A stretch of 49,665 nt of DNA from Ignavibacteriota bacterium (GTDB lineage Bacteria > Bacteroidota > Ignavibacteria > UBA10030): positions 1-49,665 of the forward strand of contig JAKEEG010000043.1 of NCBI GenBank assembly GCA_022616555.1. Direction: 5' to 3'. A model generated the notes under the pieces. The model saw only the letters and a program-made list of their open reading frames with translations, was not told the DNA's origin and ran no database searches. Positions 1 to 49,665 of this stretch are shown here, piece by piece; the stretch's first letter is position 1, and every line of letters begins with the position of its first letter. Made by a program: the position numbers and the translations under genes.

Positions 1-1
1 C

Positions 2-1639
2 GTTTCTAGAAACGAGATATATTCGCTGATCGCGCAGAAGGGGGGCGGGCAATTCTCGCGCGAAGTACTGAATCAGGATATCGACGCAATCACAGCATTC
101 TATCGGAATGAAGGTTTTTTGTTTGTGAATATCGATTCCGCTGTCGTTACCTCCGATGATGTGGGACGCGCGGTGGATATCACGCTGCGCATCATTGAAG
201 GGAAGCCGGCGGTGGTGCATTCGTTGGATTTTCGTGGCAACATATCCCTGAGCGCTGAAGAATTGCGTAGCGCAATGGAAACTGCACTTGGAGCAAGATT
301 TCGACAGAGCGTGCTCGAGCGCGACGTCCATGCTGTGCTGCAGCGTTATGAGCGGGCAGGGTATCCTTTTACGAAGGTATCCATCCACAACATCCTAAGC
401 ACGGAGGGCGAAGAACAGCACGACGTACAAGTGGTCTTAAGCATTGAAGAAGGGGAGGCCGTGCGGATTACAGAATTTCTCGTCGAAGGCAATACCACAA
501 CACGCTATGATGTGATTCTTCGCGAGGCGCGGCTCCAGACGGGCGAAGTGTTTCATCCGGACCTCCCGGTCCGGATTCAGCGTCGCTTGCAACGCACACA
601 GTTATTTTCTTCCGTCACAGTGCCTGCCTTGTTTGTGTGTGAAGATGGCACCGCCGGTTTTTCTGTGCGCGTTGCCGAAGGCAACCCAAACAGGTTTGAT
701 GGCGTGGTTGGGTACGTGCCGTCCGTTCGCGCAGGTGAATCCGGCTATTTTACCGGGCTCGCCGATGTGCAGCTTCGGAATTTGTTTGGCACGGGAAGGA
801 AACTTTCCGCTCGTTGGCAACGAGAAAACCAATCGACGCAGGAAATCGAGCTCCGGTACAGTGAACCGTGGGTGGCGTCTTATCCCGTCAACGTCGAAGC
901 AGGGTTCTTCCAGCGTCAACAGGATTCCTCGTACGTACGGCGCTCGTACGACATTGAAGCGGAATTCATGCTGACAGAAGAATTCCGTGTTGGTGCATCG
1001 CTTGCTCAACAGGATGTTATTCCTTCGGAAGGCGGCGCAGGCTTTGTAGTTTCGGAGAGTCAAACGACAACAATTGGCGGATTTCTTTTCTACGATTCCC
1101 GGGACGACGCTCTCACACCCACACAAGGATTCGTGTGCAGAATGGATTATCGGACTGGCGCGAAAAAGCGAGTGCTTGGGCAGTCAACGGCGTCCAGTAA
1201 CACGCAACGCTTTGGCTTGGATTTCGAGTATTATCTTTCTGTTGTCTCTCGGCAAGTGCTTGCAGCTTCAGTCCATGCTCGCGAGTTTCGCTCGGGCGGA
1301 ATGGAGATCAGCGACCTCTTTCGTATAGGAGGCGCGAACACATTGCGCGGCTATCGGGAAGGGCAATTTCTTGGCTCCCGCATCGCGTGGTCGAATATCG
1401 AGTACCGATTCCTCGTTTCTCCGCGCTCGTTTTTTTATCTCTTTGCCGATGCGGGGTATGTTTCCAGTCCGGATCTTGGCGCAACAGGTTCTGCCGCAAT
1501 TGACCAAACGAAAGTAGGCTACGGCGCGGGGCTGCGAGTTGATACTTCGCTCGGCTTGATCGGCGTCAGCCTTGCGTTGGGCGAGGGCGATACCTTCAGC
1601 ACGGCAAAACTTCATTTAAGATTGGTGAATGAGTTTTGA
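2..1639 (+). CDS. Omp85/BamA-family outer membrane protein, 5'-truncated by the window edge
   Basis: The reading frame is open from base 2, so the true start lies before the window. The N-terminal part has POTRA-like repeats, visible as recurring segments such as VHSLDFRGN and ITEFLVEGNTTT. The C-terminal half alternates polar and aromatic strands like a 16-stranded barrel, includes the segment RIGGANTLRGYREGQF (the VRGF/Y-type motif of the Omp85 L6 loop), and ends in LRLVNEF, a typical terminal beta-strand with a final Phe. Omp85 proteins insert beta-barrel proteins into the outer membrane or export substrates. I cannot tell BamA from TamA or an accessory Omp85, because the first POTRA domains are missing. 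No BamA partner genes follow. Confidence 0.85.
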   Translation, partial: VSRNEIYSLIAQKGGGQFSREVLNQDIDAITAFYRNEGFLFVNIDSAVVTSDDVGRAVDITLRIIEGKPAVVHSLDFRGNISLSAEELRSAMETALGARFRQSVLERDVHAVLQRYERAGYPFTKVSIHNILSTEGEEQHDVQVVLSIEEGEAVRITEFLVEGNTTTRYDVILREARLQTGEVFHPDLPVRIQRRLQRTQLFSSVTVPALFVCEDGTAGFSVRVAEGNPNRFDGVVGYVPSVRAGESGYFTGLADVQLRNLFGTGRKLSARWQRENQSTQEIELRYSEPWVASYPVNVEAGFFQRQQDSSYVRRSYDIEAEFMLTEEFRVGASLAQQDVIPSEGGAGFVVSESQTTTIGGFLFYDSRDDALTPTQGFVCRMDYRTGAKKRVLGQSTASSNTQRFGLDFEYYLSVVSRQVLAASVHAREFRSGGMEISDLFRIGGANTLRGYREGQFLGSRIAWSNIEYRFLVSPRSFFYLFADAGYVSSPDLGATGSAAIDQTKVGYGAGLRVDTSLGLIGVSLALGEGDTFSTAKLHLRLVNEF

Positions 1640-1681
1640 TACGAGTTTCCAAAAAATGGGGCAGAATATTTGCTTAGCTTT

Positions 1682-1740
1682 TTCCCCTCCTGACAAAGGA
1701 GGGGTGTCCCGACGTTTTTTGTCGGGACGGGGAGGTTACT
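1682..1740 (+). repeat. Structured palindromic repeat, copy 1 (left of DUF559 gene)
   Basis: A 59 bp unit with two hairpins in tandem: first CCCCTCC-TGACAAA-GGAGGGG, then GTCCCGAC-GTTTTT-GTCGGGAC, then a GGGGAGGTTACT tail. The GGGGAGG of the tail lies 10 bp before the ATG of the DUF559 gene at 1746, so it can serve as its ribosome-binding site. Near-identical units occur at 2191-2249 and 6121-6179. Confidence 0.9.
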
Positions 1741-1745
1741 GCTGA

Positions 1746-2129
1746 ATGACTGAGGTTTTCAACAAGCCAGAAACCAAGCGCTTGCGCAGAATGCTTCGTA
1801 ATAATATGCCCGAAGCTGAAGTAATTCTTTGGTCGAGGCTCAAAAGCAAGAAGGTCTTGGGATGCAAGTTCCGGAGGCAATACGGAGTGGAATTGTATTC
1901 AATTGATTTCTATAGTCCCGAGGTTCATCTTGCTGTCGAAGTTGATGGAGAAAGTCATTTTCATGGTAATGCGGAGGAAAGAGATCAAGTGCGACAAGGT
2001 CTTATTGAGCGGCATAAAATTACATTTTTGCGATTTTCCAATGATGAAGTTAGGAAAAATATCGACGGCGTAGTAGCAGCGATTGAAGAGAAGATAAAAG
2101 AGTTAAGAAGAAACCCCCTGCGACGATAA
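1746..2129 (+). CDS. DUF559 endonuclease-like protein (Vsr-like fold)
   Basis: A 127-residue protein matching the DUF559 family: the N-terminal segment LRRMLRNNMPEAEVILWSRL, the KFRRQYGVELYSIDFYSP core, the EVDGESHFHG motif and the C-terminal LRFSNDEVRKNIDGVVAAI. D54, E65 and D67 look like the acidic metal-binding residues of a PD-(D/E)XK/Vsr-like nuclease. The family is generally regarded as a Vsr-related endonuclease, but its biological role is poorly defined. The gene is enclosed by palindromic repeats: the left unit provides the Shine-Dalgarno sequence, and its last codons and stop lie inside an inverted, diverged unit (2112-2158). No methyltransferase or other restriction partner is adjacent. 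Confidence 0.85.
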   Translation: MTEVFNKPETKRLRRMLRNNMPEAEVILWSRLKSKKVLGCKFRRQYGVELYSIDFYSPEVHLAVEVDGESHFHGNAEERDQVRQGLIERHKITFLRFSNDEVRKNIDGVVAAIEEKIKELRRNPLRR

Positions 2130-2158
2130 AACTGTCGCGTCCCCCTTAGACAGGGGGA
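2112..2158 (-). repeat. Diverged palindromic repeat in inverted orientation (right of DUF559 gene)
   Basis: Read on the minus strand it has the same plan as the 1682-1740 unit: a C-rich/G-rich hairpin (TCCCCC-TGTCTAA-GGGGGA), a second hairpin (GCGAC...GTCGC) with a T-rich loop, then a G-rich tail CAGGGGGTTT. The sequence has diverged but the architecture is kept. The DUF559 stop codon (2127-2129) lies in the second hairpin loop. Confidence 0.6.
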
Positions 2159-2190
2159 CAATAAAACAAAAGTGATCGTGTACGGTCTTG

Positions 2191-2249
2191 TTCCCCTCCT
2201 GACAAAGGAGGGGTGTCCCGCTGTTTTCCAGCGGGACGGGGTGGTTACT
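2191..2249 (+). repeat. Structured palindromic repeat, copy 2
   Basis: Same first hairpin as copy 1. The second hairpin is GTCCCGCTG...CAGCGGGAC instead of GTCCCGAC...GTCGGGAC, so both arms changed together and pairing is preserved. It lies 30 bp before the UbiA-type gene. No nuclease gene follows this copy. Confidence 0.9.
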
Positions 2250-2278
2250 TTCTGTGGCAATGTGCGTGACAACTATTT

Positions 2279-3130
2279 ATGCAAAACATCGGTAGCAAAC
2301 TTAAAGCCTACTTTGAAGTCGCGCGCCCCGGAAATCATATCATTGGGGTGTTAACCATTATCGCCGCCGCATTTTTGGCTGGCGCGGAACTAAGCCAGTG
2401 GGCGCGTATCTTGCTTGCCGCGCTCAGCGCCTCGCTCGTGGCCGCTGGGGGTTACGCGATCAATGATTTTTTCGACGTTGAGATTGATAAAGTGAACCGG
2501 CCCGACCGCCCACTGCCGCGCGGCTCGCTGAGCAAGGAAGAAGTGTGGTGGATGTGGCGGTTGTGTTCCGGCGCGGGGGTCGTTGCCGCGGCGTTCGTCG
2601 GTCCCTACGCGCTTGCCGTTGTGATATGTTGGGTTATCTTGCTATATTTTTATAGTAAACGGTTCAAGCGCAGCGTGCTACTCGGCAATCTCATGATCGG
2701 ATTTGCCACTGGGCTCGCGTTCATCTACGGCGGGGTTGTTGCCGGAAACATTGGGCTGTCTCTCATACCTGCGGCATTCGCGTTTCTTGTCAATCTGGCG
2801 CGGGAGCTTGTCAAAGACATCGAAGACGCCGAGGGCGACGCTCGGGACAAGGCCGTAACACTGCCCGTGAAACACGGCACGCGACCGGCTCTCGTGCTTG
2901 CCTCGCTGACGTTGTTGATCCTCATCGGCACGACGCTTGCGGCGTACCGGTGGGGAGGGTACAATCTGAGTTATCTCGCAATCGTGTCGCTGGTTGACCT
3001 TTCGTTCATTTGGGTGATTGTTTCCATGTGGCGGAACGCCGCCCCGAAAAACATGCACGTGTTGAGTAACGTGCTGAAAGTTGATATGCTTGTCGGTCTC
3101 ATTGCCATTTATATCGGGTCTGCTACGTGA
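2279..3130 (+). CDS. UbiA-family prenyltransferase, geranylgeranylglycerol-phosphate geranylgeranyltransferase-like
   Basis: An integral membrane prenyltransferase of 283 residues with about eight or nine hydrophobic segments. The first Asp-rich motif NDFFDVEIDKVNRPDRPLP starts near residue 62, and the second, KDIEDAEGD, is around residues 179-187; both bind the prenyl diphosphate through Mg2+. The sequence type resembles archaeal digeranylgeranylglyceryl phosphate synthase, which adds the second geranylgeranyl chain to an ether lipid. FCB-group bacteria have been reported to carry such archaeal-type lipid genes. Chlorophyll or quinone prenyltransferases are alternatives. No strong Shine-Dalgarno precedes the ATG. 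The stop overlaps the GTG start of rnhB, so the two are probably cotranscribed. Confidence 0.8.
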   Translation: MQNIGSKLKAYFEVARPGNHIIGVLTIIAAAFLAGAELSQWARILLAALSASLVAAGGYAINDFFDVEIDKVNRPDRPLPRGSLSKEEVWWMWRLCSGAGVVAAAFVGPYALAVVICWVILLYFYSKRFKRSVLLGNLMIGFATGLAFIYGGVVAGNIGLSLIPAAFAFLVNLARELVKDIEDAEGDARDKAVTLPVKHGTRPALVLASLTLLILIGTTLAAYRWGGYNLSYLAIVSLVDLSFIWVIVSMWRNAAPKNMHVLSNVLKVDMLVGLIAIYIGSAT

Positions 3131-3723
3131 AAGACCTCACCGCCGAACGCACATACTGGCAGCGGGGCATCGAGTACCTCGCCGGCGTCGATGAGGCGGG
3201 GCGCGGACCGCTGGCGGGTCCGGTGGTTGCCGCGGCAGTAATTTTTCCCAAGGACGTATTCATTGACGGTGTTGACGACTCGAAAAAGCTTTCGGAAAAG
3301 AAGCGGGAAGCATTGGAAGTCGAGATTCGGCGGCAAGCAGTGAGTATAGGCGTCGGTATTGTGGAGCATGACGTCATCGACCGCATCAATATCTATCAGG
3401 CGTCGATCCTCGCGATGCGCAAAGCGCTGGACGCGCTGGATATTCGACCGCAGTTTGTTGCCGTGGACGGCAATAGCTTTACGCACGACGCGCTGCCATA
3501 CGAAAACATCATCGACGGCGATGCGAAAGTGTTTACCATTGCCGCCGCGTCCATTATTGCTAAAGTCACGCGGGATAAGATGATGCTCGACTATCACGCA
3601 CAGTATCCGGCATACGGCTTTGCAAAGCACAAGGGCTACGGGACAAAACAGCATCGCGAGGCCATCAAAGAACACGGTTTATGCGATATCCACCGAAGAA
3701 GTTTCCACGTGAAGCTTGGATAA
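3127..3723 (+). CDS. rnhB: Ribonuclease HII
   Basis: Removes RNA from RNA-DNA hybrids and starts ribonucleotide excision in the cytoplasm. The 198-residue product has the family signature GVDEAGRGPLAGPVVAAAVI (catalytic D22 and E23), FVAVDGNSF with a third acidic residue, and AKVFTIAAASIIAKVTRD with the fourth. The length is normal. It starts with GTG, overlapping the end of the UbiA-type gene by 4 bp, and its own end overlaps yraN by 8 bp. The rnhB-yraN order is common in bacteria. Confidence 0.96.
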   Translation: MKDLTAERTYWQRGIEYLAGVDEAGRGPLAGPVVAAAVIFPKDVFIDGVDDSKKLSEKKREALEVEIRRQAVSIGVGIVEHDVIDRINIYQASILAMRKALDALDIRPQFVAVDGNSFTHDALPYENIIDGDAKVFTIAAASIIAKVTRDKMMLDYHAQYPAYGFAKHKGYGTKQHREAIKEHGLCDIHRRSFHVKLG

Positions 3724-4090
3724 GAACACGACGATACGGCTTAATCGAAGAAAACGTGGCGCGGAAGGCGAAGCGCTCGCCGCTAGTTTCCTTGAGCATA
3801 ACGGTCTGAAGATTCTCCAACGCAACTATCGCTACGAGCGCGGCGAGGTGGATATAGTGGCAGAGGACGGCGATGAGCTTGTATTTGTGGAAGTCAAGGC
3901 ACGACGCACGAAATCGTACGGCGACCCGGAAGAATCCGTGACGCCGAAAAAACAACAGCAGATTCGCACCGTCGCGGAAGGGTATTTATTCGAGCACAAC
4001 ATCGACGGCAAGGCGTGCAGGTTCGATGTTGTAGGAATTTTCTTTCGCAACGGCAAACCGGAAATTAATCATCTCAAGAACGCATTTTAA
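3716..4090 (+). CDS. yraN: YraN / UPF0102 family putative endonuclease
   Basis: A 124-residue protein with the Holliday-junction-resolvase-like fold of UPF0102: GAEGEALAASFLEHNGLKIL, then RYERGEVDIVAEDGDELVFVEVKAR, in which E-x(n)-D-x(n)-E-V-K forms the PD-(D/E)XK metal site, and CRFDVVGI near the C-terminus. The biochemical role in bacteria is not settled. The first usable codon is TTG at 3716, inside the end of rnhB. No closer ATG exists in frame before the conserved start. Confidence 0.93.
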   Translation: MDKNTTIRLNRRKRGAEGEALAASFLEHNGLKILQRNYRYERGEVDIVAEDGDELVFVEVKARRTKSYGDPEESVTPKKQQQIRTVAEGYLFEHNIDGKACRFDVVGIFFRNGKPEINHLKNAF

Positions 4091-4093
4091 TAC

Positions 4094-5527
4094 ATGGCCA
4101 TCTTGGATAAGCACACAGCACTCTATACGGATTTCTATCAACTGACAATGGCTCAGGGGTATTTCCTGAGCGGCAAGGCGGATTCGCGGGCGGCGTTCGA
4201 TTACTTCTTCCGTGAGAACCCATTTGAAGGCGGATACGTCTTGTTTGCCGGACTGAGCGACGTGCTCGACGCACTGCAACAGTTCCGCTTCGGTCAGGAT
4301 GATATCGACTATTTACGCAGCGTTGGTTTGCAGGAGCCGTTTCTGAAGTACCTCAGCGCTTTTCAGTTCCGCGGCGATGTTTCTTCTGTTCGTGAAGGCG
4401 AAGCGGTGTTCCCGCTCGAGCCCATCGTCCGTGTTGAGGGGAATATCATAGAATCCCAGGTTATCGAAACGCTTCTGCTCAATTTTTTGAATTTCGAATC
4501 TTTGATTGCGACGAAGGCATCGCGCATCAAGCACGCCGCCGGCAACAGGCGGGTGGTCGACTTTGGCCTCCGGCGGGCGCAGGGGCTCGGCGGCATCCTT
4601 GCCAGCAAAGCGGCAATAGTCGGCGGGGTCGAAGCGACGTCCAATGTCTATTCTGCGTTCCAATGGGGGCTTGAAGTGACGGGCACGCAGGGGCATTCGT
4701 GGATCCAATGTTTTGACACCGAGCTTGCGGCGTTTCGCAAGTTCGCGGAGATTTTCCCGGAGCGTTGCGTGTTGTTGGTCGACACCTACAACACGTTGAA
4801 AAGCGGCGTCCCCAACGCCATCACAGTCGCCAAAGAGCTGGAGCAGCGGGGCAACCGCTTGCTGGCGATTCGCCTGGATAGCGGCGACCTCGCCTATCTC
4901 GGCAAGCATGCCCGTGCCTTGCTGGACGCGGCGGGTTTGCAATACGTGAAAATCGTTGTCTCCAACCAGCTTGATGAATATGTTATACGCAGTCTTCTGG
5001 AGCAAGGCGCGCCAATCGACGTTTTTGGCGTTGGGACGCATCTTGTGACTGGAAAAAATTCTCCCGCGCTCGACGGCGTGTACAAACTTAGCGTGTACGA
5101 CAACAAACCGCGGTTGAAGTTCTCGGAAAATTTCACGAAAACCACACTGCCCGGCTTAAAGAAAATCCTGCGCTTCTCTGATAATGGGGATAAGTTTTAT
5201 GCCGACGCAATAGTGTTAGACGACGAGAACCGGGTCGAGAGTATTGTCCACCCATTTTTCCCGGAGCAGAAAAGCGCTATCGAACGGCTCAAGAGCGAGC
5301 CTCTACTACAAACCGTGATGAAGAATGGCAAGCCGGTGAACGGCCTCGTTCCGCTTAAGGAAACTGTGGCGTATGCGCGGGAGCGGCTCAGCAAGCTCTC
5401 GCCAGAGCACCGCCGGTTTGAGTTCCCGCATGTGTATAAAGTTGGTATCAGTCAGAAGCTGATGACCCTGCGTTCTCAATTGATGGAAGATATTCAAAAA
5501 ACAATCGGTCAAGGAGGTGCGAAGTAA
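4094..5527 (+). CDS. pncB: Nicotinate phosphoribosyltransferase
   Basis: Converts nicotinate and PRPP to nicotinate mononucleotide in the Preiss-Handler NAD salvage pathway. The 477-residue protein starts LYTDFYQLTMAQGYF, typical of the family, has RRAQGLGGILASKAA, and the active-site region GTQGHSWIQCF near residue 200, where His is phosphorylated during ATP use. The length agrees with bacterial type-II NAPRTases. The stop lies 1 bp before the pncA start, so the two consecutive enzymes of the pathway are translationally close. Confidence 0.96.
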   Translation: MAILDKHTALYTDFYQLTMAQGYFLSGKADSRAAFDYFFRENPFEGGYVLFAGLSDVLDALQQFRFGQDDIDYLRSVGLQEPFLKYLSAFQFRGDVSSVREGEAVFPLEPIVRVEGNIIESQVIETLLLNFLNFESLIATKASRIKHAAGNRRVVDFGLRRAQGLGGILASKAAIVGGVEATSNVYSAFQWGLEVTGTQGHSWIQCFDTELAAFRKFAEIFPERCVLLVDTYNTLKSGVPNAITVAKELEQRGNRLLAIRLDSGDLAYLGKHARALLDAAGLQYVKIVVSNQLDEYVIRSLLEQGAPIDVFGVGTHLVTGKNSPALDGVYKLSVYDNKPRLKFSENFTKTTLPGLKKILRFSDNGDKFYADAIVLDDENRVESIVHPFFPEQKSAIERLKSEPLLQTVMKNGKPVNGLVPLKETVAYARERLSKLSPEHRRFEFPHVYKVGISQKLMTLRSQLMEDIQKTIGQGGAK

Positions 5528-5528
5528 T

Positions 5529-6071
5529 ATGAAGGCGTTGTTGGTAGTCGATGTGCAGAATGATTTCTGTCCGGGCGGCGCGCTTGCAGTTCCGGAAGGC
5601 GATAAAGTCGTTCCGGTCATCAATAAACTGCTCGAAAAATTTTCGATTGTCGTTGCGTCTAAAGACTGGCACCCGCATGAGACTGTGCACTTCCAAAAGT
5701 GGCCTGTCCACTGCGTGCATAATTCGAAGGGCGCTGAATTTCACCCGGATTTAAACTCGGTGAAAATCCAACAGGTATTTCTCAAGGGCACGAGCAACAA
5801 AGACGACGGGTATTCGGCATTCGAAGCGACCAACCTTGATTTAGTGAAATATCTCAAGAACAAGGATGTTACGGAGCTGTACGTCGTTGGGCTGGCGACG
5901 GATTATTGCGTCCGTGCCTCGGCTCTCGATGCGATGCAGCAGGGGTTTAAGACGTTTGTGGTCCGTGATGCTGTGGCGGCGGTGAACGTCAACCCAGGTG
6001 ACGACCAAAAAGCTTTTGATGACATGACACGTGGGAAGGTTGTGCTGATTACTTCTGGCGATGTTAAGTAA
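5529..6071 (+). CDS. pncA: Nicotinamidase / pyrazinamidase
   Basis: Hydrolyses nicotinamide to nicotinate, feeding pncB directly upstream. It is a 180-residue cysteine hydrolase of the isochorismatase fold: LVVDVQNDFCPGGALAV with catalytic D8, SKDWHPHETVHF with metal-binding Asp/His, and VVGLATDYCVRASALDA with the nucleophilic Cys. An earlier GTG at 5517 is in frame but touches the AAGGAGG Shine-Dalgarno at 5510-5516, so the ATG at 5529 is the better start; it lies 1 bp after the pncB stop. Confidence 0.95.
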   Translation: MKALLVVDVQNDFCPGGALAVPEGDKVVPVINKLLEKFSIVVASKDWHPHETVHFQKWPVHCVHNSKGAEFHPDLNSVKIQQVFLKGTSNKDDGYSAFEATNLDLVKYLKNKDVTELYVVGLATDYCVRASALDAMQQGFKTFVVRDAVAAVNVNPGDDQKAFDDMTRGKVVLITSGDVK

Positions 6072-6120
6072 TAGTTGTGGTGCGTTGCCAAAGCACTGGG
6101 GCGATTTTTATCATAAGATT

Positions 6121-6179
6121 TTCCCCTCCTGACAAAGGAGGGGTGTCCCGACGTTTTTTGTCGGGACGGGGAGGTTACT
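6121..6179 (+). repeat. Structured palindromic repeat, copy 3 (solo)
   Basis: A near-identical copy of the 1682-1740 unit, including the GGGGAGGTTACT tail, about 4 kb away between pncA and cstA and without an adjacent nuclease gene. It has both hairpins. The distance suggests the unit can be spread in trans. Confidence 0.9.
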
Positions 6180-6218
6180 CTTTGGCTCATCTTGTACAAC
6201 AACAGGAATACTCAATCC

Positions 6219-7988
6219 ATGAATCTTGCTCTCTTGTTATTACTTTCGTTGACGGCTTTAGCGCTGGGGTATTGGTTCTACGGTAGAAAAGTAAGCCGCC
6301 TCTTGGGCGTCAATCCGGAAAACCCGACACCCGCCACGAAGATAAACGACGGGGTGGATTATGTACCCACGAGGCCTGCAATATTGTTCGGACACCACTA
6401 TGCTTCGATTGCAGCGGCGGGACCAATTGTTGGTCCAACGCTCGCGGTCTTCTACGGAGTTGTGCCCACCTGGCTCTGGATCATCCTCGGCGTTATTTTT
6501 ATCGGCGCGGTGCATGATTTTAGCGTGTTGTTTGTCAGTGCGCGAGAAGGCGGAAAATCCATTGCCGAGATTGCCCGCAAAACTCTTGGCAAAAAGGGAT
6601 TCATCTTTTTTGTCGCATTTGCAATTCTGTTATCTATTCTCGTAACTGCCGCGTTTCTTCAGCTTGCCGCGGTTGCGTTGACCTCAACGTACCATCTTGA
6701 GGGACTAAACCTTCCCATCGACCAGTCGATGATTCGCACTGACATTATCGACGGGCAGCATTACGCGAAACTGGGCGGCATCGCCTCCACCTCTGTTGTT
6801 ATCATTACGCTGCTCGCACCGTTCATGGGCTACCTCCTCTACCGCAAGAACATGAACATCGGGCTCATGAGTGCCCTGGCTCTTGGCATCACTCTGCTTT
6901 CCGTCATCATCGGTTTTGAAATGCCTGTTACCTTAGACCCTGCGACGTGGATGGTGATCCTGAGCGTGTATATGATTTTCGCCGCATGGCTGCCGGTGTG
7001 GTTGGTACTGCAGCCACGGGATTTCATCAACGTACACTTTTTGTATATCGGTTTGTTTGCAATGTTCTTTGGCGTGTTGCTGAGTGGGTTTCAGGGTTTC
7101 TCTACAGATGCGCCCGCGTTCAATTTAGGGGCGGATAGTGTGTCTGCATTAGGATGGACATGGCCCTTCCTTTTTGTCACGATCGCCTGCGGGGCGTGTT
7201 CCGGCGCGCATAGCTTGATTGCCAGCGGCACGACATCTAAACAACTCGCCAACGAAAAGCACGCCGTAACCATCGGCTATGGCGGAATGCTGCTTGAAGC
7301 CGTTCTCGGCATACTCGTGACGCTCTGTATCATCGGTGGATTAGGTTTTGCTGAATACCGCTCACTCGTATGGCCCACAAACGCGGCGGGTAATTTCACT
7401 ACCGGTAACGCGCCGCTCGCGTTCGCGTTGGCAGTTGGCAAAACGCTCGACCTCGGCATGGGCATCCCAACGATTTACGGGACAATCTTCGGCATCCTGG
7501 TACTCGAAGGTTTCGTCATCACCACCATCGATACCATTATCAGACTTGAGCGCTATCTGTTCGAAGAGCTCTGGGCGACGCTTTTTGACAAAGTGCCAGC
7601 AATACTTCAAAACAAAGCCTTCAACAGCGCTCTTGCCGTTGGGCTGATGATGCTCTTCGGGTTCACCAACGCATACCAGACTATTTGGCCAATTTTCGGG
7701 ACCGCGAACCAACTCCTTGCTGCGCTTGCGCTCATAGCTGTCACCGCTTGGCTGGTGCAGAAAGCCCGGAAGGCGTACTTCACAGCCATACCTGCGGCGT
7801 TCATGGTGCTCACGACTATTGCCTCGCTCGTCTTACTGCTCATTCGGTACATAGATCGCCGGTACTGGGCGCTGGCTGTCACGGACGTCGTTCTCCTCGT
7901 GCTCTCCATAGGCGTGATTGTGATGACATTCCAGTATGTTTACAAGTTCCGAGCTGGTTTGGCAATCGAGAGCCAAACGCCTAAATAG
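6219..7988 (+). CDS. cstA: Carbon starvation protein A (peptide/pyruvate transporter family)
   Basis: A 589-residue polytopic inner-membrane protein. It opens with MNLALLLLLSLTALALGYWFYG and carries the CstA signature NDGVDYVPTRPAILFGHHYASIAAAGPIVGP in the first 80 residues (family motif FGHHFASIAGAGPI), followed by many hydrophobic helices and LIASGTTSKQLANE in the middle. CstA members take up peptides or pyruvate under carbon limitation; the substrate here is not determined. An in-frame TTG 27 bp upstream is possible, but the ATG at 6219 has an AGGA 11 bp before it and gives the normal family N-terminus. It appears to be transcribed alone. Confidence 0.93.
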   Translation: MNLALLLLLSLTALALGYWFYGRKVSRLLGVNPENPTPATKINDGVDYVPTRPAILFGHHYASIAAAGPIVGPTLAVFYGVVPTWLWIILGVIFIGAVHDFSVLFVSAREGGKSIAEIARKTLGKKGFIFFVAFAILLSILVTAAFLQLAAVALTSTYHLEGLNLPIDQSMIRTDIIDGQHYAKLGGIASTSVVIITLLAPFMGYLLYRKNMNIGLMSALALGITLLSVIIGFEMPVTLDPATWMVILSVYMIFAAWLPVWLVLQPRDFINVHFLYIGLFAMFFGVLLSGFQGFSTDAPAFNLGADSVSALGWTWPFLFVTIACGACSGAHSLIASGTTSKQLANEKHAVTIGYGGMLLEAVLGILVTLCIIGGLGFAEYRSLVWPTNAAGNFTTGNAPLAFALAVGKTLDLGMGIPTIYGTIFGILVLEGFVITTIDTIIRLERYLFEELWATLFDKVPAILQNKAFNSALAVGLMMLFGFTNAYQTIWPIFGTANQLLAALALIAVTAWLVQKARKAYFTAIPAAFMVLTTIASLVLLLIRYIDRRYWALAVTDVVLLVLSIGVIVMTFQYVYKFRAGLAIESQTPK

Positions 7989-8012
7989 CTTTGCTTTAAA
8001 ACCGCATGAAAT

Positions 8013-8025
8013 TGTAGAAATTACA
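8013..8025. promoter_or_regulatory. TGTAGAAATTACA motif upstream of hybrid kinase 1
   Basis: A 13 bp sequence with TGTA/TACA ends, about 105 bp before the kinase start. Close relatives lie upstream of kinase 2 (12852), moeA (22245, opposite strand) and the minor-pilin genes (44647). Its role as an operator is inferred from position only. Confidence 0.35.
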
Positions 8026-8129
8026 TTCTTAGACCTGCAAAATGCCCTAAATTCCTTATAATTCAGGGGTATTTAGCGGCACAGCCGTTGTGCTTCTCTT
8101 GGTAGAACTTTTCAACGAAGGAGAAGTCA

Positions 8130-10103
8130 ATGGTCGCTACACCCTCAAATTTAACTCTCTGGAACCCAGGGAATCCCTTACCCAGCGGAAATACCCAAAA
8201 GCAAGAGCCGCGCTTTTCCAACCACGCCTTTCAATCGTTGTGGGAAAACTCGATTGACGGCTTGGCTCTTACGGACAGTGACGGAATCTTCGTCAACGTT
8301 AACCAAGGCTACTGCCAGATTTTCGGTAAGAGCAAAGACGAGCTCATTGGCCAGCCGTTTTACGTGGTATGGGATGGTGGGGAGCGCGCCCAGCGTTTGC
8401 AAGACGCTTACAAAAAGCGGTTCGCAGCAAACAAGCTGGAAACGCACGTAGAGCGGCGTCTGAAACTTTGGTCGAGCGAACAGATCGATATAGAAGCATC
8501 CGGCTCGTTTGTCGAATCCGACGACGGTCAGAAGCTGCTTCTCACCGTGATTCGGAATATCACCCGGCGGAAACAAGCTGAAGCCTCACTTCGCAGAAGC
8601 GAAAAGCGATTCCACGATATTTTTGATAATGCCGTGCAGGGCATGTTTCAAAGTACCCCGGATGGGCATTTGATTGCGGCGAACCCCGCTCTTCTCAAGC
8701 TCTTAGGTTATTCTACGTTTGAGGAAATGGCCGCTGTCAACATGTCGTCCGTTTATGTGAATGCGGAAGACCGCATGATGCTGGGCGAGCTCTTGAAAGC
8801 GAAAGGGTATTGCTCAAATATCGAATTGCAGCTCAAGCGAAAAGATGGCAAGGTCATAACGGTATGCGAACACTCCCGCGCGATCAAAAATGAGTTTGGT
8901 GAAGTCGTCGAGTACGAAGGCATCATTGAAGACATGACCGTGCGGAAGGCGTTGGAGAAAAAACTTGACCAATACCTCACAGCGCTAAAAGCTTCTGAGG
9001 ATTCGCTCAAGACTCTCAATGCTCAGAAGGACAAGCTGTTTTCGATTCTCTCGCACGATCTGCGCTCGCCGTTCAGCAGCATCATCGGGTTTACGAAAAT
9101 CCTTCAAGAGGAACGAGAGACATTAAGTGAAGAAGAGCAAATAGAGTTTCTCGGCTTCATTCGTCAGGCTGCTGAACAGCAGCTCGGGCTTGTCAACAAA
9201 CTGCTGGATTGGTCTCGCTTCGAGACGGGCAGAGTCACGGTTGATATGAAGGAAATCAAGCTTGAAACCATCGTGCAAAAAAGCATAGATGGCGTGCAGG
9301 GCATCGCGAAACCAAAAAATATTCATCTCAGCTCCACCCTGCGTCCGAACCTTATCTCGCGCGGCGATGAGCAGATGCTGATGCAAGTGTTCAGCAACCT
9401 CGTCAGTAACGCATTGAAGTTTACTCCCCACGGCGGCAGCATCACGGTGAACCTCGCGGAAGAGACGAATGACGCGTGGGTCGTCGGTGTCAATGATACC
9501 GGCGCGGGAATACCGAAACAGGATTTGAAGAAGCTGTTTAAAGTTGAAGAAAAGTACACGCGTGAGGGATTGGACGGCGAAAAGGGTACTGGTCTTGGCT
9601 TACCCGTCGTCTATGAAATCGTGCAAAAGCATTCGGGCAGTATCACTGTAGAAAGCGAGGAAGGGAAGGGCACAACGTTCTTCGTCAGGCTGCCGAAGTA
9701 TTCTGCCGTTGAAGGCGTCAAAGTGATGGTTGTGGATGACGAGAATGGCGTCCGCACACTCCACTCTCGATACGTGAAACGCGCGGTTCCCGACGCGACG
9801 GTCATTTACGCCGCTAATGGTGAGGAAGCGTTGGAGCTTGCCCGGAAGTACCATCCTACCGTTGTCGTGAGCGATTACGCGATGCCGAAAATGGACGGTT
9901 TTGAATTCTTGACAGCACTGAAAAAAGATGAGAACTTGAAGGCCATTCCGGTTCTCATCATCACGGGCGAGGACTCAGCCGCGAGCAAGGATGCGCTCCG
10001 CATCGCTGGCGCCCAAGCAGTCTTGAGCAAGCCGATTGCGCCTGAAAAGTTGGAAGAAGTGCTGCTTCAAGCACTCTGTCAAACCAAACAAAAAGCCCAA
10101 TAG
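8130..10103 (+). CDS. Hybrid histidine kinase, PAS-PAS-HisKA-HATPase-REC
   Basis: A 657-residue cytoplasmic sensor kinase with no signal peptide or membrane segment. PAS 1 covers about residues 35-150 (SIDGLALTDSDGIFVNVNQ) and PAS 2 about 165-280 (NAVQGMFQSTPDGHLIAANP). The HisKA domain has the H-box SILSHDLRSPFSS with H309. The HATPase domain has NLVSNALKFTPHGG, DTGAGIPK and GTGLGLPVV. A C-terminal receiver has VVDDENG, VVSDYAMPKMDG with phospho-acceptor D582, and LSKPIAP. A GAAGGAG lies 8 bp before ATG. A terminator hairpin follows. A paralogue of the same layout is at 12988-14978, on the other side of a receiver/zinc-ribbon/PilB set, suggesting a shared pathway. Confidence 0.93.
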   Translation: MVATPSNLTLWNPGNPLPSGNTQKQEPRFSNHAFQSLWENSIDGLALTDSDGIFVNVNQGYCQIFGKSKDELIGQPFYVVWDGGERAQRLQDAYKKRFAANKLETHVERRLKLWSSEQIDIEASGSFVESDDGQKLLLTVIRNITRRKQAEASLRRSEKRFHDIFDNAVQGMFQSTPDGHLIAANPALLKLLGYSTFEEMAAVNMSSVYVNAEDRMMLGELLKAKGYCSNIELQLKRKDGKVITVCEHSRAIKNEFGEVVEYEGIIEDMTVRKALEKKLDQYLTALKASEDSLKTLNAQKDKLFSILSHDLRSPFSSIIGFTKILQEERETLSEEEQIEFLGFIRQAAEQQLGLVNKLLDWSRFETGRVTVDMKEIKLETIVQKSIDGVQGIAKPKNIHLSSTLRPNLISRGDEQMLMQVFSNLVSNALKFTPHGGSITVNLAEETNDAWVVGVNDTGAGIPKQDLKKLFKVEEKYTREGLDGEKGTGLGLPVVYEIVQKHSGSITVESEEGKGTTFFVRLPKYSAVEGVKVMVVDDENGVRTLHSRYVKRAVPDATVIYAANGEEALELARKYHPTVVVSDYAMPKMDGFEFLTALKKDENLKAIPVLIITGEDSAASKDALRIAGAQAVLSKPIAPEKLEEVLLQALCQTKQKAQ

Positions 10104-10142
10104 TTGCACCGCCAAAGGCGTACATAGACGCCTCCTTCGAAT

Positions 10143-10176
10143 CCCGGCTGTGCGTTCTCTTCAGCCGGGGTTTTTT
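10143..10176 (+). terminator. Rho-independent terminator after hybrid kinase 1
   Basis: A perfect 8 bp stem CCCGGCTG/CAGCCGGG with an 11-nt loop, followed by G and six T. It separates the kinase transcript from the receiver gene that begins at 10252. Confidence 0.88.
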
Positions 10177-10251
10177 ATGTTGAAAACTCTGCTGGCAGTT
10201 GCAACTCAACTCAGTTTTTAGCTATTTGAGTAGGCAATTGAGATTAACCCT

Positions 10252-10647
10252 ATGAACAAGCCCTACTCCATACTGGTTGTCGACGATTCCCCGCACATGC
10301 GCATTCTCATATCTAGGCTGCTAAAGAACCGGGGATTTGAAAAAGTGGAATCCGCTGAAAACGGTTTGCGCGGTTTGGAAAAATTCAAGACGCTCGACCC
10401 TGAGGTCGTTTTCCTGGACGGCATCATGCCGGAGATGGATGGCTTGACGGTGCTTCGCGAAATCAAAAAAATCGACCCGGAAACGATCGTGGTGATTACC
10501 ACGTCGCTTTCCGACCGGGAGAAAGTGTTGGAATTTAAAACGGCAGGAGCAAACCACTATTTGCTCAAACCGTTTGAAGACAATAAATTCGACGAAACGC
10601 TTCAAAAGGTAGTAGCTACACTCGAACAACGCACAGCGAAAGGTTGA
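10252..10647 (+). CDS. Stand-alone CheY-like response regulator receiver
   Basis: A 131-residue single receiver domain with no output domain. It has SILVVDDSPHMR with the acidic pair, VVFLDGIMPEMDG with the phospho-acceptor Asp, VVITTSLSD with the switch Thr/Ser, and YLLKPFED with the conserved Lys. It is a candidate target for phosphotransfer from the neighbouring hybrid kinases. It is followed closely by a zinc-ribbon gene and a PilB-type ATPase, so it may regulate pilus extension. The downstream segment 10857-10967 encodes peptides resembling the CheY-binding end of FliM, which fits a receiver-adaptor interaction. Confidence 0.92.
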   Translation: MNKPYSILVVDDSPHMRILISRLLKNRGFEKVESAENGLRGLEKFKTLDPEVVFLDGIMPEMDGLTVLREIKKIDPETIVVITTSLSDREKVLEFKTAGANHYLLKPFEDNKFDETLQKVVATLEQRTAKG

Positions 10648-10649
10648 CG

Positions 10650-10856
10650 ATGGATTGCACACGGTGTTCGACACCCAACGATGATATCCGGAAGTACTGC
10701 CGCTCCTGCGGCACTCCGCTCGGCAGGCTCTGCGACCGTTGCGGAACTGTGAACATGAATGACGACAAATTCTGCGGCGTCTGCGGGTTTGCCCTCATCG
10801 CCTCGCTGAAACCGAACGAGAAAAGTAACTCGCTTGTCGCGGGAATTCCCCGCTAG
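10650..10856 (+). CDS. Double zinc-ribbon protein, probably shortened by an in-frame TAG
   Basis: A 68-residue product with two zinc ribbons: C3/C6 with C17/C20, and C28/C31 with C42/C45. The reading frame stops at TAG (10854-10856), but the same frame continues without another stop for 36 codons to TAA at 10965-10967, just before the PilB-type gene. That extension contains two FliM-like peptides. A CAG-to-TAG change would explain the layout. The TTG at 10644 is in frame, but the ATG at 10650 is preferred. The gene starts 2 bp after the receiver stop, so it is in the same operon. Function unknown; an adaptor role is an inference. Confidence 0.75.
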   Translation: MDCTRCSTPNDDIRKYCRSCGTPLGRLCDRCGTVNMNDDKFCGVCGFALIASLKPNEKSNSLVAGIPR

Positions 10857-10967
10857 TATTCCGCAAGTGAAATCGATGAACTGCTCTTGTTGCGAAGTGA
10901 ATTAAAACCAGGGGAAAAGACCTCCACGGTGCTCTCGCAAAATGAAATCGACAACCTTTTTGGATAA
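10857..10967 (+). pseudogene. In-frame continuation of the zinc-ribbon gene with two FliM-like peptides
   Basis: Read in the frame of the zinc-ribbon gene after its TAG, this segment encodes YSASEIDELLLLRSELKP and ends TVLSQNEIDNLFG then TAA. LSQNEIDNLF closely matches the N-terminal CheY-binding peptide of flagellar FliM (LSQAEIDALL), and SASEIDELL is a second, looser copy. There is no ATG within the segment to start it separately. It is most simply the original C-terminus of the zinc-ribbon protein, cut off by a nonsense change or a base-calling error. Readthrough is possible but unproven. Confidence 0.6.
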
Positions 10968-10973
10968 TCCGCG

Positions 10974-12674
10974 ATGACCGTCGAAGACCAGCATTTTCTG
11001 AACCGGCTTGTTGCTTTGGGGATTTTACCGGGCGACCTCGTAAAGGCGAAGAACTCGCAATTAGAGCATTCCGTTCGCGAGAAGGGGATGACACGCGCGC
11101 TGATCGAGCAATTCGGCTTGTCGGAAAATGCCGTTGCCGACGCCATTTGTAAGGAGTCCGGTTTCGGGAAAATGTTGATCGTCAACGAAATCGAAACCGC
11201 TCCCACCCAGTTATTGACCGAGGACGAGATTCACACCTACCGTACGGTGCCGATCTTTTGCATCGGGCTCGAGCTTACGATGGCGTTCACCGACCCGCCA
11301 AGCAGGCAGCTTCGTACCCATTTGCAGAAGATGACCGGTTTCCAGATTCTCCCAGTCATCACCACTGTATCTGATTTCGATGCTGCGGTGAAAAAATACC
11401 GCGGTACAGTGGACCGAGTCCAGCGTATAGGCTCAACCGTTGACCTTGAGAAATACGACATCCGAAAGTCGGTAACCCCGGGGCGAGCGGCGATATCCGA
11501 AAAAGAAGCCGACGCGACTATCGCCCAGCTTGTGGACGAACTGCTTCTGCGGGCGGCAAAAATGGGAGCGAGCGACATCCATATCGAGCCGGCAGAAGAT
11601 GAGTTGATGATCCGCTTCCGCATCGACGGTATGCTTCAGCGCATACTTTCTCTTCCCACTGCATACCATAAAGGGATGATCTCGGTCATTAAAGCGAAAT
11701 CAGGTATGGACATGTTCGAGCGTTCCATCCCACAGGACGGAAGAATGACCCTGAATGCCGCCGACCGTGTGTTCGACGTACGTGTCAACAGCTTGCCGAT
11801 GCTGCTCGGCGAGAAAATCGTCCTTCGCCTCTTGGGCAAGACGGCGATGATGACGAACCTGGAGAACCTTGGATTTTCCCAGAAGAACCTGGACATGTTC
11901 AGAACACTGATGCGCCTGCCAAACGGCATTATTTTAGTTACTGGACCCACCGGCAGCGGCAAAACAACCACGTTGTATTCTGCGCTCAATGAGATGAAAG
12001 ACATTGGCAGGAACATTACAACTGTAGAAAATCCTGTGGAGTACAAACTGCCCCTCATCAATCAGGTGCAGGTCAACGCCGATCGGGGCTTGACGTTTGC
12101 CTCCGTGCTGCGGGCGATTTTACGGCAGGACCCGAACGTCATTCTAGTCGGCGAAATCCGTGACGCCGAAACCGGTATCATTGCCACGGAAGCCGCCTTA
12201 ACAGGCCATTTGGTGCTCAGCACGCTTCACACAAACGATGCCATCGGTGCTATTTCGCGTTTGGTGAACCTCGGTGTCGCATCGTTTTGGGTAAGCGCAT
12301 CGGTTATCGGTGTGCTCGCCCAGCGCCTTGTGCGAAAAATCTGCGAGCGCTGTAAGGAAGAATATACGCCGGAGGCATCGGTTCTTGAATCCTTCGGGTT
12401 ATCGAACCTGCCGAAGGATGTTACGCTCTTTCGCGGAAGAGGATGCTCATTTTGCAACGGCGTTGGATATAAGGGCAGGATGGCAATCCATGAAATTCTT
12501 ATTCTCACCGAAGAAATGCGCGATGTGATCTACGGAGAAGTCACGACGACGAAACTGCGCAACCTCGCCATGGCGAACAATTTCCAGGATATGTATTTCG
12601 ATGGGTTGCGCAAGGCCCTCGCCGGCATCACCACGCTTGAAGAAGTCCAACGAGTCGCCCGCCGAGCGATTTAA
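10974..12674 (+). CDS. Type IV pilus / type II secretion assembly ATPase (PilB/GspE)
   Basis: A hexameric cytoplasmic ATPase of 566 residues that powers pilus or pseudopilus assembly. It has an N-terminal T2SSE-N (MshEN-like) domain over about residues 1-150, then the ATPase core: ASDIHIEP, Walker A GPTGSGKT near residue 324, the Asp box VENPVEYKL, Walker B VGEIRDAET, and the His box STLHTNDA. A zinc site follows, CERC and CSFCNGVGYKGR. It starts 6 bp after the TAA of the zinc-ribbon continuation. A second, separate PilB is at 42600-44390 within the pilus cluster; this copy instead lies among signalling genes. Confidence 0.94.
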   Translation: MTVEDQHFLNRLVALGILPGDLVKAKNSQLEHSVREKGMTRALIEQFGLSENAVADAICKESGFGKMLIVNEIETAPTQLLTEDEIHTYRTVPIFCIGLELTMAFTDPPSRQLRTHLQKMTGFQILPVITTVSDFDAAVKKYRGTVDRVQRIGSTVDLEKYDIRKSVTPGRAAISEKEADATIAQLVDELLLRAAKMGASDIHIEPAEDELMIRFRIDGMLQRILSLPTAYHKGMISVIKAKSGMDMFERSIPQDGRMTLNAADRVFDVRVNSLPMLLGEKIVLRLLGKTAMMTNLENLGFSQKNLDMFRTLMRLPNGIILVTGPTGSGKTTTLYSALNEMKDIGRNITTVENPVEYKLPLINQVQVNADRGLTFASVLRAILRQDPNVILVGEIRDAETGIIATEAALTGHLVLSTLHTNDAIGAISRLVNLGVASFWVSASVIGVLAQRLVRKICERCKEEYTPEASVLESFGLSNLPKDVTLFRGRGCSFCNGVGYKGRMAIHEILILTEEMRDVIYGEVTTTKLRNLAMANNFQDMYFDGLRKALAGITTLEEVQRVARRAI

Positions 12675-12700
12675 ACAGCTGATGTAATCTTAAAAAAAGC

Positions 12701-12770
12701 TTGTCATGCCTGCAGATTTTAAGCGGGCAACCACCTGTTGGATTCCCGATAAAAGCATTCGGGAATGACA
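12701..12770. repeat. Dispersed imperfect inverted repeat (TGTCAT...ATGACA ends)
   Basis: The outer ends TTGTCATGCC and GGGAATGACA are inverted relative to each other, and an inner hairpin ATTCCCGA...TTCGGGAAT lies near the right end. A related fragment with CATTCC/GGAATG arms seems present near 44731-44772. This resembles the short intergenic repeats common in this bacterial group. Confidence 0.6.
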
Positions 12771-12851
12771 CGTACAGGGTATTTTTGTTGAGATGCTTAT
12801 TCGCAATATCATATTGTAACATGATTCATTGTTGGAAACAGCCCAGCTTTT

Positions 12852-12866
12852 TGTAGAATTTACAGG
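12852..12866. promoter_or_regulatory. TGTAGAATTTACAGG motif upstream of hybrid kinase 2
   Basis: A one-mismatch relative of the TGTAGAAATTACA motif upstream of the paralogous kinase 1. It also shares the ACAGG extension with the copy at 22245-22259. It lies about 120 bp before the kinase 2 start. Confidence 0.35.
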
Positions 12867-12987
12867 TTGTGTAGTCCGCCCCCCGTCAGTATTCAATGAA
12901 AAAAGCAGGTATTTACTGGCATATCGCTTGACCTCTTTATTGAGACACAAAAGTGATGTAGCTGTCTCAAACTAAGGAGAGTAAGCA

Positions 12988-14978
12988 ATGCAAGCCCTTC
13001 GTATTGTAGAACCGCCCGGATTATACGACGCCTATCCGATTCGCCAATCGGCAGTTCGAACGCGCAACCGCGGAGCGATGCTATTCCGTAGTACCACCAG
13101 CGTTCTCCAGTCTGTCTGGGAACACACCGTCGATGGGATGGTGGTAACGGATGGTGAAGGGATGGTCATAGCCGTCAATAAGGCGTTCTGTGCGCTTGTC
13201 GGTATGCAGGAGCACGAGTTGGTGGGGAGGTCCTATACCGCGTTCAGCGCCATGCGTCATGGCCGTGAGGAAGGTTTGCGAGCGTACCAGCGCAATTTCA
13301 AAATCGCGCGATTGCGAAATACTTCGAGAAGCGCTTCATCACGAATGACGGCAGGGAAATCGATGTGGAAATTGCCAATTCGTTTGTGGAAGGCGAGGAC
13401 GGCGTTGTGTTGCTGCTCGGTGTGTACCGCGATGCGACGCGCAGGAAGGAAGCCGAACGTAAACTAGCGCGCAGTGAAAAAAATTTCCGCGAACTGTTCG
13501 ATAAGTCCGTGCAGGGGATGTTTCAAGTCTCAGCGAACGGCAAACTCATTAACGCGAACCCGGCTCTGCTGCGGCTGCTCGGCTACTCTTCGCTTGACGA
13601 GCTTCGCCAGGTTGATATTGCACATGACATTTATATTAATCCGCGGGACCGGGAGCGGCTGATGGATTTGTTGCTCACGCACGGGTTCTGCCGCGACGTT
13701 GAACTCCAGCTTAAACGAAAAGACGGCACACGGATCACTGTATTGGAGCATTCTCGCGTCATCAAAGACGACAACGATAATCCGGTACTCTTTGAAGGAA
13801 TTTTGGAAGACATTACGGACCGGAAGGAGCAGGACAGGAAACTTCGAGAATCCGTCGATGCGCTGAGGGTTTCTGAAGAGTCGCTTGCAGAGTCGAATGC
13901 CCGGAAAGACAAACTGCTCGCGGCTCTCTCGCACGATATACGTTCTCCGCTCGGCAGCATCCTTGGGTTCTGTGACTTGCTTATTCAAGAGGGCGAAAAA
14001 CTGTGCAAAGACGAGCAACAGCAATTCCTCGGGTTTATCCGGGATGCAGCTCAGAGCCAGTTGAAATTGATCAACGAGTTGCTGGAAAAACCGATGCAAA
14101 AGTCCGCAGCGCAAGAAAGCAATGACTCGGTCACAGACCTTGCTGAAATGGGTAGCAGGACGTTTGAGTTGTTGAAATCCGTGGCAAAACAGAAACACGT
14201 TGAGCTGCTGATGAATATTCCAACGCACACAGTCATCTCTGCAAACCGCCAGCTTGTTCTGCAGGTGATGAATAATCTTGTGAGCAACGCGTTGAAGTTC
14301 ACACCCGGTGGCGGCAGTGTGGCATTGTCCCTTGCCGGCGAGACAGAAAAAGACGTTACGGTCGCGGTGAGTGATACGGGTATCGGGATGAGTTCCGAAG
14401 ATACCGCAAGACTGTTCGCAGGCAAGGAAATTCAATCTCGAACAGGACTCTCAGGAGAAAAGGGAAGCGGCGTTGGCTTGCGGTTATGTGCCGATATCAT
14501 GAATGAAGTCGGCGGAGAAATAAGTGTTACCAGCGAAGTTGGGAGAGGGACAACATTCTTCCTCCAATTTTCAAAGCTGCCCGAAAGCGGTCAGGCAAAT
14601 GTGATCGTTGCCGACGACGATGCCGGTGTCCGCGCACTCCACACGAAATATATAGCACGAGCTTTCCCCGGCGCGCGGATTTTGCAAGCGGAAGACGGGC
14701 AGAAAGCGTTGGAGCTGATGTTCCGGCACAAACCGAAGATTGTGTTCTCGGACTATGCTATGCCGAAGATGAACGGCCTAGCACTCATCGAAGCGGCACG
14801 GCGGCATGAGGAAATCCAGAACATTCCAATTGTCATAGCGACGGGACATGATTCATGGGCGACATTGGATGCTCTGGAATCTGCCGGGGCACACGAGGTG
14901 GTCGCCAAGCCTGTCTCGCCGATGAAGTTCGAAACGATCCTTCGCTCGATGCTCTCTCAAGAGAAAGAGAAGAATTGA
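12988..14978 (+). pseudogene. Hybrid histidine kinase 2 (PAS-PAS-HisKA-HATPase-REC), frameshifted in PAS 1
   Basis: A paralogue of the 8130 kinase, split into two overlapping frames. The first frame (from ATG 12988) encodes PAS 1 up to RAYQRNFK. The second continues with NRAIAKYFEKRFITNDGREI and runs to 14978. The switch falls at the AAAA run 13300-13303, where one extra A would restore a protein of about 663 residues that aligns along its length with kinase 1 (657). Downstream domains look intact: PAS 2, H-box ALSHDIRSPLGS, NNLVSNALKFTPGGG, and a receiver with FSDYAMPKMNG and VVAKPVSP. A 1-bp homopolymer error in the assembly is as likely as a real lesion. Confidence 0.88.
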
Positions 14979-14993
14979 ATGGCGGGAGCGTTG

Positions 14994-16067
14994 CTATTGC
15001 GCTGTTATTTCGGATTCGCCGGGTTGCTGAGTCCGGAAGGTGTGTAGCAAACCGTCAACCTGCTGAATGAGTTTCTTCTTCTCCACCCTTGGTGCGAAGA
15101 TTGAGCCGTCCACGAGAAAGATTCGCCTGGTCTCCGGGTCGTAAAATGTATAACTGACGAACGGCCCGCCGCCCGTTTTATTGCTAAATCTCCAGTTTCC
15201 CCGCAATTCGTACGCGAACCGCCCCAGAAAATCTACCTGCCGTATTTCCAAATTGTAAGGTGCAATCTCCACATACGCATCGTCTTCGATGGTGCGGAGG
15301 AATTTCCGTGTAATCGCGTTGCGCAACTTAATTGCAAACTCATCAGTCAAAATATCGGGTTGCGCCGTATCGATCCAGTGGACAAATATCCATCGCTCCA
15401 TATCCGCAGGCGTTGCTCGTCGCATCCAGAAAAATCGTGCGTTTGCGGAATCGATCGCGACGTCGTAATCATGTTGTACCGTCATTGTCCAGTTGTAGCG
15501 GGCCAGAAGGCTGTCTGTGATCTCGTGCTTATTATATTTATCCTCTGCCTGGATGGAGGAAAGCTCGCGCTTGAGCGTCATGTTGCTAAAGTAGTAGAGC
15601 AGGTCGGCAGAACGGCTTGCAATGGCTGCGCGCAGAGCTGAGAGGGTTGGTGCGGTCAGATACATGGAAATCTGCAGTCTAGCGTGTACATCAAACTTGG
15701 TGAAGACAAATTCCCCTTGATCTTCCACAAGCCGGCGCACAGTCGAATCTAATGCGGCGCCGAGGTAATCGGCAACCGGACCTTCTCCCTCGAGGGGTGC
15801 GACAACGAGCCTGTTCTTATGCGTAAGAAATTGGTCGAACTGCGAAAAATCCACGCGGCGCAGAATGAACCATTCTTCTGGCTGGGGCGTGAATACGGTG
15901 TCCTCGAATGTTTCCTTCAACACACTTTCAAGAGCGCTCCAGGTTGTGTCGTCCGCAAAGACGATGATCTCATCACCCTCGCCTGTTGCCAATGCCTTGG
16001 GCGTATCGCAAGCGAGCGAGAGGGTAATCAGCAACACAACCATGCCGAGAACAGCGAAGTGTTTCAC
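14994..16067 (-). CDS. DUF4837-family lipoprotein
   Basis: A 357-residue predicted lipoprotein. The signal peptide ends in lipobox LSLAC with C20 as the lipidated residue. The C-terminal part GGPFVSYTFYDPETRRIFLVDGSIFAP followed by KKKLIQQVDGLLHTF resembles the end of DUF4837 proteins of Bacteroidetes, whose function is unknown. An in-frame TTG 6 bp upstream touches the TGGAGGA Shine-Dalgarno, so the GTG at 16067 is the likely start. The gene is first after the lipid-kinase-like gene on the same strand and may belong to the tilS-hpt-ftsH transcript. Confidence 0.75.
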   Translation of the reverse strand: MKHFAVLGMVVLLITLSLACDTPKALATGEGDEIIVFADDTTWSALESVLKETFEDTVFTPQPEEWFILRRVDFSQFDQFLTHKNRLVVAPLEGEGPVADYLGAALDSTVRRLVEDQGEFVFTKFDVHARLQISMYLTAPTLSALRAAIASRSADLLYYFSNMTLKRELSSIQAEDKYNKHEITDSLLARYNWTMTVQHDYDVAIDSANARFFWMRRATPADMERWIFVHWIDTAQPDILTDEFAIKLRNAITRKFLRTIEDDAYVEIAPYNLEIRQVDFLGRFAYELRGNWRFSNKTGGGPFVSYTFYDPETRRIFLVDGSIFAPRVEKKKLIQQVDGLLHTFRTQQPGESEITAQ

Positions 16068-16085
16068 GTGCAATCCTCCAAACTT

Positions 16086-16820
16086 CTAAACAAATACTGC
16101 AAGGTCAATTGATGGGAGTAGCAAAGCATAGAGCAGCCACATCACCGCGCAGATACTTAGCGGGACCGAAAGGTTATCGTCAAGCCGCAAGGGTGCGGAC
16201 TCGGCAGCGGTTCCCACCGCAGCGCCAACGACGCCGATGAGATACTCAAGCGGCAATCCCGCTATTTTCGGGGTAACAAGAACGACAAGGACTGCCGTGA
16301 CGAAGAATGCCGTCGACCCTTCCAAACTTTTTTCGAGAAAGGGACGTTTGCCGAACCGTCTTCCAACTAACGCCGACGTTGTGTCTGAAATAATGAGAAT
16401 GGAGAGCGCCGTAATGACAAGAAGTTTTGGAAAGAGAAATACGCACAGCGTCGAGGCGATGAGCACGTAGGTGGCGCCGTTCAGGCGTTTATCGAGCTTG
16501 TCCTGCTCATGCTTGCGGAGAAGCCAACCGAACCAGCGGTAAAACAACTCAGCGGTGGGCTTGTGAAAAAAACGCGCAATATCCACGACAAGGAACCACA
16601 GCGTCATGGGAACTAACAGCTGGAGGGCAAGCTCCCGGGTGATAAACAAGTAGATAATGGGGATGGACAGCGAACACAGGTGGATGGTCTTCCGAATCAG
16701 CTCCGTGCGGTAGGCAATCGTTGCCGCTTGCTGTAATTCATTGTGTAAGGTGTTCTGGTTCGGTTCTGCCTGCGCGTCCGGAGGTGAGCTCATTCCGCCT
16801 TGCCGCTCGCTCATGGTCAC
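16086..16820 (-). CDS. Dolichol kinase / CTP-dependent diacylglycerol kinase-like membrane protein (SEC59/DGK1/VTE5 type)
   Basis: A 244-residue membrane protein with about six or seven hydrophobic segments. Family landmarks are RKTIHLCSLSIPIIY near residue 43, KRLNGATYVLIAS, the CTP-binding-like region ISDTTSALVGRRFGKRPF followed by KSLEGSTAFF, and AESAPLRLDDNLSVPL. Relatives phosphorylate polyprenol, phytol or diacylglycerol using CTP, or act as phosphatidate cytidylyltransferases; the substrate cannot be read from the sequence. The GTG start overlaps the ftsH stop as GTGA. An ATG two codons later (16814) is an alternative. Confidence 0.75.
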   Translation of the reverse strand: MTMSERQGGMSSPPDAQAEPNQNTLHNELQQAATIAYRTELIRKTIHLCSLSIPIIYLFITRELALQLLVPMTLWFLVVDIARFFHKPTAELFYRWFGWLLRKHEQDKLDKRLNGATYVLIASTLCVFLFPKLLVITALSILIISDTTSALVGRRFGKRPFLEKSLEGSTAFFVTAVLVVLVTPKIAGLPLEYLIGVVGAAVGTAAESAPLRLDDNLSVPLSICAVMWLLYALLLPSIDLAVFV

Positions 16821-18931
16821 TTTTTCTGTTTTGCCTGGTCGGTTGATAGAGTCTCCGCCGTCGGCGCCACGGTAACGCCGGGGGACTGAGCCTTCGATTG
16901 TGTCATCGGCTGTCCGTTTTTCCTCTTGTCCATCGGCGGCAGCTCTTCTCCGCGCATAATCTTGTCGATTTCTTCGGAGTCGAGAATCTCTCGCTCTAAC
17001 AAAGCATTCGAAAGCCGGTGGAGCAAGGAGATGTTCTCCCGCAAGATTTTCTCGGAGCGTTTCATCGCGTTGACGACGATTTTCTTTACTTCCGAGTCGA
17101 TCTCAATCGCTGTTTCTTCGCTGAAATTTCGCGTCTTCGTCACTTCACGGCCGAGGAATAACTCTTCTTCTTTTGCCCCATACGAGAGGGGACCGAGCTT
17201 ATCGCTCATGCCCCATTCGCAGACCATCTTACGGGCGATGTCCGTTGCGCGTTCGATATCATTGCCCGCGCCTGTCGTGAGCTGGTTAAAGATAATCTTT
17301 TCCGCAGCCCGCCCGCCGAGAGCGTAGGTGATCATCGCTTCCAGGTACTCGCGCGAGTACGTATGCTTCTCATCTATCGGCAGGTAGGTGGTGACGCCCA
17401 GCGCTCTGCCACGCGGGATAATCGTCACCTTGTGCACGGGGTCGGCTTCCGGTAAAAACTTGGCGACCAACACGTGTCCTGCTTCGTGGTACGCGGTAAC
17501 TTTTTTCTCGCGGTCGGAGATAATCAACGATTTCCGCTCCATACCCATCATCACTTTATCTTTCGCCGCTTCGAAATGTTTCATGAAGACCATCTTCTCG
17601 TTCTCTCGCGCTGCAAGTAAGGCCGCTTCGTTGACAAGGTTCGCAATGTCCGCACCGGAAAGTCCCGGCGTTCCTTTTGCCAGAATTTCGACTCGTACAT
17701 CGTCTGCCAGAGGGATGTGTTTCGTGTGCACGCGGAAAATACCCTCGCGTCCGTTGAGGTCCGGGCGATCGACGACGACCTGGCGGTCGAACCTGCCTGG
17801 CCGCAGCAACGCCGGGTCGAGGACGTCCGGCCTATTGGTGGCGGCAATAATGATGACGCCGCTGTTTTGTTCGAAGCCGTCCATTTCCACGAGCAGTTGA
17901 TTCAGCGTTTGTTCGCGTTCATCGTGCCCGCCGCCTAGCCCCGCTCCGCGGTGGCGTCCGACGGCGTCCATTTCGTCGATGAAAATGATACACGGTGCAT
18001 TCTTCTTGCCTTGCTCGAACAAATCCCGCACGCGGCTCGCACCGACACCGACGAACATTTCAACGAAATCCGCGCCGCTAATGGAAAAGAACGGCACGCC
18101 CGCTTCGCCCGCAACCGCGCGCGCAAGCAGCGTCTTGCCAGTGCCCGGAGGCCCCAACAGCAGAACGCCGCGCGGGATCTTCCCGCCAAGCCGCTGAAAT
18201 TTCGCCGGGTCTTTGAGGAACTCAATAATTTCCTGTAATTCGATTTTTGCTTCGTCTGCGCCGGCGACGTCTTCAAACGTTACCTTCGTGCTGCCCTCGG
18301 CGAGGAGCTTTGCTCGGCTCTTACCGAACGAGAACAGTCCTTTCGGTCCACCGCCGCCCGCTTGCATCCGTCGGAAGATGATCAGCCAGATTCCGATCAA
18401 CAGCACCCAGGGCAGAAATCCGACAAGCATATTATACCACGCGCTGTCCTCTTTCACAATATTAAAGCGCAAGCCCTTTGCCGACCAGTCGCTGATAATC
18501 TTGTCGTCGATGTTCGAGTAGGGAAGTGTCAGCACGACCCGCGTGGCGCCCTTCGTTTGTTTGCCGCCGACGGTTGTGATTGTCATCGGCTGGCTGAGCT
18601 TGCCGTGGAAGTCGTAATCGTTCAGGTTCGATTTCTTGATGAGGGCTTCACTGATGCGGTTTTCAGCCATCAAATCCTGGAAGGTTGTAAAGCTGATCTC
18701 GTACTCCGTCTCCTCGTTACTCTTGAACGCGTACATCACGAGGAACGCGGCGAGAAGGATCCCCAGCCAGCTTGCAACTACGCGGCCGACCTTATTCCAG
18801 TTGAATTCGTCATCCCGTTGCTGCTTGTTTTGTTTTCTCTGCGGTCGTTGCTGAGCCATTTTTTTCTTTTGTTGATTGCCGTCCCGTTGCTTCGGGTCGG
18901 GTGAATCATCTTTGTGCCAACTGGTGCTCAT
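16817..18931 (-). CDS. ftsH: ATP-dependent zinc metalloprotease FtsH
   Basis: A membrane-anchored AAA+ protease that degrades misfolded membrane proteins and short-lived regulators. The 704-residue protein has a charged Gln/Lys-rich N-terminus, a first membrane segment ([19 protein letters not shown]), a periplasmic FtsH-ext domain, a second membrane segment ([19 protein letters not shown]), Walker A GPPGTGKT, Walker [12 protein letters not shown], the second region of homology [21 protein letters not shown], and zinc site HEAGH. An upstream GTG at 18958 is in frame, but CGGAGA lies properly spaced before the ATG at 18931. The tilS-hpt-ftsH order is widely conserved. Confidence 0.97.
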
Positions 18932-18966
18932 TCTGCTTTCTCCGATACTTCTACGCACAGCCGTGG

Positions 18967-19524
18967 TTAGTGTTTCGCCGCGGCTGAATCCAGGCGGTAA
19001 ATCGCTCGTAAGTTACGAACTTTTTGCGCGTAGTCCAAACCGTAGCCGATAACAAATTCGGGCGGAATCTCAAACCCTACGTAATCAAGTGGAAAATCAA
19101 TTTTTGCAACCGTTTTCTTGTATAACAGTGTAACAATACGCACCGAGGTGGGGTTCTCGCGTCGAATCAGCTTGGTAATGAAGTCGATCGACAGCCCCGA
19201 ATCCACCACATCTTCGACGAGGACGATATCTCGGCCGGTGACCTGACAGTTCAATTCCTTCAGCAACTTGACCTGCCCCGACGAGATTTTCGCATCACCG
19301 TAACTGGAAAGCTTGAAGAAATCGACCTCGCAATCGACGGTAATCTCACGGATTAAATCCGAGAAGAAAATAAACGACCCGTTCAAAATGCCGATAAAAA
19401 TCGGCGTTTTGCCTCGGTAGTCGTTATTAATCTGTGTTGCAAGCTCCGAAACGCGCCGGCGAATTTGCTCTTCTGAAAGATAGAGCTTAAACTTCTCGCC
19501 ATTGACGGTGACAACATCGTTCAT
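18967..19524 (-). CDS. hpt: Hypoxanthine phosphoribosyltransferase
   Basis: Purine salvage enzyme making IMP or GMP from hypoxanthine or guanine and PRPP. The 185-residue protein has the PRPP-binding loop VLVEDVVDSG at 101-110, FIGILNGSFIFFSDL with the cis-peptide loop region, and PPEFVIGYGLDYAQKVRNL near the end, which holds the purine-binding Phe/Val and Asp. It overlaps the end of tilS by 4 bp (ATGA), showing translational coupling. Confidence 0.96.
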   Translation of the reverse strand: MNDVVTVNGEKFKLYLSEEQIRRRVSELATQINNDYRGKTPIFIGILNGSFIFFSDLIREITVDCEVDFFKLSSYGDAKISSGQVKLLKELNCQVTGRDIVLVEDVVDSGLSIDFITKLIRRENPTSVRIVTLLYKKTVAKIDFPLDYVGFEIPPEFVIGYGLDYAQKVRNLRAIYRLDSAAAKH

Positions 19525-20930
19525 GCATTCCTCATAGGATAGACGTTTGAATGGGGTGTATATTGTAATTTCACGACGGAAGCGGTCTTCGGGGAAACCA
19601 TGAAACGCTCGTCAAGCCGGTAGCCGCAAACCCAAACGATATCGCCGCCGGAAACGAGCACAGGAATATCGTGTTTCTGATGCCGCGGCACTTTCGCGTC
19701 GATGAAAAAATCGCTCAGCTTTTTCCTGTTGTGGAGGCCAAGAGGAATAAACCAATCGCCCGCATGCCAGTTCCGCAGTACCAGAGGCCCATTCAGCCGT
19801 TCGGAATCCACAAATTCTACCGAGCCGTTGCCGCGCAGTTCCGTCGGCAAGGAGCTCTGCCGTTCGGCAGCAAATTCGAAATTCCCATACATATATAGCC
19901 TGCCGAGTTCGACTGGCAGCGTAAATTCATGCTGCTGTAGTGGTTCTCCAAAGTTTAAATGACTACGGTCCCGGTAGACCGAGACCGATCCTGAAAGCGA
20001 GAGCGAGCGCCCAGTCTGGCTCGAGCACAAATCGAAAATAGCGAACACTTTTTCCGCCTGCGGCTCTACATGAAGTCTTCGGAGTACGGAAAGAATGATT
20101 TCGTCTTGAACAAGAGGCGACTGGCGTAAAAGCAATGGAATATCGACCTCAACGCGTTCTCCGTCCTGACGGACAACCTTTTGAAAAATGGCGCCTGTTT
20201 CAGTTGATAGTCTCTGCCCGACTTCGCGCATGATGTCCGAAATCCGGTTGAGTGACTGAGCGACGTTTGCTCCAACATTCGCTTCTAAGGAGGGGATAAC
20301 GGAATGGCGGATTTTATTACGTGTGTAATCCTGCGAAGCATTGGAAGAATCTTCGCGAAATTCAACCCCTGCCTCGTGTGCGTATTGCTCAATCTCCGTT
20401 CGGTATGCGAAAAGCATTGGACGAATGAGAGAACCCTGATCGCGTTGGAGAGGAATTCCCGCCAGCCCGTGTACTCCACTGCCGCGGAGGGCATTCATCA
20501 GCACTGTCTCGGCGTTATCGTCGGCGTTATGTGCAGTAGCGACCGCGTCGGCTTGTACTTGTTGTCGAATTCTCTCAAAGAACTCATAACGCAATTCACG
20601 AGCCGCTTCCTGTTTTCCGATTGCTTTCTCGTGAGCGTAGCCCATTGTGGCAACGCGGGGTGAAAAGAACGGCAAGCCCAACAGTTCCGCAGCGTGTCGG
20701 ACAAACGCCTCATCTCCATCGGATTCCTCGCCGCGCAATTGATGGTTCACGTGCGCAACGGTGAGTGTAAGATTCCTATGAGGCCGCAAATCCGCAAACG
20801 CGTGCAGCATCGTCATCGAATCAATGCCGCCGCTGACGGCAAGCACAACATGCGAGCCGGGCGCAAGTAACTGCTTCTCGCTGAGGAAATGCTCAAGTCG
20901 AGACGAGAATTGTTCAGTGAGGGTACTCAT
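19521..20930 (-). CDS. tilS: tRNA(Ile)-lysidine synthase
   Basis: Attaches lysine to C34 of tRNA-Ile2(CAU) so that it reads AUA instead of AUG. The 469-residue protein has the PP-loop VLAVSGGIDSMTMLHAF with SGGIDS at 33-38, then HVNHQLRGEESDGDE, TAHNADDNAETVL and GLAGIPLQRD, the N-type ATPase core. The C-terminal TilS domains include GDWFIPLGLHNRKKLSDFFID. It is the first gene of the tilS-hpt-ftsH run. A tRNA(CAU) that resembles tRNA-Ile2 is located at 35753. Confidence 0.95.
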   Translation of the reverse strand: MSTLTEQFSSRLEHFLSEKQLLAPGSHVVLAVSGGIDSMTMLHAFADLRPHRNLTLTVAHVNHQLRGEESDGDEAFVRHAAELLGLPFFSPRVATMGYAHEKAIGKQEAARELRYEFFERIRQQVQADAVATAHNADDNAETVLMNALRGSGVHGLAGIPLQRDQGSLIRPMLFAYRTEIEQYAHEAGVEFREDSSNASQDYTRNKIRHSVIPSLEANVGANVAQSLNRISDIMREVGQRLSTETGAIFQKVVRQDGERVEVDIPLLLRQSPLVQDEIILSVLRRLHVEPQAEKVFAIFDLCSSQTGRSLSLSGSVSVYRDRSHLNFGEPLQQHEFTLPVELGRLYMYGNFEFAAERQSSLPTELRGNGSVEFVDSERLNGPLVLRNWHAGDWFIPLGLHNRKKLSDFFIDAKVPRHQKHDIPVLVSGGDIVWVCGYRLDERFMVSPKTASVVKLQYTPHSNVYPMRNA

Positions 20931-20939
20931 AATAATTTG

Positions 20940-20964
20940 TAGGGGCGACCGGCGGTCGCCCCTA
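20940..20964. repeat. Perfect palindrome in the tilS upstream region
   Basis: Arms of 11 bp (TAGGGGCGACC/GGTCGCCCCTA) with a GGC centre, 10 bp upstream of the tilS start. It could be a small dispersed repeat or a structure in the tilS leader. Confidence 0.7.
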
Positions 20965-21071
20965 ACATGTGCACTTATTAAAGTTACTAATTTTTTCTCG
21001 AATAGACAATGCTTTCAGGCAACGATAGCTCTCCTTGCATCTCAGCACTAAATGCGCTATCTTTGAATCCT

Positions 21072-21105
21072 AAACCTTCCGAGATTGCAAAGATTCGGAA
21101 GGTTT
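21072..21105 (+). repeat. Inverted repeat, terminator-like, before the tRNA
   Basis: Perfect 11 bp arms AAACCTTCCGA and TCGGAAGGTTT with a 12-nt loop, followed by CTTTCTCT. It is 20 bp before the tRNA. No plus-strand gene upstream needs it, so its purpose is unclear. Confidence 0.55.
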
Positions 21106-21124
21106 CTTTCTCTAATGTGTATAG

Positions 21125-21198
21125 GGCGGGGTAGCTCAGTCGGTTAGAGCGTCGGAATCATAATCCGTAGGTCGTGGGTTCGAATCCCTCCCCCGCTA
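21125..21198 (+). tRNA. tRNA with anticodon CAU, probably elongator tRNA-Met
   Basis: The cloverleaf folds with acceptor GGCGGGG pairing with CCCCGCT (a terminal G-U pair), D arm GCTC...GAGC, anticodon loop ATCATAA with CAU at 34-36, and T loop TTCGAAT. CCA is not fully encoded. The anticodon stem lacks the three G-C pairs typical of initiator tRNA, so elongator Met is preferred. There is a T-T mismatch in the T stem. Confidence 0.85.
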
Positions 21199-21215
21199 CA
21201 AAAAGTTAGGTGAGG

Positions 21216-21252
21216 AGGTTGTGGGTTTTCCCGAAGGGATTCTTACGGAGGA
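21216..21252 (+). other. Partial tRNA 3'-end-like duplication
   Basis: Just after the tRNA, GTGGGTT reappears, followed by about 23 nt of unrelated sequence and then GAATCCCCGCTAC. These two pieces match the T-arm and acceptor end of the tRNA, as if its 3' part had been copied and interrupted. No full tRNA can be folded from it. Confidence 0.4.
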
Positions 21253-21276
21253 ATCCCCGCTACTGTAAGTATAATA

Positions 21277-21313
21277 AAAATCGCTACTTGTCAAGAACAA
21301 GTCGGGATTTTTC
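21277..21313. terminator. Bidirectional terminator-like hairpin between tRNA and integrase-core gene
   Basis: The arms AAAATC...ACTTGT and ACAAGT...GGATTTT pair around CAAGA, with A-rich and T-rich flanks on both sides. It can end both the tRNA transcript and the minus-strand gene 21341-22051. Confidence 0.6.
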
Positions 21314-21340
21314 ATTTTTTTAGTTGGTTGTTGTCGGGGG

Positions 21341-22051
21341 TTACCCGTTGCTTGCTTTTCGTAGTTCGTGGGGCACGTACGGGTCGAACCACGAGATGCG
21401 TTCGTAGCCGGCAAACGAGTTTAACTTTTGAAGCGGCGTCAATCCGCCTAATGGTGCAAGTGAACGATGGTTGTTGTGAAAGAACAGGAAGCTCACAAGC
21501 CCGTTCATGATGGTGTCTTTCGATGAGTCGTCGCTCGTTGCGTTAAGCGTTCCACCGTAATTATATTTTGAGGCGATGTGCAGGGCGGGTTGCTCCGAGG
21601 TGTTGAGAACGACAGAATGCGCAATCCTATGCCGTTTCACTTCAGAAGTAAACAGGTGTTTTGATTGCAGTGAAGCGGTATTGACAAAAACCGGGTCAGC
21701 TCCAGTGCGGATTTCCGTAATGGAGAACGGATAGCGTTGCATAACGAACTGTAAAAAATCGACGGCAGATGCGGGCGTGCATGTGATGTACATCCGTGCG
21801 ATCTGCAAGTGCGTGCAAAGATCCGTTGCGGAAAAAAGCACGGGCTGCCAGTTGTCCCACTGCAATGGCAGCGGCCGAACGTCCAGAACGACAAGCGATC
21901 CGGGTTTTGGCGCCAAGGTGTGTATGGTTGCCATCAGCTCAGCCATATGTGTCATCGCCGTAGATTGCAACACAGTCCATACTTCATGTTCAATACGCTG
22001 TTTGTGGTCTTGCTTCCTCGCAACGCGCTCCCGCGTTTGTTGAATATGCAT
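21341..22051 (-). CDS. Integrase-core (rve) transposase-like protein with lost catalytic residues
   Basis: The 236-residue ORF has the outline of an IS481/IS3-type rve domain: VVLDVRPL (first Asp, D57), VDFLQFVMQRYPF, then IRTGADPVFVN where active relatives have TDNG, and a C-terminal FHNNHRSLAPLGGLTPLQKLN that matches the family ending. The second catalytic Asp is replaced by Gly (G117), and no third Glu is found at the expected place. The usual N-terminal HTH region is short. The frame is nevertheless fully open and has a GAGGAG Shine-Dalgarno 5 bp before the ATG, so it may be expressed. No terminal inverted repeats were recognised. It may be a decayed element or a domesticated DNA-binding protein. 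Confidence 0.65.
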   Translation of the reverse strand: MHIQQTRERVARKQDHKQRIEHEVWTVLQSTAMTHMAELMATIHTLAPKPGSLVVLDVRPLPLQWDNWQPVLFSATDLCTHLQIARMYITCTPASAVDFLQFVMQRYPFSITEIRTGADPVFVNTASLQSKHLFTSEVKRHRIAHSVVLNTSEQPALHIASKYNYGGTLNATSDDSSKDTIMNGLVSFLFFHNNHRSLAPLGGLTPLQKLNSFAGYERISWFDPYVPHELRKASNG

Positions 22052-22244
22052 CGTAGCTCCTCACTGCATCCATGGTTGTCGGCATCCTCCAAGACGCCTT
22101 AATTGTATGATTCCAGTGTCGTGCCATATATTTTTGTAGGGGTTTTGCCCTGATGAAATTTCAGCCGAAAAACGAACGTGTTTCATGGCAGTCTTGACGT
22201 TTTTTGAGTACTTTATCCTATACCGGTTTGTAAAAAGGTAAATG

Positions 22245-22259
22245 CCTGTAATTTCTACA
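22245..22259. promoter_or_regulatory. CCTGTAATTTCTACA motif upstream of moeA
   Basis: The reverse complement is TGTAGAAATTACAGG, identical over 13 bp to the motif before hybrid kinase 1 and one mismatch from the 15 bp before kinase 2. It is about 90 bp before moeA in the gap shared with the divergent integrase-core gene. Confidence 0.35.
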
Positions 22260-22347
22260 TTTTCCCTGCCTGGTTAGCTTTATTGCTTTTGCTGAGGTCG
22301 ATGGATATATTGGCGACGTAGGCGATAGCGGATGTTTGGTGATACTG

Positions 22348-23562
22348 ATGAAATCAGTTCAAGAAGCTCGTGCCATCATACTTGATTCCCTCGCTATGCA
22401 GTCGGTGGAAAGCCAACCGCTTCGGCAAGCATTTCACCGGGTCTTGGCGGAAGATGTCGTTGCGGCGCAAGATGTTCCGGCATTCGATAATACTTCGATG
22501 GACGGGTACGCTGTTGTTTCGGCAGATACGTTGAGAGCCAGCGAAGCCGCGCAGGTTAGGCTAAGTGTGAGCGGTGAAGTCTCAGCGGGAAAAATGTACT
22601 CAGGCACTCTCAAACCGGGAGAGGCAGTAAGGATTATGACCGGCGCGCCGATACCCATCGGTGCGGACGCAGTTGTTGAACAGGAAGTTGTCCGTGCGAG
22701 TAATGGTTTCGTTGAAATCGGCACAGTGGTGCAACCGGGCAGAAACATTCGCCGGAAGGGCGAAGATGTTCGCGCGGGGACTGTTATTATGCATCGCGGG
22801 ACTTTCCTTCGCTCGGCGCATCTCGGTGTGCTGGCTTCGGCTGGAGCGTCATCCGTGCAGGTGTACCGCACACCATCGGTCGCGTTTCTCACGACGGGGA
22901 ATGAGTTGGTAGAGATCGATAGCATCCCCGCGTCCGGACAAATTCGGAACAGCAATGCGTATTCGTTGTGGGGATTGATTCAGGAAGCAGGCGCCGAGCC
23001 GGTGGACATCGGTACTGCAAAAGACGACAAGCACGAGCTTAGCCAAAAGCTGCGCGAAGGGTTGAAGCAAGATGTTCTGATTACATCAGGCGGCGTTTCC
23101 GTCGGCGCATATGATTACGTTCTGAAGACACTCGAAGAGCTTGGCGTGAAACAGAAATTTTGGAAAGTGAATATCAAGCCGGGCATGCCGTTTTTCTACG
23201 GAGTGTACCATGACGCTAACCGCGTTGTGCCGGTATTTGGGTTGCCGGGCAATCCGGTTTCGACGATGGTGACGTTCCTACAGTTTGTGCGCCCCGCGTT
23301 ACAAAAAATGATGGGGCGTGAGGACTTTGAAGTTGTTCGTTTAAAAGCTAAGATAGAACACGATATCCATAAGAAGGCTACCAAGCGACATTTTCTACGC
23401 GGAATCGTTCGGAACGAAGCAGGCGGCCTTATCGTTACAACGACTGGCACGCAAAGCTCCGGAGCATTGACATCTATGGCGAAGGCAAATTGTTTTATAG
23501 TCGTCCCGGAAGATGTTACCGAGTTGAAGGCTGGAGACGAAGTAGGAATTGAACTGTTCTGA
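22348..23562 (+). CDS. moeA: Molybdopterin molybdenumtransferase MoeA
   Basis: Inserts molybdate into adenylylated molybdopterin. The 404-residue protein has VPAFDNTSMDGYAV in domain 1, GEAVRIMTGAPIPIGADAVV, RRKGEDVRAG, VAFLTTGNELVEI, and the MPT-binding ITSGGVSVGAYDYV and GLPGNPVSTMVTF. The length matches bacterial MoeA. The frame opens with TTG at 22336, but the ATG at 22348 gives the normal N-terminus and has GGTGAT before it. It heads a run of Moco genes (moeA-moaD-moaE-moaA). I see no Moco riboswitch in the leader. Confidence 0.95.
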   Translation: MKSVQEARAIILDSLAMQSVESQPLRQAFHRVLAEDVVAAQDVPAFDNTSMDGYAVVSADTLRASEAAQVRLSVSGEVSAGKMYSGTLKPGEAVRIMTGAPIPIGADAVVEQEVVRASNGFVEIGTVVQPGRNIRRKGEDVRAGTVIMHRGTFLRSAHLGVLASAGASSVQVYRTPSVAFLTTGNELVEIDSIPASGQIRNSNAYSLWGLIQEAGAEPVDIGTAKDDKHELSQKLREGLKQDVLITSGGVSVGAYDYVLKTLEELGVKQKFWKVNIKPGMPFFYGVYHDANRVVPVFGLPGNPVSTMVTFLQFVRPALQKMMGREDFEVVRLKAKIEHDIHKKATKRHFLRGIVRNEAGGLIVTTTGTQSSGALTSMAKANCFIVVPEDVTELKAGDEVGIELF

Positions 23563-23575
23563 CATCGAGAAGTAT

Positions 23576-23821
23576 ATGAACATCACACTCAAACTTTTTT
23601 CTATAGCCAAAGACCTCGCCGGCTTTGATGAGCGTCAAGTGCAGTTCAACGAAGGTGATAGGGCAGAGGCTGTATTGCGCCATCTCGCTGGATTGAATCC
23701 GAGGTTCGAGCAGTGGCATTCGAGCGTACGGCTGGCGGTGAATTTAGAATACGTTTCCAATAACCACCCGTTGCAGGACGGAGACGAGGTGGCTGTGATT
23801 CCGCCGGTGAGCGGAGGATGA
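23576..23821 (+). CDS. moaD: Molybdopterin synthase sulfur carrier subunit MoaD
   Basis: An 81-residue ubiquitin-fold protein. It starts MNITLKLFSIAKDLAGF and ends PPVSGG, where the C-terminal Gly-Gly is thiocarboxylated to deliver sulfur to cyclic pyranopterin monophosphate. It is the partner of MoaE immediately downstream. The frame extends 27 bp further upstream, but ATG at 23576 gives the conserved start. The gene starts 13 bp after the moeA stop. Confidence 0.92.
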   Translation: MNITLKLFSIAKDLAGFDERQVQFNEGDRAEAVLRHLAGLNPRFEQWHSSVRLAVNLEYVSNNHPLQDGDEVAVIPPVSGG

Positions 23822-23860
23822 AACAATTTCGAATTACGAATTGTGAATTTCGAATTAAAA
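23822..23860. repeat. AATTCGAAATT-type repeat between moaD and moaE
   Basis: The short AT-rich spacer is built of alternating GAATT/AATTC words (for example TTCGAATTACGAATTGTG). A related run occurs at 24299-24326, where it is read as the first residues of MoaA. Confidence 0.55.
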
Positions 23861-24289
23861 ATGGTTAAGATTACCAAATCAAAAATAGATATTCAGCAAG
23901 TGATTGAATCGGTTGCAGGTTTGCAGTCCGGCGGGATTGATGTGTTCATCGGCACCACGCGCAACCATTCTCAAGGCAAAAAGGTCCGTGGGCTTGAATA
24001 CGAAGCATACGAGCCAATGGCAGTGAACATAATGGAACGTTTGGTGCGGCAAGTGAACGAGACGTGGGGCGTACGCGCTTCTATTGTACACCGAGTAGGT
24101 AGTGTGCCTATTGGTGAATCCAGCGTTGTCATCGCCGCTGCTTCTGCGCACCGGGACGAAGCGTTCAAAGCTTGCCGGTTTTTGATCGATGAATTGAAGC
24201 GCGTTGTCCCCATCTGGAAGCGCGAGCACTTTGAGGACGGCACAGTCGAGTGGTCGCGACAATCTCACGAACAGGTAGAATCTCAATAA
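23861..24289 (+). CDS. moaE: Molybdopterin synthase catalytic subunit MoaE
   Basis: With MoaD it converts cyclic pyranopterin monophosphate to molybdopterin. The 142-residue product has GGIDVFIGTTRNHSQGKKV, LEYEAYEPMAVNIM, VHRVGSVPIGESSVVIAAAS, HRDEAFKACRFLIDELK and PIWKREHFEDG with the active-site Lys residues. The frame starts at GTG 23843 inside a repeat-like spacer, so the ATG at 23861 is chosen. It ends in TAATG, overlapping the first possible moaA start. Confidence 0.93.
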   Translation: MVKITKSKIDIQQVIESVAGLQSGGIDVFIGTTRNHSQGKKVRGLEYEAYEPMAVNIMERLVRQVNETWGVRASIVHRVGSVPIGESSVVIAAASAHRDEAFKACRFLIDELKRVVPIWKREHFEDGTVEWSRQSHEQVESQ

Positions 24290-25314
24290 TGCCCTCTCAA
24301 TTCGAAATTGGCAATACGCAATCCGAAATGTTAGTCGATTCCTTCGGCCGGGTCATCAACAACCTGAGGATCTCGGTTACCGACCGGTGCAATTTTCGCT
24401 GTCGTTACTGCATGCCGGAAGAAGGGATGGTGTGGCTGGAGAAATCCGAGCTTCTCACCTATGAAGAGATTGCGCGCCTCGTTCATATCTTTGGCGAAAT
24501 GGGCGTCAGCAAAATTCGACTCACCGGCGGCGAGCCGCTCATGCGCAAAGAGCTGCATCTTCTTGTCGAAAAACTCGCGCGCATACCGCACATCCATGAC
24601 CTAGCACTCACGACCAACGGTTATTTCCTTGCCGAGCAAGCCCTTCTTTTATATAAGGCAGGTTTGCGCCGCATCAATGTGAGCATGGATTCGCTCGACG
24701 CGGCGAAATTTAATTTGATGACGCGACGGAATTACTACAACAAAGTGTGGGCGGGACTGGAAGCTGTGGAGAATCTTGGCATCCGCCCTATAAAAATTAA
24801 TGCCGTGTTGATTCGCGGAGTGAACGACGACGAGATTATCAATTTTGCGCACCTCGTCCGCACGAAGCCATTCATCGTCCGCTTCATCGAGTTCATGCCC
24901 ATCGGCATGAACGACGGGTGGGGACCGGACAAGGTCGTGCCGTCAAAAGAAATCATCGAGCGCATTGAGAAGGGCACAGGCAAGAAGCTCGTGCCTGTTG
25001 AGTACCACGGCAGCCAGCCGGCCGACCGGTTTGCGTTCGAAGACGGCATCGGCGAGGTAGGCTTCATCAGCTCGGTCAGCGAGCCGTTCTGCAATCACTG
25101 CAACCGCGTGCGTATCACCTCGGATGGGAAGCTCCGCACGTGCTTGTTCTCGTTGCAAGAAACGGATTTACGCGCGCTCGTGCGCGGCAACGCGGCCGAC
25201 GGTGAAATCAAAAGCGTCATTCGCGGCGCGATAGCGAAGAAAGAAAAAGGGCATCTTATCAACCGTCCGGAGTTTGTTCGACCCAGCCGGACCATGTCAC
25301 AAATCGGAGGCTAA
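24289..25314 (+). CDS. moaA: GTP 3',8-cyclase MoaA (radical SAM)
   Basis: The first step of Moco synthesis, rearranging GTP to 3',8-cyclo-7,8-dihydro-GTP. The 341-residue product has the radical-SAM site CNFRCRYC (C34, C38, C41), RLTGGEPLMRKEL, the C-terminal cluster CNHCNRVRITSDGKLRTCLF, and a terminal Gly-Gly (MSQIGG), which is essential in characterised MoaA proteins. The ATG at 24289 overlaps the moaE stop. However, the first 13 residues come from a repeat-like run, and conserved MoaA sequence begins at ATG 24328 (MLVDSFGRVINNLRIS), so the real start may be there. moaC is not in the window. Confidence 0.95.
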   Translation: MPSQFEIGNTQSEMLVDSFGRVINNLRISVTDRCNFRCRYCMPEEGMVWLEKSELLTYEEIARLVHIFGEMGVSKIRLTGGEPLMRKELHLLVEKLARIPHIHDLALTTNGYFLAEQALLLYKAGLRRINVSMDSLDAAKFNLMTRRNYYNKVWAGLEAVENLGIRPIKINAVLIRGVNDDEIINFAHLVRTKPFIVRFIEFMPIGMNDGWGPDKVVPSKEIIERIEKGTGKKLVPVEYHGSQPADRFAFEDGIGEVGFISSVSEPFCNHCNRVRITSDGKLRTCLFSLQETDLRALVRGNAADGEIKSVIRGAIAKKEKGHLINRPEFVRPSRTMSQIGG

Positions 25315-25315
25315 C

Positions 25316-25876
25316 ATGAAATACACATTCGTCTCGTTGTGCCTGGCCGTGCTGATGACTGGGCTGTTGGCATGTGATTCGGCGAAGCAACAACAAGAAG
25401 AGCAACAGATGATGGCGGTTCAGCAGGAATCAGCCGTCAAAAACCTTATCACCAATCTCCACTCGGACTTAAAGCGCGTATACGGCGGCGCCGCTGATGA
25501 CGTCGATACCATGATTGCGACGTATTACGTACCGGATATGTACTACGTCACTCCGTGGGGAACATCGGAGACGCTCGACTCGACTGTTTTGCGATTAAAA
25601 GCAGCGATTCCGAGAGTTCAGAATTATGAGAATTCGGTACAGAATCTTACCGTGAGCGTGTACGGCGATGGCGCGTACGCATTCTATGTCCTTCGGCAAA
25701 ATTACTCCATTGACGGGTTTGAGTTGGAAGAGTACCTGCCTACGACGGCAATCCTGGAGCACATCGACGGCTCGTGGAAGATTGTCCATTTGCAGCGCAC
25801 AACCGATTACGAGACAATGCAGCAATACGTTGCTTTGCAGCAGCGCACGGCAAAACAAACAAGCCAAAGAAAGTGA
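25316..25876 (+). CDS. Lipoprotein with an NTF2/SnoaL-like domain
   Basis: A 186-residue predicted lipoprotein: signal peptide ending in LMTGLLAC with C20 lipidated, then a Gln/Glu-rich linker. The mature part (TNLHSDLKRVYGG..., YYVPDMYYVTPWGT, YAFYVLRQNY, AILEHIDGSWKIVHLQRT) has the pattern of DUF4440/SnoaL-like NTF2 folds, which often bind small ligands. A strong CGGAGG lies 5 bp before the ATG, and the gene begins 1 bp after moaA, so it belongs to the Moco operon. Its role there is unknown. Confidence 0.7.
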   Translation: MKYTFVSLCLAVLMTGLLACDSAKQQQEEQQMMAVQQESAVKNLITNLHSDLKRVYGGAADDVDTMIATYYVPDMYYVTPWGTSETLDSTVLRLKAAIPRVQNYENSVQNLTVSVYGDGAYAFYVLRQNYSIDGFELEEYLPTTAILEHIDGSWKIVHLQRTTDYETMQQYVALQQRTAKQTSQRK

Positions 25877-26023
25877 ATTTACACAGTTTGCCAAAACTGG
25901 GGAAAAAGCGGAGACCTCTCCTAATGTGGAGAGTGAATGCCTTGTGCTGACATTGATACCGGTCACGTAATGGATTGTGTAGAGCCTTACTACTATTGTT
26001 TCATAAAAGAAAGCAATATATTC

Positions 26024-26049
26024 CCACCGACAAGATTTCGCGTCGGTGG
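26024..26049. repeat. Inverted repeat before the sulfite-oxidase-like gene
   Basis: Perfect 8 bp arms CCACCGAC/GTCGGTGG with a 10-nt loop, 25 bp before the next start. There is no T-tract, so it is not a clear terminator. Confidence 0.5.
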
Positions 26050-26074
26050 TGAGTTGTAGTTTAACACACTCTAT

Positions 26075-26677
26075 ATGTCCCTCTTCAGCAAGAAGCAAGA
26101 CATCGCCGGCGTGAATTCCTTCGGGAAGAAGAAGCTGCCGCAAGGGCAATACAGCACGGAAAAATTTCCCGTTCTTTCGTACGGTGAGACGCAGCTCATT
26201 TCACTTAAGGATTGGCGCTTCCGTGTGTGGGGACTGGTCGAAGAACAGCAGTGGACGTGGGAAGAGTTTTTGAAGTTACCGCAATCCACGATTCGCGCGG
26301 ACTTCCACTGTGTAACCCACTGGAGCAGGTTCGACGACGAGTGGGGCGGAGTGCTGTTTCGAGATTTTGTGAAGCACATCAAGCTGAAACCCGAAGCCAA
26401 ACACGTCCTCCAGCACGCTTATGGCGGCTACACGACGAACCTGCCGCTGCGGTGGATGATCGATGAAGACGTGATGCTCGCGCACACTTGGAACGGCGCG
26501 CCGCTGGAACCCGACCACGGCGGACCCTTGCGAGTGTTCACTCCACGCCGCTACGCGTGGAAAGGCGCCAAGTGGGTGAACGGGCTGGAGTTCCTTGCGA
26601 AAGACAAACCGGGCTTTTGGGAAGTGAATGGATATTCTAATACAGCAGACCCATGGAAGGAGGAACGCTTTTGGTGA
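26075..26677 (+). CDS. Sulfite oxidase-like molybdopterin oxidoreductase, soluble single-domain type
   Basis: A 200-residue protein consisting only of the sulfite-oxidase-fold Moco domain. It has FPVLSYGETQ, DWRFRVWGLVEEQ, DFHCVTHWSRFDDEW with C79 as the expected Mo ligand, HVLQHAYGGYTTNLPL, HGGPLRVFTPRRYAWKGAKWV and PGFWEVNGYSNTADPW at the end. Family members are annotated as sulfite oxidase-like oxidoreductases, but the substrate is generally unknown. There is no Tat signal, heme domain or membrane anchor, so it is probably cytoplasmic. It lies directly after the Moco synthesis genes and overlaps the next lipoprotein gene by 4 bp. Confidence 0.9.
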   Translation: MSLFSKKQDIAGVNSFGKKKLPQGQYSTEKFPVLSYGETQLISLKDWRFRVWGLVEEQQWTWEEFLKLPQSTIRADFHCVTHWSRFDDEWGGVLFRDFVKHIKLKPEAKHVLQHAYGGYTTNLPLRWMIDEDVMLAHTWNGAPLEPDHGGPLRVFTPRRYAWKGAKWVNGLEFLAKDKPGFWEVNGYSNTADPWKEERFW

Positions 26678-27147
26678 AACCTACTACATCATTTTCCGCA
26701 TATTTTTTTGGAGCGCTCGTGTTGGCATGCGTGCTTGTTGCCGCATGCCAGAGCTCTATGCCGCAGATCCGGCAGGACGCCCCGCTTGCGCCCGGCACTT
26801 GCCGCGCTGTCTTTACCGTCGTGTCAATTGATACGATGATGACTTCCGCTCTTGTGAGCGACCCGTGCTCAAAAGCTCCCTGCACCGCGACACTGCAAGT
26901 TGACTCCGTGATCGGATACGGAGCAGGATACACTTCTCCCCATAGCCGGGGCGAACGGATACAGGTACGCTTTGCATTTACCGTCGCACCGACAAAGGAC
27001 ATTCTTCCTTCCATGGACCAGCATTACCCTGGTGTCAGCATTGGGACGAAACTGACGGCAGACCTTCGCCACGAGCGGGGACCGAAAGGAATGGGCGAGT
27101 CTGCCGAATATATCACGTACACCATCTACGGTTACTCGACCCAGTAA
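26674..27147 (+). CDS. Small lipoprotein of unknown function
   Basis: A 157-residue predicted lipoprotein with signal sequence ending LVAAC (C25 lipidated), followed by a Pro-rich stretch and a beta-rich body containing four further Cys in the mature part. An ATG lies at 26653, but it precedes the AAGGAGG at 26657-26663; GTG at 26674 is correctly spaced and makes a GTGA overlap with the stop of the molybdoenzyme gene. A TTG at 26671 is also possible. I do not recognise the family. Tight coupling suggests it works with the molybdoenzyme. Confidence 0.65.
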   Translation: MKPTTSFSAYFFGALVLACVLVAACQSSMPQIRQDAPLAPGTCRAVFTVVSIDTMMTSALVSDPCSKAPCTATLQVDSVIGYGAGYTSPHSRGERIQVRFAFTVAPTKDILPSMDQHYPGVSIGTKLTADLRHERGPKGMGESAEYITYTIYGYSTQ

Positions 27148-27195
27148 GCCCACAATTATTATCTCGTCATTCCCCAAGAAAGGACGGTTACAACC

Positions 27196-29994
27196 GTGAC
27201 TCACAAAGTACTTCGTTTCTCAGGGTGGATTCTCTCTGTGGCTGCGCTTGTTTTGTTCGTTCAGCTAGCACAGCCTCCGGCACCGGTGAAAATACTTAAA
27301 GAGAAAAAATCGTTCAGGAGCAAAGACAACCCCCATGGAGCACGTCAGTTCGAGTTTATGCGTGTGAGGGATCCGAAGACGAACGCAATTCCTCACAATA
27401 TTCGGGAAAAGGAGCTTGCATTCGCGAAAACGCTTCCGACGCGGGAGTCTCTTGCTCGGGTTTTGCGCAAGCAGTCAGGGAGCAGTTCAGCAGTTGGCGT
27501 TCAGGCGCTCACGTGGACCGGGCGGGGGCCGTTTAACGTAGGCGGCAGGACACGCGCGCTTGCTGTCGATGTTTCAAACGAAAACGTCATCCTCGGCGGC
27601 GGAGTCTCCGGCGGTATGTGGCGCTCCACCGACGGGGGTGCGACATGGACGCGAACATCGAGTTTGGCATCTATAAATCAAAGTGTAACGTCTCTCGTTC
27701 AAGATACTCGTTCTGGAAAGACAAACACTTGGTATTATGGGACCGGAGAATTTCTCGGAGGTAGCGCAAGTGGTGGAGGAGGCAATGCTTTTTATACAGG
27801 CGATGGAATTTTTAAATCAACTGATGGGGGTCAAAGCTGGAGCATTTTGGCAGAAACATCGACAAATATTCCGGAGGGGTTTGAAAACTTTTTCGACTAC
27901 GTTTGGAATATTGCGGTTGACCCCAGCAATGCAGCACAAGATGAGGTTTATGCTGCAACATATGGTGCCATCTTTCGCAGTACAAACGGCGGGCTAAACT
28001 GGTCTCCTGTCCTGGGAGGTGGTAGCCCGTATTCTCCCTATGTCGACGTTGCTGTGACGAGCGGTGGTGTTGTTTATGCCGCTTTGAGCAGCGGTGGCTC
28101 TGCTCAAGGCATTTGGCGCTCAACCAATGGAACCTCTTGGGCAAACATTACTCCGGCTAGTTGGCCTGGCACGTACAACCGCACTGTCTTCGGCATAGCT
28201 CCGTCAAATGAAAACGTTGTCTACTTTGCATCCGAAACACCCGGTGGCGGCACGAACGGGCACAGCTTGTGGAAGTATACCTATGTCTCCGGTGACGGCA
28301 CGGGTGCCGGCGGAACGTGGGTGAACCGCTCAGCAAACATTCCCATGCTCGGCGCTCCTGTTGGAGATTTTGACTCCCAGTTTGGGTACGACCTTATCGT
28401 CAAAGTGAAACCCGATAACGAGAACGCTGTGTTCCTCGGCGGCACAAACCTGTACCGCTCGACGGACGGTTTTGCCACAACAGGCAACACGACATGGATC
28501 GGCGGCTACGCAACAGCAAACGATATTTCACGGTACGATAATCACCATCCCGACCAGCATTCGTTTGCGTTCCTGCCTTCGAATGCGAGTATTGCCTTCT
28601 CGGGCCATGACGGCGGCATCAGCAAAACGACAAACATTCTTGCCTCGCCTGTGACCTGGACTTCACTGAACAGCGGATACTTCACGACACAGTTCTATAC
28701 GACGGCAATCGACCACGGGACAAACGGCAACAACGTCATCATCGGCGGCATGCAGGATAACGGAACGTGGGCGGTGAACTCCACAAACTCTGGAGACGAC
28801 TGGGCAGAGATTGGCAGCGGCGATGGAGCGTATTGTGCCATAGCCGACGGCAGGACATTTTATGTTACTTCCGTGCAAAATGGCAAGGCGTACCGCATGT
28901 CATTTGATGGTAGTTGGCAACTCACAGACTGGGCGCGTATCGACCCCGTCGGTGGCTCAGGTTACTTGTTTATCAACCCATTTGTGATCGACCCTAACAA
29001 TAACGAAATGGTGTATATGGCGGCAGGGGATCGACTCTGGCGAAATTCGGATATCACAGCCATTGCGTCATTTTCCAACAACGCAACATCTACCAATTGG
29101 ACGGAACTCACCAATACGGTTGTTACTGGAAATCTTAGTGCTCTCTCGGTTTCCCGCACTTCAGCAAACACGGTTTACTATGGCACTAACGACGGCGAAG
29201 TGTACCGGCTGGATAACGCGCACACTGGCAATCCCACGCCGACTGATGTCTGGACTGGCAAAGGATTTCCCTCCGGTGCGTACGTCAGTAACATCGCCGT
29301 TGACCCGACGAACCATGACCATGCTATTGTGGTATTTTCTAATTACGAAGTCAGGAGCCTCTTCTCAACAACAAACGGTGGTTCGAGCTGGACGAACGTT
29401 TCCGGCGATTTAGAAGAGAATTCCGACGGTTCTGGCTCTGGTCCCTCGTGTCGCTGGGCTGCCATTGTGCCGTTCGATGGCACGACTTCGTACTTTGTCG
29501 GTACGAGCACCGGTTTGTATTCTACCATCACGTTGAACGGCACATCGACGGTGTGGGCGCAGGAAGGTTCCGGCACCATCGGCAATGTCGTTGTGGACAT
29601 GATCGACGCCCGTCTGTCAGACGGGCTTGTCGTCGCCGCGACCCACGCGAACGGCGTGTACAGCGCGAACATTCCTCCCGCAGTCTCAGTGGAGCCGGTG
29701 GACGACGGAATTCCTGCCTCGTTCGCGTTGTTACAGAATTATCCGAACCCGTTCAACCCGGAAACGAGAATCCCGTTCAGCCTCAGCCAGCCGGGCCACG
29801 TGAAGCTTAGTATCGTTGACCTTGCCGGCAGAGAGGTTAAACGCCTTGTCGATGAATCAAAGGGAGCGGGGAATTACGAAGTCCGCTGGGACGCGACGAA
29901 CAGCAACGGTTATAAGGTGGCGTCCGGCGTATATTTCTACCGGCTCGAGACATCGGTATACAGAGCGTTTAAGAAAATGGTGTTGTTGAAGTAA
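27196..29994 (+). CDS. Secreted BNR/sortilin-like beta-propeller protein with T9SS sorting domain
   Basis: A 932-residue exported protein with an N-terminal hydrophobic signal (FSGWILSVAALVLFVQLA). Repeated WRSTDGGATWTR, FKSTDGGQSW, FRSTNGGLNW and STTNGGSSW units are BNR/Asp-box repeats that form beta-propeller blades, as in sortilin/VPS10-like and sialidase-like proteins. The C-terminus has LLQNYPNPFNPETRIPFSL, then LSIVDLAGREVKRLVD, and ends YFYRLETSVYRAFKKMVLLK, a type A T9SS signal, so the protein should be cell-surface bound or released. The GTG start at 27196 follows a weak GAAAGGACGG. No enzymatic activity can be assigned. Confidence 0.85.
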   Translation: MTHKVLRFSGWILSVAALVLFVQLAQPPAPVKILKEKKSFRSKDNPHGARQFEFMRVRDPKTNAIPHNIREKELAFAKTLPTRESLARVLRKQSGSSSAVGVQALTWTGRGPFNVGGRTRALAVDVSNENVILGGGVSGGMWRSTDGGATWTRTSSLASINQSVTSLVQDTRSGKTNTWYYGTGEFLGGSASGGGGNAFYTGDGIFKSTDGGQSWSILAETSTNIPEGFENFFDYVWNIAVDPSNAAQDEVYAATYGAIFRSTNGGLNWSPVLGGGSPYSPYVDVAVTSGGVVYAALSSGGSAQGIWRSTNGTSWANITPASWPGTYNRTVFGIAPSNENVVYFASETPGGGTNGHSLWKYTYVSGDGTGAGGTWVNRSANIPMLGAPVGDFDSQFGYDLIVKVKPDNENAVFLGGTNLYRSTDGFATTGNTTWIGGYATANDISRYDNHHPDQHSFAFLPSNASIAFSGHDGGISKTTNILASPVTWTSLNSGYFTTQFYTTAIDHGTNGNNVIIGGMQDNGTWAVNSTNSGDDWAEIGSGDGAYCAIADGRTFYVTSVQNGKAYRMSFDGSWQLTDWARIDPVGGSGYLFINPFVIDPNNNEMVYMAAGDRLWRNSDITAIASFSNNATSTNWTELTNTVVTGNLSALSVSRTSANTVYYGTNDGEVYRLDNAHTGNPTPTDVWTGKGFPSGAYVSNIAVDPTNHDHAIVVFSNYEVRSLFSTTNGGSSWTNVSGDLEENSDGSGSGPSCRWAAIVPFDGTTSYFVGTSTGLYSTITLNGTSTVWAQEGSGTIGNVVVDMIDARLSDGLVVAATHANGVYSANIPPAVSVEPVDDGIPASFALLQNYPNPFNPETRIPFSLSQPGHVKLSIVDLAGREVKRLVDESKGAGNYEVRWDATNSNGYKVASGVYFYRLETSVYRAFKKMVLLK

Positions 29995-30026
29995 GTAGGG
30001 AAGTAGTCTCAAAAATACCTAAACCC

Positions 30027-30112
30027 TGTCATTGCGAGCGTTTTACAGCGAAGCAAACTCACGTTTTTTTCGGTGGTTAGATTGCTTCGGCACAAAGCGC
30101 CTCGCAATGACA
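30027..30112. repeat. TGTCATTGCGAG-type dispersed inverted repeat, copy 1
   Basis: Ends TGTCATTGCGAG and CTCGCAATGACA are exact inverted repeats, with an inner pair GCGAAGCAA/TTGCTTCGG. A second copy lies at 34651-34734. It sits in the gap between two T9SS-cargo genes. Confidence 0.88.
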
Positions 30113-30209
30113 ATTATTTTGGGTCTTTGAGATGATCTCTAGTCCAATTGATCTGACTTTATTGGTTAGGTATCATGATATATGGTGACGCGCTATAGTT
30201 GAGGCATGT

Positions 30210-32822
30210 GTGAAAAAATTTGTACTGATAATCCTCTTTGTCATTTCATACTCCGCGCGTTCGCAAGACCGCGCCGGAGTGCCGTTGGCGGTCGAAGCAG
30301 ACGGCTTTGACCATGCACAGCATCAACACGACGCTCAGGGCATCCCCGGCTGCAGAGTATTAACGGAGGCAAATAGGAAGATTCAGGAATACGTACAAGC
30401 ACACCCCGAAATTTTACAGCGGCAGCGGTTGATGAAGCGCACAGCGTGGAATTTCACTGTTGGCAGTAAAGGTCCAATACAAAGCTCAGGTTGGTGGGCG
30501 TCGGATATCAGTGTCAGTCCAACCGAAGAATACCTTGTTCCCTCCACCTGCCGCGCGGTTGGGCCTAACTGTTATATCTTTGTTGAAGACGCACTGTGGA
30601 ACAACGGTGTTACTCAGGCCGGCGTCGATTCCATCCTTGCCGCGTGGGAGAGTAGGACACCTGCCGACCAAGCAAGGGGCATTTACGACATTGATGTTGA
30701 GACATTCGGCGACCCGCCGAACGATATCGACAACGATAATAGGATTATCATTCTCATTCTCGATATCGTCGATGGTTTCTCAGGTAGCGGCGGCTATGTT
30801 GCCGGATATTTTTACAGTATAAATCAGTATCCGGATCCGATTCAAGGTCATCGCAGTAACGAAGCAGAAATTTATTATCTGGACGGGAAACAGACGAACT
30901 TCACCACCTCGAACGGTAGAACGACAGCTGAAAGTACCACCGCCCATGAGTTCCAGCACATGATCAATTATAACTATAACGGCGGCAATATTGATGACTT
31001 TAGCAACGAATCACTGTCCGAGGTCGCGTCCCTCGTTTGCGGTTATCCGTATTCAGGACAGAATCTCTATGCCAACAACACTGATGAGTATTTGTTTGAC
31101 TGGACAGCATCGACTCCTACACAGGCCCTCATAGATTACTCCCGTGCGGCACGGTGGGCGCTCTACTTATGGAATCAATTCCCGAACGATCTTCTCAAAC
31201 TCTGGGTGCAAGGCAACGGGCAAAGTATTACGCGGTTGAACGGCGCGTTAGCTGCCTACACTCCGCCGACATCTCGCGACTTTACGGACGTGCTTGTGGA
31301 ATGGGCAATCGCCAACGAAGTGCAAGACCAGTCCAATGACCCGCGGTACGGTTACACGTACGCCAGCCCGCTCACAAAACCGGGGGCGACAGTTTGGCCA
31401 ACGCCAGATATTGGGACGGTGAATGCGAGCGTGAACCGCCTTGCCGCGGACTATATCTCGTTTACAGCGGGCACCGGGCTGACGATCACATTTTCTTCCG
31501 GCTCAAGTAGTCTTTCGGTTTGGGCAATCAAGAGCGGCGCAGGCACTCCAGATGTGGAACCGGTAACAGTAGGGGTGGAGTACTTTGTACCGGATTTCGG
31601 CACGACATACTCAGAGGTCACTTTCGTCGTCGTTAATACATCTCCGACCGGGTCAGCTTCGTATTCGTACACAGCGGGCGGTACCGGAGGATCAACCGTT
31701 GTTGAGCTCAGTTATGATACAACCGAACCAATCGGTTATTTACAACTTTCTCCGTCAGATACCGTTGCTGTCCGGTTTGATGCTCAATCGGGTTTCCGTT
31801 TGGATTCCGTTAGAGTTGCCTTGCGGCGACCGGGCACGATGTACGGTGGGGTGTGGACAGCAAGCCAAACGGGTAGTGCTTCTCTGCTCGGCACCCCTCT
31901 TGCCCTGCCCATAAGTGTTTCTACGACCTCGAACCCCGATTTTGATAACGATGGTACTGAATATCCGTATGTGAAACCGTACCAAAATTGGAGGACAATC
32001 GATTTACGCGGATATAATATTATTCTCGACCAGCCCTTTTTCGTCGGCTTCTGGCATTCTGCTACTCCCGCCAATGACGCTACGGTTATGGTGACGAAGT
32101 ACCCAAGCGAAACGGCATATAATAGTTACGCTTACCTTCACGAGCCCAACAGTACGAATGGTCCAGGATGGTATTACCTATCTGCAGCACCGGATACCAT
32201 ATACTTGTTTCTTATCCGCGCGTATGCGAGTATCGGAGGGACGCCCGTCGCCCCGTCGCCGCCGGTGTTGGCAACTCCCGCAAACGGAGCTACCGGTCAG
32301 TCCCTATCGCCTACGCTTATGTGGCAGGCAATCAACGGGGCGTCGTCGTATGACCTACAAGTTGCAGACAACCAAAATTTTTCCGCGCCCATTTTAGATA
32401 CGACTGGGATTCAATCCACATCACATGCGCTCTCAGGCTTAACATCCAATACAACGTACTACTGGCGCGTCCGCGCGGTAAACTCGGCTGGAACGGGGCA
32501 GTTCTCCGGCGCATATAGCTTTTCAACAGAAGGCGACGTTCCGGCGACCTATGTGCTCGCTCAGAATTTTCCGAACCCGTTTAATCCGGGAACAACCATA
32601 AGCTACGGCATCCCGCAGCCCGGGCACGTGAAGCTGCAAGTCTTCGATATGCTTGGCAGGGTCGTGACAACTCTTGTTGACGCACAACAGCCGGCGGGTA
32701 CATACGATGTTGTTTGGGATGGAAGAAATCGCGACAGCGTACCCGTTGCTACGGGCATGTATTTTTACAGGCTGGAGAGCGGCAGCCACAGTGAAGTTAA
32801 GAGACTGGTCGTGTTGCGGTAG
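30210..32822 (+). CDS. Secreted M30-like zinc metallopeptidase with FN3 and T9SS sorting domains
   Basis: An 870-residue exported protein: signal peptide (KKFVLIILFVISYSARS), propeptide-like region, and a peptidase domain with TTAHEFQHMINYNYN (H246, E247, H250 in an HExxH motif), followed by FSNESLSEVAS, which should hold the third zinc ligand. This arrangement resembles hyicolysin-type M30 peptidases. A fibronectin-type-III region lies near residues 685-770 (LMWQAINGASSYDLQVAD, TYYWRVRAVNSAG). It ends with LAQNFPNPFNPGTTISYGI and YFYRLESGSHSEVKRLVVLR, a T9SS type A signal. It starts with GTG. A strong terminator follows. Confidence 0.82.
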   Translation: MKKFVLIILFVISYSARSQDRAGVPLAVEADGFDHAQHQHDAQGIPGCRVLTEANRKIQEYVQAHPEILQRQRLMKRTAWNFTVGSKGPIQSSGWWASDISVSPTEEYLVPSTCRAVGPNCYIFVEDALWNNGVTQAGVDSILAAWESRTPADQARGIYDIDVETFGDPPNDIDNDNRIIILILDIVDGFSGSGGYVAGYFYSINQYPDPIQGHRSNEAEIYYLDGKQTNFTTSNGRTTAESTTAHEFQHMINYNYNGGNIDDFSNESLSEVASLVCGYPYSGQNLYANNTDEYLFDWTASTPTQALIDYSRAARWALYLWNQFPNDLLKLWVQGNGQSITRLNGALAAYTPPTSRDFTDVLVEWAIANEVQDQSNDPRYGYTYASPLTKPGATVWPTPDIGTVNASVNRLAADYISFTAGTGLTITFSSGSSSLSVWAIKSGAGTPDVEPVTVGVEYFVPDFGTTYSEVTFVVVNTSPTGSASYSYTAGGTGGSTVVELSYDTTEPIGYLQLSPSDTVAVRFDAQSGFRLDSVRVALRRPGTMYGGVWTASQTGSASLLGTPLALPISVSTTSNPDFDNDGTEYPYVKPYQNWRTIDLRGYNIILDQPFFVGFWHSATPANDATVMVTKYPSETAYNSYAYLHEPNSTNGPGWYYLSAAPDTIYLFLIRAYASIGGTPVAPSPPVLATPANGATGQSLSPTLMWQAINGASSYDLQVADNQNFSAPILDTTGIQSTSHALSGLTSNTTYYWRVRAVNSAGTGQFSGAYSFSTEGDVPATYVLAQNFPNPFNPGTTISYGIPQPGHVKLQVFDMLGRVVTTLVDAQQPAGTYDVVWDGRNRDSVPVATGMYFYRLESGSHSEVKRLVVLR

Positions 32823-32828
32823 AGAGGA

Positions 32829-32866
32829 GACCAGCGAGGTTTCCAAAAACCTCGCTGGTCTTTTTT
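32829..32866 (+). terminator. Rho-independent terminator after the M30-like gene
   Basis: A perfect 14 bp stem (GACCAGCGAGGTTT/AAACCTCGCTGGTC) with a 4-nt loop, followed by six T. Confidence 0.92.
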
Positions 32867-32912
32867 CCTTCCATAAACGCTTTTAGAGCGAAGATTCGCC
32901 CGGGCCTACTTC

Positions 32913-32984
32913 GGGATACCACCCCGCGCGTGTGGGAAAACCTGCCAGCCGGCAGGCAGGTCCAAGCCCCTTTGGGGAATTTCC
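32913..32984. repeat. Dispersed repeat (GATACCACC...GGGAAAA...TCCAAG) with a nested palindrome
   Basis: The segments 32913-32940 and 32961-32984 together match 44523-44573 with few differences. Between them lies a 20 bp near-palindrome (32941-32960, CCTGCCAGCCGGCAGGCAGG) that is absent from the other copy. Confidence 0.75.
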
Positions 32985-33187
32985 ATCACTATCCTATTAG
33001 CTGCCTCGACAGCCGCAAAAGCCTAGCTGCTGAAATACGCTTGCAAATCTGCGGAATAAAACGTTATCTTTACCATCCCGCCACGAAAAAAACAAGTTTC
33101 TTACCAACCTTCTAACGGTTCGGAACCGACGGTTTGGAACCTTTGGAAGTGTTTCATCCTTATTCTTTTAAAACAAGGAGGCACGTG

Positions 33188-34627
33188 ATGAGTAAGCTTC
33201 GGACATTTTCTTTCACTGCGCTCGTCCTGTTGCTGTTTGTAGTCGGCTCCGTTGCGCAGGACGTAAAGTACGTGGAGTACGACACCGACCTGATCGCCCC
33301 GTCGGTGCACAAGGCGCGTCGTGAAAAAGTCATGGCGGAAATCGGCAACGACGCCTTGGCAGTCTTTTATTCTGCGCCCGTCCGCAACCGTAACAACGAT
33401 GTGGATTTTCAGTATCGTCAGGACGATAATTTTTATTACCTGACCGGCTTTACCGAGCCGAACGCAATCTTGTTGCTCGTGCCGAAAGGCGTCTCTGTGA
33501 AGAGCATGGAAGACACGTCCAAGATGGTTACCGTGAAGGAGGTGCTGTTTGTCCAGCCGAAAAACCCGTTACGCGAAACATGGGAGGGCAGACGGTACGG
33601 TCCAACAGGTGCTGTTAAGTTGCGCGGACTGGAGTATGCCATGAATAACACGGAGTTTAAGTCGATGATCGGCACGTTCTTCGGTTTTATGAGCCAGCCC
33701 CGCGAGCTGTATATCCCCACGTTTCGTGAAGACCTCACGGGTGAGATTGCAGAACTACTCGAGCCGCTGAAGCCCGTCGTGTATCGCATGAGCTCGCGTG
33801 ACGCATTACGCGACCCGACTGCAATCGTCCGAAAGATGCGCATTGTTAAATCGCCGGAGGAGATCGAGCTGTTGAAAAAAGCGACCGAGATCAGCGCGTG
33901 GGCGCATAACGAAGCGATGATGTCCGTTGAGCCCGGCATGAAGGAGTACGAAGTGGACGCGGTGTACCAATATATCTTTAAAAAGAATGGCGCTGAGTAT
34001 CCCGGCTATCCGTGCATTGTCGGCGCGTCTGAAAACAGCGTCATCCTGCATTATAACACCAACCGGCGTCCGTTGAAGGACGGCGACGTGATTCTCGCCG
34101 ATTGTGCCGCGGAGTATCACGGCTACTCCAGCGACGTCACGCGCACCTATCCGGTGAATGGAACATTTACCAAGGAGCAGCGTGAAATTTACCAGATTGT
34201 GCTCGACGCTCAAAATGCCGCCATTGCCACCATCAAGCCTGGCTCGAAATGGAGCGATGCGAGTGCAGCCGCTGACCAGGCGATTACCGATGGGTTGTAC
34301 AAGCTCGGACTCATTAAAGAGAAAACTCGCGCGGAAATGCGACGCTTCTACATGCACGGTCTCGGCCATCCGGTTGGGTTGAATGTACACGATGTTGGCC
34401 AGCCGGTGATGGAAGAGGGTATGTTGTACACGGTCGAGCCGGGGATTTACATTTCCGAGGATTCCGGCGCGCCGGCAAGGTATCGGAACATCGGCGTGCG
34501 GATTGAGGATGTGATTCTCGTAACTCCGACGGGCAATGTGAACCTCTCAGCAGGCTCTCCGCGTGAAATTAACGAGATCGAATCGTTGATGAAAAAGAAG
34601 GGTGTTGGTAGCCAGTCAATGCCGTAA
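33188..34627 (+). CDS. Secreted Xaa-Pro aminopeptidase (M24B)
   Basis: Cleaves the first residue from peptides whose second residue is proline. The 479-residue protein has a signal peptide (LRTFSFTALVLLLFVVGSVAQ), an N-terminal AMP_N domain (QYRQDDNFYYLTGFTEPNA), and a pita-bread catalytic domain with metal ligands in LADCAAEYHGYSSDVTRTYP, MHGLGHPVGLNVHDVG, YTVEPGIYI and GVRIEDVILV. AAGGAGG lies before the ATG at 33188; an upstream in-frame ATG at 33134 has no such site and would hide the signal peptide. It probably acts in the periplasm on peptides produced by exported peptidases. Confidence 0.92.
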   Translation: MSKLRTFSFTALVLLLFVVGSVAQDVKYVEYDTDLIAPSVHKARREKVMAEIGNDALAVFYSAPVRNRNNDVDFQYRQDDNFYYLTGFTEPNAILLLVPKGVSVKSMEDTSKMVTVKEVLFVQPKNPLRETWEGRRYGPTGAVKLRGLEYAMNNTEFKSMIGTFFGFMSQPRELYIPTFREDLTGEIAELLEPLKPVVYRMSSRDALRDPTAIVRKMRIVKSPEEIELLKKATEISAWAHNEAMMSVEPGMKEYEVDAVYQYIFKKNGAEYPGYPCIVGASENSVILHYNTNRRPLKDGDVILADCAAEYHGYSSDVTRTYPVNGTFTKEQREIYQIVLDAQNAAIATIKPGSKWSDASAAADQAITDGLYKLGLIKEKTRAEMRRFYMHGLGHPVGLNVHDVGQPVMEEGMLYTVEPGIYISEDSGAPARYRNIGVRIEDVILVTPTGNVNLSAGSPREINEIESLMKKKGVGSQSMP

Positions 34628-34650
34628 AGTTAGTTGAAAGCTAACTTAAT

Positions 34651-34734
34651 TGTCATTGCGAGCGTTTTCTGCGAAGCAATCCCGTTTTTCATCTAAGGTT
34701 AGATTGCTTCGGCAAAGAGCGCCTCGCAATGACA
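34651..34734. repeat. TGTCATTGCGAG-type dispersed inverted repeat, copy 2
   Basis: Same ends and inner pair as 30027-30112, with small changes in the centre. It lies just after the aminopeptidase gene. Confidence 0.88.
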
Positions 34735-34772
34735 GTTCAAGTTCTTGTGAGATGGTTAACTAAAAAACAAAA

Positions 34773-34806
34773 AACCCTCTTGAGTTGCTCAAGAGGGTTT
34801 TGTTTG
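34773..34806. terminator. Bidirectional terminator between the aminopeptidase gene and rpsU
   Basis: A perfect 12 bp stem AACCCTCTTGAG/CTCAAGAGGGTT with a 3-nt loop. A-rich sequence on the left gives a long U-tract on the minus strand after rpsU, and TTTTGTTT on the right serves the plus strand. Confidence 0.9.
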
Positions 34807-34823
34807 TGTTATGGAATGTTCAA

Positions 34824-35018
34824 TTACATCTTTTCTTCAAAAGTCCGTTGTGAGCGGCGGATCGCTTTCGCTTTCTTCATTCGCTTTTTGACGGAGGGCT
34901 TAGTGTAAAACGTGCGCTTTTTAAATTCCTTCAGAATACCTGAGCGCTCATATTTCTTCTTGAAGCGCCGAATAGCGCGGTCGATAGGTTCGTTGTCACC
35001 AATGATAATGCCGACCAA
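34824..35018 (-). CDS. rpsU: 30S ribosomal protein S21
   Basis: A small basic ribosomal protein of 64 residues: VGIIIGDNEPIDRAIRRFKKK, then RSGILKEFKKRTFYTKPSVKK and a Lys/Arg-rich tail. The frame opens at GTG 35027, but that codon overlaps the GGGAGG Shine-Dalgarno; TTG at 35018 lies 8 bp after it and gives the canonical MVGIIIGDNEP start. It is followed by a strong terminator and preceded by a zinc-ribbon gene on the same strand. Confidence 0.95.
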   Translation of the reverse strand: MVGIIIGDNEPIDRAIRRFKKKYERSGILKEFKKRTFYTKPSVKKRMKKAKAIRRSQRTFEEKM

Positions 35019-35043
35019 ACAATTCACCTCCCTCGCGTCGTAG

Positions 35044-35469
35044 TTACACTTGTTGTTCTGGGGTTTCGGCGGTCAGCTCCGGGGTGACGTTCACCACGAG
35101 GCGCCGTTCGCCGAGTTTTTCAAATGATACTGTAATTGCCTGAATGCCGTTGGACATGCGCTGCTTGGACGTTACTTTGCCGTAATCGTCCCACTCGGTA
35201 TGGTAAATCGTTTGTCCAATGGAATACATCCGTTCTTTGACGTATTCTTCGAAGTTCGAGTGGTCTGCCTTGACCGTATTGCCGTTTTTCTCGCGCTGCA
35301 GGCTGTCTTTTATGAGCAGTGCGCTGTGTTTACAGCGGGTGCAACGATACCAGACCTTCTGGGAATCGCCGTTTTGCCCCTCCACCTGCTGCATTTCGCC
35401 GACGAGTTCCATCTTCGTTTGCTTATGGCAGTACGCGCAATCATGCAAAATGTATTTTGTTTTTGCCAT
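35044..35469 (-). CDS. Zinc-ribbon protein with a Tudor-like C-terminal domain
   Basis: A 141-residue protein I cannot place in a named family. The N-terminal half has four Cys as C11/C14 and C43/C46, a zinc ribbon. From about residue 82 the sequence YSIGQTIYHTEWDDYGKVTS...ITVSFEKLGERRLV has the spacing of the small beta-barrel found at the UvrD/PcrA C-terminus and in CarD-type RNA polymerase-interacting domains (G-x2-V/I-x-H-x2-W/F-G-x-G-x-V...F-x3-G-x3-L). That similarity is a pattern judgement. It lies 25 bp upstream of rpsU and is probably cotranscribed with it. An RNA polymerase or RNA-binding role is an inference. Confidence 0.65.
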   Translation of the reverse strand: MAKTKYILHDCAYCHKQTKMELVGEMQQVEGQNGDSQKVWYRCTRCKHSALLIKDSLQREKNGNTVKADHSNFEEYVKERMYSIGQTIYHTEWDDYGKVTSKQRMSNGIQAITVSFEKLGERRLVVNVTPELTAETPEQQV

Positions 35470-35752
35470 AGGTCGTACCCCTTTACGTTATGAATGTGAA
35501 GGTCCGTGGGGGACAGACTGCCGGATGCAGCAACGGATCGCCTGGTAAGCTGCGAGAAGAACACGCGGCTTGTTTGTGATACTTACTTTCCTAAGGTACG
35601 CAAAATGACGGCGGATGTCAAGGGGGGATAATTCCCCTCTAAATCCTATTTTTTCTGTCCAGCTATTTCCAGCGTTTTATTGATTTAAGCACATTTGTTG
35701 GTTACCTTTGTGATGTTTGTGATGGTGTTCACCGTACTATGCAGTTTTCATC

Positions 35753-35826
<74 letters not shown>

Positions 35827-35913
35827 CTCCCCAAATGTGAGTTTCGTCACTGTATAGTGCGAAATCAACTTCTACAATCTACACTCAACCGTATAGAGAT
35901 ACGAAGCTCGCAA

Positions 35914-37653
35914 ATGATTCCTACCTCTTCTGAACAGGTTTACAGAGCGTCTGCCCCTTACGTTGTGATCGTTCTCTTAACAGCCGGTACGGTATTCGCG
36001 TACTGGTCTGTGAAGGACCACGATTTTTCTCTGTATGACGATATATCGTACGTCGTCAACAATTATTACATCCAGCCGGGCATCACGGGCGAAAATCTCC
36101 TCTGGGCGATGACTTCGGGTTACGAGGGCAACTGGCAGCCCCTTACGTGGGTTTCGCACATGCTGGACATCCAGTTGTTCGGAATCGACCCTGCCGGTCA
36201 TCATCTTCATAGCGTCCTGATACACCTGCTGAATTCCATTGTGCTATATCTCCTGTTGCGGCGCATGACCGGACGCGAAGGCGCGAGCGCATTTGTGGCA
36301 TTTGTGTTCGCATTGCACCCGCTCCACGTCGAGTCGGTTGCGTGGGTATGCGAGCGTAAGGATCTTCTCAGTGCCTTGTTCGGGTTTCTCGCTGTATGGG
36401 CTTATTGCCGGTATGTTGATGCGCCACGCATGAGCCGATATCTTGTTGTTATAGTGAGCTTTGCGATAGGATTGATGGCCAAATCGATTATCGTCACTCT
36501 GCCCTTTGTTCTTTTACTTCTGGACTACTGGCCGCTTGGCCGTATGGCATTGTTCCAACCGGTTGATGAGCGGAAACATTCACTCGGCTACCTTGCACTC
36601 GAGAAAGCTCCACTTTTCGTGCTATCGGTTGGCGTTAGTATCATTACCTATATTGTGCAGCAGGGTGTGGGTGCTGTCAAAGAAAGCTTGCCGATGGGAG
36701 TGCGCCTGGTCAATGCCGTTGTCTCCTATCTCGTCTATCTCAGAAAAACTGTTTTGCCGACCGACCTAGCCGTCTTTTATCCTCTTCCCAGCAGTGCATG
36801 GCCCCCCGGCATTGTCCTTGTCTCCTGCATTCTGATAATAGCAATCACTGTTCTTGCTGTTGTAAGAATTAAGCGCTCGCCATGGCTCGCTGTGGGATGG
36901 TTCTGGTTTCTTGGAACGCTTGTTCCGATGATAGGATTAGTTCAAATCGGTGCTAAAGCGTATGCAGATCGTTATATGTACTTTCCTCTTGTTGGGCTGG
37001 CGATCATTGCCGCGTGGTCGGTGTCTGAGATAGGCAAAACGACGCGTGCGGTGTTCAGCGCAAAACTAGCAGTCGCGGCGCTAATATGTCTGGCTCTCCT
37101 GAGTTTAACAATTCAACACGTTGGATATTGGGAGAATGATAAGACTCTTTTTGGACGCGCGTTGGAAGTGACTGAGCGCAACTGGCTCGCACACTACACC
37201 CTCGGGCTGTACGCTGTGCAGCATCACGACCCGGTTGCCGCGCGTGAGCATTTCGAGCAATCCATTGCCATTCTCCCGAGTTTCCCGTACGCGCATTTTC
37301 AGCTTGCTCAGCTCTTGCTGAGACAAGGAGATGCCGAAGCGTCCATTCCATATTTTCAATATGCTGTCGCGAACAATGTTGAAGTAGAACGAGCACGACT
37401 AAACCTCGGCATCGCGTACGCCACCGTCGGTAGAGTAACCGAAGCGCTCGATCAGTTTTCGGCCGCTCATTTACTCAATCCATATTACGGCGAGCCGCAC
37501 AAAAACTTGGGGTTGGTACTGGTACAATCAGGAAGATACGAGGATGCTGAACGGTCGTTACGAGAAGCTCAAAAAATTGCACCGCACGATACGGAACTTG
37601 CCAACGACATCGAACGAGTGCGGCAACTGAAGTCCGCTCCGGGCTTTCGTTAA
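35914..37653 (+). CDS. Polytopic membrane protein with C-terminal TPR repeats (TMTC / O-mannosyltransferase-like)
   Basis: The 579-residue protein has about ten hydrophobic segments and a GT-C-like first loop: FSLYDDISYVVNNYYI has the acidic pair expected in the first periplasmic loop, followed by WQPLTWVSHMLDIQLFG, HHLHSVLIHLLNSIVLYLL and ALHPLHVESVAWVCERKDLL, all typical of TMTC-like proteins. Residues from about 435 onward form TPR repeats (LGLYAVQHHDPVAAREHFEQ, FQLAQLLLRQGDAEASIPY). A longer frame from GTG 35857 exists, but neither start has a strong Shine-Dalgarno. Relatives transfer sugars to exported proteins; the donor is unknown. It converges with a similar gene. Confidence 0.75.
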   Translation: MIPTSSEQVYRASAPYVVIVLLTAGTVFAYWSVKDHDFSLYDDISYVVNNYYIQPGITGENLLWAMTSGYEGNWQPLTWVSHMLDIQLFGIDPAGHHLHSVLIHLLNSIVLYLLLRRMTGREGASAFVAFVFALHPLHVESVAWVCERKDLLSALFGFLAVWAYCRYVDAPRMSRYLVVIVSFAIGLMAKSIIVTLPFVLLLLDYWPLGRMALFQPVDERKHSLGYLALEKAPLFVLSVGVSIITYIVQQGVGAVKESLPMGVRLVNAVVSYLVYLRKTVLPTDLAVFYPLPSSAWPPGIVLVSCILIIAITVLAVVRIKRSPWLAVGWFWFLGTLVPMIGLVQIGAKAYADRYMYFPLVGLAIIAAWSVSEIGKTTRAVFSAKLAVAALICLALLSLTIQHVGYWENDKTLFGRALEVTERNWLAHYTLGLYAVQHHDPVAAREHFEQSIAILPSFPYAHFQLAQLLLRQGDAEASIPYFQYAVANNVEVERARLNLGIAYATVGRVTEALDQFSAAHLLNPYYGEPHKNLGLVLVQSGRYEDAERSLREAQKIAPHDTELANDIERVRQLKSAPGFR

Positions 37654-39440
37654 TGCGCGGTTCTTGTCGACGCCGGGCGGATTAACTCAGCAAGCAATTC
37701 TTCGGGGATTGTAGCACCGAGTGTTGTGGCTTGTTCAGCGTGATACAGGGCAGTTGAAAGATCGCCCTCGCGATAGTAGACATAGCAGAGGTTCCGGTGC
37801 GCGTCCGCGTGTGACGAGTCAAGTTTCAACGTCTTCAACCATTGCTGCACAGACTGTTGCTCGGCGTGTCCGTGATAATATAGCACGCCGAGGTTGTACT
37901 GTGCGGTCACGTTTTCTGGTTCAAGCGTCAGAAGTTTCTGCAATTCCGCTTCAGCGCTTTTCAACCTGCCCATCCCAAGGTATGTCGCAGACAAAATAAT
38001 GAGGTCGTCGGCTCGCGCAGGTTCTTGTTCGAGCGAACTCAGCGTGCGTTCTTCAATCTCGTGGAGCCGTTGGTAGTACTCTGGAGGGGTTAGTGTTCTT
38101 TTTGAGAACGACAAGGTGTCGCGGAAATGAATGGGCAAATTCATCATGCCGATCTCCAGATGGCAGAACGTGCTACGCGGAGAGCTGCGCGCTGTTTGTT
38201 CTGAAAGAGCCATTGCGCCTGCAAATGAGTCACTGTGCTGAAATGCGAGAACGCCAAGAAAGAGGCATAAAGCCACAAATACCGGTTTGAGGTACGGTAG
38301 GAGTGGTTTCCAGTTTTTTTCCGTGGACACCGAGGCGGTCATCAACAGGAAGCCGATAAGCGAGAGATAGACGCGATGTTCAAAATATCTTGTTTGGCCG
38401 GTGGCATCGGGAAAGCGGTAAAAAGTCGGCAAGAGATAAATCACGAACCAACTGAAACCGAACAACAACAGCGACCAGCGTTTTTCTTTAACGAACAACA
38501 CGATGACAAGACCAAGGAGTAGCCCGATGAGCCCGGGCAGTATCAAAAGGTCTTCGGTAACGGCAACGGTAAACAGATTCCACGGCCAGAAAATCGCTTG
38601 GAAAAAAGCAAGCACCCCCTTCGAATTGTATAGCACGGATTTGAATGCTTGCGAGTAGTCAAAATATTTCAAGATCATCGCAGCTTCACGAGCGTAATGC
38701 CAGTAGAGCAGTACAAAAAACCATCCGAGGATGAACAAGAGATAATGGCCGATCTGGAATCGCTGTCCTTGTATGGAGCGAGCCCCTAGATAGAGGATGC
38801 TCAACGGCACGAACATCAACGCATTTTCTTTTGTGGCAAGGGCGAGGGCAAAAAATAGTATGTAGGCGCTCAGCCACCGCAGCCGTCGAGAGGCATCGAA
38901 GCGCAGCAAAGAAATACACGCAAGGAGGACAAATATCGCAAGAAGCGAATCATTCCTTCCCGGGATCCATGCTACGGTCTGCGCCGTCGCCGGGTGAACA
39001 GCGAAGATCACAGACGCGCAAAATGCAAACGCTGTACCGAGCTTTAATTCTTTAAAAAAAATAACAAGGAGAAAACATGCGAAGATGTGGTACGCGATGT
39101 TCGCTATGTGATACACCAGCGGATCTGTGCCGCCGAGCGACGTGTCTAGCATAAACGATAGTGTTAACAAGGGCCGGTAGTACATCCCACCTTGCTTCCT
39201 GTGGAAGACATCCTCGGCGAATGCTTTCAGGACGTGACTTGGGTCTGAGAGATATGGCTGTCCTTCGACAATTAAATAATGGTCGTCGAGATATGTCCAC
39301 CCATGAAAAAATATCGTTTTGCCGTACACCGCAAATACTGAAATACATATCCAGGCATACGGCCGCCAAGAAGCGAGGAAAACTCGCTGGGCGAAGGAAG
39401 AACGCGTCGTGGATTGTGATTCGGACGAGAAGAAATTCAT
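37650..39440 (-). CDS. Second polytopic membrane protein with C-terminal TPR repeats (TMTC-like)
   Basis: A 596-residue protein of the same plan as the convergent 35914 gene. It has WTYLDDHYLIVEGQPYL with the acidic pair in the first loop, YYRPLLTLSFMLDTSLGG, YHIANIAYHIFACFLLV, VIFAVHPATAQTVAWIPGRNDSLLA, about ten membrane segments, then TPR units (LSATYLGMGRLKSAEAELQK, YNLGVLYYHGHAEQQSVQQW). The stop codons of the two genes overlap by 4 bp tail to tail. A TTG 9 bp upstream of the ATG is in frame; the ATG is preferred, without a strong Shine-Dalgarno. It is probably a GT-C-type glycosyltransferase working with the GT2 gene upstream on the same strand. Confidence 0.75.
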   Translation of the reverse strand: MNFFSSESQSTTRSSFAQRVFLASWRPYAWICISVFAVYGKTIFFHGWTYLDDHYLIVEGQPYLSDPSHVLKAFAEDVFHRKQGGMYYRPLLTLSFMLDTSLGGTDPLVYHIANIAYHIFACFLLVIFFKELKLGTAFAFCASVIFAVHPATAQTVAWIPGRNDSLLAIFVLLACISLLRFDASRRLRWLSAYILFFALALATKENALMFVPLSILYLGARSIQGQRFQIGHYLLFILGWFFVLLYWHYAREAAMILKYFDYSQAFKSVLYNSKGVLAFFQAIFWPWNLFTVAVTEDLLILPGLIGLLLGLVIVLFVKEKRWSLLLFGFSWFVIYLLPTFYRFPDATGQTRYFEHRVYLSLIGFLLMTASVSTEKNWKPLLPYLKPVFVALCLFLGVLAFQHSDSFAGAMALSEQTARSSPRSTFCHLEIGMMNLPIHFRDTLSFSKRTLTPPEYYQRLHEIEERTLSSLEQEPARADDLIILSATYLGMGRLKSAEAELQKLLTLEPENVTAQYNLGVLYYHGHAEQQSVQQWLKTLKLDSSHADAHRNLCYVYYREGDLSTALYHAEQATTLGATIPEELLAELIRPASTRTAH

Positions 39441-39473
39441 ACGACTCAATGCTTACTGGGCGACTGCAAGGTG

Positions 39474-40205
39474 TTAATGTTTTGTTCGGTTGCCGATTCT
39501 CCTGAGCAAATATTTTCCTGTCTCGAGAAGCGTCCCGAAACCATACTCTAAACTTCGAGTAAAATTGATGCTCGAAGCTTCGGCGAAATAACGCACCGGT
39601 ACGGGGATCTCACCGATGCGGTACTGTTTTTCGACAATTTGAAAAAGCACCTGCGTATCGAATACAAAGTCATTGGAGTTGTTCATGAAGTCGATATTCT
39701 CTAGCACCTCCCGCTTGTACGCGCGCATGCCGGTATGCCATTCTGAAAGATTTTGTCCGCTAACGATGTTCTCGAAAATCGTCAGCACGCGATTTGCAAG
39801 ATATTTATACTTCGGCATGCCGCCCGCAAGCGCTTCGCGACGAGTCCGGATCCGTGTTCCGAGCATCACGTCGAAATAATTCTCTTCTATGAAGTCCACG
39901 AAATGGGGAATGAGCCGCGGGTCGTATTGGTAATCCGGGTGCAGCATCACAATGATGCTTGCCCCTCGTTCCAGCGCATACCGGTAGCATGTTTTCTGGT
40001 TTGCGCCGTAGCCCATGTTATTGTCATGCCTGCGTACTAGCAACCCGAGTTTCCGGGCCAAAGCCACTGTGTGGTCGCTGCTTGCATCGTCAACAAGTAT
40101 GATTTCGTCTACGTATCGCTTCGGGATTTCACGTACCGTTTGTTCAAGTGTTTTTTCGGCATGGTAGGCGGGCATAACGACAATAACTTTTCGTTTTTTT
40201 CGCAT
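39474..40205 (-). CDS. Family 2 glycosyltransferase (dolichol-phosphate mannosyltransferase-like)
   Basis: A 243-residue GT-A enzyme with VIVVMPAYHAEKTLEQTV, EIILVDDASSDHTVALARKLG holding the nucleotide-binding Asp residues, NNMGYGANQKTCYRYAL, VMLHPDYQYDPRLIPHFVDF with the metal-binding Asp, and SEWHTGMRAYKREVLENI. There is no C-terminal membrane segment. It resembles enzymes that load a sugar onto polyprenyl phosphate, which would supply lipid-linked donors to the GT-C-like proteins next door. The frame extends upstream to 40307, but the ATG at 40205 (or 40211) starts the conserved fold. Confidence 0.85.
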   Translation of the reverse strand: MRKKRKVIVVMPAYHAEKTLEQTVREIPKRYVDEIILVDDASSDHTVALARKLGLLVRRHDNNMGYGANQKTCYRYALERGASIIVMLHPDYQYDPRLIPHFVDFIEENYFDVMLGTRIRTRREALAGGMPKYKYLANRVLTIFENIVSGQNLSEWHTGMRAYKREVLENIDFMNNSNDFVFDTQVLFQIVEKQYRIGEIPVPVRYFAEASSINFTRSLEYGFGTLLETGKYLLRRIGNRTKH

Positions 40206-40211
40206 GACCAT

Positions 40212-40564
40212 AAATACGAGTAAGTTTCTCAAATAAAAAGGGGGTTGACAATGAGCAGACCTTTCCATACACTTATTATGCCTCGGAGCGATACATCCCT
40301 TTTGCACATGTATAAGTAGTTACTACAAGATTTTGTCAGTAATAATGACATAGGGAAGAAAATATTTCCTCCCTAAGCTTGTAGGTAGAAATTTTTTGTG
40401 GTCGATACCGCTTCTTTTTAAGGTTTTTTCAGAATTACGATGTGGCATACTATTCGCTAAAGGAATTACGTCGAACAGCTTCGTGGTGAATTGTATCAGA
40501 ACGAGTATGTAGCACCTTTTCATCACATTTTTCCCAATAACCTACTTCTTAGGAGGCTTATTTT
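40212..40564. other. Intergenic region upstream of the pilin-like gene
   Basis: There are no genes in these 353 bp. They are AT-rich, with one promoter candidate near 40426-40458 and a TAGGAGG Shine-Dalgarno at 40550-40556 before the pilin-like start. A GGTAGAAATT word at 40385 partly resembles the TGTAGAAATTACA motif. Confidence 0.6.
40443..40458 (+). promoter_or_regulatory. Possible sigma-54 type (-24/-12) promoter of the pilin-like gene
   Basis: TGGCATACTATTCGCT has GG and GC 10 bp apart, as in the -24/-12 consensus TGGCACG-N4-TTGC, about 105 bp before the ATG. A sigma-70-like alternative, TTTTCA-16 bp-TACTAT, overlaps at 40426-40453, so the sigma class is uncertain. Pilin genes in several bacteria use sigma-54. 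Confidence 0.35.
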
Positions 40565-40966
40565 ATGGGTCAACAACAACTTCTGCTTATCATCCTTGGC
40601 GTTATCATCGTCGGTATCGCCATTGCGGTGGGTCTGAGCATGTTCAGCTCGCAGAGCATCAGTTCCAACAAAGATGCTATTATCAACGACCTGAACAACC
40701 TGTTTGCTAACGCGTATCAGTATCGCATTCGCCCGGCTTCGATGGGCGGCGGCGGCGGTTCCTACGCCGGCTATAAAATTCCGGCCACGCTCTCTGAAAA
40801 CGAGAACGGCACATATGTTACCACTCCTTCTCCGGTAACGGACCCCAATGCGGTCGTGTTTGCAGCCGTCTCGACTCAGGATTCGAACCGTACTGTTACA
40901 GTTACCATTGATCAAACCGGTCGTCCGCAGGCCACATCGTGGACTTACGGCGGAGACTTCCTATAA
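40565..40966 (+). CDS. Pilin-like protein with a two-residue leader
   Basis: A 133-residue protein opening MGQQQLLLIILGVIIVGIAI, followed by more hydrophobic residues to about 27, then a soluble domain with GGGGGSYAGYKI and a C-terminal TSWTYGGDFL. The Gly-2 could be the -1 position for prepilin peptidase, leaving a mature protein starting QQQLLLI. The usual basic leader and the Glu at mature position 5 are absent. It precedes pilC and pilB, has a strong TAGGAGG and its own terminator, as expected for an abundant structural subunit. I infer it is the major pilin of this cluster; a non-pilin membrane protein is the alternative. Confidence 0.65.
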   Translation: MGQQQLLLIILGVIIVGIAIAVGLSMFSSQSISSNKDAIINDLNNLFANAYQYRIRPASMGGGGGSYAGYKIPATLSENENGTYVTTPSPVTDPNAVVFAAVSTQDSNRTVTVTIDQTGRPQATSWTYGGDFL

Positions 40967-41020
40967 GCCGTTTTTTCACGCAGGCAGATATCTTTCTGCT
41001 TGTTTAATGTTACTATTTTC

Positions 41021-41057
41021 AAGAACATCCCGCGTTCAGCGGGATGTTCTTGTTTTT
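41021..41057 (+). terminator. Rho-independent terminator after the pilin-like gene
   Basis: A perfect 13 bp stem AAGAACATCCCGC/GCGGGATGTTCTT with a 5-nt loop, followed by GTTTTT. It isolates the pilin transcript from pilC. Confidence 0.93.
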
Positions 41058-41116
41058 ATCCCCCTACGAAGTCCTCAGAGTCGAAAACCGCTGTAAAAGT
41101 GGGATGGAAAGACCGC

Positions 41117-41145
41117 TTGACACAGTGTATGAAATACTGTATTAT
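41117..41145 (+). promoter_or_regulatory. Sigma-70 type promoter of the pilC-pilB operon
   Basis: TTGACA at 41117-41122 and TATTAT at 41140-41145 with a 17 bp spacer, about 50 bp before pilC. A closely similar TTGCAT-17 bp-TATTAT precedes pilT at 47331-47359. Confidence 0.8.
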
Positions 41146-41194
41146 TGAACGCCTATGGGTAATCCCATGCTAAACTTTTTGGACGGAGAGTCTT

Positions 41195-42571
41195 ATGCCT
41201 GAGTATCGTATAGAGGGCGTGACGGTCGCTGGTAAGCAGGTCGCCGGCGCGATCACGGCGGACAACAAAAAATCCGCTAAACAAAAAGCGGAAGAGATGG
41301 CTCGTGAGAAAAAGTTCAAAATAACGGCCATCCATGAGCGTACGACCTTCCTGTATCGGGTGCAAAAAGGCACTGACAAGCCGATTGACGGTGAGCAGAA
41401 AGCCTTTTCGAAGGATGAGGTCAAGGTTGCGCTGGAAAAAATGGGCTTCCGCGTTGTTTACGTGCGGAGAAAGCTCTTCGCCGGCGGTCAGAAGGCAGCG
41501 CCAGCTGTCGATGTCATTACCTTTGTGCGCGTAAGCGCCGACCTGATGCGCCAAAAGCTTCCGTACAACGAAGTGCTCAACCTACTGGTGAACGACATCG
41601 ACAACCCGGCGTTGCGTGAGTCGGTCAAAGAGATTAACGCGGAGTTAAAACAAGGCAAAGACAGCGAGAAGGTATTCCAAAAACAGGCCCCGGTGTTCGG
41701 AAAATTTACCGCGCACATGCTTGGGTTGGCGTCGAAGAGCGGCAACATGGCGGAGATTTACGATAGCACCGCGAAGTTCCTTGAACGCAACGCGCAGTTC
41801 AAACGAAATCTCAAGAGCGCCCTCATCATGCCGTTAGTGACGGTGTTCATCCTGATGCTCGCCGTGCTCTTCTACGTCATGTACATTTTCCCGGCAACGG
41901 CGGAAATGTTTGAGAAGTTCAAAATTGACCTTCCGCCGATGACCAAAGCGACGCTGGCGTTCAGCCGCTGGGCGACGTCGAACTTCCTTTGGATTATGCT
42001 TGTCATGATTGTGCCGGCGGTCCTTGTCGGGCGCTTTGCTTCCACTGAGAAGGGACGCCTCTTCCTCGATAAAAATTTGTGGAAAGTCCCCGTTATTGGC
42101 TCGCTGATGCATAAGACGGCAATTGAAATTTTCTGCCGGGTATTCTACGCGCTGTACAGCGGCTCGGGTGAAAATATCGATGTCATCAAAATGTCCGCCG
42201 AAGCATGCGGCAACAAACACATGGAGAAGCAGATTAAGAGCGTCTCTATCCCTCTCATGTTGGAAAAAGGAAAGGGCCTTACTGAGGCGTTTGAAGCGGC
42301 CAACGTATTTACGAAAACGGCGATCTCGCGCTTCAGCTCGGGAGCAGAAACAGGAACGGTGCGCAACACGGCGCTGCAGCTTGCCGAGTACTACGAGAAG
42401 GAAACAACGTACCGCCTTGCGAACGCCATCGAAGCCATTCAGCTTGCTGTGGCAATGTATATTATGATCGTGCTGATGGCGCTGACTGTCGTTTCGTCTG
42501 AAACCGCCGTCGTCAAACCGAAAGCGCCGGGTACATTTATCCATTATATCGGTTCGTGGTTGTCATTTTAA
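41195..42571 (+). CDS. pilC: Type IV pilus inner-membrane platform protein PilC (GspF family)
   Basis: A 458-residue polytopic protein that couples the assembly ATPase to pilin subunits. Two GspF domains are visible: residues about 105-230 (VITFVRVSADLMRQKLPYNEVL, FGKFTAHMLGLASKSGNMAEI) and 305-430 (IEIFCRVFYALYSGSGENIDV, AISRFSSGAETGTVRNTALQLAEYY). Each is followed by a hydrophobic segment. The first 90 residues form a divergent N-terminal region with two basic subdomains, longer than in classic PilC. GGACGGAGAG lies before the ATG. pilB follows after 28 bp. Confidence 0.92.
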   Translation: MPEYRIEGVTVAGKQVAGAITADNKKSAKQKAEEMAREKKFKITAIHERTTFLYRVQKGTDKPIDGEQKAFSKDEVKVALEKMGFRVVYVRRKLFAGGQKAAPAVDVITFVRVSADLMRQKLPYNEVLNLLVNDIDNPALRESVKEINAELKQGKDSEKVFQKQAPVFGKFTAHMLGLASKSGNMAEIYDSTAKFLERNAQFKRNLKSALIMPLVTVFILMLAVLFYVMYIFPATAEMFEKFKIDLPPMTKATLAFSRWATSNFLWIMLVMIVPAVLVGRFASTEKGRLFLDKNLWKVPVIGSLMHKTAIEIFCRVFYALYSGSGENIDVIKMSAEACGNKHMEKQIKSVSIPLMLEKGKGLTEAFEAANVFTKTAISRFSSGAETGTVRNTALQLAEYYEKETTYRLANAIEAIQLAVAMYIMIVLMALTVVSSETAVVKPKAPGTFIHYIGSWLSF

Positions 42572-42599
42572 CGATTTGTACTGATTAAGGGGATCAGCC

Positions 42600-44390
42600 A
42601 TGCCGGAAATAGATATAACTGATAAAATTGGTTATACACTTCTGAAAAAAGGCATCATCGACTTCGAGACGCTTGAGAAGTCTTTGAAGATGAAGGACTC
42701 CGAGGAGAATAAAAAGAACCGCAAGAACCTCGGCCAAATCCTTGTATCGGAGTTCGGCGCCGATCACGATGCGGTGTTTCGCGAAGTTGCGAATCTCTAT
42801 GCGTTCCGCGAGATTTATCTGCAGGACGAAAATCTGGAAGATGCCCGCATCAACTTCATCAAGAAACTTATCGAGGCGCTTCCCGAGGCGCAGCGCGAGA
42901 TGATGATCCAGGCGAAGATGTTGCCCTTGAAGTACGACGAGCGCCAAACAGATAAACTGGTAGTCATTGCCGCAGACCCCACAGACCGAAACTTGCCGGT
43001 CGTTGCCCGAAGTTTCAATGTAAAAAAGTATGAGATCTGCTACGTCAGGCTCAAAGACCTTGTGAGCTTGATGGAGAAGGTCGCGCCCAAGCAGAATGAG
43101 TTCCTCAAGATGCTGGAGGATAATGCGATTTCTGTTGAAGGCGGCAGCATGCAGGAAGAGGAAGTAGACGAAGACGCGCTTGAAGCGGAAATTAATAAGA
43201 GCGCCTTGGTGAACCTATTTGAAGGATGCTTAGTTGAAGCGGTTCGCAGGGACATCAGCGATATTCATATTGTCGCGGCTGAAGGGAATAAGACAAACTT
43301 CATGTTCCGCCTGGACGGTAACCTGCAAGTATGGCACTGCCAGGAAAATACGCTTCCGGAAGCCGTGCTCGCAGTTGTGAAAGACCGTACGAAAAACGTC
43401 GACCGATTCGAGCGGGAAATGTCGCAAGACGGTTTTATCCAGCGAGTGATTGACGGACACCAGTTGCGCTTCCGCGTGTCGATTATGCCTATCGTGACAA
43501 CGGAATTTAAGAACAAGTTTGAAAGCATCGTTATCCGCGTGTTGGACGACCGCAAAGTGATTACCGACCTTGAAAAGCTTGGTTTGCAAGGTCCCGCCCG
43601 CGGCTTTTTCTACAAGGCGATTGGCAAGCCCCAGGGCATCGTCATTCTGACAGGTCCTACGGGTTCCGGTAAATCTACAACGCTTATTGCTGCATTGTAT
43701 CAAGTTATCGACCCAACGGTCAACGTACTCACGATCGAAGAGCCAGTCGAGTACATCATCAGGGGCGCAAGGCAGTTAAAGATCGGTCCGAAGATGTCGT
43801 TCGAGCAGTCCATTCGCGGTATTCTCCGTCACGACCCGGACATTGTGCTTGTCGGTGAGATGCGCGATAAGGTAACGGCGGAAACGGCCATCAAACTTGC
43901 GAACACGGGTCACTTGGTATTTTCCACGCTGCACACGAACGATGCGCCGAGCGCCGTTGCCCGTTTGTACAAGATGGGCATCGAGCCGTTCCTGATCGCG
44001 TACGCCATCAATATTATCGTCGCCCAGCGACTTATCCGGACGCTGTGCAAGGTATGCAAGCAACCGCTTGATGATTCCGAAAAGGGAGACCTGCTCAAGT
44101 TTGGCTTCTCCGAAGAAGAGGTGAAGGCCCATACGTTCTACAAACCGGTCGGCTGTGACAAGTGTAACGGCGGGTGGAAGGGCAGAGCTGCTATCCACGA
44201 GGCGTTATTCTTCACCAAGGCGATTAAGGACATCGTGCTGAACGCAGGTGAAAAAGTGGACGAGAACGCAATTCGCGACCAGGCTTCGAAGGACGGCATG
44301 TGGACCCTGCGTCGTTCGGGTATGGAGCGAATGAAAGAGGGCTCGACCGCGCTTGAGGAAGTCATTGCCTCTACGGTGGAAGACGAGTAA
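42600..44390 (+). CDS. pilB: Type IV pilus extension ATPase PilB (GspE family)
   Basis: A 596-residue motor ATPase for pilus polymerisation. It has an N-terminal T2SSE-N domain (about 1-160), an acidic linker, RRDISDIHIVAAEG, Walker A GPTGSGKS near residue 350, the Asp box IEEPVEYII, Walker B VGEMRDKVT, and the His box STLHTNDAPS. The zinc site is CKVCKQ and CDKCNGGWKGRAAIHE. It lies with pilC on one transcript and is followed by a strong terminator. It is the second PilB-type ATPase in the window, so the two may serve different machines or states. Confidence 0.94.
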   Translation: MPEIDITDKIGYTLLKKGIIDFETLEKSLKMKDSEENKKNRKNLGQILVSEFGADHDAVFREVANLYAFREIYLQDENLEDARINFIKKLIEALPEAQREMMIQAKMLPLKYDERQTDKLVVIAADPTDRNLPVVARSFNVKKYEICYVRLKDLVSLMEKVAPKQNEFLKMLEDNAISVEGGSMQEEEVDEDALEAEINKSALVNLFEGCLVEAVRRDISDIHIVAAEGNKTNFMFRLDGNLQVWHCQENTLPEAVLAVVKDRTKNVDRFEREMSQDGFIQRVIDGHQLRFRVSIMPIVTTEFKNKFESIVIRVLDDRKVITDLEKLGLQGPARGFFYKAIGKPQGIVILTGPTGSGKSTTLIAALYQVIDPTVNVLTIEEPVEYIIRGARQLKIGPKMSFEQSIRGILRHDPDIVLVGEMRDKVTAETAIKLANTGHLVFSTLHTNDAPSAVARLYKMGIEPFLIAYAINIIVAQRLIRTLCKVCKQPLDDSEKGDLLKFGFSEEEVKAHTFYKPVGCDKCNGGWKGRAAIHEALFFTKAIKDIVLNAGEKVDENAIRDQASKDGMWTLRRSGMERMKEGSTALEEVIASTVEDE

Positions 44391-44420
44391 AAATAAATCT
44401 AATACGATACATCTTGCACA

Positions 44421-44456
44421 ACGGGCTATCTTGAAAGAGATAGCCCGTTTTTGTTT
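44421..44456 (+). terminator. Rho-independent terminator after pilB
   Basis: A perfect 11 bp stem ACGGGCTATCT/AGATAGCCCGT with a 6-nt loop, followed by TTTTGTTTT. Confidence 0.93.
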
Positions 44457-44522
44457 TATGTGTCAACTCATAAATCGCTCTTAGCTCATATTACGGCGAC
44501 TATCGCGCACGACCTTATGCGA

Positions 44523-44573
44523 GATACCACCTCGCGCGTGTGGGAAAAATCCAAGGCCGTTTGGGGACTTTCC
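44523..44573. repeat. Dispersed repeat (GATACCACC...TCCAAG), uninterrupted copy
   Basis: Matches 32913-32984 apart from point changes and the missing 20 bp palindrome. It shows the undisturbed form of the repeat. Confidence 0.75.
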
Positions 44574-44646
44574 AAGTGTATCGTAGAGAGCGGTTGAGGT
44601 GGGGAAAAAGCACGAGAGACTCATATCGATACAAAACCGGGTAATT

Positions 44647-44660
44647 TGTAGAAAGTATAG
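44647..44660. promoter_or_regulatory. TGTAGAAAGTATAG motif upstream of the minor-pilin genes
   Basis: Matches 12 of 15 positions of TGTAGAAATTACAGG, the motif before the two hybrid kinases and moeA. It lies about 175 bp before the first minor-pilin-like gene. The match is weaker than the others. Confidence 0.25.
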
Positions 44661-44835
44661 TATCGCACAAGCCCCCGCATATACAGTCGCCCCCACCTCG
44701 TTAGAATCTTCGTTTTCCGCATGAAAACCCGTCATTCCTGTTAGTCTCAACGGCTAATGGATTTTTGGGAATGCATTCCCCGTGGCACGAAAGTAGCACT
44801 TTAGTGGGTCAAGACTAAGACTTACTGGAGAATTC

Positions 44836-45378
44836 GTGACCCAAGTGTTGCTCATAATCTGTGCGATATCGCTGCTTTCGGTGCTGACGCTCAGCGTCAA
44901 CGGCACCTTTTTAGCAGCTGTTAGCACCAGTATCGAAGCCCAAGCGCAGTTGACGGCTTTTTCGCTGTCCCAAAATCTCATGGATGAAATTCTCTCCAAG
45001 GCATTTGATGAAGCGACTGTAGGGGGAAAAGAGGCGTTCGACACCACAGTATTTACTCAATCCAAGTATTTCGGTTCCGAGGCTGGCGAAAGCCTCGGGG
45101 GTATCGATTCGACAGGGCGTTCCTTCAGCCAATTTGATGATGTCGATGACTACCACAATTATACTCGAGTCGTGAGAGACAGTGTGCTGGATTACTTTAC
45201 CATAACGTGTCGTGTTACCTATGTCTCCCGGGAAGCACTCGATAGAGAGGCCTCTGGGCGGACATTTCTCAAAGCAATTACCGTCACGGCCGCACATCCA
45301 AATTTTCCGCAGGACAATTCGGGCAATATCGTGCCCGTTGTCTTTCAAGAAATAGCGGTTTCCCGCAAGTATCTGTAA
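44836..45378 (+). CDS. Minor pilin-like protein A
   Basis: A 180-residue protein with an N-terminal hydrophobic segment (VLLIICAISLLSVLTLSV) followed by an amphipathic helix-like stretch with TSIEAQAQLTAFSLSQNLMDE, the outline of a pseudopilin. There is no recognisable G/A-xxxxE prepilin cleavage site. The rest is polar and Asp-rich. GTG start with CTGGAG upstream. Its position, first in a set of three similar genes followed by pilT, supports a role in pilus priming or export. Homology to PilV/GspI is inferred only from layout. Confidence 0.55.
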   Translation: MTQVLLIICAISLLSVLTLSVNGTFLAAVSTSIEAQAQLTAFSLSQNLMDEILSKAFDEATVGGKEAFDTTVFTQSKYFGSEAGESLGGIDSTGRSFSQFDDVDDYHNYTRVVRDSVLDYFTITCRVTYVSREALDREASGRTFLKAITVTAAHPNFPQDNSGNIVPVVFQEIAVSRKYL

Positions 45379-45392
45379 TTTTTGGAGTAACT

Positions 45393-46007
45393 ATGGGCTC
45401 AAGCAGTAGAATGGATATTGTTGCATCGGCTATTCTGTTCGGTGTTATCCTGACGACAGTCGGAAGGGTGCAGGCCAATATGAATTCAACGATGTATTAC
45501 AATACCAATAATTACGTTACGCAGAATTTCGTGCTCGCGCTCTCGAAACAAATTGAATTCGATTTCACCAAGATGGGCTACGGAATCGATTCAGCGAAAA
45601 TCGGGCTTGCAGAGCGCAATGCGATCCGGTTTAGTTATCGCCTGCGCGGCGAGCAAACCCGTCGGACCATCGGCTACTCCGTAGATGTTGCGAAGCGGGC
45701 TTCAGAGACGATAAACCCGCGGGACCTCACGATGGTGCGAACCGAAAACGGCAGCGTTGTGGAACAGAATATCGGCATCACCGAGTTTACGTTGACGTAT
45801 TATAACGCGGCGATGGAAGAAATATCGACGCCGGTGAATGGCGCTCGCTTGGATTCAATTCGTGCCGTCCGTGTGTCATTTCGAATCGAAAGCTTTGAGC
45901 CGATCATTCTGCCGGAAGGCGAGCAGTACGTGTCCATGCCGTGGCAGAAACTGTTGTATCCGAAAAATCTTGTAACTTTCATTAAAGGATGTCGTCATGG
46001 GTCGTAA
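45393..46007 (+). CDS. Minor pilin-like protein B (GspJ/PilW-like)
   Basis: A 204-residue protein with N-terminal MGSSSRMDIVASAILFGVIL, a hydrophobic segment preceded by a short leader, then YVTQNFVLALSKQIEFDFTKMGYG, resembling the helix of PilW/GspJ-type minor pilins in which an N-terminal helix is followed by LARQIE...D-x2-K-x-GY. The C-terminal half is beta-rich with LDSIRAVRVSFRIES. TTGGAG precedes the ATG. It overlaps the next gene by 11 bp, so the two are translated together. Confidence 0.6.
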   Translation: MGSSSRMDIVASAILFGVILTTVGRVQANMNSTMYYNTNNYVTQNFVLALSKQIEFDFTKMGYGIDSAKIGLAERNAIRFSYRLRGEQTRRTIGYSVDVAKRASETINPRDLTMVRTENGSVVEQNIGITEFTLTYYNAAMEEISTPVNGARLDSIRAVRVSFRIESFEPIILPEGEQYVSMPWQKLLYPKNLVTFIKGCRHGS

Positions 46008-47049
46008 CGCATTATTACTTGTCATGGGCGTAGGATTTGCTTTCGGAACAATTCGGTACAGCATCAATACAGTGACTGCCGAAGGTTTGCAAAGCAATTG
46101 GTCTTATTATAAAGCAATGAACGCGCATAAGCTTGCTAAAACGGCGATCCATACCGCTTTGCACACGTACGATATGGGTGATACCCCTGTGGTACATCAA
46201 GATATTCAGTATGCAGGCGGGACATTCAGGATCACCGAATTGAAGACGGATACAGCCCCGTACGATACCGTGTGGATTGCCGCAGAGGGCACATATGAAG
46301 ATACTACTGCGCAACTATTTTGTACACTGCGCCGCGAAACGCAATTCTTCCCCAACGTCCCCGGGGCGCTTGGTGTTCGTGGGCAACCGGCTTTGTTCTC
46401 GCTCAAAGGCAATCCCGAAATTGACGGAAGAAATTACACGGCGGACGGATCTTCCCTGGTGAACTCGGGTGATGTGCCGGGTGTCTCCGTTATGACAACG
46501 GCTGATTCTTGGAACTTGTACGTTGCCGCGGGATTGAACCTCACTCAAAAGATCAAAGGTGCGCCGGCAATCGAGGTCGACCCGACAATTCCTGAACCTG
46601 CGGACTATTTTGACGATTACCTCGCAAAAGCAGATTATGTACTGACTCAAACACTGGTGAACGGCAATAAGACGTACGGGTCATCTGCTGCACCGGTGAT
46701 TGTCGTGTGTGACGATCCTTCGTATTGGAATTACAGCGTCAAGTTTTCCGGCAATGTCAAAGGGTATGGCATTCTTGTTGTGCGAGGGAATGTCGAATTT
46801 TCCGGTACATCCCAATGGAACGGGTTAGTCCTCGTGACTGGAAAAACCTCCTCGGTCAGTTTTAAAATGTCGGGTACCGCGAGTATTGTCGGAGGCGTCA
46901 TCCTTGGTCGTGGAACGAACGGCTCAGCGAGCGTCTCGTACTCTGGAAACGGCAACAAGAGTAAACTCAAGTACAGCAGCGAGGCTCTGGCGAACGCGCG
47001 CTCAATCGGAAAGCTTCAGTCCTATTCCATCGTAGATTGGTACGAGTAA
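45997..47049 (+). CDS. Minor pilin-like protein C (PilX-like N-terminus, repetitive beta-rich C-terminus)
   Basis: A 350-residue protein. The N-terminal part (GRNALLLVMGVGFAFGTIRY) is a short hydrophobic segment followed by a long helix (SNWSYYKAMNAHKLAKTAIHTAL), as in PilX/GspK-type proteins. The C-terminal part has repeated Gly/Ser/Val segments: NVKGYGILVVRGNVEFSG, WNGLVLVTGK, FKMSGTASIVGGVILG, suggesting a beta-helix. AAAGGA lies before the ATG, which is inside the end of the preceding gene. It may be a pilus tip adhesin or tip-complex organiser; this is inference. Confidence 0.6.
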   Translation: MGRNALLLVMGVGFAFGTIRYSINTVTAEGLQSNWSYYKAMNAHKLAKTAIHTALHTYDMGDTPVVHQDIQYAGGTFRITELKTDTAPYDTVWIAAEGTYEDTTAQLFCTLRRETQFFPNVPGALGVRGQPALFSLKGNPEIDGRNYTADGSSLVNSGDVPGVSVMTTADSWNLYVAAGLNLTQKIKGAPAIEVDPTIPEPADYFDDYLAKADYVLTQTLVNGNKTYGSSAAPVIVVCDDPSYWNYSVKFSGNVKGYGILVVRGNVEFSGTSQWNGLVLVTGKTSSVSFKMSGTASIVGGVILGRGTNGSASVSYSGNGNKSKLKYSSEALANARSIGKLQSYSIVDWYE

Positions 47050-47074
47050 GTCTGAGAAATCTTTCGGCACAAGA

Positions 47075-47127
47075 ACGTGCGATGCGCTTCCTGGTCATGC
47101 TTTGGAAAGTGCGTCGCACGTTTATTT
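47075..47127 (+). terminator. Long terminator hairpin after the minor-pilin operon
   Basis: A 15 bp stem with two G-U pairs (ACGTGCGATGCGCTT against AAGTGCGTCGCACGT), a 17-nt loop and a TTATTT tail. It lies 25 bp after the stop of minor pilin C. Confidence 0.75.
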
Positions 47128-47330
47128 CCAGCCAAGGTACTTTCTTCGCAGGTCTCCCCACCATCTGACGACGCTTTCCTATGCCTGTACCGCACGTCAC
47201 AATTTCTTGATGGCAGTTTCTCCGCGCGTTGGAAACACTTTTTTGCTGTAAAATGAAGGCTGCGGGGCTAGTGGAAAACCGCGAAAAGGCGCGAAAATCC
47301 TTTCCGTGCAACGTGTTGTGTGAAAAGGGG

Positions 47331-47359
47331 TTGCATTTGGACTTGGAGTTTAGTATTAT
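47331..47359 (+). promoter_or_regulatory. Sigma-70 type promoter of pilT
   Basis: TTGCAT at 47331-47336 and TATTAT at 47354-47359 with a 17 bp spacer, about 70 bp before the ATG. The -10 and spacing are the same as in the pilC promoter. Confidence 0.65.
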
Positions 47360-47428
47360 CTCTTCGTTATTTCGCGTGGTGGAGTGTTGATGCCGGGTAG
47401 GGTGATCTCGATACGAACTTAGGGAGCG

Positions 47429-48727
47429 ATGACACAACCGACTCAAGCTGCTCCTCCGAAACCAGCCGGTCCGAGTGTGACAGTTCAAACGGAACTGCCG
47501 CCGATTGTTTTGGAGGGACATAAAATTTTAAAAGATACCGCGGCGACTCTTCCCAAGTCCGTCACCGGTCTCGAGCGTCAGATGATGATCGGCGACATCA
47601 TCACGCGCATGGATGAATCCGTGAAGCAGAAGCTCCACGCGATGATGAATACCTTCCTGACGCGCATGTTTCAAGTGAATGCGTCGGATATCGACATGGG
47701 CGGGTACGGAGGACAGGGCTCGGTGTGGTACCGGATCTTTGGGTCGAAGAAGCCGGATAAATCGCTCGGCAATTACTCGCCGGACGAAATGAATATTTTG
47801 ATCCAGAGTATTATCGGTGAACGGCAGAGAGGATTCTTGTACGAGAATCGCAACCTCGATTTCTCGCACATGCTCTGGGTGAACGAAAATGAATTCCGGC
47901 GCTTCCGCGCGGACGCGTACTTCGACCTTGAAATGCTCGCGTTGAATATGCGCGCGATCAACAACACCGTGCGCCCGTACAAGATGCTCGACTTTCACCC
48001 GAACGTGACAAAAGTGCTCAGCCTCGCAACGACGAAAGAAGGCCTGTGCTTAGTTACGGGCATCACCGGATCGGGTAAAAGTTCCACGCTTGATGCGATT
48101 ATTGACGCGAATAACCAAACGGTTGACGCACACATTGTTATTATCGCATCTCCGATTGAGTACGTGCACAAGTCCAACAAATGTATTATCCGCCATCGCG
48201 AGGTAGGAAAGGATGTCCTTTCGTTCAAGGATGGTGCAGTTCAAGCGTTGCGCCAGGACCCGGATATTATCATGATCGGTGAGTTGCGCGACCCCGAAAC
48301 GATTCTCACTGCGCTTGAAATCACCGATTCGGGCCACAAAGTCTTTTCTACGCTTCACACGGCGTCGGCAGTTGAAAGTATCGACCGTATCATCGGTGAG
48401 ACTCCGCCGGTGGAGCAGGAGCGTGTTCGCAACCGCCTCGCCGATACCTTGCGGGCTGTGTGTTCGCAGAAACTTATCCCCAGTCTCGACGGCAAACGTG
48501 CTTTGGCAAAAGAAATCATGCTGGGTACACCCTCGGTTAGGGCAGCGATCAAGAACAACAACACGGGCGAGATTTACCAGATGATTTCAGAGGGTCTTGA
48601 AAGCGGAATGACAACGATGGAGCAAGATCTCAAACGTCTTTATCTCCAAAAGAAAATTTCGCTTGAAGCCGCGATGCAATACTGCAATAACAAGCGTCGT
48701 ATGGAGCAGTTGTTGCAAATGCATTAG
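47429..48727 (+). CDS. pilT: Type IV pilus retraction ATPase PilT
   Basis: A 432-residue ATPase that depolymerises pili. It has an N-terminal Pro-rich tail, VNASDIDMGGYGGQGSVWYRI, Walker A variant GITGSGKSS near residue 210, the Asp box IIASPIEYVHKS, RHREVGKDVLSF, ALRQDPDIIMIGELRDPET (Walker B), the His box STLHTASAVESIDRII, and AVCSQKLIPS, all in the PilT order. It lacks the PilB zinc motif. AGGGAG precedes the ATG. It is longer at the N-terminus than typical PilT (about 345-370). A terminator follows. Confidence 0.92.
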   Translation: MTQPTQAAPPKPAGPSVTVQTELPPIVLEGHKILKDTAATLPKSVTGLERQMMIGDIITRMDESVKQKLHAMMNTFLTRMFQVNASDIDMGGYGGQGSVWYRIFGSKKPDKSLGNYSPDEMNILIQSIIGERQRGFLYENRNLDFSHMLWVNENEFRRFRADAYFDLEMLALNMRAINNTVRPYKMLDFHPNVTKVLSLATTKEGLCLVTGITGSGKSSTLDAIIDANNQTVDAHIVIIASPIEYVHKSNKCIIRHREVGKDVLSFKDGAVQALRQDPDIIMIGELRDPETILTALEITDSGHKVFSTLHTASAVESIDRIIGETPPVEQERVRNRLADTLRAVCSQKLIPSLDGKRALAKEIMLGTPSVRAAIKNNNTGEIYQMISEGLESGMTTMEQDLKRLYLQKKISLEAAMQYCNNKRRMEQLLQMH

Positions 48728-48746
48728 GAGATTGAGTTGAAGTGTT

Positions 48747-48777
48747 ACTTTGAGAAACAGCGTCTCGAAGTTTTTTA
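48747..48777 (+). terminator. Rho-independent terminator after pilT
   Basis: A 9 bp stem ACTTTGAGA/TCTCGAAGT with one G-U pair and a 7-nt loop, running into six T. Confidence 0.82.
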
Positions 48778-48871
48778 TGTTTCAAGATGAGAATATGTTC
48801 CGTTTGTGAAGTTGGGTGTAGGGGCGTTGAGGTTGTCGAATAATTTTTAACATCTCAGGGGTTAGCACCGA

Positions 48872-49665
48872 ATGCCATATCAGCCAGACCAGGGCAAGAC
48901 AGCTGTAGCGTTGTTTGTCGATGGTCTTGAACTCAAATATGTTCAGCTCTCGTCTAAAGGAGGGCGGATCACGCTACGGGACTTCAAAACGGTTCCGTTG
49001 GTACAAAAATTTGAGGAAAAACAAGCGGCACAATTGGCTGAAGATGCAGGGGCCATGGACATGGCGTCTGCAGATGCTTTTGCTGCTGCAGCCCCCGCAG
49101 CTCCCGAAGGAGGCCAAGAACAATCCAATGCCTCAGTCCTCTTAAGCGTCATTGGCGACCTGCCACCTTCAAAAATTACTGTTTCATACGCTCTGACCGA
49201 ACCAGCCATTACCTATCAGGAATTCGATAGCGATTTTGGTTTAAAGGGTTCGAAGTTAACGAAGAAACTCAGTACTGAGTTATCGACTCTTCGAGCTACA
49301 CCACCGCTTTCCGACGCTTTTGCCACGGTACCCACTGCCAAGGGTGGTCTGCTGACCATAATCCGTGAGGACGGGCTTCATATCGTTGATCTGCTCAATG
49401 AAATCAAGCCGTTTACGAGGGGCCGTGTTCCCAACCTGAGCAATATTGATAGTCTCGATCTCTCATTAATGAGTTTGATCCGTGCGAACTACGAGTTGCA
49501 GGAAGAGGAAATCACGGTTGTTGTATATGTTGGTACCGAATTTAGCCGTCTGATCTTTATGCAAGGTAAGGAATACTTGCATTTTGCCCCTGTGATAAGC
49601 GAAGGGTATCAATCACCTAATCTCGAAAATACGATCTACAGCCGTATTCTTCTTGAGCAAGATAA
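48872..49665 (+). CDS. PilM-like pilus assembly protein, 3'-truncated by the window edge
   Basis: An open frame from ATG 48872 to the end of the window, 264 codons visible. The start, KTAVALFVDGLELKYVQLSS, resembles the actin-like phosphate-1 region of PilM (a G-I-D-I-G-x-x-x-L-K-x-V-x-L pattern), although the glycine pattern is weak. An Ala-rich, low-complexity insertion at about residues 52-85 is unusual. Later segments EEEITVVVYVGTEFSRLIFMQG and KEYLHFAPVISEG fit the second half of an actin-like fold (V-D-x-G-x2-x-T/S-x-L). Its place after pilT, where PilM-N-O genes are expected, supports the call. Confidence 0.55.
   Translation, partial: MPYQPDQGKTAVALFVDGLELKYVQLSSKGGRITLRDFKTVPLVQKFEEKQAAQLAEDAGAMDMASADAFAAAAPAAPEGGQEQSNASVLLSVIGDLPPSKITVSYALTEPAITYQEFDSDFGLKGSKLTKKLSTELSTLRATPPLSDAFATVPTAKGGLLTIIREDGLHIVDLLNEIKPFTRGRVPNLSNIDSLDLSLMSLIRANYELQEEEITVVVYVGTEFSRLIFMQGKEYLHFAPVISEGYQSPNLENTIYSRILLEQD

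Follow-up and report, generated by a model that had tools for sequence, protein, structure and literature searches.

The C-terminal tail of CheZ binds CheY on the same face as the FliM peptide. According to the sections of one paper that we draw on (PMC9126983), a conserved EIDALL motif for phosphorylated CheY (CheY-P) is found in both FliM and FliY. There, archaeal CheF is described as the adaptor that links CheY-P to the motor of the archaellum; CheY binds the C-terminal domain of CheF. CheF has two PH-like domains and forms a dimer, and it contacts CheY near the phosphorylation site via alpha1 and loops, unlike FliM (PMC9126983).

Receivers that act on pilus motors have also been reported. 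In excerpts of the respective papers, the single-domain receiver EmvR of Xanthomonas binds to PilB, whose ATPase it represses (PMC11973254), and the receiver PilG of Pseudomonas, whose own localization depends on FimV and FimL, controls where PilB is localized (PMC12632253). EmvR and PilG acting on PilB, and CheF acting on the archaellum, are among the few cases in which a route from a receiver to a pilus-type motor has been worked out. In the available portion of a review of PilB cofactors, the terms "FliM" and "adaptor" are absent, and "zinc" appears twice, for the ATPase's own zinc site (PMC11656802). In a literature search, with most subscription journals outside its coverage, we recognized no account of the cassette described here.

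This cassette has three genes, for a CheY-like receiver, a zinc-ribbon protein (the adaptor), and a PilB-like ATPase. The adaptors form a family with a conserved gene order, a near-invariant tail, and a distinct clade of neighboring ATPases, and the cassette occurs in genomes without a match to FliM. We describe it from one member, in a stretch of 49,665 nucleotides (the window), whose relevant features are as follows.

8130-10103, + strand: hybrid histidine kinase (PAS-PAS-HisKA-HATPase-receiver, from Pfam), candidate phosphate donor
10252-10647, + strand: single-domain CheY-like receiver (Response_reg, 97.1 bits; phosphorylation residues present)
10650-10853, + strand: 5' part of the adaptor, with a double zinc ribbon (residues 1-47) and a linker (DZR, PF12773, 40.1 bits versus a cutoff of 27.3; conserved Cys)
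10854-10856, + strand: in-frame TAG at codon 69 (the 44 other near-full-length members all lack an internal stop)
10869-10886, + strand: EIDELL, which in models of a relative aligns where a longer helix begins (23 of 36 members fit a loose pattern)
10932-10964, + strand: LSQNEIDNLFG, the FliM/CheZ-like tail that closes the frame (pattern in 36 of 36 other members examined)
10974-12674, + strand: PilB-like ATPase (MshEN and T2SSE) of the cassette clade (Pfam, NCBIfam, and tree)
12988-14978, + strand: second gene for a hybrid kinase, with a frameshift in the region from about 13293 to 13317

The adaptor family and the stop codon in the window

The adaptor frame begins with an ATG at 10650, encodes 68 residues before the TAG, and ends with a TAA at 10965-10967. 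The part after the TAG has 36 codons (Y70-G105; YSASEIDELLLLRSELKPGEKTSTVLSQNEIDNLFG). Just 2 bases separate the end of the receiver gene from the adaptor's ATG, and 6 bases separate the adaptor's TAA from the PilB-type gene. The original prediction, which was made from the sequence of the window, had placed the TAG at 10854, followed by 36 codons that encode SASEIDELL and LSQNEIDNLF, and had placed the gene directly between a receiver and a PilB-type ATPase; when we reread the frame and compared the coordinates, both descriptions were accurate.

An initial search of 61 genomes (the window's and 60 relatives) found matches to the adaptor in 23 of them, and many of these matches were full length and free of stops. 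We aligned the window's adaptor with 25 relatives (26 rows); Cys is invariant at 7 positions. When the profile of this alignment was run on 98 genomes from the window's order, it matched 35 genomes at E ≤ 1e-9. Near-full-length members, defined as matches that start at profile position 1 or 2 and reach 106 or 107, numbered 45, in 30 of the 98 genomes. Only the window's member has an internal stop: the other 44, in 29 other genomes, continue uninterrupted through the stop position, and none of them ends there. Thus, the ribbons and the tail belong to one protein, as the original prediction had supposed, and this protein is interrupted in the window. Two further matches lack the start and retain the tail (profile positions 25-107 and 19-106), and in four genomes of the order, the ribbon half alone was matched.

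In a phylum-level sample of 395 genomes, strong full-length matches numbered seven, from five genomes, and every one of them lies inside the order. Outside the order, the top score was 50.1 bits, and four weak matches that cover most of the profile sit in longer or broken frames. The tail was absent from 475 frames at outside-order loci (L051-L075, which do not include the weak matches in G127 and G309). No adaptor match was found at L077, L078, or L079; the upstream side of L077 is missing because its ATPase begins at the end of the contig.

To judge from how well the rest of the frame is conserved, the TAG in the window's adaptor probably reflects either a recent lesion or an error in the sequence. 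For all 25 aligned relatives, the stretch beyond the stop has a higher identity to the window than the linker does. For closer relatives, identity after the stop is similar to that of the ribbons (0.53 versus 0.62 for L028 and 0.60 versus 0.47 for L027); for distant relatives, it is often lower than that of the ribbons. A frame that is still conserved beyond its stop suggests that the lesion is recent or that the sequence is in error. Furthermore, the frameshift in the kinase gene (13293-13317) is a second lesion less than 2.5 kb from the TAG, which favors poor sequence or decay of the locus. It seems improbable that, in the window alone, a real TAG either leaves a functional short ribbon protein of 68 residues or is bypassed by readthrough. 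The conservation of the frame beyond the stop would fit such a scenario, but none of the other near-full-length members (45 in all) stops at this position, the next gene but one is also broken, as expected from decay or sequence error, and TAG is the normal stop of a neighboring gene. Recoding of TAG was dismissed on similar grounds: the neighboring kinase gene ends normally on TAG. The main matched part of the frameshifted kinase (12988-14978) is 45% identical to the kinase at 8130-10103.

Gene order, the receiver, and the ATPase

We compared the surroundings of 25 other members of the family. In all 24 members with room for it, the immediately preceding gene on the same strand encodes a single-domain receiver (L040 was left out because it is too near the end of its contig). 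A PilB-like ATPase lies downstream in 25 of 25, counting L027, whose frame ends at 339 amino acids near the end of the contig, L028 and L038, whose frames run off the contig, and L034, where the ATPase occupies two separate frames. For L028, the automated ORF list has an opposite-strand frame between the adaptor and the ATPase. The gap between the receiver and the adaptor ranges from -4 to +28 bases (25 values, including the window and leaving out L040), and the gap between the adaptor and the ATPase ranges from -4 to +45 bases (25 values, including the window and leaving out L028). The order receiver-adaptor-PilB, which had been noted in the window, is therefore maintained in the 25 other members, with the upstream side of one of them (L040) lying off the contig.

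Some genomes have more elaborate arrangements. Tandem pairs of complete receiver-adaptor-ATPase cassettes are present at L041, L044, L046, and L024 (in genomes G035, G045, G056, and G059); the tandem cassettes carry differing types of adaptor and could form a paired set. At several loci, kinase or receiver genes are near the cassette. At L039 (5161-6264) and L042 (7110-8225), a gene with receiver and HATPase_c domains is directly upstream of the cassette's receiver and might encode a dedicated kinase.

The receivers retain the phosphorylation residues. Numbering the residues by alignment with E. coli CheY (36% identical), we found the two Asp of the acidic pocket, the phospho-acceptor Asp, Ser or Thr in the place of Thr87, and the equivalents of Lys109 and Tyr106 in 24 of 24 cassette receivers, including the window's. 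With these residues and no output domain, the window's protein is a CheY-like single-domain receiver. It is not a CheY equivalog as defined by NCBIfam, since it scores 72.4 bits versus a cutoff of 189 for PRK10610 and 88.8 bits versus a cutoff of 200 for CheY_Halo.

The window's ATPase matches T2SSE (417.8 bits) and MshEN (27.6 bits versus a cutoff of 23.1) from Pfam. Against NCBIfam's PilB model (TIGR02538), it scores 525.1 bits, which is below the equivalog cutoff of 675.65. In a tree of 29 ATPases, with cassette ATPases of at least 400 amino acids taken from chosen loci only, all 22 cassette ATPases form one clade (support of 100/99), and the other 7 are outside it; one of those 7 (L110) has a long branch and an unsure placement. 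Four T2SSE genes are present in the window's genome: the cassette's, one on another contig, and two at 41195-48727. Two cassette-free genomes have three and four T2SSE genes, so the cassette's ATPase is not clearly an addition; it belongs to a separate clade and need not be "extra." The region at 41195-48727, on the same contig as the cassette, is a pilus or type II secretion cluster, with a T2SSF gene, a PilB/GspE-like gene, three smaller genes, and a second T2SSE gene (432 amino acids).

The cassette is not tied to flagella. FliM (PF02154) has a match in 31 of the 98 genomes of the order, and there is no match in the window's genome, which is 98% complete. Among the 30 genomes with the cassette, 10 have a match to FliM and 20, including the window's, do not; completeness is at least 90% for 15 of these 20. 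Another 21 genomes have FliM without a full-length adaptor. The nonflagellar setting that had been proposed for the window's cassette is thus shared with 19 other genomes. We rejected a flagellar role as the main reading, given the 20 cassette genomes with no match to FliM and the 21 genomes with FliM only. At the level of domains, a Pfam search at E ≤ 0.1 gave no FliM domain (PF02154) for the read-through protein and no CheZ phosphatase domain for the adaptors, and CheF-type PH-like or dimeric C-terminal helical domain families are likewise absent from the adaptors' Pfam hits.

The tail and its predicted partner

In the 25 aligned relatives, the tail's Q and F are invariant (25/25 each), its D is present in 23 (with E in the other 2), and its L is present in 23. 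The pattern Q-x-[DES]-[IVL]-[DE]-x-[LIM]-F, which was composed after the alignment had been viewed, occurs within the last 16 residues of all 36 distinct members examined besides the window's; these 36, of 44 known, are those in loci with retrieved sequence. None of the 1,007 other six-frame ORFs (of at least 80 residues) at these loci has such a tail. The adaptor tail aligns position for position with the N-terminal start of FliM from E. coli (MGDSILSQAEIDALLNG), with the start of FliM in two genomes of the same order (MAELLSQAEIDSLLSG), and with the C-terminal end of CheZ from E. coli (ASQDQVDDLLDSLGF). By this comparison, the tail fits the pattern of the EIDALL type of CheY-binding peptide, though C-terminal instead of N-terminal.

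The original prediction proposed two FliM-like CheY-binding peptides, and the likeness to FliM is upheld for one of them. The C-terminal peptide is universal. The other, EIDELL, lines up where a helix of 21 residues begins in models of a relative, and its loose pattern fits 23 of the 36 members; it appears to be part of a longer helix. Because of this position and its lower conservation, we do not regard it as another CheY peptide.

We scanned 10 genomes with the tail pattern and found 37 sites, versus 3 for the reversed pattern. By our reading, eight of the 37 sites are cassette adaptors and 29 are not; the strict pattern does not detect the adaptors of G040 and G032. As to a second protein with the same tail, we inspected 13 of the 29 other sites, and none was C-terminal: they are inside proteins or in frames of noncoding appearance. 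Six of them lie within one recurring protein (L123-L128), which we take to be DNA polymerase III delta, and which has an internal motif of the QNEIDKLF type. The three other sites in the window's genome are 94 to 170 residues from the end of the protein.

For one relative (L033), the receiver and adaptor genes are in one frame, two codons apart, so a single chain can be translated from them, with the stop counted as a residue. We modeled this chain, joined by two residues, with AlphaFold (54 rows). The mean pLDDT was 87.2 and the pTM was 0.69; the linker (188-201) was below 50, and the helix of the tail (233-240) was in a block with a mean of 90. When the adaptor was modeled alone (34 rows), the two blocks with the tail had values of 71 and 81, and the pTM was 0.36. 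The longer helix, whose start aligns with EIDELL, did not gain confidence beside the receiver. The higher confidence of the tail beside the receiver is modest support for a predicted contact between the two. The closest solved structures are of CheY and other receivers; the receiver part of the model matches CheY structures, including CheY-FliM entries, with Z of about 21. The matches cover the receiver, except for three PleD rows that extend into the tail, and Foldseek listed receivers, with CheY fused to CheF at the top. In PleD, the second receiver packs against the alpha4-beta5-alpha5 face of the first. The pTM of 0.69 and the PleD rows that reach the tail are weak hints as to which face of the receiver the tail may contact.

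Proposed mechanism and comparison with known systems

We propose that the three genes form a signaling cassette in which the phosphorylated receiver docks on the adaptor's tail and thereby gates the PilB-like ATPase; we give this reading a probability of roughly 0.58. A histidine kinase, suggested by its position, would phosphorylate the stand-alone receiver. The receiver's alpha4-beta5-alpha5 face would then bind the LSQxEIDxLF tail of the adaptor, as the motif, its location, and the model suggest, in a manner that would resemble CheY-P on the N terminus of FliM and on the C terminus of CheZ. As the gene order suggests, the double zinc ribbon may contact the ATPase encoded next to it, so that phosphorylation would gate or recruit that enzyme at a machine for type IV pili or type II secretion. 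With the adaptor cut before its tail, the switch is probably broken in the genome of the window, unless the TAG is a sequence error. In its overall interpretation, the original prediction was partly supported: it was sound regarding the single protein, the gene order, the match of the tail, and the lack of a tie to flagella, and too strong regarding two peptides.

The tail's partner could instead be another receiver or the ATPase. We think it unlikely, though worth considering, that the tail binds the ATPase or some other protein and that the receiver acts on the adaptor or the ATPase in another way, much as EmvR, in the excerpts cited above, contacts PilB directly (PMC11973254). Gene order links the adaptor equally to both of its neighbors and so is compatible with this scheme, but the tail matches the CheY ligands FliM and CheZ across nine positions, and its confidence in the models is greater beside the receiver. 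It is quite doubtful that the adaptor is a phosphate sink or a CheZ-like module, whose tail captures the phosphorylated receiver to localize or dephosphorylate it, with no gating of the ATPase. CheZ does have a similar peptide at its C terminus; however, the adaptor's Pfam hits do not include the CheZ domain, and a PilB-like ATPase is the next gene in 25 of 25 other members.

More broadly, we see about even odds that FliM-type docking of CheY has moved to a zinc-ribbon adaptor that switches a dedicated PilB-like motor, with most of the hosts showing no FliM; this would be a third link from CheY to a motor, beside FliM and archaeal CheF. If so, the flagellar docking peptide for CheY would be transferable from one motor to another, unrelated one, and the adaptor family, which Pfam and NCBIfam recognize by its zinc ribbons alone, would gain a testable function. 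A compact three-gene cassette with a recognizable tail of the CheY-binding type also makes for a clear prediction in a lineage that had no such regulator in the literature we searched.

The cassette shares some features with each of the systems that have been described. Like EmvR and PilG, its receiver is a single-domain protein that would act on a PilB-type ATPase, but no zinc-ribbon adaptor or FliM-like tail is described in the sections of the EmvR and PilG papers that we draw on. The PilB-FimX-PilZ system is similar in that accessory proteins gate PilB, but there the mediators are c-di-GMP proteins. The adaptor resembles archaeal CheF in its proposed role of linking CheY-P to a motor, and it differs from the CheF of the sections cited above, with its PH-like domains, dimer, and mode of binding. 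Its C-terminal peptide is like that of CheZ (SQxxVDxLL), and it has zinc ribbons instead of a CheZ domain. Finally, it shares with the N-terminal peptide of FliM the nine positions S-Q-x-E-I-D-x-L-[L/F], the proposed CheY-like partner, and a motor as the target; unlike in FliM, the peptide is C-terminal and on a zinc-ribbon protein, which adjoins a PilB-like ATPase and which 20 of 30 genomes encode without a match to FliM.
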